From Conchocele bisecta (lineage: Eukaryota > Mollusca > Bivalvia > Lucinida > Thyasiridae), in contig CM055266.1 of the NCBI GenBank assembly GCA_029237695.1, forward strand, positions 123,122,569 to 123,186,568: DNA of 64,000 nt, in the 5' to 3' direction. Each line of letters begins with the position of its first letter. The stretch's first letter is position 1. Positions 1-64,000 of this stretch are shown here, one piece after another. The translations under genes and the position numbers were made by a program. The notes under the pieces are model-generated. The model did not search any database, was not told the origin of the DNA, and worked only from the letters and a program-made list of their open reading frames with translations.

Positions 1-364
1 GTTTTCTACCTTTTCCAAGACAAGACTGATTTTTAGCTGTTTCCAGATGTTCAAAGACTGTTTCCTAACTGTTCCATAGCGGTTCCATGGCCGATTCGTG
101 ACTGTTCCATTGCTTCACGTGCTGCCATGGATCGGGCATCTATCGTATCATGTGAAGCAATAGACCATTGGCCGCCGAAACGCATGGTCAGTACTGTGTC
201 AGCCAGTATGCTTATAAGGAAAAGAAATAGAAAACAATGAACATAGAACATAATCTTTATTTGTACACAACCAGTGATAGGTGAGCAAGTTGTGATATGC
301 AAGTACACGAGTATCGCTCCTGCATAGTAGGTAGCATGACAAACTATAACGATGCACAGTCAGG
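1..364. other. unassigned sequence at window edge
   Basis: No repeat family, splice-flanked exon or RNA gene is recognised here. The minus-strand ORF over 51-308 has no recognisable motif and is treated as chance. Confidence 0.4.
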
Positions 365-369
365 ATTAT

Positions 370-793
370 CAAGGTGTATGATCACGTGGTTCTAACAACA
401 ACAACAACAACAACAAGTACTGAAACTTCCAGAATCCATCTGATTCAAAGTACGTATTCTTTTATATTGTCCTTATTACGTTGATGAAATATGGAGCATC
501 AAACGCGTCTTGTTAAGCTGCATTTGGTGGTCTTTGTATTTTCGCCCAAACTTCTGTCGTTTTTGCGAAGAATCGATTTTCGTGTCTACCGACACGGAAA
601 TCGATTCTTCGCAAAAACGACATAAGTCTGTGCCGCACTCCATGGAAGACCAAAATGCAGCTCACGAAGACGCGTTTGCTGCGCCATAGTTCATCAAAAT
701 CCGTTGCATATTAAGGAAAATATCAAATAATACTTACTTTGGAGTGGTATGGACTACGTTCTTGTTGTTGTAACCACGTGATCATGCACCTTG
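370..793 (+). mobile_element. family C fold-back element, complete
   Basis: The ends are inverted copies of CAAGGTGNATGATCACGTGG followed by (CAA)n/(TTG)n runs. The centre is a hairpin of GTCGTTTTTGCGAAGAATCG and its complement around 555-625. The two arms are not identical, so the element has an orientation: here the TTCCAGAATCCATC arm is on the left. The copy is flanked by the direct repeat ATTAT at 365-369 and 794-798, a target-site duplication. There is no coding capacity, so it must be mobilised in trans. The superfamily is not identified. Confidence 0.85.
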
Positions 794-1397
794 ATTATGA
801 TTGTTTGATATCTGTAATATCATTGTGAATGTTACATGTATGAGCCAGTATATTTGAAAGCCCACTATTCGTTTCCTAATTCTTATATAGGGTGTCAGTG
901 CGACATTTTGGTATAATACATACACATATTATAGTTCTAGTACCACATCAAACATTTGCATTGCGTGTCATTAATTATTTAGACGCCTCAAATGTTTCCT
1001 TCGTAGCTCTTAATCTTCAGCGTTACGAGCAGATTGTTTTAGTAAATAATTGTTTGTTTGAATATGGTTACACCTTGAAGGAACACGGTTCAGCGTGTGT
1101 ACGTACTACTAATAGTATCCGTATTAAGTTTAAAAGGGTCATTAACAACGCCCTGTTTTGTGACTGGCGCCTGTGAATCACTTACACACACTATAGTCAT
1201 CGTTTCATCTGGGCCACATGAAAGGATGGGAACATTGTTGATAAACTATAGGCGGAAACAGCGTTACGGAAATATTTTATTTCACATAAAACATGACGCA
1301 TATATATGTGTAAATGGTGTCATGCGGTTTAAATATGAAACTGATGGACGATCAACAGTCGTTGTACGTTTGGCTGCACTCAATTATACTGCGTTTT
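794..1397. other. unassigned sequence
   Basis: Two overlapping plus-strand ORFs (892-1176 and 1097-1420) lie here, but neither shows a recognisable domain, a signal peptide or splice signals. No repeat family could be matched elsewhere in the window. Confidence 0.35.
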
Positions 1398-1487
1398 ATA
1401 ATATATCGATGGTCTTGTAACATAAGGTCGTAACTGCTATGCTACAGCATAGCAGTTACGACCTTATGTTACTAGACCATCGATATG
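1398..1487. repeat. long hairpin
   Basis: The arms contain ACATAAGGTCGTAACTGCTA and its reverse complement, meeting near 1443, and extend outward through CGATGGTC/GACCATCG to TTATAA. One or two mismatches are present. It resembles the core of a small fold-back element but no terminal repeats or target duplication could be placed. Confidence 0.7.
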
Positions 1488-1630
1488 TTATAATATATGT
1501 GACACGCCGTTCATACAATTGCGTAATCGTGTTATTAGTGTGGGACGAGAGGTCTGCTCGCTGATCAGAGGCTACATTATATAAACTAAATAGAGGATCA
1601 TGTATGAGTGATGATGGTGTATGGTATATA

Positions 1631-1877
1631 TTAACACTTTCAACCATAAGGAACTGGAATGGACTGTGACATGCTAATGTTCCGACCAATCCAATGGTCA
1701 CAAAATTATTTTCAGATTCGTCCATTTATGAAAATGGGGTGTTTTTGTTCTCCAAAATATTAAAATTACTTTCAAAAAGTGCAGATCCTGATGAGACGGC
1801 TCGTTACGAGCCGGCTCATCTGGATCTGCACTTTTTGCATCAACCGATATAGCGGGATTTCGGGTTCAAAGTGTTAA
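1631..1877 (+). mobile_element. family H TTAA-flanked fold-back, complete
   Basis: The copy begins TTAACACTTTCAACC and ends with the complement of TTAACACTTTGAACCCG, so a TTAA lies at each boundary. The right half holds the hairpin GTGCAGATCCTGATGAGACG/GTCTCATCTGGATCTGCAC around 1780-1838. TTAA target sites are the hallmark of piggyBac transposition, and a non-autonomous piggyBac-like element is the likely identity, inferred from ends alone. Confidence 0.7.
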
Positions 1878-2100
1878 ATACCAGATTAAATCATAACGAA
1901 TGTTCAATTATGTTTAGTGCACAAACATAGATTCGTACGGAGCCCCGCGAAATAACAGTTCGTTCCCTCATTCCCTCAATTTAACAATTCGTTCCTACGA
2001 ATTAACAATTCGTTCCCTCGAATTTACAATTCGTTCCCACGAAATGACAATTCGTTCCCTTAATTTAACAATTTGTTCCCTCGAATTAACAATTCGTTCA

Positions 2101-2770
2101 GTAGCGTTACGGTCCCTATGGGGGCACTCTGGTAACATGGTCCGAATAGGGGCACTAAAATGGTCCAAATAGGGGCACTTCTGTACATCTTCTCTATCAT
2201 ACAAGATGCGACTGGTGGTAACATTACTGGGCCATATAGGGGCACTCGGGTAACATGGTCCGTATAGGGGCACTGAAATTGTCCAAATAGGGGCACTTTT
2301 GTATAATCTTCTATATCATACAAGATGAGACTGGTGGTAACGTTACTGGGCCATATAGGGGCACTCGGGTAACATGGTCCGTATAGGGGCACTGAAATGG
2401 TCCAAATAGGGGCACTTCTGTATAATCTTCTATATCATATATACAAGATGCGACTGGTGGTAACGTTACTGGGCCATATAGGGGCACTCGGGTAACATGG
2501 TCCGTATAGGGGCACTGAAATGGTCCAAATAGGGGCACTTCTGTATAATCTTCTATATCATATATACAAGATGCGACTGGTGGTAACGTTACTGGGCCAT
2601 ATAGGGGCACTCGGGTAACATGGTCCGTATAGGGGCACTGAAATGGTCCAAATAGGGGCACTTCTGTATAGTCTTCTATATCATACAAGATGCGACTGGT
2701 GGTAACGTTACTGGTCCCTATGGGGGCACTCGGGTAACATGGTCCGTATAGGGCCACTAAAATGGTCCAA
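2101..2770. repeat. GGGGCAC minisatellite, about 118-124 bp unit
   Basis: Between five and six direct copies begin near 2101 and recur at about 2214, 2332, 2456, 2579 and 2698, judged by the marker GACTGGTGGTAACGTTACTG. Each unit holds three ATAGGGGCAC motifs. Units near 123 bp preserve a reading frame, which is why a 148-codon minus-strand ORF appears here; it is not considered a gene. Confidence 0.85.
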
Positions 2771-2771
2771 A

Positions 2772-2935
2772 TACTTTGAACAGATAGCTGTTCCCCTGTA
2801 TGTATGCGTCATGTCGGAGCAAACGTATGTAGTGATTTAATGACATTGTCTACATACTTTGAATATATAGCTGTTCCCCTGTATGTATGCGTCATGTCGG
2901 AACAAACGTGTCTAATTATTTAATGACTTGTTCAC
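2772..2935. repeat. 83-bp tandem duplication
   Basis: The segment containing ATAGCTGTTCCCCTGTATGT and GCGTCATGTCGG occurs twice in direct orientation, at about 2772-2850 and 2855-2935, in the spacer of the D element. Confidence 0.75.
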
Positions 2936-2945
2936 ATGCATGCAC

Positions 2946-3082
2946 TTCGTTACCACCAGTCGCATCTTGTATGATATAGAAGATGTACAGAAGTGCCCCT
3001 ATTTGGACCATTTCAGTGCCCCTATGCGGACCATGTTACCCGAGTGCCCCTATATGGCACAGTAACGTTACCACCAGTCGCA
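2946..3082. repeat. inverted minisatellite unit
   Basis: This is one complete unit of the 2101-2770 array in reverse orientation (AGTGCCCCTATTTGGACC, then GGTTACC-type linkers). With a second inverted piece at 3457-3546 it makes the D element an imperfect palindrome. Confidence 0.8.
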
Positions 3083-3167
3083 CCTTATAAAGTATCTAAA
3101 TATCATACAAACAGGTGCCAGTATGCGTCACATATAACACAGTATAAATATGATACAGTTGTCTTGG

Positions 3168-3440
3168 ACTGGGCTGTTACGCAGGCTGATCTGGGACTAC
3201 GCTGGTGACAAATGCCGTCAGGTCCTTCCTTCATAATTGTTGGTACACATACAATGGTTCCCTTATATACTACTTAGTGTTATGCCACTCGATGAGAGGC
3301 TTTACATGACGTGTCGCACTAGTACTTTGAGGCAGGCTGATCTGGGACTACAATGGTGACACATGTCGTAAGATACTTTTTTCACCTGTTGTAGCACATA
3401 CAATGGTTCCTGTATATACTTATCAGTGTTATATATCGAT
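3168..3440. repeat. tandem duplication in D element spacer
   Basis: Two diverged direct copies start GCAGGCTGATCTGGGACTAC at about 3180 and 3333 and both continue into ACACATACAATGGTTCC and a TCAGTGTTAT-like end. Confidence 0.65.
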
Positions 3441-3456
3441 GTAAGCCTTTAAAATA

Positions 3457-3546
3457 CATGTTTATAAGTGCCCCTATTTGGACCATTTTAGTGCCCCTAT
3501 ACGGACCATGTTACCCGAGTGCCCCAAAAGGGACCGTAACGCTACC
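3457..3546. repeat. inverted minisatellite unit next to right D arm
   Basis: It carries AGTGCCCCTATTTGGACC and ACCATGTTACCCGAGTGCCC, the reverse of the left array, directly joined to the ACAATTCGTTC units of the right arm. Confidence 0.75.
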
Positions 3547-3982
3547 AACCCCTCTCAATTCGTTCGTTCGTTCCTACGATATAACAATTCGTTCTCACGA
3601 ATTAACAATTCGTTCCCGTGGGAACGAATTGTTATTTCGTGGGAACGAATTGTTAAATTGAGGGAACGAATTGTTATTTCGTGGGAATAAATTAATACAA
3701 AAATAATTCTACGTCCCCTGCAGGGCTCCGTAGATTCGTATTTTTAAGCTGTACTGAGCAAATGTTTTTTTATTGTGCGATCTTATTGGCGTATGTATAA
3801 TTGATATGCATTAATATGAGTTTTACTACACTGTGTTATAGCATGTATATGATTACCGAAAACATGTTCGTTGCTAATGAAATCAGTGAACGCATATATA
3901 CATTTTTGCAAGATTGGTATGTAAGCTTTTAGTTTAGATAACATTTCCAAAATGGCCAAAATACAAGATGGCCATCAATATT

Positions 3983-4225
3983 TTGACTGTGACTCGAGAA
4001 ATTTGGCTAATGGGTTTTTGCGACCAGTGTAGATCCAGATCAGCCTGTGCATCCGCACAGTCTGATCAGGATATACACTGTGCAACATTCTATCGATGAA
4101 ACACATGTCATGATTCGAACAAGCAATATAGACCGTTATCAGCTTACAGGAGTGTACTATTTGATCAGGTACTATACTGATCAGAAATTCCATAAGCTCC
4201 ATTTTTCCAGTTGCAGCCTCATATA
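3983..4225 (+). mobile_element. family A fold-back element
   Basis: First of about fifteen family A copies. The termini are degraded forms of GTGGCTGTGACTGGAG and its complement. About 45 bp from the left end is the hairpin GATCAGCCTGTGC/GCACAGTCTGATC; the remaining half contains a second, weaker ATCAGGnnCTACACTG motif. Family length is about 240 bp, with no coding capacity. Confidence 0.75.
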
Positions 4226-4463
4226 AGCAGTTTTACTGAGAAGACAATGAAATGAACATGAGCCTGGTCGTTACTGACGTAAATCCGGATATACAGATGC
4301 TGCAGATGTGCGTCATTTTACGTCATCCCCATAAGTTTGACAGATTGTTTACACTCGCCAGGCATGCGCGCCGCTCGTCGTGTAAAGTATATAAATAAAG
4401 GATAAACATAACAACGAGTGTAGTGTACTATGAGTTGCAGATAATCAGTAATATTATACTGTA

Positions 4464-4706
4464 TATGTGGCTGTAACTGGATAAATGGGGCTTATAGGTT
4501 TTGTAACCAGTGTAGATCCAGATCAGCCTGTGCATCCGCACAGTCAGATCAGGATCTGCTCTGTTCGCCATTCCATCAATGAAACATCCGTCATGCTTCT
4601 AACAAGCAGTATAGATCGTTATCAGGATACAAGAATGTGCTATTTGATCAGGAGCTACACTGGTCGCAAAGCCCATAAGCCCATTTCTCCAAGCATACCC
4701 ACATAC
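4464..4706 (+). mobile_element. family A fold-back element
   Basis: Both ends are readable (ATGTGGCTGTAACTGG at left, CCCATTTCTCC and CCACAT at right), with the core GATCAGCCTGTGCATCCGCA hairpin at about 4517-4555. Confidence 0.8.
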
Positions 4707-4797
4707 GAAAATCTGGTAGGATATCAGACAACGTGTATATGATCAATGAGCAGCTACATGCCTACTGCCTACTACATGTATATTCATATTCAACAGC

Positions 4798-5240
4798 TGA
4801 TAATTTTCAGCACAAAAATATTTACACAATTCCCAAACATTTGATTGGTCAGTAGCAAGTCTCTGTCCAAAATTTATATCCCAGTAAACTCCCATGCCGA
4901 ACTACTTTCCGTAACCGTCAGGCGCAGCTAAAATAATTCTTAAGAAAACGGAAAATAAACACATTTTCTTGATGAATGTATTTCAAATGCTAGAATTATA
5001 AGGGATGGATGGCCTTTTTGTGGAATTTATCGGGTATATAAACTTGGAAAAGACGCGGGAATACTGGACGAGGCCTTAAAAAATTACAATTTTCGAGAAA
5101 AAAAAATATAATAATAATCTTTTTGTTTTTGGATTTGTTTTCGAAATTTTTAATTTTTTATCGCTTCGTCCAGTATTCCCGCGACTTTTCGAAGTTTATA
5201 CCCCGATAAATTCCACAAAAAGGCCATTCATTCCTATAGT
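4798..5240 (+). mobile_element. family N element with long central spacer
   Basis: The 5' part is the conserved segment from TTTTCAGCACAAAAATATTT to about 5002. The 3' part is a hairpin with arms of about 75 bp (ATGGATGGCCTTTTTGTGG at left, its counterpart at right), with an A/T-rich spacer of about 75 bp not found in the shorter copies at 16902, 22389 and 24095. The spacer shares its start with the copy at 20888. Confidence 0.8.
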
Positions 5241-5257
5241 ATATGATGGGATGGAAT

Positions 5258-5431
5258 ATTTACCACCATCGTTTCCGCTATTATTGCCAATACTTGTGTT
5301 TTTATATTTCCAAATACTTGAATATTGTGCTTGACATCAAGAGGCTTGATTGACAGAGCCTGAGCTGTAGCACAGCCAATCAACCTGCTTGATTGCCAGT
5401 TAAGATAACCAACACATGTTCAGAAACGTTG
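5258..5431 (+). mobile_element. family G hairpin element
   Basis: It shows the family order: TTGCCAATACTTG, then ATTGTGCTTGACATCAAG, then CTGAGCCTGAGCTGTAGCAC, and a CATGTTCAGAAACGTTGACA end. The hairpin is partly degraded in this copy. Confidence 0.65.
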
Positions 5432-5637
5432 ACATCTGTTCAAGATCAAATATGGCGGTACTGTAGTACGGATATAGGATACATATTCCACTAAAGATTC
5501 GTATTGTCCGTATTTTTCATGTGTACTGTCAAATATTAAACATTGCATTATATAAAACCATACCATATATCGGGTTGTACTACTAATGTAAACAAGCCCG
5601 GATTTGTCAAATTGTGGCTGACTATATCAAGGTGTAA

Positions 5638-6068
5638 GTGCTCAAGTGGTACTAACAACAACAACAAGTACTGAAACTTCCAGAATCCATCCGATTCAAA
5701 GTACGTATTATTTTATATTGTCCTTATTACGTAACGGATCTTGATGAAATATGTCGCATCAAACGCGTCTTGTTAAGCTGCATTTGGTGGTCTCTGTACT
5801 TTGGCCCAAACTTCTGTCGTTTTTGCGAAGAATCGATTTCCGTGTCAGTAGACACGGAAATCGATTCTGCGCAAAAGCGACATAAGTCTGTCCCGAAGTC
5901 CCTGCACGAACAAATGCAGCTCGTGAAGACGCGTTTGCTGCGCCATATTTCATCCAAATCCGTTATATATTGAGGAAAATATCAAATAATACTTACTTTG
6001 GAGTGGGCAAGATTTCAACACTTTCAGCCACTGTTGTTGTTGTTATAACCATGTGAGCACGCACCTTG
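5638..6068 (+). mobile_element. family C fold-back element, complete
   Basis: The ends are inverted CAAGGTG/CACCTTG with internal (CAA)n and (TTG)n runs; the core hairpin lies at about 5816-5882. The direct repeat TATAT flanks it at 5633-5637 and 6069-6073. Confidence 0.85.
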
Positions 6069-6451
6069 TATATACATGTAGTGTGCCAACTGTTGACAGA
6101 CACGCATAATAGCGTCCCATCTGGTGTACATGCATCACCCACGCATATGGACGTGTTGACTTGGACTCTTATGCCAACAGACTGCTTTGTATTGGAAACT
6201 AATTAGTTTAAATATACATTTTGATACATACGTGTGCTATTTATAAATTTAGCGTTTCCACATCAGCAGAAACAATACAATATGTGTTATCGTCGTTGAC
6301 TTTATCTGCTTTTTTTTCAATTCTAATTTTAACTGATAGCCTGGGACAGTGATGCGCTGACATGTTCGCGCTGTCCATTGCACAGTGTAACAAAATGTGG
6401 CTGATGTGGACCCTGATTATTGGTGCCTAAGAATAACACACGTGGCAAGTT

Positions 6452-6697
6452 ACGGCTGCATGAGTTGATGGAGAAATGGGGTTTATGATATTTGTACCCG
6501 TGTAGCTCATGATCAAATAGCACACTCATGTAGCCTGATAACGATATATATTGCTTGTTGGAAGTATGATCGATATTTCATTGATGGAATGGCTACCAGT
6601 GCAGATCCTGATCAGACTGTGCGGATGCACAGTCTGATCTGGATCTTCACTGGTCGCAAAACCCGTAAGCCCCATTTTCCAATCACAGACACATATT
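6452..6697 (-). mobile_element. family A fold-back element
   Basis: This copy is in the opposite orientation: the core GATCAGACTGTGCGGATGCA hairpin sits near the right end (about 6610-6640) and the right terminus is AAGCCCCATTTTCCAATCAC. The left terminus is degraded. Confidence 0.75.
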
Positions 6698-6704
6698 CGC
6701 TATG

Positions 6705-6820
6705 CTTACCCGCAATCATGCAATTTGATTGTCTGAGCCTGAGCTGTAACACAGCTCAGACTAGCTGCTTGATTTCAAGCACGGTATTCAAGTATATTGA
6801 ACTCAACAAATTCACATAAA
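6705..6820 (-). mobile_element. family G hairpin element, partial
   Basis: The hairpin TCTGAGCCTGAGCTG/CAGCTCAGA and the adjacent CTTGATTTCAAGCACGGTAT arm are present; the outer end is lost after about 6820. It directly abuts the A element on its left. Confidence 0.6.
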
Positions 6821-7273
6821 AATCAAAGTACTGAAAGTACTGTAATATGTTATCTCCACAAAAACTGATCACTTGCGGAACTAGAGACTGAAAGTTGCAT
6901 ATTTTCTCAATCATCATCCAGAGTTTTCTCTAGAAAAAATTACTGTCTAAAATTCCCAGAACAGAATGTACGAAACTGGCGGCTAACTGGTCACTGCTAC
7001 CTAACTGTGAGAATTAAAGATAATAGCTGCTGTATTCATACACACGAAATGTCTTGATTCTCATTATCCAGAATTTAACTGATAAACTGAGCCCAAATCT
7101 GTTAAAACTGTAGAGAATAGTACATGTTGAGTTTTAGATTCAAAGCAAGACAGACCAAAACGCCATAGGATAAGTTGGCATAGGGCACTCTTTTCTTGGT
7201 CGTACTCGCCATTTAGGCGTAACACGACAATATGGCTGCCCCCATAGAAATTTGAGTGACACAATATGCTATG

Positions 7274-7602
7274 TACGGAAGCCCATTAGGGCCACTTCAC
7301 TTTTTTTTAATTTCCATTTATTCAAGATGTTTTTTTTTGAATTTTCAAGAAAAGATCTTGAAAATTCAAGAAAATAACTTGAAAATTCAAGAAAACATCT
7401 TGAAAACGAGATGTTTTCTTGATTTTTTTCTATCTTTTCTTGAATTTTCAAGATCTTTTCTTGAATTTTCAAGAAAAGATCTTGAAAATTCAAGAAAAGA
7501 ACTTGAAAATTCAAGAAAACATCTTGAAAATTCAAGAAAACATCTCGAAAATTCAAGAAAAGATAAAAAAAAAAAGTGAAGTGGCCCTAATTGGCTTCCG
7601 TA
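7274..7602. mobile_element. TACGGA-terminus fold-back with AATTC-rich interior
   Basis: The inverted termini share ACGGAAGCC and GGGCCACTTCAC with matching right-hand complements. They are flanked by the direct repeat GCTATG (7268-7273, 7603-7608). The interior consists only of short palindromic units, variants of CTTGAAAATTCAAGAAAAGA. The terminal TACGGA..GCC and the 6-bp duplication match family D although the interior sequence is unrelated. ORFs of 69-107 codons in this interval are simple reads through the repeat. Confidence 0.8.
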
Positions 7603-8038
7603 GCTATGTCAAGGGAGATACCATATAACATCAATTAGCGAAGGTGGAAGTATATACATTTGAATCGAAGTTGGTCAAATACTATCGGTGTATGTCTGCA
7701 TATTGTGGATACGGCGTATCTGCACATAACGACATTTCCTTTTGCTAGGGTCTACACTGGTTGTCATGTGACGTGACAAACAAGGCAAATAATATTCATA
7801 CAAGTAATTTATATACGAGTTGTGTTCCGTGTTCGGTGTCAACGTACTGAAACAAGACGTCTAAGACGCTGCTGTTGTTGTTTATATGAAACACAGCTGC
7901 TACCATTTCATACGATGCACGTGTAAATGTGATCGGCCGCGAAAAACTGGACTTACTGCGTTTGTGGTCAGCATAGCTCATGATCAACTACAACACTCTC
8001 ATGGAATACTTCCCAGCTAACGTTTTCTCGGGTACTAC
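7603..8038. other. unassigned sequence
   Basis: Apart from a short A-like fragment (GTCAGCATAGCTCATGATCA at about 7966) no family or coding signal is seen. Confidence 0.35.
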
Positions 8039-8282
8039 AATCCGCACCGGCGTAAAATATTAATGTCATAAACGCACCGGTTACCTGATGAGATGATACT
8101 AGGCTCCACTTAGGGATATCTCATAAACGTATTTTCGTCTAGTAATCGGCGCAAATCTTTTGCGCCGGTTACTAGACGAAAATATGTTTATGAAGTATGA
8201 TCTGCTAGTAGCTGAATAGAAATTCGTTAGGAATCCGGCGCCTATTTCGACGTGACACGTTTTACACTGGCGCGGAGTGCTC
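8039..8282. mobile_element. family E fold-back element
   Basis: Inverted ends relate CACCGGCGTAAAATATT on the left to TTTTACACTGGCGCGGAGTG on the right. The central hairpin is TCTAGTAATCGGCGCAAATC/TTTTGCGCCGGTTACTAGA near 8138-8182. Confidence 0.7.
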
Positions 8283-8457
8283 CTCCAGTGGTTTTATTAC
8301 ATTCATCAATAATATGCGGCCATTACAATCTTGAGTATATTCTCATTCAGCATTTTGCCTTCTCCCAAACCCCATTCATACTGACAGGTATTTCACTCCT
8401 GATTTACACTTAGTGTATATAAGAATATAATGTCACCGTAATATGAATAAAATATAG

Positions 8458-8667
8458 TTACATCGTATAGCAAACATTGTAGGCCCCAAACAGATTATAT
8501 GGATTCGCAATCTGATCTGGGGCACCATTGTCCGCGAACTCAATAATCACATTTTCGCCTTGGACAGCTATAGAAAGAACGCTGAGCAATACAGAATCAC
8601 TGCGGTATGGCGACATCTGGCAAAGGACTTTATCGCCCTGTACCATGCCTCCGTCACATTGTGTCAT
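8458..8667 (-). CDS. candidate terminal exon, unknown protein
   Basis: A 69-codon minus-strand frame ends in TAA near 8458. Its composition is protein-like: mixed hydrophobic and acidic stretches such as VLLSVLSIAVQGENVIIEF, and no overlap with any repeat family. No clear acceptor with a pyrimidine tract was found upstream, and no family is recognised. It could equally be a chance ORF in single-copy DNA. Confidence 0.25.
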   Translation of the reverse strand: MTQCDGGMVQGDKVLCQMSPYRSDSVLLSVLSIAVQGENVIIEFADNGAPDQIANPYNLFGAYNVCYTM

Positions 8668-9072
8668 TAATTAGAGGTGGCTTTCTCCACTTGATACCTG
8701 GGAGCGTTTGCTGCTAATGAATACAATGATTCCTGGCCAGTGTCACCAAGAACAAATACATGTCCTTGGTTGTTGATCATCGGGTCGTGCTTGATTGTAC
8801 TTTATTCAGCCTGCTCCCACCCACACCACACACATGTTACGCATTGCGAGTATAGTGCATATACATGTATTTGCGGTTACTTTATTGCTAGGTTTTGTCC
8901 AATGTCATAAACCCCTACTAACGTAATTGTAATCCCTTACGTACTGTTTTTTTAGCAGTGGGTTACACTGGTGATTGTAGTTGCAGCCCCACCAGCTGTT
9001 CTGGTTCTACCCAGGTGTGCCATACAGCGGCTTGGTCCGCGGGTATTCAATGCCGGAGAGCCAATTAGGACG
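8668..9072. other. unassigned sequence
   Basis: No repeat family is matched until the family C hairpin begins at about 9073. Confidence 0.35.
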
Positions 9073-9329
9073 ACGTCTGTCGTTTTTGCGAAGAATCGAT
9101 TTTCGTGTCGTAGACACGGAAATCGATTCTTCGCAAAAACGACAGAAGTTTGGGCGAAAATACAGAGACCAACAAATGCAGCTTAACAAGACGCGTTTGA
9201 TGCGCAATATTTCATAAAAATCCGTTACGAAATAATGACACTATAACATAATACGTACTTTGAATCAGATGGATTCTGGAAGTTTCAGTACTTGTTGTTG
9301 TTGTTAGTACCACGTGATCATACACCTTG
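9073..9329 (-). mobile_element. family C half-element, 5' side missing
   Basis: The copy starts within the central hairpin (GTCTGTCGTTTTTGCGAAG) and runs outward through one arm to the terminal ACCACGTGATCATACACCTT. The other arm is absent, so no target duplication can be read. Confidence 0.8.
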
Positions 9330-9484
9330 TGTTACATAGCCCGCTTTTCTCTGCCATGGGTAGCCAACAACGAGACTGCGCGTCTGTAAGTTTCAATATG
9401 GTGACGGTCTTCGTCATGTGCTTGATCGTGTCCCTTATAAATGAAACATCGTATTAAACATCTGATTAAATCGCACTTCTAAAT

Positions 9485-9619
9485 CAAGGTGTATGATCAC
9501 GTGGTACTAACAACAACAATAACAACAATAAATGTAAATCCATCAATTGAAATGTCCAGACGATCCTAAATGTGCACTTACGAATATTTTATTCGTACGA
9601 AGTTTAGTGAAACGGGCCC
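9485..9619. mobile_element. chimera of a C end and a B end
   Basis: From 9485 to about 9528 the sequence is the family C terminus (CAAGGTGTATGATCACGTGG then CAA repeats). It passes straight into the right half of family B from its hairpin stem (AATGTAAATCCATCAATTGA) to the end GTTTAGTGAAACGGGCCCC. The join lies in the CAACAATAA run. Confidence 0.75.
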
Positions 9620-9989
9620 CTGAATATCAGATATGCATAGAACGTGATGAAACATTATATAAAAACAACAGTTTAATTGTAGATGCGTCATATTTCTGAA
9701 TCCAGTGGTACTACTTATAAGGCGCCTGGAAAAAATCGGGGATTGTTAAAACGTGTTTCTTATACGGAAAGATAACTAGCATCTGATGATTCAGATAATG
9801 ACAACAGAGGAAGGATATTGCATGCGTGATGATTTAATACAATGTTTGTTATACGAGCTATGCCTCGTTTCGTATAAAATCAGTATTATCATATTAAATT
9901 ACCAGAAATGTTATATTATATGTATGGCATGACCACCCTATTGAAGCTGCAGATCGACTGTTTCATAACTTTTTTTAGTGCACCTGTCT
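9620..9989. other. unassigned sequence
   Basis: A/T-rich sequence; nothing recognised. Confidence 0.35.
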
Positions 9990-9995
9990 CATATG

Positions 9996-10258
9996 TACGG
10001 AGCCCCGCGACAATTCGGTCCCTCAATTTAACAATTTGTTCCCTCGAATTAACAATTCGTTCCCACGATATAGCAATACGTTCTACGAATTAACAATATT
10101 TCGTGGGAACGAATTGTTAAATTGAGGGAACGAATTATTAATTCGTGGGAACCAATTGTTAATTCGTCGGAACGAATTGTTAAATCGAGGGAATGAATTG
10201 TTATTTCGTGGGAATAAATTGATAAAAAACAAAATCTACATCCCCTGCGGGGCTCCGT
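9996..10258. mobile_element. family D fold-back, short form
   Basis: Inverted TACGGAGCCCCGCGA and CTGCGGGGCTCCGT enclose runs of ACAATTCGTTCCC-type units facing each other. It lacks the minisatellite found in the 1.9-3.7 kb copy. The flanks CATATG and CATTGG match only partly as a target duplication. Confidence 0.7.
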
Positions 10259-10493
10259 GCATTGGCATATTTGATATATTGTTAATGCATTGCGTTATTG
10301 GCCACCCGCAAGTGCCCGTTCCATTCAATAATGATACAGTGCTACCTGGAATATGTCTTGCAATTTCAGACACACCCACATAGTTTCTCCCCTTGTGAGT
10401 AGTATTTCGTAATGCCGAATTCAAACCGATGATTGCGTAATATGACGTGCATTGCAACTGGCTGTGCGCTCGGCAAGTTAGGAAGACAATATA

Positions 10494-10708
10494 CAGTGAA
10501 ACCTCTCTAAACCGGACACCCTGGGATTTCCCAGGGTGTCCGGTTTAGAGAGGTTCCACCGTAATCCTGGCATATGAGCCATTCAATACATATTTGTGTG
10601 ATTTGCAATCATGAACATACACTGAGGTCAGATATAAATGCCAGTTAAACCAATCAATTTATACAACCAAATGTGTATTCGGTGTCCGGTTTAGAGAGGT
10701 TCCACTGT
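10494..10708. mobile_element. family F pogo/Tigger-like element
   Basis: It begins CAGTGAAACCTCTCTAAACC, has an immediate hairpin (GGACACCCTGGGA and complement) and ends with the complement of the start at GAGGTTCCACTG. Both sides are flanked by TA. Ends of the form CAGTGRAACCTC with TA duplication are typical of non-autonomous pogo/Tigger-type Tc1/mariner elements. Confidence 0.75.
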
Positions 10709-10765
10709 ACACGTATAAGACGTTTACGGAAGTCATTCTAGATGCGACGTCCAATAGCATTGTTG

Positions 10766-11013
10766 GTGCACTCTGTAAAGGCACAACTGTTTCACGTCGA
10801 AACATGCACCAGTTTCCTGACGCGATGCCATTCAGCTCTATTTAGAGCTATCGCATAAATACATGTTTCGTCAAGTAACCGGCACAAATTTCTTGCGCCG
10901 TTTACTAGACGAAATGTGTGTATGCAGTAGCCTCAGCGTGTAGCTGAATGGTAATTGATCAATAACCCGGTGCCTGTTTCGACCTGAAACACTTTACGCT
11001 GGCGCGGAGTGCA
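10766..11013. mobile_element. family E fold-back element
   Basis: The ends are GTGCACTCTGTAAAGGCAC and the complementary GGCGCGGAGTGC. The central hairpin GTCAAGTAACCGGCACAAA/TTGCGCCGTTTACTAGAC has more mismatches than other copies. Confidence 0.7.
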
Positions 11014-11162
11014 GCAGCAATTGATCGACTCTGCATGCAGACTATGAACTCCAGACAACAGGGCCGCTGCTAATCCGCCATCAAGGCCTCGCTGCGAGCG
11101 GGTATCGGGTGGAACATGCGTACACGTCGGTCACCACACTCGCCCTCGCACCATTCCGTAAA

Positions 11163-11332
11163 TTAACCCTTTCACCCCTAAGTAACTGAAATGGATTCTG
11201 ATATGTTAATATTGCAACCAATCCAACCGTCACAACATTATTTTCAGACTGGTCCATTTATGAAAAGGGTGTATTTTTTGTTCTAAAAAATATGAAAATT
11301 ACTTTCAAAAAGTGCAGATCCTGATGAGACGG
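11163..11332 (+). mobile_element. family H half-element
   Basis: The copy starts TTAACCCTTTCACCCCTAAG and is collinear with the copies at 1631 and 35602 until CTGATGAGACGG, where it stops exactly at the hairpin centre. The right hairpin arm and right terminus are missing. Confidence 0.75.
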
Positions 11333-12111
11333 GAATTTCAAAGCCACACCAACAATGAGTTAAACAAGAGTTTTGGAAATCCCAACATCCCATAAATTTC
11401 TGTTCTGAGACCTATTCTGAACCGAAATCGAACATTGTATTTGTGCACCGAACCATTGAGTTACGAATCGCGAACAATCGAGTATGGCGGTTAATCGTAG
11501 TTAATAGACTACTGAAACATGTGCAATAACATAAAGTTAGCACCAAAAAGCAAACAAAACATGTATCACACTGGAAAATGCGATCAAGCTAAGTTGTTAG
11601 AACTATTTTTGATGGAGTAGGACCCGTGTTTGTAAAAATGCAACCCGTAGAATATGTACCGATTTGCATAAAAGCTGTAAGACCTCAAAGTTGGATGTTA
11701 GTTGTATAATTCTTCGCTAGCGCTCGAATAAAAATCATAACTCCGAGTTCATTCCAGTCGGACACAATTCCCGTCCTTGTGGTTACGGAAACTACCGATA
11801 CCTGCTGTTCGTACTTGTCCGCCGCTCCCGTTTCCAAACTGAGTCAGCGAACGCTTCATTCATTTTGCATGTTCGTTTCAGCGACTGCGGAAGCACACAG
11901 CGTGTTGTTTTTAACCACTGTAGCCCATGTGAACCTGTGTTGATTCCGGAATTGTGATTCTCTCATGTCTGTGTCATTATGATTGCTTTTGAGTTTACTT
12001 TACTCATGCTTTCATGACACAGGTACGTCTACCGCTCCAGTAAGATTTGGCGCGAGTTGTTCGCATTCATTAGACGCTTACTATCGTTAGTATTCACATG
12101 TCATAACTTTC
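11333..12111. other. unassigned, largely single-copy-looking sequence
   Basis: No family was matched and no splice-flanked frame was found. Confidence 0.35.
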
Positions 12112-12377
12112 CATATGTGTGGTTGTGGCTGGAGAAATGAAGCGTATGGGTTATTTTGAGATCAGTGTATATCCAGATCAGCCTGTGCATCCGCACAGTC
12201 TGATCAGGATCTGCACTGTTCGCCAGTCCATCAATGAATCCCCCGTCATGTTTCTAATACACAGTATATATCGTTATCAGGCTACATGTGCGTGCTATTT
12301 GACCAGGAGCTAGTTAAGACCTCAAAGTATACGGCACACAACCCATAAATCCCTTTTCTCCAGTCACAGCCATATTT
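12112..12377 (+). mobile_element. family A fold-back element
   Basis: The ends are GTGTGGTTGTGGCTGGAG and CTCCAGTCACAGCCATAT. The core hairpin GATCAGCCTGTGCATCCGCA is near the left end; about 25 extra bases lie near the right end relative to other copies. Confidence 0.8.
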
Positions 12378-13002
12378 CCCGCGCCGGATTGTTTACTAGT
12401 AAACAAGCCCCACGCAGTGTCTGCGGCGCGGTATAATGGCGGCGATCGAAGGTGCAGATGTGGGAGCGACATTTTCTTTACAGCACGTGTTACACACCGA
12501 CGGGCTCCATGAAATACTATAGCGTGCAAACACCGACGGCTGCACTGGTCTGAATTCAGGACGGTGGAAACCAGTGCATACCCTGACCATTAAGCGCATG
12601 ACTGGTGTATATATTATAGTTGAATAAGCTATAGTATTCGTTAGCGCAATAAAGGTAGGCAACTATGTAAGTGGCAAACTATAGACCTGCTATAGACCTG
12701 CTGGTGATACATTGGTCGGAAACGTCAACAGGTACCGTATTACTCACTCCGCCTGTCAGAAAGTAGTCCGTCGACAGCTCGATTTATATGAAGTGCACTG
12801 CAACCTATATTGGGTACAGACAATTTGCATGCACGGAGGTCATTATTTATTCCTTCCTTTTACGGCATGACCCTGCAGTTACCGTTCACAGTTTCATTGA
12901 AGATCAGTGGAAGAAGGAGGCTAAGTCCATATCTTAGCTTCTTCCATTGACCCATTTGGTTGTAGTTGAACCAGCTTTCAAGTATTTAGAGTCACCGGTG
13001 CA
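12378..13002. other. CpG-rich then unassigned sequence
   Basis: From 12396 to about 12560 the sequence is noticeably GC- and CpG-rich compared with its surroundings. A plus-strand ATG in the context TATAATGGCGGCG opens a 28-codon frame (12436-12522, MAAIEGADVGATFSLQH at its start). It may be a small 5' exon or chance. The rest of the interval has no assignment. Confidence 0.25.
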
Positions 13003-13327
13003 GCCAATGTGTATGCTCACGTGGTAATAACAACAACAACAAGTACCGATTCAAAGTACGTATTCTTTTATATTGTCCGTATTACGTAACGGATTTTGAT
13101 GAAATATGGCGCATCAAACGCATCTTTTAAGCTGCATTTGGTGGTCTCTGTATTTTCGCCCAAACTTCTGTCGTTTTTGCGAAGAATCGACACGGAAATC
13201 GATTCTTCGCAAAAACGACATATGTCTGTGCCAAACTCCCTATACCATATTAAGGAAAATATCAAATAATATTTACTTTGGAGTGGGCGACGTTGTTGTT
13301 GTTGTAACCACGTGATCATGCACCTTG
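13003..13327 (+). mobile_element. family C fold-back, internally shortened
   Basis: Ends, (CAA)n/(TTG)n runs and core hairpin (about 13169-13219) are present, but the left terminus is mutated (CCAATGTGTATG) and part of the right arm between 13225 and 13250 is deleted. GGTGC occurs just outside both ends, consistent with a 5-bp duplication. Confidence 0.75.
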
Positions 13328-13330
13328 GGT

Positions 13331-13580
13331 GCTGCACTCCACGCCATCGTAAAATGTTTCCCGTCGACATATGCGCTGGATTCCTGACGAATTCATATTC
13401 TGCTACATGAAGAAGATACTGCATAAACCCAGTATCGTCGAGTAACACATTGTTGTCTAACAAATTTCTTGCGCCGGTTACTAGACAACAATGTGTTTAC
13501 GGGGTAGATCAAAGGAGAGCGGAGTGGTGTCTCGTCATGAAACCGGTGCATTTGTCGAAGTGAAACATTTGTATTAGAGA
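13331..13580. mobile_element. family E fold-back, diverged
   Basis: It directly abuts the C element. Ends GCTGCACTCCACGCCATCG and the CGAAGTGAAACATTTG side are recognisable. The left hairpin arm is degraded; the right arm TTGCGCCGGTTACTAGAC is intact. Confidence 0.6.
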
Positions 13581-13804
13581 CAGTGTAGCCATTCTTAATC
13601 GAGCATACACATCAATTGATTATATTAATTGTGTTTACTTTGGATGGTCTCTTTATCATTTGGTTCAGATGCATGTGTCTCTTTATGATTGCAAAGCAGT
13701 CACGCATGAATTGAAGTGTTTTTATGCCTTATGACAGTGGACCATTTCGAAACTGAACATGCTGACAGCTTCCCTAATTGCGCCAAACTACATAACCTCA
13801 ATTA

Positions 13805-14095
13805 TTAGAGCTAGAATTAAATATTTAGAGCTAGCTCCAAATCATGTGAACATCTCTCTAAATCATTTGGAGCTGGCTCTAAATATGTAATGCTTATTCT
13901 AATTATTTAGAGCTAGTTAATGCTGGCTCTAAATAGTTAATGCTAGCTCTAAATATTTCAATGCTAGCTCTAATTATTTAGAGCTAGCAATAACTATTTT
14001 AGTTTATTTATTTTTAATTTTAGTTAAATTTAATGCTAGCTCTAAATATTTAATGCTCGATCTAAATATTTAGAGCATGCAATAATTATTTGAGT
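13805..14095. repeat. TTAGAGCTAGCAT-type clustered inverted repeats
   Basis: About ten copies of TTTAGAGCTAG or its complement CTAGCTCTAAAT alternate in orientation, separated by AATATTTA or TAATG spacers. The unit is itself close to palindromic. A similar piece ends TAATTATTTGAGCTTATG near 44470, suggesting a dispersed family. Confidence 0.7.
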
Positions 14096-14405
14096 TTATG
14101 TATATTTGGCGTTCCATACGCGCGCGTGCAGCTTTAGTATCGCAGTCAGCTGTGCTTAGTTTCTTATGATAGCAGTAACTCGAATATGATATTTATTAAA
14201 CTTGTTATTTTACTAATATCATAAGAAAGAATAGCCTCGTTTCTTTTAAAATTAGTAAACTCGTTTAGTACCTATCATACCACGCCTTCTTGTAAGATCC
14301 ACTATTTAACAAGGCAGTGCGTGTGCGACAGAGCGTGCAGTTTCGGCAGCTGGGATATTGCGTCGAGCAACAACAGTCGCATATGGTCAGTCAACCGTGC
14401 AAGCC
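14096..14405. other. unassigned sequence
   Basis: Contains a CGCGCGTGC stretch and an imperfect inverted repeat around TTCTTATGATA/TATCATAAGAA (14163-14228). No coding signal. Confidence 0.35.
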
Positions 14406-14662
14406 TCATATGCGACACGCCATGTGATTTTGTACCTGCGGACATCTGCGTAACTTCATGAAATACGTTTTCAAAAATTACAATATTTTCCGTAAATGGC
14501 GTCAAAAGTTTTCGAGTACATGCGGAATAATATTTCGCATGTACTCTGAAAATATTGTTAACTTTTGACTTTGTTTATGAAAAATATTGTAAATCTTGCA
14601 AACGTATTTAATGCAATTACGCAGATGTCCGAATGTACAACATCGCTTGGCGTGTCTCATAT
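14406..14662. mobile_element. family K fold-back element
   Basis: Inverted ends read CATATGCGACACGCCATGTG and GGCGTGTCTCATATG, with ACATCTGCGTAA/TTACGCAGATGT next inward and a central hairpin AGTACATGCGGAATA/TTTCGCATGTACT near 14516-14553. Confidence 0.8.
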
Positions 14663-14670
14663 GTTGTGAC

Positions 14671-15836
14671 CACAGGTGGAAGACTCGGACCTATGACACC
14701 AAAAAAATGCCTATTAAAAAAAATCCCATTACCCCACCCACTTGGTCTCGTACATTACCATCTTCTATTTATAGAAGTTGGGTATAAATATGACTATTAT
14801 AGAAGAAAGAGCCCTCTCTTTTCCGATTCGCACAAACACAATAAACATCGATTAAATGTATGAAATATGTCTCTGGCAATCGATAAAGGTCTTAGGTGTG
14901 TGAATATACTCACTTCAAATCGCTGTTTCAAGTATTTATTGAGTTATTCGCGTTGATTACCCCATCCAAAGCGAAAGTTGCGTGTACGAAAGAATCTCAC
15001 ACAGAATCGGAGGCCGTCCGGCGTGGATTATCGGTTATATTTGGCCGATAGCTGATCGCCAGCTCAAACTAAAGTGGTGCACCATGACCATATACATTAG
15101 AAACTCCAACCATAAAAAGTTCGTCCAATTGTGATCGTTCACCGATCTAAAAAACTATTTTTTGTCTAATTTCGTTCATTATCTGGAACTGGGGTCAATG
15201 CACCATCTTCCATAATACAACCGGAAGAGTCTATGTAAAGAACATCTCTGATTGGCTAAATCTAAACTGTAATGACGTCATTCAACCTATTTCGGGATCC
15301 CGGAAGACATAATCTGATAGTACGCGAATCATGAATGAAAGTAGAAAAAAGGTGTTTTTTAGATCTGTGAACGATCACAATTGGACGAACTTTGTATGGT
15401 TGGAGTTGCTAATGTATATGGTCATGGTGCACCACTTTAGTTTGAGCTGGCGATCAGTTATTGGTCAAATATGACCGATAATCCACGCCGGACGGCCTCC
15501 GATTCTGTGTGAGATTCTTTCATACACGCTAATTTCGCTTTGGATGAGGTATACAAAATGCGAATAACTGAATAAATGCTGGAAAGAGCGATTTGAAGTG
15601 AATATATTCACACACCTAATACCTTTATCGATTGCCAGCGACAGAAATCATACATTTAATCGATGTGTATTGTGTTTGTGCGAGTCGGAAACGAGAGGGC
15701 TCTTTCTATAATGGCCACAATGTTATCCACCTTTCTTTATATAAGATGGTAATGTACGAGACAAAGTGGGTGGGGTAATGGGATTTTTTTTAATAGGCAT
15801 TTTTTTGGTGTCATAGGTCCGAGTCTTCCACCTGTG
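14671..15836. mobile_element. family J 1.17-kb fold-back, complete
   Basis: Two arms of about 480 bp start CACAGGTGGAAGACTCGGAC and end with its complement; a unique loop lies at about 15155-15365. The element is flanked by the exact 8-bp direct repeat GTTGTGAC (14663-14670, 15837-15844). The outer flank continues TGGAG, so it inserted into the left terminus of the A element at 15837-16036. Eight-bp duplications are typical of hAT and related superfamilies; assignment is tentative because no transposase is present. Confidence 0.9.
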
Positions 15837-16036
15837 GTTGTGACTGGAGACATGTGGATGTGGTTTGTTGATATTCAAATTTCTGACCTTCTACCAAAAC
15901 ATACATTAAAAACATTACGTGTGATTCATTGACTGAATGGCGAACAGTGTATCTCCAGATCAGACTGCGGGGATACGCAGGCTGATCTGGGGCTACACTG
16001 ATCGCCGAACCCATACGTCCCAGTCAAAGCCGTATA
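15837..16036 (-). mobile_element. family A element, target of the J insertion
   Basis: The interrupted left end resumes at GTTGTGACTGGAG; the right part holds the core hairpin TCCAGATCAGACTGC and the terminus GTCCCAGTCAAAGCCGTATA. Some interior sequence has been lost. Confidence 0.7.
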
Positions 16037-16436
16037 TACACCATTGATATAATATCAAATAAATGCGCAACACAAAATTTCCTTTCATCCAAACGATTAC
16101 TTTCTTTTATTACCTGTTACATCACGAGAGCAACTGAAACACGTCATGTGACCACATCAAAGGCAGTAAATTGGAGTAAATCACAATCACCCTATATTAT
16201 AGAGTAAACAAAGGAAGTCGCCGTGTGTTACGACGTCTAACGACTGACACCGATGTCTCGACGTCTGTCGTTTTGTGTTTCCTATTGTTTATCGCATACT
16301 TTTTTGTATTAAGGTGCGTCGCATATAAGCAATGAAATATATTTATATAGGTGTTATCACATCTTTGACACATTTCCTGGTGTTGTTTCTTTATTAACAC
16401 AGCAACGTGTACACATAAGGATGTGGTAAATAAGTT
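16037..16436. other. mostly unassigned; contains start of a dispersed repeat
   Basis: The stretch GTTATCACATCTTTGACAC to ACATAAGGATGTGGTAAA (about 16349-16430) recurs in diverged form at 35226-35300. That repeat resumes after the SINE at about 16693 with a GTGTCCTCGTACATGTGGACGA-like segment. Confidence 0.5.
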
Positions 16437-16692
16437 AGATCAGACAGTAGCCGAGGGGTAACACCGTCGGACTGTCACGCTGGCAACCCGGGTTCGATTC
16501 AGGGTTCAGTTCCAGGGCGTCAGTATTTCTGAGATACTTTGTATTTACTGCTACACTAGTCCTTTGAGATGGGGACTTTAATGGGGCCCCTGGGGCCGGT
16601 TTCCTCTGTATCCACCTCCTTCCTTTCTCTCCTTCTTGGTAGACGATATGCAAGTGCCGTCGTTCAACCCAAGCATTTACATTTATTTTCAT
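16437..16692 (+). mobile_element. tRNA-derived SINE
   Basis: The head resembles a tRNA: GTAGCCGAGGGGTAACAC fits the A-box/D-arm, and GGGTTCGATTC fits the B-box/T-arm at about 16490-16503. Downstream, CTTTGAGATGGGGACTTTAA resembles the conserved central domain seen in several metazoan tRNA-SINEs, recalled rather than searched. It interrupts a repeat whose uninterrupted form is seen near 35290, and AGTTA lies on each side as a possible target duplication. Transcription by RNA polymerase III and LINE-driven mobility are expected for the class. Confidence 0.75.
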
Positions 16693-16901
16693 TTAGTTAT
16701 ATCACGTGTGTCCTCGTACATGTGGACGAACTTATGACAAATAATCAAACAGAGGACACATGATTGATAGACAGATTAGTAATGGACTGTACTCGAGAAC
16801 AGACCGTCGAACATAAGTCTTACTTTGATTTCCAGGTTTGTTGAACATTTACAAGATATATGTAATTATAAGTGGGATCAACCGTGTATTTGACACTAAT
16901 A

Positions 16902-17262
16902 TATAATTCCAGCACAAAAATATTTACACAATTCTCTAACATTTGATTGGTCCGTTGCAAGTCTCCGTTCAAAATTTATATCCCAGTAAACTCCATGCCG
17001 AACTACTTTCCGTAACCGTCAGGTGCAGTTAAAATAATTCTTAAGAAAACGGAAAATAAACACATTTTCTTGATGAATTTATTTCAAATGCTGGAATTAT
17101 AAGGAATGAATGGCCTTTTTGTGGAATTTATCGGGGATATAAACTTGGAAAAGTCGCGGGAATACTGGACGAGGCCTTCCGGCCTTCGTCCAGTATGATT
17201 CCCGCGACTTTTCCAAGTTTATACCCCGATAAATTCCACAAAAAGGCCATTCATTCCTATAA
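16902..17262 (+). mobile_element. family N element, reference copy
   Basis: It starts TATAATTCCAGCACAAAAAT and ends CCATTCATTCCTATA. Internally at about 17091-17102 sits GCTGGAATTATA, the inverse of the 5' end, directly followed by TAAGGAATGAATGGCC, the inverse of the 3' end. The element is therefore two adjacent inverted-repeat units: a 200-bp unit with short ends and a 160-bp nearly perfect hairpin. Confidence 0.85.
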
Positions 17263-17396
17263 TGAATACAAGAGTTCCAGTGTTACAGTGAAATACTGAA
17301 AGCTATGAATCTTATCAATCGTTAGTGACGGGTGCCAGGCGACCATGATGATGAGTACAATGGCCCGTTGCTCGCCAACCCTTAACCCGAACGGGG
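17263..17396. other. unassigned spacer
   Basis: Short interval between N and P elements with no assignment. Confidence 0.3.
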
Positions 17397-17719
17397 GATC
17401 GTATCTAGTTATTTTCCTTTCGTTTTATTTATATAAATCAGGTTCAACTTGTATATACTATGGCCCAATTGCTTGTAAATAAGCGAATATCGCATGATTT
17501 GTTGTGTAAAGGAACCATTATAGTGTGTTCGATTCAGATCATCCTACATACTCGCGCAATTTGATCCGGAACGGCATTATTTGCCAGACAGTGTAGTCTG
17601 ATCTGGGTCTGGCCGGCTAGCAGTCTTTATTTTTTTGCAAGTTATTCAGTAAGAATTAAACGCTACAATAAGCCAAAGAACCGGATCTCTATAAATATAT
17701 TTGTAAAGGGAAATAACTT
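17397..17719 (+). mobile_element. family P element
   Basis: The ends are GATCGTATCTAGTTATTTTC and GGGAAATAACTTG; next inward are TTTATATAAATCAGGTTC and its counterpart ACCGGATCTCTATAAATATA. The interior contains AGTCTGATCTGGGTCTGGC, a distant relation to the family A core. Confidence 0.7.
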
Positions 17720-17888
17720 GATGGATTTACACTTATTGAGCATAGGCTGCATATGCAGCATATGCTCAATAAATGTAAATCCGGTAATTGTTTACAAGAA
17801 AACAGTGTTAATGTGAAATTTACAAACTATCATAATTTTGCACTTACGATCATTTTAGTCGTACGAAGTTTAGTGAAACGGCCCCCTG
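17720..17888. mobile_element. family B half-element with complete hairpin
   Basis: The copy starts at the stem of the hairpin (TGGATTTACACTTATTGAGC, loop at GCATATGCAGCATATGC) and then continues through one arm to GTTTAGTGAAACGGCCCCC. The outer left arm is absent and the join is with the end of the P element. Confidence 0.8.
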
Positions 17889-18734
17889 ATGCCGCCCTTG
17901 TACACGATTCTGAGAGTATGCATTGGCTGCGGGTAGCCACAGGCGAACATATGACAACAGGCCCGTACGCAGGAATTAATTTAGGGGGGTGCCAATACCA
18001 CTATACAGGCTTGTGGTGTTCAACGGGTTAAGGGGGTGCGTACGCACCCGTCGCACCCCCTCTGCGTACGAGCCTGGACAAGAGTTCATACATCATACAT
18101 TGGTGAACTCCAGACGAGTTGAACTTTCAAATGTGAAAAATACGACACTGAGAAGAGAAACACATACATTTAATAACGCACACCTCTAAATGATATTTGC
18201 TTAGAGCTACGTACAGTTCAATATGTTATGTTGACGTTATGCCACTGATATTGATGCAAAACGTCAGACAATACACGTGAATAGTTGCTGTATATGTGTG
18301 TTGAAATCCGGAAAATAGGATGTAAAATAATAAAGTGTTAATACAATTGCCTTGGAGTTATAAGCAAGAAAATACATGTTTTGAGAAATCATCCGGCCTT
18401 CAACCAGTATAATTGGATTATTAAAAGCTTATAGCTTCTCCAAAACATATCTACGAACTCCGCTGTCCACTTTACAACATATTTGCTAGTAGAAAATTAA
18501 AAACTATTCGCAAATATTGCAGAATATGATTGCAAACGCTATGCCTGTGATATGCAGCGTGGAAAGTGTTAATGTATACGTACGACCAGAATAATTAATG
18601 CTAATCAGGTGTTTGACTTACACCCGTCTATGATACCATAAAGGTCACCACTCCATTCATCAACGTTTGGAAAGGTAGGAGTGCCTCAACCACACATCAA
18701 ATGTCATCTCGGTACGTTTCAATAATGGATAGCA
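17889..18734. other. unassigned sequence
   Basis: Contains a short hairpin GGGGGTGCGTACGCACCC at about 18029. No coding or family signal otherwise. Confidence 0.35.
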
Positions 18735-18950
18735 GAACGATATTTCATGAAATATATTTACAGAAAGTGTGATATGTTCTGTAAATGACGTCGAAAGTTG
18801 ACGAAATTTTCATAGCAAATGCGGAATTCGATTCCGCATTTGCTATAGAAATTTCGTCACCTTTCGATGTCATTTACGAAAACTATCAGAAATTTTGTAA
18901 ATATTTTTCACATGTTCTTAGGTACAAAACCACATGGCGTGTCTCATTTG
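18735..18950. mobile_element. family K element
   Basis: The central hairpin is GACGAAATTTTCATAGCAAA/TTTGCTATAGAAATTTCGTC near 18799-18858. The right end ACATGGCGTGTCTCATTTGTG runs directly into the A element that follows; the left end is weak. Confidence 0.7.
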
Positions 18951-19191
18951 TGGTTTTTACTGGAGAAATAGGGCCAATGGGATTTATGACCAGTGCAGCT
19001 CTTGATCAAACAGCACACGCATGTAGCATGATAACGATATATATGGCTTGTTAGAAGCGTGGCAGGTGTTTCGTTGATGAAATGGCGAACAGTGCAGATC
19101 CTGATCAGCCTGTGCGGACGCACAGGCTGATCTGGATCTACACTGGTCGCAAAACCCATAAGCGACATTTATCCAGTCACACCCACAATTT
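18949..19191 (-). mobile_element. family A element, part of a local duplication
   Basis: Core hairpin GATCAGCCTGTGCGGACGCA near the right end, terminus ATCCAGTCACACCCACAATT. This copy and about 70 bp of 3' flank are repeated almost identically at 20385-20686. Confidence 0.85.
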
Positions 19192-19262
19192 ACAATGTTA
19201 TCACATCTAGCGAAAAGGAAATGGGAGAGTCGTATGAAAGCTATGTGGCACAATAACAACAT

Positions 19263-20287
19263 AATTACTGAATTCGCAAGGTTTTTGAAAAATAACAAGA
19301 GGCCGTATAATCGATCCCATCTTTCGTGTTGTTTAAAAGGTGTTATTCTGACAAGTTATCGTGTCACAGCGGTGTCTTCACATATTGGCAATAAACACCG
19401 AAGTGAAACTCTATCACTCTCCCATATTTTATAGAAACACACGGTCTCGGTTCATATGTATAAGACGTATACAAGTGGTTTATTTTGCTATTGGTTCCTG
19501 TGAATAGTACACGGTCAGTGATGCATGAGGGATCTTATCATAACTGGTTTAAATCTAAATTATATTAGATAGCATTTGAATACTATTCATCACCCGGAAC
19601 TACTTTTTCACGGTGTTTTGTACTGCCCGAACTTGCTTCAAACTGCGTTTGAGTATTTAATATTCATCGCCACAACTTTGAGATTCGTCCATGCATTAAC
19701 GAAGACTTTCTACGACAATGCTGAAAGATCATTTTAAAATTAGTTCATATAGCCAGCGGGCCCAGTACCATTCATTGACAGCGTGATCATACGGGGAACG
19801 TACTTTTAGTGTGGGTGGGGTGTAGTTGCAGTGCTCCAGATAAGCTGCGTATTTGCTTAAATACTCAATTAAAATTGCCAAAAACCCAATTGAAATCAGA
19901 AGTAGCGAGTTTCAAAAAGCAATTACAATTTTGTGGTACATTTATCATGCTGCAAGAAACAATAAAAAGACCACAGGAGACAATTATAATGAAATGCCAA
20001 GACATGTTTTCATATCGAAGCAAATTATTCAATAATTTCTGTCTGTCGATGTGTAAACAGTAGTGTGATTTTATTTTACCGAATTAATAATTATGTTGAA
20101 ATACCCAATTGCTTCAGAAATGATGGAGTGAAAATACTCAATTACTAATTCCTTATCTGGAGCCCTGTAATTGTATAGTTGATATATTTTTTATCCCACC
20201 GCGTCTTCGTAGGGAACGACCGACGATCCATATCACCACTATCAAAGAACCATTGGTTGGTATTTTGGTGCGTAGCTATCGCTGGAT
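19263..20287. other. unassigned sequence
   Basis: About 1 kb without recognised repeats. Two overlapping plus-strand ORFs (about 19809-20063) use A-rich codons and show no known motif. No convincing splice sites were found. Confidence 0.35.
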
Positions 20288-20384
20288 AACTGGGGCTTAT
20301 GGGATGTGTGAACAATGTTGCTCCTGATCAAATAGCACACTGTTGTAGACTGATACGATCTACACTGCTCGCAAAGCTCAAATG
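20288..20384. mobile_element. family A fragment
   Basis: TGGATAACTGGGGCTTATGG and GCTCCTGATCAAATAGCACA mark the left half of an A element, truncated at the junction with the next copy. Confidence 0.6.
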
Positions 20385-20611
20385 CAGAAATAGGGCCAAT
20401 GGGATTTATGACCAGTGCAGCTCTTGATCAAACAACACACGCATGTAGCATGATAACGATATATATGGCTTGTTAGAAGCGTGGCAGGTGTTTCGTTGAT
20501 GAAATGGCGAACAGTGCAGATCCTGATCAGCCTGTGCGGACGCACATGCTGATCTGGATCTGCACTTGTCGCAAAACCCATAAGCGACATTTCTCCAGTC
20601 ACACCCACAAT
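20385..20611 (-). mobile_element. family A element, second copy of local duplication
   Basis: It matches 18957-19191 nearly base for base, including AGCATGATAACGATATATAT and the terminus CTCCAGTCACACCCACAATT. The shared 3' flank TTATCACATCTAGCGAAAAG extends the match to about 20686. Confidence 0.85.
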
Positions 20612-20701
20612 TTACAATGTTATCACATCTAGCGAAAAGGAAATGGGAGAGTCGTATGAACGGTATGCGGCACAATAACAACATAACCCAGTCAGAGCCA
20701 C

Positions 20702-20835
20702 ATATGAGACGTTCCGTGCGAGTTCGTACTTTTGACTTCATTTGCGGAACATTTATTAAATTTTGTGAATGTATTTCATGAAATATCGCCGTTGTCGGAA
20801 GGTACACAATCACATGGCTTGTCTCATATGTGCAA
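20702..20835. mobile_element. family K element, partial
   Basis: Left end CACATATGAGACGTTCC abuts an A-type end (CAGTCAGAGCCACATATG); right end is GGTACACAATCACATGGCTT followed by GTCTCATATG. The central hairpin is missing. Confidence 0.65.
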
Positions 20836-20887
20836 TGGGACAATCTCAGCCCAGGGTTCCATCACTTTATGGCGATACCACAGCCAA

Positions 20888-21302
20888 ATAATTCCAGCAC
20901 AAAAATATTTACACAATTCCCTAACATTTGATTGGCCCGTAGTAAGTCTCTGTCCAAAATTTATATTCCAATAAACTCCCACGCCGAACTACTTTCCGTA
21001 ACCGTGAGGCGCATTTAAAATAATTCTTAAGAAAACGGAAAATAAACACATTTTCTTGATGAATTTATTTCAAATGCTGAAATTATAAGGAATGAATGGC
21101 ATTTTTCTGGAATTTATCGGAGATATAAACTTGGAAAAGTCGCGGGAATACTGGACGAGGCCTTAAAAAATTACAATTTTCGAGAAAAAAACAACAAAAA
21201 AACAAAAAACTTCTTTTTTTTTTTTTATTTTTTTTTTTTGAAAATTGTAATTGTTTATTGCTTCGTCCAGTATTCCCGCGACTTTTCCAAGTTTATACCC
21301 CG
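20888..21302 (+). mobile_element. family N element with spacer, 3' truncated
   Basis: The 5' end AATAATTCCAGCACAAAAAT and conserved body are intact. The hairpin carries a spacer of poly-A/poly-T character (21172-21250), and the right hairpin arm stops at TTTATACCCCG, missing its last 45 bp or so. Confidence 0.8.
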
Positions 21303-21473
21303 CGATAGTCGTTGCATCCATCTGTCGAATGCTGGAACATTTATGACATGTCATTTGCAGCCAACTTAGAATTACAATACCAATGTTAGTATACTTTATC
21401 TCACCATCTACGAATATTACGTATACATGTGTAAATTCTGCAGTTAACGTGGATCTTAATATGTTCATACAGT

Positions 21474-21776
21474 GAAACCTCTCTAAACCGGACACCCTGG
21501 GAGGGCCCAGGGCCCAGGGTGTCCGGCTTAGCGAGGTGTCACTGGAAATCAGGCATTTTTGTCAGTCCTAGCAATAGTTGTGTACTCTGCAATGGCGAAC
21601 AGACACTATCACCTGAGATAAAAGACCAATAAACTCATCAAAAATAAGATAACAGGTGTTTTTTGGTGTCCGGTTTAGAGAAGTTCCACTGCAAACCGGA
21701 TAAGGCTCATGTGCCACCTGTGCAAACCAGATACTGTATGAGGTCCCGGGAGTGTCCGGTTTAGAGAAGGTCCATT
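21474..21776. mobile_element. family F element with extra internal ends
   Basis: It starts CAGTGAAACCTCTCTAAACC and contains the GGACACCCTGGGA hairpin with a duplicated GGGCCCA loop. Two more F-type ends (GTGTCCGGTTTAGAGAAGTT at 21665 and GTCCGGTTTAGAGAAGG at 21752) follow, so it looks like a multimer or nested insertion. Confidence 0.65.
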
Positions 21777-22244
21777 TTCTTTTTGGTAAGAGAGCATGGC
21801 AATACATCTATGATTGCGTTATAATCATGAACAAACTTTTATGTTTCACGATTAAATGCACAGCGTTTTTCTGGGTGTCCATTTGAAACGGGTTTTACTG
21901 CACACTTCCGGTCCGTTTTGTCGACTGCAGTGGGAACGTTATGTGGTGAAGCGTAGCATGCTTGTCGCCGGGCATCCAAACATCGGCGTCGGATTGCAGG
22001 TTTGTGCTTGCAAATGGCATTTACCCACGGCTTTGGTAGGCGGGAATTAACGACACACAGGTTTGTATGTTTGTTAAGACATATTTGCGGTTTTTGCCGA
22101 ACCACAAAGAATTCAAATGCTTGACACGTATGAATAAATGCACCGCTCCCCAGTTGAAACGCAGTATTTAATAAACAAACATTTCTATCAAGGTAACGCG
22201 GTAATGAATAGTATTGATTATTCTCAGAGCCTGCGTGAACTTTA
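21777..22244. other. unassigned sequence
   Basis: No family or exon signal recognised. Confidence 0.3.
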
Positions 22245-22388
22245 CAGAACTACACTACCGCCTGCGCTAATCTTTCCAATATTTGTAAATTTCTTTATTT
22301 CAAGATACTTGAATACTGTGTTTGAAAATCAAGCAGCTATATTTCTTGAGCCTGAGCTGCTCAGACAATCAAAAGTGCTTGGTTAATA
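22245..22388 (+). mobile_element. family G element, partial
   Basis: ACTACACTACCGCCTGCGCT and TTTGTAAATTTCTTTATTTC mark the left arm; GAGCCTGAGCTGCTCAGACA is the reduced hairpin. Its right side ends where an N element begins. Confidence 0.65.
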
Positions 22389-22747
22389 TTATAGGAATGA
22401 ATGGCCTTTTTGTGGAATTTATCGGGGTATAAACTTGGAAAAGTCGCGGGAGTACTGGGGGAAGGCATGAAGGCCTCGTCCAGTATTCCCGCGACTTTTC
22501 CAAGTTTATATCCCCGATAAATTCAACAAAAATGCCATTCATTCCTTATAATTCCAGCATTTGAAATAAATTCATCAATAAAATGTGTTTATTTTCCGTT
22601 TTCTTAAGAATTATTTTAACTGCGCCTCACGGTTACGGAAAGTAGTTCGGCGTGGGAGTTTACTGGGATATAAATTTTGGACAGAGACTTGCTACGGACC
22701 AATCAAATGTTAGGGAATTGTGTAAATATATTTGTGCTGGAATTATA
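22389..22747 (-). mobile_element. family N element, minus orientation
   Basis: It starts with the hairpin (TATAGGAATGAATGGCC), loop near 22460, and ends GTGCTGGAATTATA. Body sequence AAAATTTATATCCCAG is in reverse complement relative to the 16902 copy. Confidence 0.85.
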
Positions 22748-22776
22748 CAGTGATAACACAATGTCGAAGCCAAATA

Positions 22777-22938
22777 TACACTTCCGCCTAGGTTAATCTT
22801 TTCAGTGTTTGTCAATTTCTTTATTTCAAAATACTTGAATGCTGTGCTTGAAATCAAGCAGCTTGATTGCCTGAGCCTGAGGCTGTTCTACAGCTCAGGC
22901 TTCGTCAATTAAACTTGCTTGATTAACATACCGTGATA
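22777..22938 (+). mobile_element. family G element
   Basis: CTTCCGCCTAGGTTAATCTT, TTTCTTTATTTCAAAATACT and the hairpin GAGCCTGAGGCTGTTCTACA are in the usual order. Confidence 0.65.
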
Positions 22939-23145
22939 ACACAATGTCAAAGTGAAATGTACATTACAGCCGGCTCTAATCTTGCCACTATTTGTCAATT
23001 TCTTTATTTCAAAATTCTTGAATATTGCGCTTGAAATGAAGCAGCTTACTTGTCTGAGCCTGAGCTGTGCTACAGCACAGCTCAGACTCAGACAATCGTG
23101 TTACTGGACAGCGAGTTGGCATTACCAATATATGTTAAGAAACAT
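22939..23145 (+). mobile_element. family G element, tandem neighbour
   Basis: A second copy follows directly, with TTTCTTTATTTCAAAATTCT and the hairpin CTGAGCCTGAGCTGTGC/GCACAGCTCAGACTCAG, ending near ATGTTAAGAAACATTGA. Confidence 0.7.
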
Positions 23146-23436
23146 TGATAAATTGTGCAAGGTTAACGCAAGCGTTTGTGTAACTAAACCTGATACTAAA
23201 TAAAGGTTTACACCGACATCGCGTATTATTATTAATTCTATTTCTATACAGATCAATATTAGCGGTAACAGTTGGGCATAGACAATTATAATTCAAAACT
23301 TCAAATCATTACGCAGAAATACAAACAGCAAGTCATGATACGCCGGTGTTCCGTTTCATAATACAAATAAGCCGGACTCTGTGATTACCTCCGTTATCGC
23401 ATTGATTTTGAAAACTTACTCTATTTTCCATCACAG

Positions 23437-23520
23437 GTGTCGCAATTTGACCAAGAAAATAAATTCCGCATACGCTCTGAATGGTTTATCAATTTTCGAC
23501 GTTTTGATGGAAGATATGAG
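23437..23520 (+). CDS. probable internal exon of an unidentified host gene
   Basis: The 84-bp segment is bounded by a strong acceptor (pyrimidine-rich CTCTATTTTCCATCACAG ending at 23436) and a perfect consensus donor (GAG then GTAAGTATGA at 23521). Its length is a multiple of three. Two frames are open: one reads VSQFDQENKFRI... and the other CRNLTKKINSAYAL..., the latter looking the more typical of a folded protein. It lies in about 780 bp without recognised repeats. The protein is not identified and neighbouring exons were not found; a non-coding transcript is also possible. Confidence 0.5.
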
Positions 23521-23929
23521 GTAAGTATGAACAGAGCTGGACAGTATTACTTGCGACATTGCGACGGTCTCCAACGAAGGATCATGTTTGACCGTTTTGC
23601 TCTATTTTGTTTGCTATCGTCTATCAGCTCGCTGTAATTGGAGAACTGCGTTGTTGCCATTCATTAAAATTTGAACAGATATTGTGTCCTGAGCACGGAC
23701 CAGGAAAGACAATAGGAACGCGAGCTATTTTAAACACTCATGCGTGCTAAGGCCCGCGTTCTTATGTAAACGGACGTGTACCCGGACCTAAAAAAACTGT
23801 CTTTGTGTTGAATATGTAATTACCTCAATACGTGGGATGGGACTTCACCGCAATTAAGTCCTACATTGAGAAAATAGAATCCACTATGTTGATTTTGACG
23901 CAGCTTTCTCATACATGCATATAATGAGG
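23521..23929. other. likely intron, unassigned
   Basis: Follows the donor at 23521. No repeat family is recognised until the P element. Confidence 0.35.
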
Positions 23930-24687
23930 GATCGCAGGTAGTTATCTCCCGTTGAATTTATTTATAGAAATCCAGTCCAAGGTGTGTAGTTTATGGCCTT
24001 TATTGCTAAGAAAATGGGCGAATGTAGCATGATTTGTTATGCAAAGTAGCAATTGTAGTGATTTCGAATATTGTTGATCCAGATCGTTCTACATTATAGG
24101 AATGAATGGCCTTTTTGTGGAATTTATCGGGGTATAAACTTGGAAAAGTCGCGGGAATACTGGACGAAGGCCGGAAGGCCTCGTCCAGTATTCCCGCGAC
24201 TTTTCCAAGTTTATATCCCCGATAAATTCCACAAAAAGGCCATTCATTCCTTATAATTCCAGCATTTGAAATAAATGCATCAAGAAAATGTGTTTATTTT
24301 CCGTTTTCTTAAGAATTATTTTAACTGCGCCTGACGGTTACGGAAAGTAGTTCGGCATAGGAGTTTAATGGGATATAAATTTTGGACAGAGACTTGCTAC
24401 GGACCAATCAAATGTTAGGGAATTGTGTAAATATTTTTGTGCTGGAATTATATCTACGCAATCTGATCTGTGACTACATTATTTGCAAGATTCATATTTT
24501 CACACTTATTAATGTTATGGCAATCAGTGTAGACTCAGATCAGACTGCACATATGTGCGGTCTGATCCGGGTCTACTCTGTTCGCAAAACTCAATTCAGC
24601 GTTATTCATTAAGAAATAAACGCTGACAGACTGCATAGGACCGGATCTCTATAAATATATTTGCAAAATGACTAGCTACGATCACCA
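23930..24687 (+). mobile_element. family P element interrupted by an N element
   Basis: The left part (GATCGCAGGTAGTTATCTCC to about 24094) and right part (TCTACGCAATCTGATCTGTG to ACTAGCTACGATCACC) are one P copy split by the N insertion at 24095-24452. The uninterrupted order across the junction can be seen in the minus-strand P copy near 51160-51220. Confidence 0.8.
24095..24452 (-). mobile_element. family N element nested in P
   Basis: Complete copy from TATAGGAATGAATGGCC to GTGCTGGAATTATA, with a perfect-looking hairpin loop at GACGAAGGCCGGAAGGCCTC (about 24163). Confidence 0.85.
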
Positions 24688-24718
24688 CTCTCTCATGGAG
24701 CCAGTACAAAGGGGGCTA

Positions 24719-24748
24719 ACTCATAAACGCATTTTCTTCTAGTAACCA
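24719..24748. mobile_element. family E fragment
   Basis: CATAAACGCATTTTCTTCTA and GTAACCA match the left hairpin arm of family E, cut off by the B element that follows. Confidence 0.55.
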
Positions 24749-24943
24749 GGGGCCCGTTTCACTAAACTTCGTACGACTAAAATGTTCGTAAGTGCAAAAT
24801 TATGATAGTCTGTAAATTTCACATTAACAATGTGTTCTTGTAAATAATCATTGGATTTACATTTAATGAGCATAGGCTGCATATGCACTTAATTTGCTAA
24901 ATTTCCTAAATTTGCACTTCCGAAGTTTAGTGAAACGGGCCCC
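24749..24943. mobile_element. family B element, internally deleted
   Basis: Both inverted ends are present (GGGGCCCGTTTCACTAAACT and AGTTTAGTGAAACGGGCCCC). The hairpin is reduced to its left arm (GAGCATAGGCTGCATATGC), and most of the right arm is missing. Confidence 0.85.
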
Positions 24944-25059
24944 AGCATGATCAGTGAATCGGGCTGTGTGAAGTTAGCACTGCAATCGCAGATCGACAAT
25001 CAACATTCAAATCGAATGTCGAGTTGAATGTAGAGCTGTAAAGTTAAGATATGTAGAAA

Positions 25060-28000
25060 ACTTGAATGAACAGCTGGCTAGTTCCAATGCGCTGCTGGCT
25101 CTGCAATGGACATTTGTACTTACAGTACAAAATGAATGTACAGCTGGCTAGTGCCAATGTACAGCTGGCTCTGCAATCGACATTCAAACTTGTATTGTCA
25201 GTTCAATCTGAATGTAGCGCTGGGTACTTCCAATGTACAGCTGGCTCTGCAATCGACATTCAAACTCGTATTGTCAGTTCAATCTGAATGTACAGCTGAG
25301 TACTTCCAACGTACAGCTGGCTCTACAATCGACATTCAAACATTTATTTTCGGTTGAATGTGAATGTAGAGCTGGGTACTTCCAATGTACAGCTGGCTCT
25401 GCAATCAACATTCAAACGTATTTTCCGTTGATTCTGAATGTAGAGCTGGGTACTTCCAATGTACAGCTGGCTCTGCAATCGACATTCAAACTTATATTGT
25501 CAGTTCAATCTGAATGTAGAGCTGGATACTTCCAATGTACAGCTGGCTCTGCAATCGACATTCAAACATGTATTTTCCGTTGATTCTGAATGTAGAGCTG
25601 GGTACTTCCAATGTACAGCTGGCTCTGCAATCGACATTGAAACATGTATTGTCCGTTCAATTTGAATGTAGAGCTGGGTATTCCCAATGTACAGCTGGCT
25701 CTGCAATCGACATTCAAACAGTATATCTTCGGTTGAATCTGAATGTAGAGTCTGGGTATTCCCAATGTACAGCTGGCTCATGCAATCGACATTCAACTCG
25801 CATTTTCTGTTCAATCTGAATGTAGAGCTGGGTACTTCCAATGTACAGCTGGCTCTGCAATCGACATTCAAACTTATATTGTCAGTTCAATCTGAATGTA
25901 GAGCTGGATACTTCCAATGTACAGCTGGCTCTGCAATCGACATTCAAACTCGTATTGTCAGTTCAATCTGAAGTAGAGCTGGGTACTTCCAATGTACAGC
26001 TGGTTCTGCAATCGACTTCAAACAGTTATTTTCCGTTGATTCTGAATGTAGAGCTGGGTATTTCCAATGTACAGCTGCTCTGCAATCGACATTCAAACAC
26101 GCATTTTCTGTTTCAATCTGAATGTAGAGAAGCTGGGTACTTCCCAATGTACAGCATTGGCTCTGCAATCGTACATTCAAACTTATATTGTTCAGTTCAA
26201 TCTGAATGTAAGACTGGATACTTTCCAATGTACAGCTGGCTCTGCAATCGACAATTCAAACTCGTATTGTTTCAAAGTTCAATCTGAAAATGTAAGAGCT
26301 GGGTACTATTCCAATGTACACGCTAGGTTCTGCAAATCGACCATTCAAACATGTATTTTCCGTCAGATTCTCAGAATGTAGAAAGCTGGGGTATTTCCAA
26401 TGTACAGCTGGCTCCTGCAATCGGACTAAATAAAGGACCAAAAAAAAGACCAATTCAAACTCCGCATTTTCTGTTCAAATATGAATGTAGAGCTGGGTAC
26501 TTCCAATGTTTACAAGCTGGCTCTGCAATCAGACAGTTCCAAACTTGTTATTGTCAGATTCAATCTGGAATGTAGAAAGCTTGGGTACTTTCCAATGTAA
26601 AACAGCTGGCTCTGCAATCGAACATTCTCAAATTCTCGGTATTGTCAGGTTTCAATCTGAATGTTTAGAGCTGGTACTTCCAATTACAGTACAGCCTTTG
26701 GCTCTGCAATCGACATTCAAACTCGTATTGTCAGTTCCAATCTGAAATGTACAGCTGGGTACTGTTCCAATGTACAGCTGTCTCACCTGCAATCGACATT
26801 CAAACATTTAATTTTTTTCGGTTAAAAAATGTAGGAATGTAGAACTGGGTACTTCCAATTCAACAGCTGGCTCTGCAATCGACAATTCAACATGGTATTT
26901 ATTTCCCGTTGATTCTGGAATGTAGAAGCTGGGTAATTTCCTAATGTACAGCTGGCTCAGCAATCGACATATTCAAACTCGCATTTTCTGTTCAAATCTG
27001 AATCGTAGAGCTGTGGGTACTTTCAATGTACAGCTGGCTCTGCACCTCGACATTCAAACTTGTTGGTTTTGTCAGAATTCCAATCTGAATTTGTAGACAG
27101 GGTAAACTTCCAATGTAAACAGCTGGCTCTGCCCAATAGACATTCTAACTCCGTAATTGTCAGTTCCAATCTGCAATGTATAGCTGGGTACTTCCAATGT
27201 ACATCTGGCTACTACAATCAACAATTCAAAATTCAAACATTTAATTTTACGGTTGAATGTGAATGTAGAGCTGGGTACTTCCAAATGTACAGCTTGCTCT
27301 GCAATCCGCCAATTTCCAAACATTTATTTTTTTCCGCATTGATTCTGAATGTAGAGCTGGGTATTTGCCAATGTACAGCTGGTCTCAGCAATCGACATTC
27401 AAAAACTCGCATTTTCTGTTCAATATGAATGTTTAGAGCTGGGTACTTCCAATGTAACAGCTGGATCAGCAATCGCACATTCCAAACTTGTAATGTTTCA
27501 GTTCAATTCTTGAATGGTAGAAGCTGGGTAACTTCCAATGTACAAAGCTGGCTCTGCAATCGACCTTTCAATCAAACTCGTATTGTCAGTTCAATCTGAA
27601 TGTACAGCTGGGTACTCTTCCAATGTACAAGCTGGCTCCTACAATCGACCATTTCAAACCATTTATTTTTTTCGGTTTGAATGTGAAATGTAGAGCTGGG
27701 TACTTCCAATGTACAAGTCTGGCTCTGCAAATCGACATTTCAAAACTATGTATTAATTTTCCGTTGATTCTGAATGTAAGCTGGGTAACATCCAATTGAA
27801 CAGAGCTGGCACTGCAATCCGACATTGAAACATGTAATTATCCGTTCAAGTTGAATGTAGAGCTGGGTATTCCCAATGTACAGCTGGCTCTGCAATCGAC
27901 ATTCAAACATGTATCTTCGGTTGAATCTGAATGTAGAGCTGGGTATTCCCAATGTACAGCTGGCTCTGCAATCGACATTCAAACTCGCATTTTCTGTTCA

Positions 28001-29262
28001 ATCTGAATGTAGAGCTGGGTACTTCCAATGTACAGCTGGCTCTGCAATCGACATTCAAACTCGTATTGTCAGTTCAATCTGAATGTAGAGCTGGGTACTT
28101 CCAATGTACAGCTGGCTCTACAATCGACATTCAAACATTTATTTTCGGTTGAATGTGAATGTAGAGCTGGGTACTTCCAATGTACAGCTGGCTCTGCAAT
28201 CGACATTCAAACATGTATTTTCCGTTGATTCTGAATGTAGAGCTGGGTATTTCCAATGTACAGCTGGCTCTGCAATCGACAGTGAAACTCGCATTTTCTG
28301 TTGAATATGAATGTAGAGCTGGGTACTTCCAATGTACAGCTGGATCTGCAATCGACATTCAAACATGTAATGTCAGTTCAATCTGAATGTAGAGCTGGGT
28401 ACTTCCAATGTACAGCTGGCTCTGCAATCGACATTGAAACATGTATTGTCCGTTCAATTTGAATATAGAGCTGGGTATTCCTAATCTACTGCTGGCTCTG
28501 CAATCGACATTCAAACATGTATATCTTCGGTTGAATCTGAATGTAGAGCTGGGTATTCCCAATTTACAGCTGGCTCTGCAATCGACATCCAAACTCGCAT
28601 TTTCTGTTCAATCTGAATGTAGAGCTGGGTACTTCCAATGTACAGCTGGATCTACAATCGACATTCAAACATTTATTTTCGGTTGAATGTGAATGTAGAG
28701 CTGGGTACTTCCAATGTACAGCTGGCTCTGCAATCGACATTCAAACATGTATTTTCCGTTGATTCTGAATGTAGAGCTGGGTATTTCCAATGTACAGCTG
28801 GCTCTGCAATCGACATTCAAACATGTATTTTCCGTTGATTCTGAATGTAGAGCTGGGTATTTCCAATGTACAGCTGGCTCTGCAATCGACATTCAAACAT
28901 GTATTTTCCGTTGATTCTGAATGTAGAGGTGGGCACTTCGAATGTACATCTGGCTGTGCAATCGACATTTGAACTCGTATTTTCTGTTCAATCTGAATGT
29001 AGAGCTGGGTACTTCGAATGTACAGTTGGCTCTGCAATCGACATTCAAAATCACATTTTATGCTGAATATGAATGTAGTGCTGGATAGTTCCTATGTACA
29101 GCTGGCTCTGCAATCGACATTCACACATGTATTTTCGAGTGAATCTGAATGTACAGCTGGCTACTTCGAATGTACAGCTGGCTGTGCAATCCACATTTAA
29201 ACTCGTATTTTCTTTTCAATCTGAATGTACAGCTGGGGACTTCGAATGTACAGCTGGCTCTG
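25060..29262 (+). repeat. left 76-bp tandem array, about 55 units
   Basis: A typical unit reads TTCAAACTCGTATTGTCAGT, then TCAATCTGAATGTAGAGCTG, then GGTACTTCCAATGTACAGCT, then GGCTCTGCAATCGACA. It contains two related half-motifs, AATGTAGAGCTGG and AATGTACAGCTGG, 24 bp apart. Variants differ mainly in the first 25 bases. Units between 25970 and 27850 are full of single-base insertions; units on either side are clean. Confidence 0.95.
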
Positions 29263-29710
29263 CGAACTTTGTATGGTTGGAGTCTCTAATGTATATGATC
29301 ATGGTGCACGACTTTAGTTTGAGCTGGCGATCAGCTATCGGCCAAATATGACCGATAATCCAGCCGGACGGCCTCCGATTCTGTGTGAGATTCTTTCGTA
29401 CACGCAACTTTCGCTTTGGATGGGGTAATCAAAACGCGAATAACTCAATAAATACTTGAAACAGCGATTTGAAGTGAGTATATTCACACACCTAATACCT
29501 TTATCGATTGCCAGAGACATATTTCATACATTTAATCGATGTTTATTGTGTTTGTGCGAGCCGGAAAAAAGAGGGCTCTTTCTATAATAGCGCTACTTAT
29601 GCTCACCTTGAATTAACGTATAGTACTGTACGAGACTAAGTGGGTGGGGTAATGGGATTTTTTTTAATAGGCATTTTTTTGGTGTCATAGGTCCGAGTCT
29701 TCCACCTGTG
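29263..29710. mobile_element. family J half-element in the fold-back loop
   Basis: It begins GAACTTTGTATGGTTGGAG, a point close to the loop of the complete J copy, and runs to the terminus GAGTCTTCCACCTGTG. Only the right arm is present. Sequence is close to 15398-15836. Confidence 0.85.
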
Positions 29711-29854
29711 GGACCGACATAGCCTTGGACGCGACTTTGAAAAACGACTTTTAAACAACTTATGCTGCTTTATCTGTAAAAGGCAGTTCATTTTGCCGCA
29801 AAAAGGGCACGCGAGAGCTGAATAACGATCTCGGAGCCAGCTCGTTATTCATAC
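29711..29854. other. remaining loop sequence of the giant fold-back
   Basis: Unique sequence at first; from about 29815 degenerate relatives of the 76-bp unit appear (GAGCCAGCTCGTTATTCA). Confidence 0.5.
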
Positions 29855-32780
29855 GTGCCAGCTCTGTATTCAGAATATACAGAAAACATAGTACTGAATA
29901 ACGATCTCAGACCCAGCTCGGTATTCAAACTACCCAGCACTGTATTCAAACACACCTGTTTAAATGTCGACTACACAGCCAACTGTACATTCGAAGTAAC
30001 CAGCTCTACATTCAGATTGAACAGAAAATGTCGATTGCAGAGCCAGCTGTACATTGGAAATACCCAGCTCCACATTCAGAATCAACGGAAAATATATATT
30101 TGAATGTCGATTGCAGAGCCAGCTGTACATTGGAAATACCCAGCTCTACATTCAGATTCAACCGAAAATACATGTTTGAATGTCGATTGCAGAGCAGCTC
30201 TACATTGGGAATACACAGCTCTACATTCAGATTGAACCGACAATACATGTGTGAATGTCGATTGCAGAGCCAGCTGTACATTGGAAGTACCCAGCTCTAC
30301 ATTCAGATTGAACTGACAATACGAGTTTGAATGTCGATTGCAGAGCCAGCTGTACATTGGAAGTACCCAGCTCTAAATTCAGATTGAACAGAAAATGCGA
30401 GTTTGAATGTCGATTGCAGAGCCAGCAGTACATTGGAAATACCCAGCTCCACATTCAGAATCAACGGAAAATATATATTTGAATGTCGATTGCAGAGCCA
30501 GCTGTACATTGGAAATACCCAGCTCTACATTCAGATTCAACCGCAAATACATGTTTGAATGTCGATTGCAGAGCCAGCTCTACATTGGTAATACACAGCT
30601 CTACATTCAGATTGAACCGACAATACATGTGTGAATGTCGATTGCAGAGCCAGCTGTACATTGGAAGTACCGAGCTCTACATTCAGAATCAATGGAACAT
30701 ACAGTTTTGAATGTCGATTGCAGAGCCAAGCTGTACATTGAAAGTACCCACTCTACATTCAGATCAACCGAAACTAAATGTTTGAATGTTCGATTGCAGA
30801 GCCGAGCTGTACATTGGAAGTACCCAGCTGTACATTCGGATTGAACTGACAATACGAAGTTTAATGTCGATTGCAGAGCCAGCTGTACATTGGAAGTACC
30901 CAGCTCTACATTCAGATTGAATTGACAATACAAGTTTTGAATGTCGATTGCAGAGCCAGCTGTACATTTGGGAAGTACCCAGCTCTACATTCATATTGAA
31001 CAGAAAATGCGAGTTTGAATGTCGATTGCAGATCCAGCTTGTACATTGGAAGTATCCAGCTCTAACATTCACATTCAACCGAAAATAAATGAATGTCGAT
31101 TGTAAGAGCCAGCTGTACATTGGAAGTACCCACTCTACATTCAGATTGAACTGACAATACGAGTTTGAATGTCGATTGCGAGCCAGCTGTATCATTGAAG
31201 AATACCCAGCTCTACATTCATATTGAACTGACAACACAAGTTTGAATGTCGATTGCAGAGCCAGCTTTACATTGAAAGTACCCCAGCTCTACATTCAAAT
31301 CAATGGAACATACATGTTTGAATTCGATTGCAGAGCCAGCAGTACATTGAAAGTACCCAGCTCTACATTCAGATTTCACCGAAACTAAATGTTTGAATGT
31401 CGATTGCAGAGCCAGCTGTACATTGGAAGTACCCAGCTGTACATTCAGATTGAACTGACAATACGAGTTTGAATGTCGATTGCAGAGCCAGCTGTACATT
31501 GGGAAGTACCCAGCTCTACATTCAGATTGAATTGACATACAAGTTTTGAAATGTCGATTGCAGAGCCAGCTTGTTTACATTTGGAAGTACCCAGCTCTAC
31601 ATTCATATTGAACAGAAAATGCGAGTTTGAATGTCGATTGCAGAGCCAGCTGTACATTGGAAGTATCCAGCTCTATATTCACATTCAAACCGAAATAAAT
31701 GTTGAATGTCGATTGTAGAGCCAGCTGTACATTGGATGTACCCAGCTTTTACATTCAGATTGAACTGACAATACGAGTTTGAATGTCGATTGCAGAGCCA
31801 GCTGTACACTGGAAGTACCCAGCTCTACATACAGATTGAACTGACATACAAGTTTTGAATGTCGATTTGCAGAGCCAGCTGTACATTGGAATACCCGCTC
31901 TACTTCATATTGAACAGAAAATTCGAGTTTGAATGTCGATTGCAGAGCCAGCTGTACATTGGAAATACCCAGCTCTACATTCAGAATCAACGGAAAATAC
32001 ATGTTTGAATGTCGATTGCAGAGCCAGCTGTACATTGGAAGTACCCAGCTCTACATTCAGATTGAACTGACAATACGAGTTTGAATGTCGATTGCAGAGC
32101 CAGCTGTACATTGGAAGTATCCAGCTCTACATTCAGATTGAACTGACAATATAAGTTTGAATGTCGATTGCAGAGCCAGCTGTACATTGGGAATACCCAG
32201 CTCTACATTCAGATTCAACCGAAGATATACATGTTTGAATGTCGATTGCAGAGCCAGCTGTACATTGGGATACCCAGCTCTACATTCAAATTGAACGGAC
32301 AATACATGTTTCAATGTCGATTGCAGAGCCAGCTGTACATTGGAAGTACCCAGCTCTACATTCAGAATCAACCGAAAATACATGTTTGAATGTCGATTGC
32401 AGAGCCAGCTGTACATTGGAAGTACCCAGCTCTACATTCACATTCAACCGAAAATAAATGTTTGAATGTCGATTGTAGAGCCATCTGTACATTGGAAGTA
32501 CCCAGCTGTACATTCAGATTGAACTGACAATACGAGTTTGAATGTCGATTGCAGAGCCAGCTGTACATTGGAAGTACCCAGCTCTACATTCAGATTGAAC
32601 TGACAATACGAGTTTGAATGTCGATTGCAGAGCCAGCTGTACATTGGCACTAGCCAGCTGTACATTCACTTTGTACTGTAAGTACAAATGTCCATTGCAG
32701 AGCCAGCAGCGCATTGGAACTAGCCAGCTGTTCATTCAAGTTTTCTACATATCATAACTTTACAGCTCTACATTCAACTC
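29855..32780 (-). repeat. right 76-bp tandem array, about 38 units
   Basis: The same repeat in reverse orientation (GATTGCAGAGCCAGCTGTAC, GGAAGTACCCAGCTCTACAT). The order of variant units, read inward from the outer end, follows the left arm with a few whole-unit gaps. Units in 30720-31920 carry many single-base indels, whereas flanking units do not. Confidence 0.95.
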
Positions 32781-32849
32781 GACATTCGATTTGAATGTTG
32801 ATTGTCGATCTGCGATTGCAGTGCTAACTTCACACAGCCAGTGAATCGG

Positions 32850-33205
32850 GAAATTTTACTGCTCGCGGCTGCTGAACTGTTTTCAGTGTTGACCATTGAA
32901 AATGGCCATTTTCTAAGCAAGTTTTGGACGTGTTCGACGAGACAACATTGTTTGTAGCCTATACCGTATACTGGATAGAAGTTGACTTCCATGTCAACAC
33001 TAATTGTATACTTTTAAACTGGTAATTTCTTCTTCATTTTGTGTCAGAATATCTTCCTGTCGCTGTTTTATTTATATACATGTACTTGTACATGAGTGAT
33101 GTATTAAAGTATGGTAGTTTACTGAGTTCATAAGAAACGAGACTCTGCCGAATTTCTTAAAATCAGTCATCGGGATTAATAACTACTAACCATCAAAACA
33201 CAACT
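32850..33205. other. unassigned sequence
   Basis: Nothing recognised between the giant element and the B fragment. Confidence 0.3.
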
Positions 33206-33318
33206 GGGGCCCGTTTCATTAAACGTCTTACACTAAAATGTTCGTAAGTGCAAATTTAGGATCGTCTGGAAATTGCAATTGATGGATTTACATTTATTGA
33301 GCATAGGCTGCATGCCAC
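33206..33318 (+). mobile_element. family B half-element
   Basis: It starts GGGGCCCGTTTCATTAAACG and stops at the hairpin centre, GAGCATAGGCTGCATGCC; the other arm is absent. Confidence 0.75.
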
Positions 33319-33671
33319 GGAATGTTTTTGCTTTATTGTTATTAACTCAACACAGCAAATGAAAATGCATATGCATATTATAGTACATGCAATTTAGATT
33401 GGGCATTGACGCAAAAATCAGCCTGCCGTTTTGCAATGACACTGTCGCATTTACGATTTGTTGTGTGCCTGGTTGTCAATATTCTTTGTTCCGCGTAATA
33501 TTTGAAGAATGGCTTTCATTATTTATGAAGTCTGGTTGGTATTGGTGAAAACAACGTAATAATTATATCAATAAAATATAGAACACAATTGACAAAGTGC
33601 ACTCGTACGGTCGGTAGGCATGACTTTGCATTTTCGATCAATGCCGACTGTGCACTTTTTAGACCGACACT
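33319..33671. other. unassigned sequence
   Basis: Nothing recognised except a short inverted repeat GTGCACTC/AGTGCAC-like near 33597 and 33650. Confidence 0.3.
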
Positions 33672-33925
33672 GATATGAGACACGCCATGTGATTGTGTGC
33701 CTTCGGACATCTGCGTAATTTCATTACATATGTTTACAAAATTTACAATATTGTTCATAAATAAAGTAAAAAGTTGACAACATTTTCAGAGTACATCCGG
33801 AATACACAATTCCGCATGTACACTGAAAATATCGTCAACTTTTGACACCATTTATGGAATATATTTTACATTTTGTAAACGTATTTCATGAAATTGCGGT
33901 GACGTCCGAAGGTACAACATCGCAT
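33672..33925. mobile_element. family K element
   Basis: Left end ATATGAGACACGCCATGTGA, core hairpin TTTTCAGAGTACATCCGGAA/TTCCGCATGTACACTGAAAA near 33784-33830, right arm GACGTCCGAAGGTACAACAT. Confidence 0.8.
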
Positions 33926-34050
33926 GCTTTGGTGGATCACCATGCATATTGCAGAAATCATGGATTAATCTTTATATTTCATTAACTCAATGATGAACTG
34001 TGTTGGTCCAGGTCAGACTGCGTGGATGCGCATGCGCAGGCTGGACAACG

Positions 34051-34294
34051 GTGATATATGGTTGTGACCTGCTGCGGAGAAATGGGGCTTATAGTATTTG
34101 CGATCAATGCAAACTCAGATCAGACTGCGCCGCCGCGCAGTCTGATCTGGGTTTCCATTGATCGCCATTCAGTCCACGCAACACCCTTTATGTGAGTATG
34201 GAAAAGAGTAGATCTTCAACATGCTACATGAGGTGCATAACCTTGACTGGCCATACATACAATAATCCCCATTTATCCAATTACAACCAAATAT
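34051..34294 (+). mobile_element. family A element, diverged
   Basis: Left end ATATATGGTTGTGACCTGCT, core CAGATCAGACTGCGCCGCCG hairpin, right end CCCCATTTATCCAATTACAA. Confidence 0.75.
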
Positions 34295-34407
34295 AAACAA
34301 ACAAACCGTCACTAGACGGGAGTCGGTGTCCTATGTCGTGGCCATTACAGCTAAATTGATTTAAATATTAGTCTACTTTCGGCCCAATTATATCAATAGG
34401 TATGTGT

Positions 34408-34785
34408 CAAGGTGCATGATCACGTGGTTACAACAACAACAACGTCACCCACTCCAAAGTAAGTATTATTTTATATTTTCCTTAATATGCAACGGATTTT
34501 GATGAAAAATGGCGCAGGAAACACGTCTTCATGAGCTGCATTTGGTGGTCCAGGGAGTTCGGCACAGACTTGTGTCGTTTTTGCAAAGAATCGATTTCCG
34601 TGTCGATTCTTCGAAAAAACGACAGAAAACACAGAGACCACCAAATGTAGCTTAACAAGATCATATTTCATAAAAATCTGTTACGTAATAAGGACAATAT
34701 AACAGAATACGTACTTTCAATCGGATGGATTCTGGAAGTTTCAGTACTTGTTGTTGTTGTTAGTACCACGTGATTATACACATTG
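34408..34785 (-). mobile_element. family C element, minus orientation
   Basis: The CACTCCAAAGTAAGTATTAT arm is on the left here. The central hairpin is shortened (GATTTCCGTGTCGATTCTTC). The direct repeat TGTGT flanks the copy at 34403-34407 and 34786-34790. Confidence 0.85.
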
Positions 34786-34871
34786 TGTGTACCGCCGCTT
34801 GACAACTTTAACCTTTGGGAATGTTACATGTTCTAGCACATTTGCACGCACGACCATTCGCCATCGAGATA

Positions 34872-35216
34872 TGTAGCCTATTTCAGCAACATTGCAAAGT
34901 ATACTTTTCTAGCAAAGTATACTTTGAGGGAGAAATTTTCAATTTTATGATAAATTTATTAATTTTTATTATACTGAATTTATTACATTATCACAGCCAA
35001 TTTGGCTGTGATAATGTAATACATTCAGTATAATAATTCTGCATACTTTTAATCATGAAATATATGCATTTGTTAGTTCTATATGAAATATATGCATTTG
35101 TTAGTTCTATATGAAATAATGCATTTCAGGAAAAATAAATGATTACTCCCTCAAAGTATACTTTGCTAGTAAAGTCTACTTTGCAATGTTAATGAAATAA
35201 GCTACAGGACATGAAT
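34872..35216. mobile_element. family L fold-back element
   Basis: The ends TGTAGCCTATTTCAGCAACA and its complement lead into CAAAGTATACTTT repeated twice on each side. The central hairpin is TTATCACAGCCAATTTGGCT and complement. A 37-bp piece (ATATATGCATTTGTTAGTTC) is tandemly duplicated at 35058-35115. Confidence 0.8.
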
Positions 35217-35601
35217 AAAATGATCACATCTTTGATACATTTTCGAGTTTTGTTATTGCATTTACACAGCACATGGGCAATGTACGGACATGAGGATGTG
35301 ATAAAACTAAAGCCCGCGGATTATCTACTCGTACATGCGGACGAACCGTGATCTAACTGTGGCATATTTTACTGCATAAACAGTGTATTATCATTATGGT
35401 ATAATATTATTCATAACTCATTCATTTAATACATATGTCAATGAACCTCTATAGCGAAACATGTTTTTGATCAGTATACATCTTCAAAGTATAATGGTGT
35501 ACGTTTTCAATAAATATAATCATTTGTCATAAGAAACGAGACATGGTCTTAGTAAATAAGTATTAGTCACATTATCTTTGCCTCATCAGTAAACAAACGT
35601 C
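35217..35601. other. mostly unassigned; dispersed repeat at 35226-35350
   Basis: GATCACATCTTTGATACATT to GTACATGCGGACGAACC is the uninterrupted counterpart of the repeat split by the SINE at 16.4 kb. Confidence 0.5.
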
Positions 35602-35840
35602 TTAACCCTTTAACCCCTAAATAACTGAAATGGATTTTGATATGTTAATTTTGCAACCAATCCAATCGTCACAAAATGATTTTCAGACTAGTCCATTTAT
35701 GAAAAGTGGGTACATTTTGTTCTCAACATATCAAAATTACAGTGCAGATTCTGATGAGACGGCTCTCTACGAGCCGGCTCATCTGGATCTGCACTGTTTG
35801 CATAAACCGCTATTGCGGGCTTTCATGTTCAAAGTGTTGA
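35602..35840 (+). mobile_element. family H TTAA element
   Basis: Starts TTAACCCTTTAACCCCTAAA; hairpin GTGCAGATTCTGATGAGACG/GTCTCATC near 35741-35795 with CTCTCTACGAGCCGG loop region; the right end AAGTGTTGAA has lost the exact TTAA. Confidence 0.75.
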
Positions 35841-35934
35841 ATTTATTTCATCACCACTCGCGAAAGATGTGTACATTTTACGTCGAGTATTCAATTCCGA
35901 ACAGTGTACGCCCTAAAAAGACTACACATGCTTA

Positions 35935-36177
35935 TATGTGGCTGTGACTGGAAACATGGGACTTATCGGTTTTGCGAACAATACAGATCCAGATCAGACT
36001 GTGCATCTGCACAGTCTGATCAGGATCTGTATTGTTCGCCATTCCATTAATGAAACACCGGTCGCGCTTCTAACAAGCAGTATAGATCGTTATCAGGCTA
36101 CATATGCGTGCTATTTGACTAGGACCTACACTGTCCACAAATTCCATAAGCCAAATATCTCCAGTCACAGCCACATA
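35935..36177 (+). mobile_element. family A element, well preserved
   Basis: Inverted ends ATATGTGGCTGTGACTGGA and TCCAGTCACAGCCACATAT are exact complements over 19 bp; core GATCAGACTGTGCATCTGCA hairpin at about 35991. Confidence 0.85.
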
Positions 36178-36183
36178 TATCTG

Positions 36184-36676
36184 GGGACACAGGCATTCGG
36201 CGTGTTTCGGCTTTCATCGGTATAACTCTATATATGAACAAGGCTTCTAACTTTGGTTGGACACGACATTGTATCATAACAAAATAACATGTTTAAAATT
36301 GCAATTTCTTATGCATTCTATGTATTTCTGCAGGATATTGATAATTCTCAAATTATCATATGAACTTGCGACTCCTATATTGACGTTAGATCCGTAAACA
36401 CATTGTTTCATTTGTTATGATACGAGATTGTGTCCGACCTAGCAAAAGCAGCTATAATTCGATTCATAATTATATTCTAACTATGTTATTTTAGCAAAAT
36501 AACAATACTTTTGAAATGAATATGTGCACTTTACACAAACTATTCACATTAGCGTTAATACAATCGCGGAATTTGTTATGATACGAAGTAGTGTCCGACC
36601 AAAGTTAGCAGCCTTGTTCATATATATATATAGTTATACAGATGAAAGCCAAAACACGCCGAATGCCTGTGTCTGG
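36184..36676. repeat. inverted repeat of about 490 bp
   Basis: The left arm from GGACACAGGCATTCGGCGTG through ATATGAACAAGGCTTCTAAC to TGTATCATAACAAA is matched in reverse by the right arm from TTTGTTATGATACGAAGTAG to GCCGAATGCCTGTGTC. The arms are about 110-130 bp with a partly repeated centre. It is probably another fold-back element; terminal duplications were not found. Confidence 0.75.
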
Positions 36677-37998
36677 GAACACACCTGTGGCATAATCACA
36701 GAGCACAATTTGCCGGCCGGCTGGTCTTTTTTGTGACGTCTCTCGGTGGTATTAACTACAATTAAGTAGCTAAGGTGTCACACTAACCGGACTACTTTCT
36801 TATCCTGGCAACAGGCAATAGACATGACAATGACGTTTCTATGTTCTAACGACCAGGTGGAATGTTAATTCCTTATCCTGGATCTATGTTACGATTATAA
36901 GCTCACATGAGAAAACAGGCTTGATGTTTTTATTGCCACACATTGAACATGATATACGACGTCACCTGAAATTGTTCTGCGGTATCTACATTTCTGATAA
37001 GTATAATAAACATATTCAATCCCTGTTTGTTTTGTTGAGTGTGCAATATATAAGGAATTACACCTGGCTGCCCAAGTACGTGTTCGGTTATACAAATTTG
37101 AATGTACTAATATTTTTATTACAAATGTAAACACAGCATATATAGATATTTAAAGAATATACAACGTTTGTCATTGTCTGGAAGTCACGCGGACCATTTT
37201 AGTATTCACTAATTCGTTTGAGGTCATATGTCCGTACGTAATATATTCTAAATTAAGAAACAAAGTACAATCGTAATCAATCGACGAGTTTATATAAATA
37301 TCATATTATAAAAGCTAGAGTCCCACGTGCCAGGTCATAATATAGGGAAACATATTATTGTCATATAATAAACAATCATTTACCTTTTCCCGACGATATA
37401 ATTGACATTAGTATACTTCGTATATCAAACATGAATTTCCACACTGATATCAGGGGCGATAACCGTGTTTCCTTAAAATGTTAACGGAAATTAATATTCT
37501 CTGCATTTATCTTTTATGTGTAATGATAATACTTTATAATCTGGCGATAAGATTTTGTGCAGGTGACGCATTTAATTTGTATAAATAATTAAAAAATATC
37601 GTACCTTATTTGCATATCAAAATAGCCTGATACCACCGCGAGTCACTATCAGCAAAATAACGATTACTAAATGATTGTATCTGTATAGCGGGCACTCGTA
37701 ATTTTTAAATCTGGTGGAATAGTTACACAATTATACACTTATTTAATTCCTATAAGGAACATTGTATGCCTACTGTGACCCCAACTTTAAATAATTACGT
37801 TTGTTAGATTATATTTATTTCATAAGCAGATCATCATAATTTGAAGCTATACAGAGCATCTAATGCGTTTTCTCTAGCGTCTCATTTGCATATTTATTAC
37901 ACTAGTGCATTTTTATGTAATGCAATAAGTGTAGAATCATGCATCTCGTCGTGACGAAACTGCGATAGGTTTGCAACAGCGTATTGCCAGGAATGAAA
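36677..37998. other. long unassigned A/T-rich stretch
   Basis: More than 1.3 kb with no recognised repeat, splice-flanked frame or RNA gene; the 69-79 codon ORFs near 36.9-37.1 kb are A/T-rich and motif-free. A candidate for single-copy DNA. Confidence 0.4.
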
Positions 37999-38431
37999 TA
38001 TAGAGAATAGTAGGTTAGTGCGTGAATGGGAAAAAATAACCGGCAAGGCTCAAGAATTTCTTTATTTCTCATCTGAAGTATATGTTGTGACCACTCATTT
38101 GAACCGTCTCACCGTCTATGAGTGGTCACAACATATACTTTGGTTCAGAAATAAGGAAAATAGATAGAGAATAGTAGGTTAGTGCCGTGAATGGGAAAAA
38201 ATATCTGGCAAGGCTCAGGAAACGGGATGGGCGAGGCTCTGCCGAGCACATCCCGTTTCCGTGCCGCGCCAGATATTTTTTCCCATTCACGGCACTAACT
38301 TAATATTCTATTTATCCCGTCAACACCTAAACATGTATGGCTTTAAAATGCAAAAATAGTATTCACTGGATATCAAAAATGTTTCACGGCACCGTGTTTC
38401 ACGGCACATACGCACTGTGTTGACGGGATAA
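37999..38431. mobile_element. family M composite module
   Basis: Three inverted-repeat units are adjacent: a hairpin around AAGTATATGTTGTGACCACTC/GAGTGGTCACAACATATACT (38070-38142); a hairpin around AACGGGATGGGCGAGGCTC (38170-38300) whose outer arms are TTAGTGCCGTGAATGGGAAA; and a unit with ends TTATCCCGTCAACACC and GTGTTGACGGGATAA (38319-38431). The last two recur together at 52554-52843. Confidence 0.8.
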
Positions 38432-38462
38432 AAAGCCATTGTCGCGTCTCCAGATCATGGTA

Positions 38463-38635
38463 CAGTGGAATATCTCTAAACTGGACACCCTGTGAGGTCC
38501 CCAGTGAAACCTTTATAATGAGGACACACTGGGAGGTCCCCGGTGGGACTTCTCTAAACAGGTCACCATGAAAATCCACATTGAAACCTCTCTAAACTGG
38601 ACACACAGGGTGTCCGATTTGGAGATGTTCTATTC
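38463..38635. mobile_element. family F element, degenerate
   Basis: CAGTGGAATATCTCTAAACT at left and GTGTCCGATTTGGAGATGTT at right, with several internal F-like ends between. Confidence 0.6.
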
Positions 38636-38734
38636 TAATATACGCACTTGGGTACCAAAGAAAATCACGGTGTGGTTTGCAATCATGAACATACATTATC
38701 ATCAGAGGTAAAAGACGATGAACCCCACCGAAAT

Positions 38735-38985
38735 GAAACATTGCGAGGCTTCCCGAATGCCCAGTTTCAAGAGTTTCTATTGTAAATCTAAACTCGCGTC
38801 TGTCCGCCCGCACGGTAACCTTGGGGACTCCGGGATTATGGCAATACATGTGCTACTAAACACAGAGAGGCTTCACGAATTTTTCCAGTTTCGAGTGATT
38901 CTACTGTAAATCTAAATATCGCGTCTGTCCGCACGGTAACCTTGGGGACTCCGGGATTATGGCAACACATGTGCTTGTTAGCAGT
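38735..38985. repeat. tandem duplication of about 125 bp
   Basis: Two direct copies share CGGTAACCTTGGGGACTCCG, GATTATGGCAAnACATGTGC and a preceding GTAAATCTAAA segment, at about 38741-38862 and 38868-38980. The second copy is slightly shorter. Confidence 0.75.
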
Positions 38986-39249
38986 CAACGACCCAGTTCG
39001 CGCTGATGTTAATGGAAGTATGTCACGAACGTAATTAGACACGCTACTGTGTATTCAAGTGAACATCGTATTAATTAACTCCGAGCGGCCTCGTATCTGT
39101 GTCAAGCAAGGTGTGTCGAGGTTTATTGAACCCACGTGATCTTTCGACTTCTGGTCTAAGGGACATAACTCGGATACACCGACGCCGTTTCTACGCTGTG
39201 ACACTATGCTGTAATGCGGTTGTTCAGTGTCACTGGTGGTGTGTACACA

Positions 39250-39476
39250 CAACACCGGCGTAAAATGTTTCTCGTCGAAGATGGCGCCGGATTCCTGACG
39301 AATTCCCATTCAACTAAATGCAGAAGATAATCAACGCATTTTCGTCTAGTAACCGGCGCAAGAAACTTGCGCCGGCTACTAGACGAAAATAAGTTTATGC
39401 GATAGCTGCTCTAAGTAGAGATGAGTCGGATCTTGTCAGGAAACCGATGCATTTTCGATGTGAACTTTATCAACGT
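39250..39476. mobile_element. family E element
   Basis: Hairpin TCTAGTAACCGGCGCAAG/CTTGCGCCGGCTACTAGA at about 39344-39386 is nearly perfect; left end CACCGGCGTAAAATGTTTC. Confidence 0.8.
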
Positions 39477-39719
39477 TTCTGAACATCTAGGTTTTTATTT
39501 TTGTTTTATCATAACGAATTAAAATAGTTTGTTAAAAATTGGTTACTGCCTGTATATTTACATATTGTCATATATCATACATCTATCGCAGGAAGCAGAA
39601 ACAAGGAGCATACAGCAAGAATAAAATCCCATTTTATGCTAATGGCAGTACTAATTATGTTTGTTATGTCCTGGTTCCTGCAGCCTGTGATACCAAGCCA
39701 CACATTAGGGAGAGGATTT

Positions 39720-39935
39720 ATATAAGCTTGCTTTCAATCCAATCCCATTTGTGTAATTCTGTATATACTACGATTGCTGCCTTACATCTATTGACAATGC
39801 CATCTCGGAATCCAGCAATTTGATTGTCTGAGCCTGATCTGTAGCACAGCGCAGGCTCAGTAAATCAAAGTTTTATTTCAAACACAATGTTCCAGTATTT
39901 TTACATAAAAGACTGACAAATAGTGCCTAGAATAG
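39720..39935 (-). mobile_element. family G element
   Basis: Hairpin TCTGAGCCTGATCTGTAGC/GCGCAGGCTCAG near 39828-39860, right arm TTTCAAACACAATGTTCCAG and TGACAAATAG. Confidence 0.6.
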
Positions 39936-40016
39936 CGTAGGCGGTAGTGTATATTTAATGTATTTTACGGTTAGTCATTCATTTAATCAAGAGACGTACA
40001 TGTAGGTTATGCAACT

Positions 40017-40261
40017 GGATCCCATTTCACTAAACATCGTACAACTAAAATGTTCGTAAGTGCAAAATTATGATAGTCCAGTAAATTTCACATTGACAAT
40101 GTTTTCTTGAAAACAAATATTGAATTTACATTTATTGAGCATAGGCTGCATATGCAGCCTATACTCAATAAATGTAAATCCATCAATTGGTATTTCCAGA
40201 CGATCCTAAATTTGCACTGACGAACATTTTAGTCGTACGAAGTTTAGTGAAATGGGCCCCA
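40017..40261. mobile_element. family B element, complete
   Basis: Left end GGATCCCATTTCACTAAACA, right end AGTTTAGTGAAATGGGCCCC. The central hairpin GAGCATAGGCTGCATATGCA with its reverse arm spans about 40120-40182. Confidence 0.85.
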
Positions 40262-41008
40262 AGGACACTGAATCCAGATCGGGTCTCTTCACACAGTCTA
40301 GGACAGGGCTAACTAACCCGAATTATCTGACTGTAACGCAGTGCGAAGTCGCTCAACGTTACATACAGAGAATGAGGCAACATAGCTAGTTATTTCCATT
40401 TGCAAATCTATTTATAGAGATCCGGTCTAAGTTTTTCAGCTGATGTCATAGGCTCCTTTTGTTAGCGAACGTCTCAAATGTGGCAATAGAACCACTGCAG
40501 TGACCAGGCAATGACACTCACCTGAACCGAAGAAATTACCTGTCGATACCTAGGATTAATTACGATTTTCGTCCTCGAGAAAATGGAAACTGATCATTAT
40601 TAAAGGTACGATGCCAACCGCCGACCGTCAGATGCGCAAATTACGTTTATTAACCATCGGAAATGAAACTGAAATGCCGAGGGGAAATATGGATATTGGC
40701 ACCAGTAATATGCCGGGGTCACTAAAATAACGCCAATGTCTGTCATTCGTGGCAGATTGGAGAAAATCTTTCTCGTAATTGCCTTATTATAATCAGAGAT
40801 CAGAGAAAATTGTATCTGGTCTAGGAACTGATAAAATAAGGATTATGGTCAGTCACAGGTGTAGAACAGTTTCAGATGCACAGTCTGATTAGGGAATACA
40901 ATGTTCGTCATTCGTTCACTGAACTACTGTGCCTGTTTTCCATTCGACAAGCATCAGTTCGATTACTTTTATTTGTCACTGCAGTCCGAAATGACAATAT
41001 TTTGTACT
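40262..41008. other. unassigned with a P fragment
   Basis: An imperfect GTAACGCAGTGCG-type hairpin lies near 40330-40365, like the one at 63652, and a P-type end (TAGCTAGTTATTTCCATTTG) at 40383-40440. The rest is unassigned. Confidence 0.4.
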
Positions 41009-41130
41009 GAAGAAACGGGGTTTATGAGTTTTGTGACCAGTCTATACCCAGATCAGACTGCGCGGACGCGACGCGCAGTCTGATCGGGGTATACACTGAT
41101 CACCATTCAGTCAGAGAATCACCCACCGTA
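41009..41130. mobile_element. family A fragment
   Basis: GAAGAAACGGGGTTTATGAG and the hairpin GATCAGACTGCGCGGACGCG mark the left half; the right terminus is not found. Confidence 0.65.
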
Positions 41131-41179
41131 TTTCTATTACACACTATTCATTTTTTATTTGGCTGCCGGCGTGCGCTAG

Positions 41180-41600
41180 CATTACAATATGCTACATTGG
41201 TCACAAGCCCAATTTCCCCCGAACCAGCCATGCCACCAAGGTAATAAACCCGGTTTTGTGACGACGACTGACGGTGGCTCATTTTGTTCCACGATCGCCT
41301 CATCTGCGTCTATAATTGCAGGAATACCGCTGGAATTATGCTCTAAATTACGGGCAGGTGCGTGTCCGCAGCATTGGCACGGTAACCGTACGCCGATATG
41401 ACCCCTCCTGTCTCCAGAGCCACCATGGCGGTGATGATTAACAAGACAAACACGCATTGTGCACGTGCGCCGATTCTGCTAAATTGCCAATGGACGCTGC
41501 ATCCATGTCTTATAGGTCGGCGGAGCGCACGTGTCAAAGCAAATAATGAATATTTTAATAAATGGACACACATGAATGTCAATCTGCCCTGTGGCATCTT
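41180..41600 (-). CDS. candidate exon(s), unknown secreted or membrane protein
   Basis: Two overlapping minus-strand frames in a GC-richer island free of recognised repeats look protein-like. One (stop near 41345) contains the hydrophobic stretch CVFVLLIITAMVALETGG, like a signal peptide. The other (41182-41457) contains PAIIDADEAIVEQNEPPS and WWHGWFGGNWACDQC. They cannot both be coding as drawn; a splice or frameshift could link them. No family is recognised. Confidence 0.25.
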
Positions 41601-41701
41601 ATTGTTGCCGATATTCGTTTCGAAAATGATTGAACGTATTCGTAAATGGCGTCAAATATATTACTTGCAGAACAATTAGACCATACACAGTTATTTCTCT
41701 G

Positions 41702-41930
41702 TTAACCCTTTCCCTGTTTTGCGATATTTCGACTCATCCAAATCTAAAACATTTGAATAAAAGAATGAAATGCTGGGTCAAATGGTGGTTAAATTATCTG
41801 ATAGAGTAGAAAACATTGTGGGAAAAGGAGAAATTGCTTGTTGCAAGCAATTTCTCCTTTTCCCACAATGTTTTCGAAAGACATCTTCTGCAGAGGCGTG
41901 AAAAGTCGTCTCTATCAGGGAAAGGGTTAA
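41702..41930. mobile_element. piggyBac-like TTAA fold-back
   Basis: Ends are TTAACCCTTTCCCTG and CAGGGAAAGGGTTAA, exact complements with TTAA at both edges. The central hairpin GAAAACATTGTGGGAAAAGG and complement spans about 41809-41874. Ends beginning CCC next to TTAA fit piggyBac. Confidence 0.85.
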
Positions 41931-42137
41931 GCTTCCGCGTAAGGGTAGGTTTTGAAAGTGATTCTGTGAAATAACAAGCACAATGGGTGTGCTATTTTAC
42001 ACTGTTTACTGGTGAAGTAATATGAAAACTGATTGGGGGACTTGTTCAAGTATTAAACCCGTTCATGAATGGCCACTTAATACGTTTAATAAGAGTATCA
42101 TTTTCTTCTTTTTGGAGGAAATTTCAATTTATGTTAA

Positions 42138-42202
42138 AAACTTCCTCAACCATTTGCAGACTGCCACTGCAAAGGGTTGAGGAAGTTTTTAACATTTTAC
42201 AT
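42138..42202. repeat. hairpin
   Basis: TGTTAAAAACTTCCTCAACC and its complement flank a loop GACTGCCACTGC. Surrounding ends not identified. Confidence 0.75.
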
Positions 42203-42609
42203 TCTTTTTCTTTCACTGAATAACTTGTTTGTTTTTACCGGATATGTGTGTAGGTTTCGGCCAACTGGGTGGACACTTAACATAGAAAATATATGGTATG
42301 GCCTTATCGTAGGTTCAAAATCATGTGTAGTTAAAACAGTATTACATGTACGACTAGATATATTAACAAAGCCGCCGATTTGGTAGACAAAGGTCATTGT
42401 AAATTGACAATAAAAGGCGGGAAATCTGCCGATATGTGAAGAATGCAAATCGATCTATTACCCCGATATTTATCAAACCCTGGAATGTTTGATTTATGAT
42501 GGTTCATTTACCACCATACGCCTGTCCCTGACAATACTGAATTAAACTTTGTCGTCTGCTGGTTAATATTGAGTTTGAATATGTCAAAACAAAAACAGGT
42601 TGAATTGGA
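42203..42609. other. unassigned sequence
   Basis: No assignment; a short TTGTCGTCTGCTG motif near 42548 belongs to the repeat below. Confidence 0.3.
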
Positions 42610-42980
42610 GACGATTCACATGCGCTGTTCAATCATAGTTTTGGTTTCGAACTAATATACGCCTGATAATCAGCAGACGACACTCGGTATTATGTTAGTT
42701 TCCCGCTTTAATACACGGAACTCGTCACCAATAGCTACGATTCTCATGCGCTGCCAAACATGATGTTGGTTACGAAATAAGACAAGTCTGGGGTGCAGCA
42801 GACTCCACTCTCTATTATCTTAGTTTCCCGCGTTAATACATGTGACTCGTAACCGCTGGAGACGATTCACATGTTCAGCCGAACAATGGTGTTGGTTCAA
42901 AAAATAAAACAAAACAAATAGCAGACGACAATCACTATTGTATTAGTTTCCCGCCTTATAAGGGTTAGTCACATAACTAA
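42610..42980. repeat. about 125-bp tandem repeat, three diverged units
   Basis: Each unit carries GAGACGATTCACATGCGCTG, a TGTTGGTTnCGAAATAA segment, AGCAGACGACA and TTAGTTTCCCGCnTTAATAC, starting near 42615, 42740 and 42862. The AGCAGACGACA motif also occurs in family Q. Confidence 0.75.
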
Positions 42981-43051
42981 CAAACGGGTACAAATGGCAA
43001 TTGTTGTGACGGGTGTGGAGTAGAAACACTAGCGCCTCAACCAGGGCATGA
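42981..43051. other. unassigned spacer
   Basis: Short interval downstream (minus strand) of the candidate terminal exon. Confidence 0.3.
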
Positions 43052-43312
43052 CTAACTCGCCGTACATTGTGCAATGTGGAAGAGGACCATGCCACGTTCC
43101 CATGACCTCACAATGCGGAGATCGTATTCATGCGCGTACAGCTTGTAAAATGTCACAAATAAAGTAAGAATATATAGAGCAGACGTTGAAAGAAAAACCC
43201 CAGTCACGATGTAATACAAACCTGTCGGAATGGCAAATCGCAACATGTACCGCTGCTGATAAACAACAATTATTCCACTTCGTGATTTAGTAATCAACTG
43301 TATTGCTTGCAA
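43052..43312 (-). CDS. probable terminal coding exon, membrane protein
   Basis: On the minus strand a pyrimidine-rich acceptor (TTTTCCTTATTTCCTTTGCAG, shown here without its first base as TTTCCTTATTTCCTTTGCAG) precedes an 86-codon frame that ends in TAG. It starts LQAIQLITKSRSGIIVVYQQ and contains a hydrophobic helix within GLYYIVTGVFLSTSALYIL, followed by a basic/aromatic stretch YKLYAHEYDLRIV. That looks like one transmembrane segment with a cytoplasmic tail or loop. It overlaps no recognised repeat. Upstream exons should lie at higher coordinates; none was identified. The family is not recognised. Confidence 0.45.
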   Translation of the reverse strand: MQAIQLITKSRSGIIVVYQQRYMLRFAIPTGLYYIVTGVFLSTSALYILTLFVTFYKLYAHEYDLRIVRSWERGMVLFHIAQCTAS

Positions 43313-43954
43313 CTGCAAAGGAAATAAGGAAAATATGTAACACACATGGCAATTTCAAAACAAATATATGTTTCTAGTGCAAGTCTTTATATTCAATTCA
43401 ATTCAATTCGTATATTGGCATTAAACAGCAAATAGCACATTTATAGCCATATAACAAACATGTATGATGGTTTCATGGAAATGTGTTCTCACTAGACATA
43501 TTAGCCAAGAAATATGATTAGGCTAAATCATTTCACAATCAGTTTGTTGCTAGTCCACTGCATTCTAAACTCTTTCTGTCCTCATTAAATTTCATATACT
43601 ATTTTCATCTTTCTCACACAGGCTGCATGCCGCGACAAGCCATTCAAACCGTTATAATCAAACGGTTCAAATAGCGACCACGACCTACACCGAGTGAGAA
43701 ATATGAACCATATGTAACACTGGCCATGATCAATTTTGGATATACCCAAAAGTTATTGGGGTTCGGTTTCTATTCAAGCAATTATCAGAATGCAGTACTA
43801 GCTAGACATTGTTCCGTGTGCATGCCGATACAAAACACTACATGAGAATTCCGCTTTCGTAGAAGGAATCGCCGGCTGACAAAACAAACGCATTGCCACA
43901 CCGTCTGATCGGGACATACTCCGGTCGCCATTCGCCATCTACTGTACACAACCG
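43313..43954. other. possible intron, unassigned
   Basis: Upstream of the acceptor at 43313. Contains a short TTCAATTCAATTCAATTCG run at about 43394. No families recognised. Confidence 0.35.
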
Positions 43955-44170
43955 CCGGCGTTAATCTTGCCCGGATGTCAACGTTTCTGAATCCCTATTG
44001 ACAATCTAACGCGCAATCAAGCAATCAAGCAGTTTGATTGGCTGAGCATGAGCAGTAGCACATCTCAGGCTCACCCAATCAAGCTGCTCGATTTCTAGCA
44101 CAATATTCAAGTATTTTGAAATAAAGAATTTGACCAATATCGGCAAGATTAGCCCGGGGTGTAGTGTATG
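43955..44170 (-). mobile_element. family G element
   Basis: Left end CAACCGCCGGCGTTAATCTT-like; hairpin GGCTGAGCATGAGCAGTAGC/ATCTCAGGCTCACCC around 44038-44080; right arm CTAGCACAATATTCAAGTAT. Confidence 0.65.
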
Positions 44171-44231
44171 TACATGTGCACTGATCGTCATTCAGCCATT
44201 GCCCTCTAAGACCACACGCGTACTATAGAGC

Positions 44232-44445
44232 AGGGGCCGTTTCACTAAACTTCGCAATTATTGGATTTACATTTATTGAGCATAGGCTGCTATGCTGCAT
44301 AGCAGCCTATGCTCAATAAATGTAAATCCAATAACAATGTTTTCTTGTAAACAATTATTGAATTTACATGTATTGAGCGTAAATATATCAATTGCAATTT
44401 CCAGCCGATCCCAAATTTGCACTTACGAACATTTTAGTTCCTGTT
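44232..44445. mobile_element. family B element with displaced hairpin
   Basis: After GGGGCCGTTTCACTAAACTT the hairpin (GAGCATAGGCTGCTATGC and complement, 44262-44332) comes almost immediately; sequence that normally precedes the hairpin (CAATGTTTTCTTGTAAAC) instead follows it. This is an internal rearrangement within one copy. Confidence 0.75.
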
Positions 44446-44835
44446 ATATATAGAGCTAATATTAATTATTTGAGCTTATGTAAATTTGGCACTCCAATGA
44501 AACATAGGTCTGTGATAATGTGCATTATATGGATCAGAATCTGTAATAGGACGAGGCTCGTAAGTTTATAACTTCCTGGACTAAATAACTAACATAGTCG
44601 GAATTCTTCACAACTAATGTGCCGATCTGCAGTGGCCCAGTAAACGGCCTTTGTCATCTAGCGACACGACAATAATGGCTGGATCGTCAGTTCCCAATCT
44701 ATCAAATTACATAATTACGATGCACACGTGCCGTTCTTGGCATTGGACAATGTCATTCTATTTGTGTGTGTATCATGATACTCGTCTCTTTTACATGTAT
44801 GTTTTGAGGAAGCCCTGTAAAAGTGGTGCGGTGAC

Positions 44836-44905
44836 TATAATATTGCGGAACAAACTAAACGCACAGAGTATACTCTGTGCGTTTAGTTTGTTCCGCAATA
44901 TTATA
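44836..44905. repeat. perfect 70-bp palindrome
   Basis: Each arm is 35 bp, from TATAATATTGCGGAACAAAC to GCACAGAGTA, with no spacer; the centre lies between 44870 and 44871. No mismatch was found in the two arms. Confidence 0.95.
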
Positions 44906-45023
44906 GGACACTCCCGGTATGATTCGTCTCATCTATTATATCATACATACACATTGAATACTTGGAAAATAGATAATGCATTTTCCTCGCAATCGGCCGC
45001 AACAATAAATGTCATCTTGTACG

Positions 45024-45120
45024 GGGCTGTGACTGGGGAAATGGGGATTATGGGATTTGTGAACAATGCAACTCATCGTGACACATTTCTCTAGCCTGAT
45101 AACGATCCATATTGCTTGTT
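45024..45120 (+). mobile_element. family A fragment
   Basis: GGGGCTGTGACTGGGGAAAT and GGGATTATGGGATTTGTGAA mark the end; only the first 100 bp survive. Confidence 0.6.
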
Positions 45121-45211
45121 AAATGTTAGATTAACATGCTATATCGTCATTTAGTTTTAATAATCTGACATTTTTCTTTTTCTGTTATCATGGTATATTC
45201 GCGGGAGAGTA

Positions 45212-45330
45212 GCTGGGGCCGTTTCACTAAAATTCGTACGACTGAAATGTTTGTAAGTGCAATCTTTGGATTGTTTGGAAATTTCAATTGATGGATTTAC
45301 ATTCATTGAGCATAAGCTGCAATAATATTT
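45212..45330 (+). mobile_element. family B half-element
   Basis: GGGGCCGTTTCACTAAAATT through TGATGGATTTACATTCATTG, stopping at the hairpin centre GAGCATAAGCTGCA. Confidence 0.75.
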
Positions 45331-45451
45331 TCAATAACTGTAAATGCAACCGACAGCCATAGTTAAATGCTTCTAACATATATATAATGGCGATACCTAA
45401 AAATAGTAACATACATTGGACGCTGACATAACACTGAGTATAGTATGGTGT

Positions 45452-46845
45452 AAGAACGGGGTCAAAACTAAACTTACAGGTGCAGCTATAAATATATACA
45501 GCTGCACCTGTAAAAATACAATTTTGTTTTGACCCCGTTCGTACACCATATGTACGAACGGTGTCAAAACTAAACTTACAGGTGCAGCTATAAAAATATA
45601 CAGGTGCACCTGTAAATGTATAGCTGCACCTGTAAAATGTACAGCTGCAGCTTTAAATGTATAGTTGCAGCTGTATAGCTGCAGCTATATATGGTGTACA
45701 AACGGGGTCAAAACTAAATTTACAGGTGCAGCTATAAAAATATACAGGTGCACCTGTAAATATACAGGTGCAGCTGTAGAAAATACAGGTGCACCTGTAA
45801 AAAATGCAGCTACACCTGTAAAAATACAATTTAGTTTTGACCCCGTTCGTACACAATATGTACCAACGGGGTCAAAACTAAAGTTACAGGTGCAGCTGTA
45901 AAAAATACAGCTGCACCTGTAAAAATACAGCTGCACCTGTAAAAATACAATTTTGTTTTGACCCCGTTCGTACACCATATGTACGAACGGTGTCAAAACT
46001 AAACTTACAGGTGCAGCTATAAAAATATACAGGTGCACCTGTAAATGTATAGCTGCACCTGTAAAATGTACAGCTGCAGCTTTAAATGTATAGTTGCAGC
46101 TGTATTTTTTATAGCTGCAGCTATATATGGTGTACAAACGGGGTCAAAACTAAATTTACAGGTGCAGCTATAAAAATATACAGGTGCACCTGTAAATATA
46201 CAGGTGCAGCTGTAGAAAATACAGGTGCACCTGTAAAAAATGCAGCTACACCTGTAAAAATACAATTTAGTTTTGACCCCGTTCGTACACAATATGTACC
46301 AACGGGGTCAAAACTAAAGTTACAGGTGCAGCTATAAAAATATACAGGTGCACCTGCATTTTTACAGCTGCACCTGTAAATGTATAGCTGTATCTGTAAA
46401 AGGTACAGCTGCACCTGTAAATGTATAGCTGCACCTGTAAAAGGTACAGCTGCAGCTGTAAATGTATAGCTGCACCTGTAAAAGGTACAGCTGCACCTGT
46501 AAATGTATAGCTGCACCTGTAAATGTATAGCTGCACCTGTAAAAGGTACAGCTGCAGCTGTAAATGTATAGCTGCAGCTGTATTTTTATAGCTGAAGCTA
46601 TAAACGTATTTTACAGGTGCAGCTATACATTTACAGGTGCAGCTGTAAAAAATGCAGGTGCACCTATATATGTTTATAGATGCACCTGTAAGTTTAGTTT
46701 TGACCCCGTTGGTACATATTGTGTACGAACGGGGTCAAAACTAAATTGTATTTTTAAAGGTGCAGCTGTATTTTTTACAGCTGCACCTGTATATTTACAG
46801 CTGCACCTGTATTTTTTATAGCTGCACCTGCAAATTTACAGGGTA
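45452..46845. repeat. palindromic CAGCTG/CAGGTG array with GGGGTCAAAAC modules
   Basis: Blocks of GCAGCTGnnnnnTATA and ACAGGTGCACCTGTAAA alternate in both orientations and are punctuated by hairpins of TTTTGACCCCGTTCGTAC and its complement. A 427-bp block (about 45547-45973) recurs directly at about 45974-46330. The end section 46330-46600 has a shorter TGCACCTGTAAATGTATAGC repeat. ORFs up to 150 codons here are in-frame repeat readings. Confidence 0.9.
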
Positions 46846-47020
46846 GACCGTATCCTTATGGAAACGAACACCTGTCATTACTAACGGTCGCTGGATAAAG
46901 GCAAAGCGACGACTGTGTTCTTGCCAGGTTCGTGTATGTTTCATACCCATGTAATGCGCAAATTCCGCAGTTGTAATGCGATAATCTTATTATTCTTTGC
47001 CGGCCTGTGCGACATAAACT

Positions 47021-47358
47021 CGAATCGTTCCGTCAATTTAACAATTCGTTCCCAGGAATTAACAATTTGTTCCCTCAATTTAATAATTAGTTCCCACCAA
47101 CGCACAATTCGTTTCCACGGGAACGAATTGTTAATTCGTGGGAACGAATTGTTAGTTATATTGTGGGAACGAATTGATAATTCGAGGGAATGAATTGTTA
47201 AATCGAGGGAACGAATCGTCATTTCGTGAGAACGAATTGTTAATTCGAGGGAACGAATTGTTATATCGTGGGAACGAATTGTTTATTCGAGGGAATGATT
47301 TGTTAAATTGAGGGAACGAATTAATAAAAAGAAATCCATGTCACCTGCGGGGCTCCGC
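47021..47358. mobile_element. family D element, left end decayed
   Basis: Facing runs of ACAATTCGTTCCC and GGGAACGAATTGTTAATTCG units end in CACCTGCGGGGCTCCG at right. The left TACGGAGCC terminus is no longer recognisable. Confidence 0.7.
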
Positions 47359-47404
47359 ACGTTCTTTGATCTTTATTTTATTTACTTATATGCATGTACA
47401 CCTA

Positions 47405-47640
47405 CAGTGCAACCTCTCTACAACCGCCATCCATGGGAAGACGCAAAACTGGCTGTTGTAGGGAGGTTAATGCTGACTTATATTTTGTCGTCCGCTGTTT
47501 ATTTACTTTCTTCGATAATTCTCATCATTGGAAATGATTCTAAAATGCTGTCAAAACATGTTTTTATTGAGAAAGAAGGCAAAAGCAACAGCAGACGACA
47601 ATTTTCATGTTCAACAGTCTAAGGGTTATTTGTCATACCG
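47405..47640 (+). mobile_element. family Q pogo-like element, partial
   Basis: CAGTGCAACCTCTCTACAAC at left, GGCTGTTGTAGGGAGGTTAA as an inverted internal end, then TTGTCGTC and AATGATTCTAAAATGCTGTC, with CAGCAGACGACAATTTTC at right. Its TA-flanked pair is seen at 58985. Confidence 0.65.
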
Positions 47641-48361
47641 CAGAAAAGTTTCTCGGCTTTTGATTGGCTAGCTTGCCTGGTCATATATATTATATGACCT
47701 GCCAAGGCCGTCGAACATAAGATAAATTGCGATTCCCCTCCGGCGCCTCGCGTCCACTGAAGACACATTTTGAAAGCGTCTAGCGATTGCGAATTGTATC
47801 CCTCACTAAACAGAATAAAACCCCGAATTGATCAATACAAGTAACAAATTGTACACTCAAAACCAGTCTTTATTGTTTATTTTTCCATAAATATTCTTCG
47901 CTCATCAAAATATGAGCGAAAAATTAGCCAAAATAACGAAAATTGCTTTTCAAATCTCAACACGCTTAGCTTCGTGACACGGCTATATTTAGGTCACAAA
48001 CTATGGGTTCCACGCACGAAACCGCGGCGTAGCAATGACAGCGAATGTTTGGGAACCAATCGCATTATTCTAGAGGCGCCAAAGGGAGAGCAGATCGATA
48101 GAGCAGTGGAATGTAAATTAAATTACACGATATAAAAAAAACTGTCATAAAGTCGTTTTCGATGGATTTCTTACTCCATATTTAGTTTGTTTTCGTTTAA
48201 TAATAAAAAAAAAAAATGTTCATTTACGCCTTTATATTAAGACTGACGGTAGAAAATCGAATCTCGGATTATTTGTCTTCCTGAAAAAACGTAAAGATCA
48301 AAAGAAGAGATATGTTTATACGGCCAAATACAGGATCTGCGGTATGACAAATACGTTATTA
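47641..48361. other. unassigned A/T-rich sequence
   Basis: A short palindrome GGTCATATATATTATATGACC lies at about 47680 (one base longer than shown elsewhere); nothing else is recognised, and no LTR could be paired with sequence downstream of the retrotransposon remnant. Confidence 0.35.
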
Positions 48362-48543
48362 TGATTCTACACAGGCTATATGGTGTAATATTGCCCGTCT
48401 GAAGGTATGTCATACCTCCAGACGGGCAACAGGCTATATGGTGTAATATTGCCCGTCTGAAGGTATGTTCACCCTCGGTTATCGCCTCGGGTGAACATAC
48501 CTCCAGACGGGCAATATTACACCATATAGCCTGTGTAGAATCA
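48362..48543. mobile_element. fold-back element with duplicated left arm
   Basis: Inverted ends TGATTCTACACAGGCTATAT and complement; arms continue GTGTAATATTGCCCGTCTGA. The left arm occurs twice (48371-48428 and 48430-48468), the first copy closed by its own short hairpin, before the CCTCGGTTATCGCCTCGGG loop. Confidence 0.85.
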
Positions 48544-48681
48544 CAATAACTTATAATACAGAGGAAAGTATCCATTTGGGATATAAAATAGCGGCTGTTA
48601 CAGAGAGAGACCAAGCGACCGCCAGATCTTGACAATGAGGGACCCCAGGTATTTTAGGTGAAAGCTTCGCAGCAGAGGGAG

Positions 48682-49845
48682 ATGGTGCCCACTCCAGCCA
48701 GACCTGAACCAACAACTTCAGAAGGCCGCATCACATCATTGGAAGATGCGTTTGTGAAACTGCAGACATGTTTGGAACATTTGATTGTGCTGGCCCGCAA
48801 AAGGGAATTCCATCAGAGGTGCTCCATAAGCAGGAAACCAACTCATACATACATGGAGTGTCCATTGAAAAACAAATGTTTTGCTTGTTTGAAGGAAGGC
48901 CACTTTAAAAGGAATTGTCCAAAGAGCAATGGTAAGAAAATAGGACATTCTCCGGATGGAAAGTCAAAATCTGTTGGAAAAGCTGCGTGTGCCGAATGGT
49001 TAGTTGATCCAATGATGGATACGTCTACACCAAGTCTGATACCGAGTTTGGGTACCAAGTACTCGGACTCGTATGTGTGCACTAAGTGCGGAAAGGTGGC
49101 ACTAGCCCCCAGTAGAGATGTGGAGATGATTGAAAACATTGATGCCACACTGAATAGTAGTGGGGCCACTTTGTATCCATCTAAGATGGGTGTGCGTGAA
49201 CAGTCGATGAGTCAATCGCCTAGTGGAAGTAGAAAACCTGAAATGGATGTCGGTCCGATTTGCCCGAAGGTTGATGAATCACCAAGTGACTTAGGATCTC
49301 AGGTTGGAGATGGTGATAGGAACAGGGTTCCGATTGAAGTGGAAATCCAAGATTCCACAAGGAAGGAAAACTTGTGTCCTGTAGCATGCAAGGTAGGTAT
49401 GTATCCAAATGCAAGCGGGGAGAATGTGCGTAGCGAACACATTTGTCCCGGTTTTGTCAAGGAGGAACATGTACGTCATGAACATGCGTTCCAAGGTAGG
49501 GACAAGGATCACGTGCGTAGCGAACACGTGTTTCCGGTTGCTTGCGGGTTGGAGCATGTAATAGCATGCAAGGAGCAAACATTTTCCGGGGTGTCATCAG
49601 AGGGGCAAGCTTACCGTGTTTGCTCACCTGGTGGCGAGCGTGGAATGGATTTCACAAATGAGACGGATGAGGGCAAGGACGTCGGTGTTGCCAGTGAGAG
49701 TCCCGGTGCTGAATCCGGCGAGACAATGAAGGCCAAGCAACCAGAGGTACGGGCAAGGATGGAACTGGACGAGCCTGGTCTCGATGTGATCTGGCCGTGG
49801 GATCCAGGAGGGTGTAATGACCTTGGTGAGGGAGTTCCGTGTTGA
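48682..49845 (+). CDS. Gag-like zinc-knuckle protein of an LTR-type retrotransposon remnant
   Basis: From the first ATG the frame encodes 387 residues; it is open for eight further codons upstream to a stop, so the original N-terminus may be lost. Near residue 65 lies a CCHC zinc knuckle, CFACLKEGHFKRNC (C-x2-C-x4-H-x4-C), the nucleic-acid-binding motif of retroelement Gag proteins. A second cysteine pair, CTKCGK, follows near residue 130. The C-terminal half is acidic and contains irregular repeats of a VRSEHnFP-type motif (residues about 250-300). No typical capsid region is identifiable. The frame is intact for 1.16 kb, in contrast to the broken integrase just downstream. A domesticated zinc-knuckle gene is an alternative. 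Confidence 0.65.
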   Translation: MVPTPARPEPTTSEGRITSLEDAFVKLQTCLEHLIVLARKREFHQRCSISRKPTHTYMECPLKNKCFACLKEGHFKRNCPKSNGKKIGHSPDGKSKSVGKAACAEWLVDPMMDTSTPSLIPSLGTKYSDSYVCTKCGKVALAPSRDVEMIENIDATLNSSGATLYPSKMGVREQSMSQSPSGSRKPEMDVGPICPKVDESPSDLGSQVGDGDRNRVPIEVEIQDSTRKENLCPVACKVGMYPNASGENVRSEHICPGFVKEEHVRHEHAFQGRDKDHVRSEHVFPVACGLEHVIACKEQTFSGVSSEGQAYRVCSPGGERGMDFTNETDEGKDVGVASESPGAESGETMKAKQPEVRARMELDEPGLDVIWPWDPGGCNDLGEGVPC

Positions 49846-49859
49846 CTTCGTCACCCAAG

Positions 49860-50730
49860 GTGACGGTTTTACGTTTTAGACTGGCGTGTCTCCAAAGGGA
49901 CGACAGTTGGTCTGCCAGAGACGCCGTCTAGTTGTGGATTCTCTGTGGAAGAGCTTAGAGAAGCTCAAAGAAATGACAAGGATCTAGAGTTGATCCTGGA
50001 ATGGTTGAGAACGTCTGCTCAGCCTGAGGAAGCCCCTTTATTTATAGCGAGCTCTGCGATCAAGAGCAGTTTGTACTCATTGAGGGGGTACTATACCGAA
50101 CCAGATATGAATGTGACGAGAAAGACTTGGTAGTGCCAGAGAGTCTAAGACCTATGACATTAGAGTGGAACCATGATATTCCATCTTCCAGACATCAGGG
50201 TGTGGTGAGAAATAAGGCAAGCATGAAAGAAAAGTGATTTTGGGATGGAATGGCAATAGGTCACGGCAGGCTCAAAGCCTCCACAGACAGTGCACCAATT
50301 GAGCGAGTGCAGACTGATTTCATGAGTCCATTGCCTACTACTCCCCGGGGACATGAACACATCCTGATGAGGGTAGATCGAGGCCAATTCAGTGGTTGAT
50401 CATTTTTCTCGTGGTTCGGATATCCCATTCAGCCATTCAGCCAGGGACATATCCCACTCCGGATATGGTAAGGGAGATGGTTGGAAAGGGGACAGTGGTG
50501 GCCATTGGCATGCATCCCAAGGGTGCAAGCACAACATCAAGGGCAGACATTTGGGCAAAATGCGACATTTGGTAGAAATGCCCGAGGTTTGGCGAGATTG
50601 GGTTGGACGTAGTCACATATCACGTCCAAATATACATCATTAAGGAAGACGGCCAAGTGGAGCGGGTTGCGGCAATTCCTTGATCAGAGGCACCACATTT
50701 CAGGAGGTGCTGAGGCTGACTGCGGAGAAT
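49860..50730 (+). pseudogene. degenerate integrase region, Ty3/gypsy-like pol 3' end
   Basis: After a 15-bp gap an open stretch encodes FSVEELREAQRNDKDLEL, typical of the segment preceding the integrase zinc-binding domain. Shifted frames then show VVPESLRP, a His pair spaced as in the HHCC domain (50172, 50192), the core start around TDFMSPLPTTPRG (first Asp codon at 50314) and a second Asp codon at 50375. A GLDVVTYHVQ segment near 50600 resembles the GPY/F module. At least one stop (TGA at 50235) and several frameshifts break it. Protease, reverse transcriptase and RNase H are absent between this and the Gag-like ORF. Confidence 0.7.
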
Positions 50731-51024
50731 GACTAATAACTCTACAGGGCCCAGTTGTAGTAGAGTACAATAATATGTGGAGTGTTTTACGGCAGAAACG
50801 GAGAGACCAAGTCTCTAAGTGTGGTGGTCGGACTATGTTAGAGACTTGAGTCTCTAGGTCAGGACGTTTTATATGGATTTTACTATAGTCAGAATAGTAA
50901 ATACAGAGAATCCGCGAACTGGGACATTTTAAATGGATTTTATAGTAGTAAAGACAAAGAATTTGTGGACTGGATTTTTTAAATGTACAAAGTGTTTTAA
51001 TGTATTCTTAACTGGATGTATTGT
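50731..51024. other. unassigned sequence 3' of the retrotransposon remnant
   Basis: Contains an inverted pair GAGACCAAGTCTCTA/TAGAGACTTGAGTCTC near 50793-50860 and a near-duplication (TTTTATATGGATTTTACTAT versus TTTTAAATGGATTTTATAGT) at 50869 and 50927. No LTR identified. Confidence 0.4.
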
Positions 51025-51332
51025 GTGTAAATTCTTACTGAATAGCACAATACGTGAGTTTTGCGAACAGAGTAGTCCCAGATCAGACTGCACACATGCA
51101 GTCTGATCTGAGTCTACACTGTTTGCAATAACAGTAATAAGTGTGAGAATATTAATCTGGCAAATAATGTAGTTCCTTATCAGATTGCGTAGATATGTAG
51201 TATGATCTGAATCAACACTAGTCGAAATCACTCTATACATTCACTCTTTTTACAAGCAATAAAGCCCCAAACTACACAATTTGGACCGGATTTCTATAAA
51301 TAAATTCATCGGGAGATAACTAGCTACGATCC
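51025..51332 (-). mobile_element. family P element, minus orientation
   Basis: Right end GGGAGATAACTAGCTACGATC follows GACCGGATTTCTATAAATAA. The interior ACTACATATCTACGCAATCT (reverse complement) shows the uninterrupted sequence at the N insertion site of the 23.9-kb copy. Confidence 0.75.
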
Positions 51333-51363
51333 CCATTAGTGACACATTGCGCAGCCACTGACC

Positions 51364-51616
51364 ACAGGTCGAAGACTCGGACCTATGACACCAAAAAAAT
51401 GCCTATTAAAATAATCCCATTACCCCACCCACTTGGTCTCGTACAGTACCATTTAAATGCCTATTAAAATAATCCCATTACCCCACCCACTTGGTCACGT
51501 ACAGTACCATCTTCTATATAGAAGATGGTACTGTACGAGACCAAGTTGGTGGGGTAGTGTGATTCTTTTAATAGGCATTTTTTGTTGGTGTCATAGATCC
51601 TAGTCTTCCACCTGTG
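51364..51616. mobile_element. family J short fold-back
   Basis: Ends CACAGGTCGAAGACTCGG and GTCTTCCACCTGTG; only the outer 110 bp of each arm remain, and the left arm contains a tandem duplication of TGCCTATTAAAATAATCCCA. Flanks CCACTGAC and CTACTGAC match at 7 of 8 positions. Confidence 0.8.
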
Positions 51617-51624
51617 CTACTGAC

Positions 51625-52140
51625 TGGAACAAGCGTTAGGGAGTTTATCCACTGACCGCTTCGATTATGAATACAGTCTCAAGGTTGTGCCGATTTCGCG
51701 TAAATTGGTACAAGTTGCACGTGGGAATTCAGTACATGCTGAAGTGTCCGAATATCGATTGGTCAATGAAGCAGAACGCGTGCATTTGTCCTGCCCAGTC
51801 GGTCAGTGTGTCAATCACCCGGGCGATCCGAGGTCAAACCCGGGGTAGTCCGAGGTGATTGGTCAAGGGTCACTGCTACTGTAAAGAGGTCACGCAAGAC
51901 GCGACAAATGCACCAGATAAATATTCCCATATGCTCTTTGACTTTGCAATGCACTAGTGAATTCACGAGAAGCATTGACCGCGTGGGGAAAGTGCAAAAG
52001 GTCAAAGTTGTTTTCAGTGGCGGACACTGACCCGCGTGTGTTGTCGTACATGGACGCTGCGTGTCCAGTTATGGTAATGAGCACTGCAAATCCAATTTGG
52101 ATTAAAAGGTGGTTGTGGGCAATTGTCTTGGGAGTTGTGA
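51625..52140. other. unassigned sequence
   Basis: Short ORFs in several frames; no motif, repeat or splice-bounded exon recognised. Confidence 0.3.
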
Positions 52141-52350
52141 GCGTGGCTGGAGAAATTGTGATGATGCTATTTGCGACCAGTAGCCGATTTCACCAACATT
52201 GCTAAGTATACTTTGAGGGAGTAATCATTTATTTTTCCTCAAATGCATTATTTCATATAGAACTAACGACTGCATATATTTGATGATTAAAAGTCTCCCT
52301 TAAAGTATACTTTACTAGATAAGTATAATTTGCAATGTTGGCGACCATCA
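52141..52350. mobile_element. family L element joined to a family A fragment
   Basis: GTGGCTGGAGAAATTGTGAT to TTTGCGACCAG (52141-52180) is an A end; it leads into L (TAGCCGATTTCACCAACATT ... TTGCAATGTTGGCGACC). L lacks its central hairpin here. Confidence 0.7.
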
Positions 52351-52356
52351 TACCAC

Positions 52357-52440
52357 GTCACGTACCGGGGCATATCGAACGAGTGCCGCATTGATGAAAA
52401 TCGCGCTCGTTACCAATTGAGCTAACCAGACATCTGCTGC
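52357..52440 (-). pseudogene. tRNA-like relic
   Basis: Read on the minus strand, TGGTTAGCTCAATTGGTAAC has the form of a tRNA D-arm with an A-box, and GTTCGATATGCC lies where the T-arm/B-box would be, about 40 bp on. The B-box departs from GGTTCGANNCC and the acceptor stem does not close well, so this is a tRNA pseudogene or the head of an old tRNA-SINE. Confidence 0.5.
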
Positions 52441-52553
52441 AGTTAACCTGAATTTTCTGTTTGTAACGCAAGGCGACTTAGGCCATAAAAAAGTACATTG
52501 GTTCTCAGACACGGGGTTTGCGGAATGTGAAGCGGGAGGGTGGATATTTTAAT

Positions 52554-52843
52554 ATATAGAGAATAGTAGGTCAGTGCCGTGAATGGGAAAAAAATATCTG
52601 GCAAGGCTCAGGAAACGGGATGGGCGAGGCTCTGCCGAGCACATCCCGTTTCCGTGCCGCGCCAGATATTTTTTCCCATTCACGGCACTAACCTATTATT
52701 CTATTTATCCCGTCAACACCTACAAATGGCTTTAAACTGCAAACAATAAATAATACGCAGTGATTATGTCGTATTGACAGGATATCAAAAATGTTTCACG
52801 GCACCGTGTTTCACGGTACATACGCGCTGTGTTGACGGGATAA
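52554..52843. mobile_element. family M double-hairpin module, second copy
   Basis: GAATAGTAGGTCAGTGCCGT ... GGCACTAACCTATTATTC forms the first hairpin; TTATCCCGTCAACACC ... GTGTTGACGGGATAA forms the second, with the internal GTTTCACGGCACCGTGTTTC repeat. Closely similar to 38160-38431. Confidence 0.85.
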
Positions 52844-52847
52844 TTTT

Positions 52848-52922
52848 AGATATTCGTCTCTGATTTTTGCCAGATGCATATATGCATATAGGCAATTTGA
52901 CAAAAATCAGAGACGAACATCT
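52848..52922. repeat. hairpin
   Basis: AGATATTCGTCTCTGATTTT and its complement, with an ATATGCATAT loop region. It directly follows the M module. Confidence 0.8.
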
Positions 52923-53123
52923 GAAAAAAAATAGTTCTATAAAGTTACCATAGCCTCTTTTGAATTTTAAACTCGCAATATTTTCGTCAGACATGATTGG
53001 ATTCAACATATTTCTGCATGGTAGTGTTTTTTATTGATCATGAAGCAATTTTACAGTACGATTTTATGTTTCCATGACAATAAAATGCTCGACGCGCAGG
53101 GATTATTCAGACACGGTGATATC

Positions 53124-53394
53124 TGTAGCCGATTTTATCAGAATTGCAAAGTATACTTATCTAGCAAAGTATAATTTGAGGGAGTAATCATTTATGTTTA
53201 CTGAAATGCATTAGTTCATATAGAACTAACGACTGCATATATTTGATGATTAAAAGTATGCAGAATTATTATCATACTGAATATATTACATTATCACAGC
53301 CAACATGGCTGTGATAATGTAATAAATTCAGAATAATAAAAAATAATAAATGTATCCTTAAATTGAAAAGTCTCTCTCAAAGTATACTTTGCTA
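53124..53394. mobile_element. family L element, right end truncated
   Basis: TGTAGCCGATTTTATCAGAA at left; hairpin TTACATTATCACAGCCAACA and complement at 53282-53322; right side stops inside the terminal repeat at AAAGTATACTTTGCTAG. Confidence 0.8.
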
Positions 53395-53615
53395 GAAACG
53401 GAAATCGATTCTTCGCAAAAACGACATAAGTCTGTGCCGAGCTCCATGGACGACCAAATGCAGCTCATGAAGACGCCTTTGCTGCGTCATATTTCATCAA
53501 AATCCGTTTCATATTAAGGAAAATATCATATAATACTTACTTTGGAGTTGGCAAGATTTCAACACTTTCAGCCACTGTTGTTGTTGTTGTTATAACCACG
53601 TGATCATGCACCTCG
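53395..53615 (+). mobile_element. family C half-element
   Basis: Starts within the central hairpin (AAACGGAAATCGATTCTTCG) and runs to ACCACGTGATCATGCACCTC. Joined without spacer to the truncated L element. Confidence 0.8.
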
Positions 53616-53851
53616 ATAACAATGGTACACGAATCTGATGTGATTCTACAACTTGAAGGAAATCGGTATATACAATGGTTGTAACAGCGACTGACATTAA
53701 TGTGGTCTATGGCATTGGCGGCGACAAGTGTACACCCAGCACAGCATGCGTTCCTGCGCCATGTCTCCAGCCACAGACGCGTGTATGATGTACATTGGTA
53801 GCGAAAGCCATACGATGCATTCCCTGCATCCGGCGGCGACTTAGTTACAGT
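53616..53851. other. unassigned spacer
   Basis: Nothing recognised. Confidence 0.3.
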
Positions 53852-54020
53852 CTACCATCTGCGCTAATTGTGTCAATCATTGTCAAGTCCATTGTTTCAA
53901 CGTACTTGAATATTGTGCTTGAAATCTAGCAGCTTGATTGACTGAGCCTGAGCTGTGCTACAGCCCAGGCTCAGACAATCAAAATGCTTCACTGCGAGTT
54001 GGCATTGCGAATAGTTGTTC
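53852..54020 (+). mobile_element. family G element
   Basis: CTACCATCTGCGCTAATTGT, ATTGTGCTTGAAATCTAGCA and hairpin CTGAGCCTGAGCTGTGCTAC/CAGGCTCAG, abutting a B element. Confidence 0.7.
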
Positions 54021-54248
54021 TGGGGCCCGTTTTACTAAACTTCGTACGACTAAAATGTTCGTAAGTGCAAACTTATGATAGTCTGGAAATTTCACATTAA
54101 CAATGTTTTCTTGTAAAAATATATTGGATTTACATTTATTGAGCATATGCTCAATACATGTAAATCCATCAATTTATATTTCCAGATGATCCTAAAGTTT
54201 CACTTATGAACATTTTAGTCGTAAGAAAGTTAGTGAAACGGCCCCCAG
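54021..54248. mobile_element. family B element, complete
   Basis: Ends GGGGCCCGTTTTACTAAACT and TTAGTGAAACGGCCCCC; hairpin reduced to TTTATTGAGCATATGCTCAA. Confidence 0.85.
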
Positions 54249-54533
54249 GAACGTTGATAATCTGGGCAAGATTATCGCGTGCCGTTGCATTTTACAGGAG
54301 GCGGCTGCCCGCCAATATGCAGTCCGTCCCGGTAGCAATTTCCTGATATTTATTGCTTTCTCCGGAAATAGCAGGAACTGACGATTAGACCGAATGGCGA
54401 CGGCAGAATACCACCAATTAAATACAACCGTTAGCCTTTATGGTGCCAATAATCACTGTTTATATTCATTGTCGTGTGATCCGGTTACCATGATCGCGTG
54501 GGTGCACGTGATGTATCGCTTGCAACATCTTGA
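54249..54533. other. unassigned spacer
   Basis: Nothing recognised. Confidence 0.3.
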
Positions 54534-54772
54534 ATTGTGGCTGCGAATGGAGAAATTGGGCGTATAGGTTTTGCGATCAGTGCAGATCCAGATCAGACTG
54601 TGCACAGTCTGATCAGGATTTGCACCGTTCGCCATTCCATCCAGGAAACACCCGTGGATGGTTCTAGCATTCGATATATATCGTTATCCGGCTACAGGAG
54701 TGTGCTTGCTATCCGATCAGGAGCTACACTGGATCACATAAGCCCAAAGTATTCAGTCACAACCACAATTTA
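54534..54772 (+). mobile_element. family A element
   Basis: AATTGTGGCTGCGAATGGAG at left, GATCAGACTGTGCACAGTCT core, right end ATTCAGTCACAACCACAATT. Confidence 0.8.
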
Positions 54773-54918
54773 TGTTTAAAGGTCTAGTTTATTTATATCT
54801 CCCAGAAACTCAGTGTATATGTGCGTCATCCAATGACCAATGTCCGAGCATATCCTGATAAACGTCAAGTGCTCAATACTAGTAATTACCCAAACCTGGG
54901 TTTCCAAAAATACCGATT

Positions 54919-55113
54919 GCCATCTCGACTGGTGGTTATCTTCAAACCCGGGTTTGAGAGACTAGGGTTTGAAGATAACCACCAATCGAGATGGCATAAT
55001 GGATGCAGAAAGAATGTTGAGATAATCGTTGTCGGTATCGTATGGCAAGCCAAATGCACAATAATTCAACGATTATCTCAAAAGTGTTTCTGCATCCATT
55101 ATGCATCTCATAC
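54919..55113. repeat. two adjacent hairpins sharing a stem
   Basis: The first hairpin pairs GCCATCTCGACTGGTGGTTA with its complement (54919-54997). The second pairs CATAATGGATGCAGAAAGAA and GAGATAATCGTTG with complements ending ATTATGCATCTC (54993-55113). GAGATGGCATAATGG at the junction pairs to both. Confidence 0.8.
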
Positions 55114-55326
55114 ATACTCACTATCACGCTAGAGATCATAAGCGATGATCGCCATCGTTCGTAAAAAGAGTCGGCGTCGGAAATTTAATTTGTTTGGAAA
55201 CAAAATCTCGATCAAAAAGAGTGAATTTTGTGCAAACATACATGTAGTTTTCAATGAAACTTATTTGAAACAATTCTATGAATGCAAATGAGTCAGTTCC
55301 GGTGACCAGTCTGTGTCTTAGACATT
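55114..55326. other. unassigned spacer
   Basis: Nothing recognised. Confidence 0.3.
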
Positions 55327-55544
55327 CATTGGAACCTCTCTAAACTGAACACAATAAAACATCTGTGCTCTTATTTTAGATGAGTTTCTTGGTCATTTAT
55401 CTCGGGTGATGATGTCTGTTCATGATCGCATAACACACAGCTATGGCTTCGGAATGATCGAATGCATGCTTTACAGTGAAATCTCTCAAAACCGGACACC
55501 CTGGGGACCTCCCAGGGTGTCCGGTTTAGAGAGGTTTCACTGTA
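55327..55544 (-). mobile_element. family F pogo/Tigger-like element
   Basis: Outer ends CATTGGAACCTCTCTAAACT and AGAGAGGTTTCACTG; hairpin GGACACCCTGGGGACCTCCC at the right end; flanking TA at right. Confidence 0.7.
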
Positions 55545-55921
55545 GTTTCGACAAAGGTATAATTTAGTTACTATTTTTTGACGGTCCACGTAAAACTCAA
55601 GATTGACTAGAGTATCAGTATAGTGTATACTTTGATCGCATCATGATAGTACCACACTATACAAATCAATGACCTATAACAAGTAATGTCCAATCATTAA
55701 CCATATATTCGACAAGGATCGGAATTCGATATGGACTATTTATACTGATACTGTCCTCATGTGTTTTGGTTGAGCTATTGCGAATGGAGGGCAGTGGCCT
55801 TTGGTGTATTCGATACCGATAATTAACATATAGACCTCTAGATATCGCATGTCCCATCCTTCACCAGCTGTGACAGTTTCAGCAACTAATCCCAATATCA
55901 TGTGACCGTCTGTGATTGACA
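55545..55921. other. unassigned sequence
   Basis: Minus-strand ORFs of 60-63 codons overlap in two frames; no motif recognised. Confidence 0.3.
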
Positions 55922-55992
55922 CCTAACGTTTGCAATACTTTCATAACAAATGCGGACCGCATTTGTTATGAAAGTATCGCAAACGTTTGACG
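55922..55992. repeat. hairpin resembling a family K core
   Basis: CGTTTGCAATACTTTCATAA with CAAATGCGGACCGCATTTG at the centre; the CATAACAAATGCGG core resembles that of the K copy at 18.8 kb, but K ends are missing. Confidence 0.65.
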
Positions 55993-56434
55993 TATTCACG
56001 GACGGCATACTGTCCTATATTTTATCATGCCCTGCATACATGTAGGTCATTAACTTTATTATGATTAGAATCACCGTGAGACACCTGAGTCTGTGTACGT
56101 ATTAATTTCGTGGGGAAACATCAATCACCAGTTAACTGTACATGAAGAAAAGAGCAATGCCCACATGTGGAATGTTCCCACAATATTAGGAATATGATTC
56201 TTATTCAGAGATACGTATTCACCCGCAAGTGTATTCATAAAATAATTGTGGCTTATGTATAATTGAGTATGGCCTTTTTCCAGCGAATAAAGGGCGTACT
56301 GAATATACGAGTGTTGGCCAGTGTTTGATCTTCTACGCTTTGAACCCAGGTAGGATGTAGTCGGCAGAAACCCATCCGGTAGATTATGCGCATTGCGTAT
56401 TAGAAAAGGTATAGCCCAGCCGAATATAAATTGT
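55993..56434. other. unassigned sequence
   Basis: A 125-codon minus-strand ORF spans most of this and the following K fragment; it lacks recognisable motifs and is probably chance. Confidence 0.3.
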
Positions 56435-56560
56435 GTCAACTTTGACGTTCTTTGTGAAAAATACTTTTGACGCCATTTACGGAAAATATAAAAGTATGTC
56501 ATGAAATTACGCAGATGTCCGAAGGTACAAAATCACATGGCGTGTGTCATTTGTATATGT
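56435..56560. mobile_element. family K half-element
   Basis: TTTTGACGCCATTTACGGAA through TTACGCAGATGTCCGAAGGT to ACAAAATCACATGGCGTGTG; one arm only. Confidence 0.7.
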
Positions 56561-56986
56561 GTTGGAAAGTGTCTGTAAACTACACCCACAGTTGGCAGAA
56601 ACGATCAACCATTATTTCTATCGACTATGGCCGATTTGGGGAAAATATCGATGGAATGTGAAATTGCATAAAGTTCATTTCCCCGCATTCGTACCATGTC
56701 TGTTTATTACTTTTGTTTTGGTATTGACGCGCACTTCGGAATTAATGTAGAGGTATCTATGTTGTAAATACATTTGGTTCATTTTGTCAAGAGTCCTGCC
56801 CGTTGATACAGGTTATTATTTAATGAATTCACTCTGTTCCGCGGTACGCATGCCCTCTTTATTCAGCACATCAGTGACTGATGTGGTTGCCTAACTCACA
56901 AGAACGCTGCGAGTAGAGCGTATATGCTGTCAACTTGTCTGTTTTAAGTATTGTAGCATATTCTGAATCTATTGGACACGTATTAT
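56561..56986. other. unassigned sequence
   Basis: Nothing recognised. Confidence 0.3.
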
Positions 56987-57155
56987 CCCTTTCCTCCCTA
57001 CTTAGCTGACATTGAGAGTCACAAGCTTATTTATTGACAAGTCCATTGAATCGATAAGAGGGATTTTATAAATATCTACACATTTCTGAAAAACACTGCA
57101 GATCCAGATGAGTCGGCTTGTAGCCGACTCATCTGGATCTGCAGAGTTTGCAAAT
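56987..57155 (+). mobile_element. family H-related element, diverged
   Basis: TTATCCCTTTCCTCCCTACT resembles the H left end; the hairpin GCAGATCCAGATGAGTCGGC/GCCGACTCATCTGGATCTGC at 57099-57142 is nearly perfect. The right end and TTAA are not found. Confidence 0.6.
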
Positions 57156-57699
57156 GTTGGTTGTTTTGGTATGTATTGTGGAAAATGTTAAGTTCCTAAG
57201 ATATGGACGGGGTAGATGTTGGAGATCAACAGAGGGCACGAAGGTCAACGATCTCCAACAAACACACTGTCAATTATTCTCATTCACGAGAGCAATTAAA
57301 CGTTCGCGTGTAATACAAGTCGACGTTTCACCTATATTGTGCTCCTCGACAAAGCCAGCTACTGTTTTCAATTCATAAACGACACCACGTGACACTCTGG
57401 CCGTGTTAAACATGATCATCCCGTCAAGGGAAACATAAATTGTGCTTGTAATGAGCTAAGAATAGGGTTAGGATGTAACGTGATACAGAACCATGATATA
57501 GATACCAGCGATTAACGAACCGCTGTAGTAACCACGAGAAAAGCGAACCCTTTTCCCGATTATGAGTGTTTGCCGCCAAAACTTTAAGGGCGCATTATCT
57601 GTCTACTGTTGCGATGAATTCCATGATTTCTGTTCACAGTAACGTCGTATATATGGCATCATGTCATCATATGCCACTCCGTGTATATATCCTCGTAGT
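57156..57699. other. unassigned sequence
   Basis: Contains a short inverted pair GTTGGAGATCAACAG/GATCTCCAACA near 57207 and 57250. No coding signal. Confidence 0.35.
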
Positions 57700-57922
57700 T
57701 GTGGATGTGACCGGATAAATTGGAGCTCGTGTTATTTGATATACTACCGTACTTCTGCAGATTGGTATGGTTCTATACAGCTTGTCAGCATGATAGTTGT
57801 TTCACTGATTGATTGGCGAACAGTGTGAATGGCGAACCGTTCATACTCTGATCATACTGCGCAGATGAGTAGACATTGATAGTAAATGCCAAAAGCCCAG
57901 TCCTCTCGTTCCAGTCACAGGT
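57700..57922 (-). mobile_element. family A element, highly diverged
   Basis: GTTGTGGATGTGACCGGATA at left and GTTCCAGTCACAGG at right; the core hairpin is eroded (TGATCATACTGCGCAGAT). Confidence 0.6.
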
Positions 57923-58013
57923 TCGTTTTACATGAACATTCCGTCTATACCGCCCTGTTCAATCAAAACATATGCCTGACCGATCACTAATTGACTTGTA
58001 CTTTAACGGAAAC

Positions 58014-58190
58014 AGAAATTGTCGTCTGCTGTTGTTTCATATGTGTATTATTTCTCAATGCAAACATGGATTGACATGACAGCACTTTGGAATCATTTCC
58101 ATTGGAAACGATTCCAAATTGCTGGCAAACAATGTTTTTGATGAGTAAAATGAAGATTAAAACACAAACGGCAGACGACAAATACAAATA
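58014..58190. mobile_element. family Q core fold-back
   Basis: TTGTCGTCTGCTGTTGTTTC and complementary AACGGCAGACGACAA enclose TGGAATCATTTCCATTGGAA and its palindromic partner. Outer CAGTG ends are absent. Confidence 0.7.
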
Positions 58191-58650
58191 AGCAGTGTAA
58201 GCTCTTCCTCTAATCATATCGTCTGCTTTCTCTCCGGGGATTCATTCACTGGTATTTCTTTACTGCCCAATGTATACCGACATGCATGATTTGTGGGAAG
58301 GTGTATGAACTGTTACAGGGGAGGTGTTCGGCCGCCGTATGGAAGCAATCACGTCACGCTATGTGCGGGGTATTTGACCTGTAGGTCAATGGTAGCGGGG
58401 CTTGTAGCGGAATCCGGCGTTATGGTGAAACACATGGCGGATGGTGCCAGCGCGTCTCTAGACATGTTTATATTGACAGGCTAGTGTTGTTGTTGTTAGC
58501 ATCCGTTGGGGTTGTCCATTTACTCTCACATCGCATTTAGACAAATAGGAGAAATTGTTATTTAAGAACATAGAACATTCAGGCATACATAATAACCTAT
58601 GTTATTATATACGTATTTTCGTTTCCCATTGAAATACACTGCAACGCGAG
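58191..58650. other. unassigned; CpG-bearing short frame
   Basis: A plus-strand ORF at 58293-58484 includes a CpG-rich segment (MVAGLVAESGVMVKHMADGA) but shows no known motif or splice signals. Confidence 0.3.
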
Positions 58651-58685
58651 ACGTCAATATTTTTCCATATTGACGTCTCGTGAGT
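58651..58685. repeat. short hairpin
   Basis: CGAGACGTCAATATT and AATATTGACGTCTCG-type arms around TTTCC. Confidence 0.75.
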
Positions 58686-58823
58686 TCATATTGGTCAGTG
58701 CCGGAACTACGCTTCACATCGCTAATAGTTCCTTCTATAGCACCACTAATTTGTTTATTTGATGTCTAGTTTGTATATTTCTTGAAGCCGTATACATTGT
58801 GAATGATGTACGTATTTAATTAA

Positions 58824-58962
58824 AAGGTTATTTGATTTGTATATTGTATATGAATAAATGCCACTCGTTCCGTCGCGCAACGGTATTGCGCTAAAGTCGC
58901 GCAATATCGCACGCTGCGGAACTCGTGCACATATCCACATACAAATCAAATAACCTATAAAA
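58824..58962. repeat. fold-back of about 140 bp
   Basis: AGGTTATTTGATTTGTAT pairs with ATACAAATCAAATAACCT. The loop contains a second CpG-rich inverted pair, GTTCCGTCGCGCAACGGTAT and GCGCAATATCGCACGCTGCG. Confidence 0.75.
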
Positions 58963-58984
58963 TCTCATACTGCATGTATCGGTA

Positions 58985-59353
58985 CAGTCGAACCTCCCCG
59001 AACGGCCACCTCTCTGCAACAACACCCTCTCTGTAACAGCCGATATTTTATATCCCAAATGGATGATTTGCTCTATATCAAACCCTTAGACTGCTGAGCA
59101 TGAACATTGTCGTCTGATGTTGCTTTTGCATTCTTTCTCAATAAAAACATGTTTTGACAGCACTTTAGAATCATTTCCATTGGAAATGATTCTAAAATGC
59201 TGTCAAAGCATGTATTGATGAGAATTATCGAAGAAAATAAATAAACATCGGACGATACAATTTAATTCAGCATTAACTTCTCTACAACAGCCACCTCTCT
59301 ACAACAGCCAGTTTTACGTCTTCCCATGGGTGACTGTTGTAGAGAGGTTTCAC
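58985..59353. mobile_element. family Q pogo-like element, complete
   Basis: Ends CAGTCGAACCTCCCCGAAC and GTTGTAGAGAGGTTTCACTG, each flanked by TA. The interior has AATCATTTCCATTGGAAATG and complements, matching the copies at 47.4 and 58.0 kb. TA duplication and end sequence suggest a Tc1/mariner pogo relative. Confidence 0.8.
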
Positions 59354-59534
59354 TGTAGAAGCAATATATCACATGTTCTCCCATATTACATTTAGACAGA
59401 AAGAACAACATCTCTCAACTTTAATTTAGCAGATAGACGAACATGTTCTCTCATATTTCATTCTCTTATATTGCGATTAGTAGCTAGAAGAACATTCCCT
59501 CAACATTTATTGTCTCATTATTCAAATAGAAGAC

Positions 59535-59740
59535 ACACTGAAACCTCTCTAAACCGGACACCCTGGGAGATCCCCAGAGTGTCCGGCTTAGAGAGGTTCC
59601 ACTGTAGATATCAGCTAGTTGATCATTCTGAGCCATAGTTGTGTTATATGCGATCACGAACAGACATTAGCACCTGGGCTGAATGACCAAGAAACTCATC
59701 AAAACAAATCACAGGTGTTCTCTTGGATCTAACGTATTGT
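59535..59740. mobile_element. family F element, partial
   Basis: CACTGAAACCTCTCTAAACC with the GGACACCCTGGGA hairpin and CCGGCTTAGAGAGGTTCCAC by 59606; the following 130 bp share GAACAGACATTAGCACCTG and CAGGTGTT with the F copy at 21.5 kb. Confidence 0.7.
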
Positions 59741-59772
59741 ATTGTATTGTATTGTAGTATTGTATTGTATTG
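59732..59772. repeat. (TATTG)n microsatellite
   Basis: About eight units of GTATT, interrupted once by GTAGTATT. Confidence 0.9.
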
Positions 59773-59841
59773 GGATGTAATTGTAGAAGAACGTGTTCTG
59801 TGATATCGCATTTAGCAGATATTCGAACTTTTGCTCTCGCT

Positions 59842-60455
59842 TTCAATTGATGTCGTCAGTGGGACAACTACTGTCTGTTTCACGAAAGTTGCCCAAATTT
59901 TTCGGCCATATAAACAATTCAAAAACCATATTTGTTTTCGATAATATTAAATTAAAGGAAAATTTAAGAATGAGCCTTCTTTTTATTTCGTGAAATTTGG
60001 TCAAATATTGATTTTATTGCGAAAACAAAATTTCCCCATGTTAAATCCCCATAGACATCTTCACTGAGTGAAGATGTCTATGGGGATTTAACATGGGGAA
60101 TTGTTTTTTAATTTCAGAAATACTGGACCGATTTTTAAAATTTAACTTTTGTTTTCTTAGTTAGATCATTTCCAAGCTATCTAGCTAGGTTTCAAAACTC
60201 CTCCCACAACTCCTCTACCTTTTTCCCCCATGTTAAATTCCCATAGACAAATCATTTTTTCGTAATAAAACCAATATTTGACCAAATTTCGCGAAATAAA
60301 AAGAAGGCCCATTCTTAAATTTTCCTTTAATTTAATACTATCGAAAAAAATATTGTTTTTGAATTGTCTATATGGCCGTGAAATTTGGGCAGCTTTCGTG
60401 AAACAGACAGTAGGTACTTAGACCCCAACTTATTTCTACTGACCCCTCCAATTGA
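59842..60455. mobile_element. about 610-bp fold-back element
   Basis: Outer arms TCAATTGATGTCGTCAGTGG and a right counterpart ending CTCCAATTGA; strong pairing of CTGTCTGTTTCACGAAAG through AGAATGAGCCTTCTTTTTAT with the right side. A second perfect hairpin, CCCCATGTTAAATCCCCATA and complement, lies off-centre at 60035-60104, and a third half-copy of that arm at 60225-60248. Confidence 0.8.
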
Positions 60456-60501
60456 TAATTTATTTTGGTAGTAAAATTTACCTTATCATATTATGGATGT
60501 A

Positions 60502-60671
60502 CAGTGGAACCCCCCTAAACCGGGCACTCGGGAAAATATGGAGTTTAACTTTAACTGGATTTCGTTTTTATGTATCTCTGTTTACAATGACTTTTCATAA
60601 TTGCAAAACACTAGAATGTGCCGGACTCCCTGGGAATCTCCCAGGGTGTTCGGTTTGGAGAGGTTCCACTG
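60502..60671 (-). mobile_element. family F pogo/Tigger-like element, complete
   Basis: CAGTGGAACCCCCCTAAACC to GGAGAGGTTCCACTG, flanked by TA on both sides; hairpin GACTCCCTGGGAATCTCCCA near the right end. Confidence 0.85.
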
Positions 60672-60754
60672 TATTAACGTGTCCAGTGGAAATCGTAGCG
60701 TGTGAACTCACGATATGATGGCTGCTCAGCGGTCAAAGGGGGATAATCCATGTA

Positions 60755-60912
60755 ATACGATTTACACCACCGCCTGAGCGAATCTTGCCATTATTTGTCA
60801 ATTGTTCTATTTCAAAATCCTTGAATATTGCAGCTTGATTGACTGACCCTGAGATATGCTACAGCGCATGCTCAGCCAGTCAAATTTGAGATTGCCAATA
60901 GATGTTGTCATC
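60755..60912 (+). mobile_element. family G element
   Basis: ACACCACCGCCTGAGCGAAT, TTTGTCAATTGTTCTATTTC, hairpin GACCCTGAGATATGCTACAG and GCGCATGCTCAG. Confidence 0.65.
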
Positions 60913-60955
60913 TGGGGTCCGTTTCACTAAACTGTGTACCACTAAAAGATTTGAA
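60913..60955 (+). mobile_element. family B end fragment
   Basis: GGGGTCCGTTTCACTAAACT followed by a decayed CTGTGTACCACTAAAAG. Confidence 0.65.
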
Positions 60956-61184
60956 GCCCAGACTGGCGCCCCATCGCCAAGTGTATGTGCGCGTCTTATC
61001 CGCAACCATGGGTGCATCAGCTGTGCCGTCGACAGCTGTCGGGAACAACGGCCGGCGGGTGAATGAAGACGCTCACGCTACGGCTGCGTGTACAAACATA
61101 CACTTGGGTTACCGCGACATACACTATCTAGGGTCGGTATTATGGATTATTGCGGCTATTTGTGGTCCGTCTCTACTATATCTA
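60956..61184 (+). other. GC-rich interval with candidate N-terminal frame
   Basis: A CpG-rich frame beginning at the ATG near 61008 (MGASAVPSTAVGNNGRRVNE) continues to a hydrophobic stretch GSVLWIIAAICGPSLLYL before entering a G element. No splice donor was located before the repeat; treated as unproven. Confidence 0.2.
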
Positions 61185-61475
61185 CGGCATACACTGCCAC
61201 CTGCGCTAATCATGAACATATTTGTTAATTTCTGTACTTCCAAATAATTATTATAATTGAAATCAATCAGAGTGATTGGCTGAGCCTGAGGACAGCATAC
61301 TTTAATTGTGCCGCCTGAAATCAAGCAGCGTTATTGGCTGAGCCTGAGCCCAAAATACTTTAATTATGCCTAAAAGCGTGCAACACGATTGACTGAGCCT
61401 GAGATGTGCTACAGCTCAGGCTCAGACAACAAAATTGCTTGATTGAGAGTTAGCATTGCTAATACAATGCAGATG
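61185..61475 (+). mobile_element. family G element with triplicated core
   Basis: Three successive GATTGnCTGAGCCTGAG segments (61274, 61331 and 61389) precede the final hairpin GAGATGTGCTACAGCTCAGG. The first two have lost the return arm. Confidence 0.65.
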
Positions 61476-61633
61476 TCCAGAATCTGATAGTCTGGACGAT
61501 ATTATAAGGCGGCATCAGTGAATACGATGATCACGATTTACATAGATAAGAAATGAAATGGCCATTTCAGGGAGATATCGACATATTACGGTGATTCTCT
61601 CCCCAGATGTTGCCGTCTCCTGTTACGGACAAT

Positions 61634-61872
61634 ATATGTAGATGTGACTGGATAAATGGGGCTTATGGGTTTTGCTACCAGTGTAGATCCTGATCAGCCT
61701 GTGCATCCGCACAGTCTGATCAGGATCTGCACTGTTCGCCATTCCATCAATGAAACACCCGTCATGCTTATAACAAGCAATGTAGATTGGTATCGGGCTA
61801 CAGGAGTGTGATATTTGATCAGGAGCTACACTAGTCACTAGTCACACTAGCCCATTTCTCCAGTCACAGTCA
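61634..61872 (+). mobile_element. family A element
   Basis: ATATGTAGATGTGACTGGAT to TTTCTCCAGTCACAGTCACC with core GATCAGCCTGTGCATCCGCA; a CACTAGTCACTAGTCACACT stutter sits near the right end. Confidence 0.85.
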
Positions 61873-62226
61873 CCATTCATTAAATGTATTGGCGTATGAG
61901 GGTGATAGTGTTTGTAGTATGGACGAGGCGTGAAATGAAACACCTTCTATAAATTCATAATACAAACGCCCATTTGACGTATTGTCTTTACATCTCAATA
62001 CAATGCATTAGACACATGTGACGTCGCGCCATGTTGTTGATAGGTTAACGTTCGCTTGACTTCATTAAGTTCCACCAGGTTGTGGAAGTGCGACAAAATG
62101 ACGTAACACAAGAGTATTCACATTTGTAATACCCTATTTGGTTATTTACATCTTTGAAACTATCAGAAAATACAATGTAAATATAAGTAATACAACTATG
62201 GGCTGTTGTTTTTACTGTGGTTCACA
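61873..62226. other. unassigned sequence
   Basis: Nothing recognised. Confidence 0.3.
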
Positions 62227-62311
62227 ATACATTTGGTCTGTTTAAAAAGCGTGGAGTTCTTCCTTCGGACTCCACGCACTTTATACATACCAAATGTATT
62301 GCACACGCCAG
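62227..62311. repeat. hairpin
   Basis: CAATACATTTGG and CCAAATGTATTG outer arms, then AAAGCGTGGAGT/ACTCCACGCACTTT, loop TCTTCCTTCGG. Confidence 0.85.
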
Positions 62312-62851
62312 TGAACGCTTAAGCGCGTGATTTTATTCCTTAAATACAATGTAGATGTTTCAATGTCTGACCACGGCTGGTTTAGTTTATGCCTGGTCAA
62401 TGTACATTGTAACTCACACAACATGACTGCTTTGGTCGTGTAATAATGCAAATCTTAACTTGAAATAAAACATAAATCATGGTTATGTAAGTAAAACATG
62501 CTGCTGTATTTGTGTAAGAATATAAATATAATATTTTGTGTTGACTTCATATGCTATTTATTAAACCCGTTGTCTGAACTCATAATGAACTCGGCAATGG
62601 CTCGTTTCTTATGAAACTAGAGCAAGTGGGTAAATGCTCACGGATACTCCCAGCCGACGCCTAGACCAACATACAAAAACGTTAACGTAAATCTTACGGA
62701 CGGACGAACGGAAATAAGAAAAGTATATATCCCTCGATATACTTCGTAAACTCAGTTAGATAGCCGCAGGCGATACTGTAATGCCCTTTTCAGCAACCAG
62801 TCAGTCTCCCACCTGTGCTCACGTGTACGGTGGCGGGATAGACGAATGCGT
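62312..62851. other. unassigned sequence
   Basis: Nothing recognised over about 540 bp. Confidence 0.3.
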
Positions 62852-63103
62852 ATATTTGTCTGTGACTGGAGAAATGGGGCTTACGGGATTTCTTATCAGT
62901 GAAGCTCCCGATTAAATATCACTCTCCTGTAGCCTATTAACGATCTAGATTGTTGCGTATTAGAAGCACGCCGGGTGTTTAATTGATGGAATGGCGAACA
63001 GTGTAGATCCTGATCAGACTGTGCGGATGCACAGTCTGATCTGGATCTACACTGGTCGCAAAACACACAATCCCCATTTCGCCAGTCACAACCACATATA
63101 ACC
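62852..63103 (-). mobile_element. family A element
   Basis: TATATTTGTCTGTGACTGGA at left, core GATCAGACTGTGCGGATGCA near the right, terminus CGCCAGTCACAACCACATAT. Confidence 0.85.
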
Positions 63104-63651
63104 AAACGAGGTAACAGTTGGCCGCTGTAAGGCTCGTCATTGAGTTTATATTAAGTACAATAGCCCGGCTCTGGTATATTCTCCTTTATCGCATCACGGG
63201 TTTTCGCCGATATTGATTAAAAAAATTGCGTCCAAAGTTAGTAAATTGCGTCGAAAGTTAACATATGCCCCCCCCCCCCCATACCCCTCGGCTCGTTTAC
63301 ATACCTAACAGTGCAGACAGGCCTCAAACGAGATGGGCGGACTTATCTGGGACAACACGGCGGTCGATTACACGGGCCTGAGAAAATTACGGCACTAACA
63401 GCACAAGTATATAGTTGCCCTCTTAACATATCAGGACGCACGACTAGAATCTGCTGGTTTTCATAGTGTCAGTAGGCCTACTTCAGTGGCTGGATGGTGT
63501 CACCGAAATCGTCAGGAAACGCATTTTGAGCCGGCCGCGTGTGTCAGTAACTATTTGCTGACCGACTACAAATGCCAAAAAACGTCAATAAGCCCCATTT
63601 TGTCGACTGTCTTACATTTGTACAATGGACCTCTCTATTGTGTCTTAGGGA
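63104..63651. other. unassigned sequence with a poly-C run
   Basis: A C-homopolymer of about 13 lies at 63268-63281. Otherwise nothing recognised. Confidence 0.35.
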
Positions 63652-63724
63652 GGAAATAACCCGAACTGTCCGTCTGTAACGTAGGTTAGTCGCCCTGCGT
63701 TACAGACAGAAAGTTCGAGTTATT
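63652..63724. repeat. hairpin
   Basis: AATAACCCGAACTGTCCGTC pairs with the reverse arm ending GTTCGAGTTATT; inner GTCTGTAACG/CGTTACAGAC. A degraded relative lies near 40310-40370. Confidence 0.8.
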
Positions 63725-63730
63725 CTGGTA

Positions 63731-63948
63731 CAGTGGAACATCTCTAAACCGGACACCCTGGGAGGTGCCCATGGTGTCCGGTTTAGAGAGGTTCCACTGT
63801 AAAACATACATATGACTACTTCATGACACGCGCGGGTGCTTTGCGATCACGAACATACATTATCATCGGAGATGAATGGCAATGAACCCGATCAGAATTG
63901 AGCAGAACTAACATTTATCCGTGTCCGGTTTAGAGAGTTTCGACTATA
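63731..63948. mobile_element. family F element with third end
   Basis: CAGTGGAACATCTCTAAACC and hairpin to GAGAGGTTCCACTG at 63799, with TA on both sides, then a further GTGTCCGGTTTAGAGAGTTT at 63921, giving the same short-plus-long layout as at 10494. Confidence 0.7.
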
Positions 63949-63989
63949 TATGCTTATTACAGGTAATATTTGTGTGTGTTGTGTATATG

Positions 63990-64000
63990 TACGGAAGCCC
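63990..64000 (+). mobile_element. start of a TACGGAAGCC fold-back at the window edge
   Basis: The last 11 bases, TACGGAAGCCC, equal the terminus of the element at 7274. The rest lies outside the window. Confidence 0.5.

What the first reader, a model, noticed from the sequence alone, without database searches (positions are those of the whole stretch)
24952..32849. A 7.9-kb fold-back element whose arms are 76-bp repeat arrays, bounded by an 11-bp target duplication
Exact complementary termini (GCTGTGTGAAGTTAGCACTG), near-identical outer 200 bp, and the direct repeat CAGTGAATCGG immediately outside both ends show that the whole inverted array moved as one unit. Tandem-repeat arms of 3-4 kb are far longer than in most known fold-back elements. 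Foldback elements of flies have repeat-built arms with 9-bp duplications, and Mutator-like elements have 8-11 bp duplications; neither family name can be fixed here.
Basis: partly seen in the sequence, partly recalled or inferred. Interest (0 to 1): 0.88.

Follow-up and report, generated by a model that had tools for sequence, protein, structure and literature searches.

The report
Palindromic foldback transposon with repeat arms
This 7.9-kb stretch is one copy of a dispersed family of non-coding "fold-back" jumping elements whose mirror-image arms are long arrays of a 76-bp repeat, and small letter changes in the duplicated target beside some copies hint at how the elements move.

Summary
The window carries an inverted-repeat element at 24962-32839 (7,878 bp) whose arms are arrays of a 76-bp unit (53 and 36 units). 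Its 1.89-Gb genome holds 285 copies of the 26-bp end (reversed control 0). The true ends are GGCTGTG...CACAGCC, so the target-site duplication is 9 bp (AGTGAATCG), not 11. Of 49 end pairs, 21 have exact 9-bp duplications, 17 match at 6-8 of 9, 11 at fewer. Copies share the order of repeat variants from the tips inward, so the palindrome appears to move as one unit. The window copy's centre is a piece of a hAT-like element plus family sequence; no transposase was seen. About 1.7 kb of the left arm looks like unpolished long-read sequence. It is a large member of the known foldback kind; MULE membership is untested.

Unexpected: in 23 of 24 mismatched duplication bases (one indel locus set aside) one copy reads as the element's own terminal AGCC, five bases away from the element; with copies swapped, 1 fits. 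An IS256-like same-strand joining step could produce this. That mechanism is inferred, and polarity rests on one locus.

The parts
24962..32839 (.). Whole fold-back element, 7,878 bp; no open frame of 120 aa or more outside repeat sequence
   Evidence: Perfect inverted termini; terminal G/C shared by other copies; frames
24953..24961 (+). Left 9-bp target-site duplication AGTGAATCG
   Evidence: 9 is the only length giving exact duplications across copies beyond one 4-bp and one 5-bp match
32840..32848 (+). Right 9-bp target-site duplication AGTGAATCG
24962..25132 (+). Left end: about 100 bp of non-array terminal sequence plus one divergent unit; 285 genome copies of its 26-bp tip
25063..29263 (+). 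Left arm: 53 units of a 76-bp repeat
26119..27851 (+). Insertion-rich stretch of the left arm (units 14-33), probably unpolished long-read sequence
   Evidence: 218 insertions and 5 deletions over 1,520 consensus positions against 4 and 6 over 988 in units 1-13
29263..29711 (-). Fragment of one arm and one terminus of a different, hAT-like palindromic element (whole copy at 14671-15836)
   Evidence: 92.5% and 89.2% identity to the two arms of that element
29712..30026 (.). Remnant of the family's own inner module, present in inverted pairs in at least 15 of the 29 other loci
   Evidence: core positions 447-764 match other copies, mostly at 94-99%, one at 90% (output partly cut)
30027..32738 (-). 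Right arm: 36 units of the 76-bp repeat, inverted
32668..32839 (-). Right end, inverted copy of the left end

Best explanation
It is one copy of a recently active, non-autonomous fold-back DNA transposon family. A transposase made elsewhere recognises the ends, cuts out or copies the whole palindrome and joins it to a target with a 9-nt stagger; gap filling leaves a 9-bp duplication. The 76-bp arrays travel with the element and grow and shrink by unequal exchange in blocks of several units. The window copy then took a hAT-like insertion in its centre and lost one side of its inner modules. Shown: the unit, its ends, the 9-bp duplications, the dispersed copies, the shared unit order. Inferred: trans mobilisation, the way the arrays change, the order of events in the centre, and that the transposase is Mutator-like (MULE/Foldback type).
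For: 285 ends with at most 2 mismatches in 26 bp, against 0 for the reversed control, with listed places on contigs C1-C17. Exact 9-bp duplications in 16 of 40 pairs and near ones (6-8 of 9) in 15 of 40. In the first 24 pairs, 16 match at 7 or more of 9, against 4 of 552 cross-pairings, and no length from 5 to 8 or 10 to 14 gives an exact match. A further 9 pairs gave 5 exact, 2 at 8 of 9, and 2 at 5 and 2 of 9. Arm order is mirrored more than in any of 200 permutations (score 0.888, permutation maximum 0.732). Copies at different loci share tip-inward unit order. The 46 ends of 23 copies lie 0-3.5% from their consensus.
Against: No transposase with these ends was established. 11 of 49 pairs have no recognisable duplication. 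The first copies fetched came from the best-scoring 40 of 1,033 candidates, so their ends look younger than average. The grouping of copies into lineages was read by eye from unit strings; the alignment check timed out. Ends of one copy are not significantly more alike than ends of different copies.
Confidence: 0.85

Rival explanations
1. The family is moved by a DDE_Tnp_4 (IS5/PHIS-type) transposase rather than a Mutator-like one.
For: A 14.4-kb copy on C7 (19657085-19671529) with an 8-of-9 duplication carries a DDE_Tnp_4 reading frame near its centre (E 7e-9 and 1e-7 for its two pieces) and a 76-bp array 3.2 kb in from its left end.
Against: The frame has a stop codon. The sampled 70 bases 3.5 kb in from the right end match no array. 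A nested insertion is just as likely. I recall 2-3 bp duplications for that superfamily, which would not fit 9.
Confidence: 0.12
2. It is the terminal array of a Polinton-like element, with the DNA polymerase of L019 as the coding part.
For: Locus L019 has a family end and 2.2 kb of array beside a reading frame matching DNA_pol_B_2 (E 5e-9); the frame has 888 relatives in the protein search.
Against: Bases 1-7497 of L019 match nothing in the window or the 28 other loci compared at E 1e-5. Polintons make 6-bp duplications (recalled), not 9. A terminal-looking palindrome sits at the junction, as in a nested insertion.
Confidence: 0.04
3. It is satellite DNA or an assembly inversion, not a transposon.
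For: The arms are tandem repeats, and part of the left arm is poorly polished.
Against: Matching 9-mers, at 6 or more of 9, beside 38 of 49 end pairs.
Confidence: 0.02
4. The AGCC pattern in imperfect duplications is a polishing or chance effect.
For: The assembly has visible errors in these repeats; the rule was formed after seeing most of the data; 20 unpaired ends show no clear excess of C at step 4 (4 of 20) or step 3 (2 of 20); polarity rests on one locus where one of five repeat units disagrees.
Against: 21 of 22 mismatches fit with one indel locus set aside (22 of 25 with it), swapped control 1 of 22 and 2 of 25. Two further mismatches, predicted beforehand, both fit. The five bases next to the element, where read overhang errors should fall, are not the ones changed under the rule.
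Confidence: 0.2

Closest known systems
Tm1, Mutator/Foldback family of root-knot nematodes (PMC3169594, passages seen)
   Same: Composite inverted repeats built of a variable number of short tandem repeats; mostly 9-bp duplications; transposase-less relatives
   Different: Tm1 repeats are 13-15 bp and the copies in the passages I saw are about 1-2.6 kb; here the unit is 76 bp and 24 measured copies are 2.9-10.2 kb. Tm1 has a Phantom-type transposase; none is tied to this family
Tetris foldback of Drosophila virilis (PMC4079207, passages seen)
   Same: Non-coding; tandem repeats inside the inverted repeats (about 220 bp); 8-10 bp duplications; no autonomous copy found
   Different: Three structurally complete copies were found there; Tetris has a middle domain, whereas in copy L010 here inner modules face each other directly
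Galileo (P superfamily) of Drosophila (PMC3573991, passages seen)
   Same: Long, internally repetitive inverted repeats with length change by tandem repeats; chimeric copies without matching duplications
   Different: 7-bp flanking duplications and inverted repeats up to about 1.26 kb; here 9 bp and arrays of 2.7 and 4.2 kb in the window copy
Rehavkus (PMC6446971, table and passages seen)
   Same: 9-bp duplication and a minisatellite inside the element
   Different: Minisatellite near one end and a transposase with a PHD finger; no such transposase was searched for here
IS256/ISCth4 copy-out elements (PMC7780238, passages seen)
   Same: Transposases related to Mutator; A/T-rich 8-bp duplications; one end joins the flank a few nt outside the other end, giving an end-spacer-end junction
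   Different: Bacterial; direct biochemical evidence there, only flank changes here

Membership tests
Foldback elements (structural class) | Long inverted repeats made of direct repeats | tested here: met
Foldback elements (structural class) | Target-site duplication at mobile copies | tested here: met
   9 bp; 21 exact of 49 pairs
Mutator-like (MULE) superfamily | 8-11 bp duplication | tested here: met
   9 bp; range from PMC6446971
Mutator-like (MULE) superfamily | MULE transposase between the same ends | not tested
   The PF10551 search of the genome did not complete
P superfamily (Galileo) | 7-bp duplication | tested here: not met
   no exact 7-bp duplication in 24 or 15 pairs
hAT superfamily | 8-bp duplication (recalled) | tested here: not met
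   no exact 8-bp duplication in 24 or 15 pairs
Polinton/Maverick | 6-bp duplication (recalled) | tested here: not met
   no exact 6-bp duplication in 24 or 15 pairs
Polinton/Maverick | Protein-primed DNA polymerase inside the element | tested here: inconclusive
IS256-like copy-out | Circle or dimer junction with a short spacer | not tested
   Pattern search for CAGCC-spacer-GGCTG did not complete

The most novel reading that the evidence does not exclude
In this fold-back family one element end attacks the same strand 5 nt outside the other end, as IS256-type insertion sequences do. Resolving that joint leaves the last 1-3 bases of the element (C, CC, GCC) in place of the matching outer bases of the 9-bp duplication. 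Donor flanks would then keep a readable scar of a copy-out step in an element with Mutator-like duplications. (Odds lowered from 0.20 to 0.17 on rechecking: one of five repeat units at the single polarised locus disagrees.)
Probability: 0.17. Interest if true: 0.85.

Novelty: new variant of a known kind. Interest (0 to 1): 0.6.

Why it matters
Foldback elements are tied to chromosome inversions and to the birth of satellite DNA (PMC4079207 and PMC3573991, passages), and how they transpose is little known. This family offers a genome with 285 ends, so up to about 140 copies, many with exact duplications, in which arm growth can be followed copy by copy. If the flank changes are real, they are a sequence-only record of a strand-transfer step and make copy-out against cut-and-paste testable from ordinary assemblies. 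Such elements are easily lost in repeat surveys: one bivalve survey removed tandem repeats from its libraries (PMC10294476, passages).

Tried and rejected
Deamination of single-stranded target DNA as the cause of imperfect duplications (my first idea). Dropped on polarity: L025 lies in a tandem repeat of about 100 bp. Three neighbouring units read TATTCGTAT as the left copy does and a fourth TATTTGTAT, so the right copy seems to have gained its G; but a fifth, degenerate unit reads TATTGGATA and speaks the other way.

A tight perfect dyad at the element centre: none of 23 copies has a perfect stem of 40 bp or more with a spacer under 40, for centres between 20 and 80% of the length.

Ends of one copy being more alike than ends of different copies: 286 of 2,000 shuffles reach the observed value.

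Unpaired ends as a test of the AGCC rule: no clear excess, counted against the rule.

A coding copy in L032 or L034: no match above a Pfam cut-off among the three frames tried.

Left out of the pair count: 5 of 30 loci, window included (L019, L031, L032, L034, L037), because one end was missing or truncated. The third set of pairs lacks ends preceded by A, whose listing did not complete, unless listed.

Organism: not identified. A bivalve was a guess from memory and is not used.
Full report
WHAT IS THERE. The left arm is a 76-bp array at 25063-29263 (53 units) and the right arm the inverted array at 30027-32738 (36 units). Outside the arrays each arm ends in about 100 bp of non-array sequence that is 99% identical between the two ends.

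QUALITY OF THE SEQUENCE. Units 14-33 of the left arm (26119-27851) carry 218 insertions and 5 deletions over 1,520 consensus positions; units 1-13 carry 4 and 6 over 988. Such insertion-heavy noise is typical of uncorrected long reads (general knowledge), so I treat it as error. Right-arm units 11-26 show a milder excess (24 and 18 over 1,216). The 82-83% arm identity from BLAST is therefore probably an underestimate.

COPIES AND TARGET DUPLICATIONS. A search with the first 249 bp gave 269 matches; the first 40 listed are full-length or nearly full-length ends at 97-100% identity, but only 40 of 1,033 candidates were scored. The 26-bp tip with up to 2 mismatches occurs 150 times forward and 135 reverse, 0 for the reversed control; the first 100 places were listed. 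I fetched 29 other loci; 25 of the 30 loci including the window have both ends, one of them (L021) completed by a later fetch. With 15 more pairs this makes 40 pairs: 16 exact 9-bp duplications, 15 with 6-8 of 9 matching, 9 with fewer. Lengths 5-8 and 10-14 gave no exact duplications in the first 24 pairs (one 4-mer), and lengths 6-8 and 10-13 none in the next 15 (one 5-mer). Cross-pairing flanks of different copies gave 7 or more matches in 4 of 552. A third set of 9 pairs gave 5 exact, 2 at 8 of 9, and 2 at 5 and 2 of 9: in all 21 exact, 17 near and 11 without, of 49.

INTERNAL STRUCTURE. Unit variants follow one another in mirror order in the window's two arms (units 1-47 against 1-27: score 0.888; 200 permutations, mean 0.543, maximum 0.732; reverse order 0.473). 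Written as strings of unit types, arms of many copies begin with a similar order (C c c d b f g e a c b e), and copies appear to fall into lineages that keep both of two different arms: window with L015 and L020; L013 with L014 and L023; L017 with L018 and L035 (read by eye; the alignment check, timed out). In at least 15 of the 29 other loci the centre holds inner modules in both orientations (output partly cut); in L010 they repeat at about 380 bp and face each other without a distinct middle. In the window copy the left modules are missing and a fragment of a hAT-like palindromic element sits there (29263-29711), 92.5% and 89.2% identical to the arms of a whole copy at 14671-15836. That copy is best read with an 8-bp duplication GTTGTGAC; a 6-bp reading, TTGTGA, is also possible. 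A nested insertion followed by a deletion would explain this.

MOBILISATION. The window element has no frame of 120 aa or more outside repeat sequence. Two long copies with 8-of-9 duplications exist on C7 (14.4 kb) and C16 (14.9 kb). A 351-base sample from the C7 copy contains a DDE_Tnp_4 frame with a stop; a sample from C16 is array. Two 70-base samples show array 3.2 kb in from the C7 copy's left end and no match 3.5 kb in from its right end. Whether this gene is the mover or a nested element is open. L019 has a DNA_pol_B_2 frame next to the array. The rest of that side matches nothing in the window or the 28 other loci, and I read it as a nested Polinton-like insertion. Searches of the genome for a MULE transposase did not complete. 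The Mutator-like assignment rests on the 9-bp duplication and on resemblance to Tm1 (PMC3169594) and the MULE range of 8-11 bp (PMC6446971).

THE IMPERFECT DUPLICATIONS. Number the 9 bases of each duplication copy from the outside towards the element (steps 1-9), reading towards the element. Over the 15 imperfect pairs there are 25 mismatched positions; L035 is an indel (3 positions) and is set aside. Of the other 22, 21 fit this rule: one copy has A, G, C or C at steps 1, 2, 3, 4, the element's own terminal four bases; with the two copies swapped only 1 fits. With L035 the figures are 22 of 25 and 2. By step: step 4 to C 12 of 12, step 3 to C 6 of 6, step 2 to G 2 of 2, step 1 to A 1 of 2; step 5 has no mismatch. 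CGCC fits these 22 as well as AGCC does, so step 1 carries little information. The second batch of pairs, fetched before the rule was formed, gives 9 of 10. The rule was written down before the third set was read: its two mismatches, one at step 4 and one at step 1, both fit, swapped 0. Altered flanks mostly carry a run ending at step 4 (C, CC or GCC); L049 (steps 2-3) does not, and L057 is altered at step 1 alone. Polarity is known for one locus only: around L025 three repeat units agree with the left copy in this 9-mer, a fourth has the left copy's base at the site, and a fifth, degenerate unit has the G of the right copy. Twenty unpaired ends show no clear excess of C at steps 3 or 4.

READING OF THAT PATTERN. 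The junction AGCC, five bases, GGCT is what results if the 3' end of one terminus joins the flank five bases outside the other terminus on the same strand. IS256-family elements, whose transposases resemble those of Mutator-like elements, make such joints (PMC7780238, passages). Resolution of such a joint could leave one to three element bases in the donor flank. Rivals are a hairpin between the element end and the flank during gap filling, and an assembly effect. The pattern is small (24 mismatches in all); the mechanism is conjecture. One library search, for imperfect target site duplication with Mutator, transposase, mismatch and gap-repair terms, listed 12 of 327 papers, none of the 12 holding that phrase (listing only).

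VERDICT. A real fold-back transposon family whose best-scoring ends are close to their consensus (0-3.5%). The kind is known; the arm size, the lack of a distinct middle in the copy read in detail (L010) and the flank changes are the unusual parts.

Noticed in passing
14671-15836 and 51361-51618: Palindromic hAT-like elements (ends CACAGGTGGAAGACT; 8-bp duplication GTTGTGAC at the first, 6-bp reading also possible); a piece of the same family sits in the fold-back core.
   Followed up: partly
1968-3693, 10009-10226, 47021-47322: Inverted arrays of a 21-bp unit (TTCGTTCCC..), possibly a second fold-back family; no clear duplication found.
   Followed up: partly
45475-46841: Dense array of 20-41 bp units rich in ACAGCTGCACCTGT in both orientations.
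   Followed up: no
24747-24944: Short palindromic repeat (GGGCCCGTTTCACTAAACTTCG) directly beside the left end, with relatives near 17748, 40015 and 54020.
   Followed up: no
48658-49845: 395-aa open frame with a zinc-knuckle-like Cys/His stretch (recalled resemblance to a gag protein); the Pfam call holding it failed on another entry.
   Followed up: no
L019:3910-5262: DNA_pol_B_2 frame beside a family array, with a terminal-looking palindrome at the junction; probably a nested Polinton-like element.
   Followed up: partly
G000:C7:19657085-19671529: 14.4-kb copy with family ends and a DDE_Tnp_4 frame (one stop codon) near its centre.
   Followed up: partly
G000:C10:14733274-14733824: Two ends 0.55 kb apart with inverted, not direct, flanks (AATGTATTCA and its complement), as from a local inverted duplication.
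   Followed up: no
L025 flanks: Insertion into a tandem repeat of about 100 bp whose units serve as an empty-site reference.
   Followed up: yes
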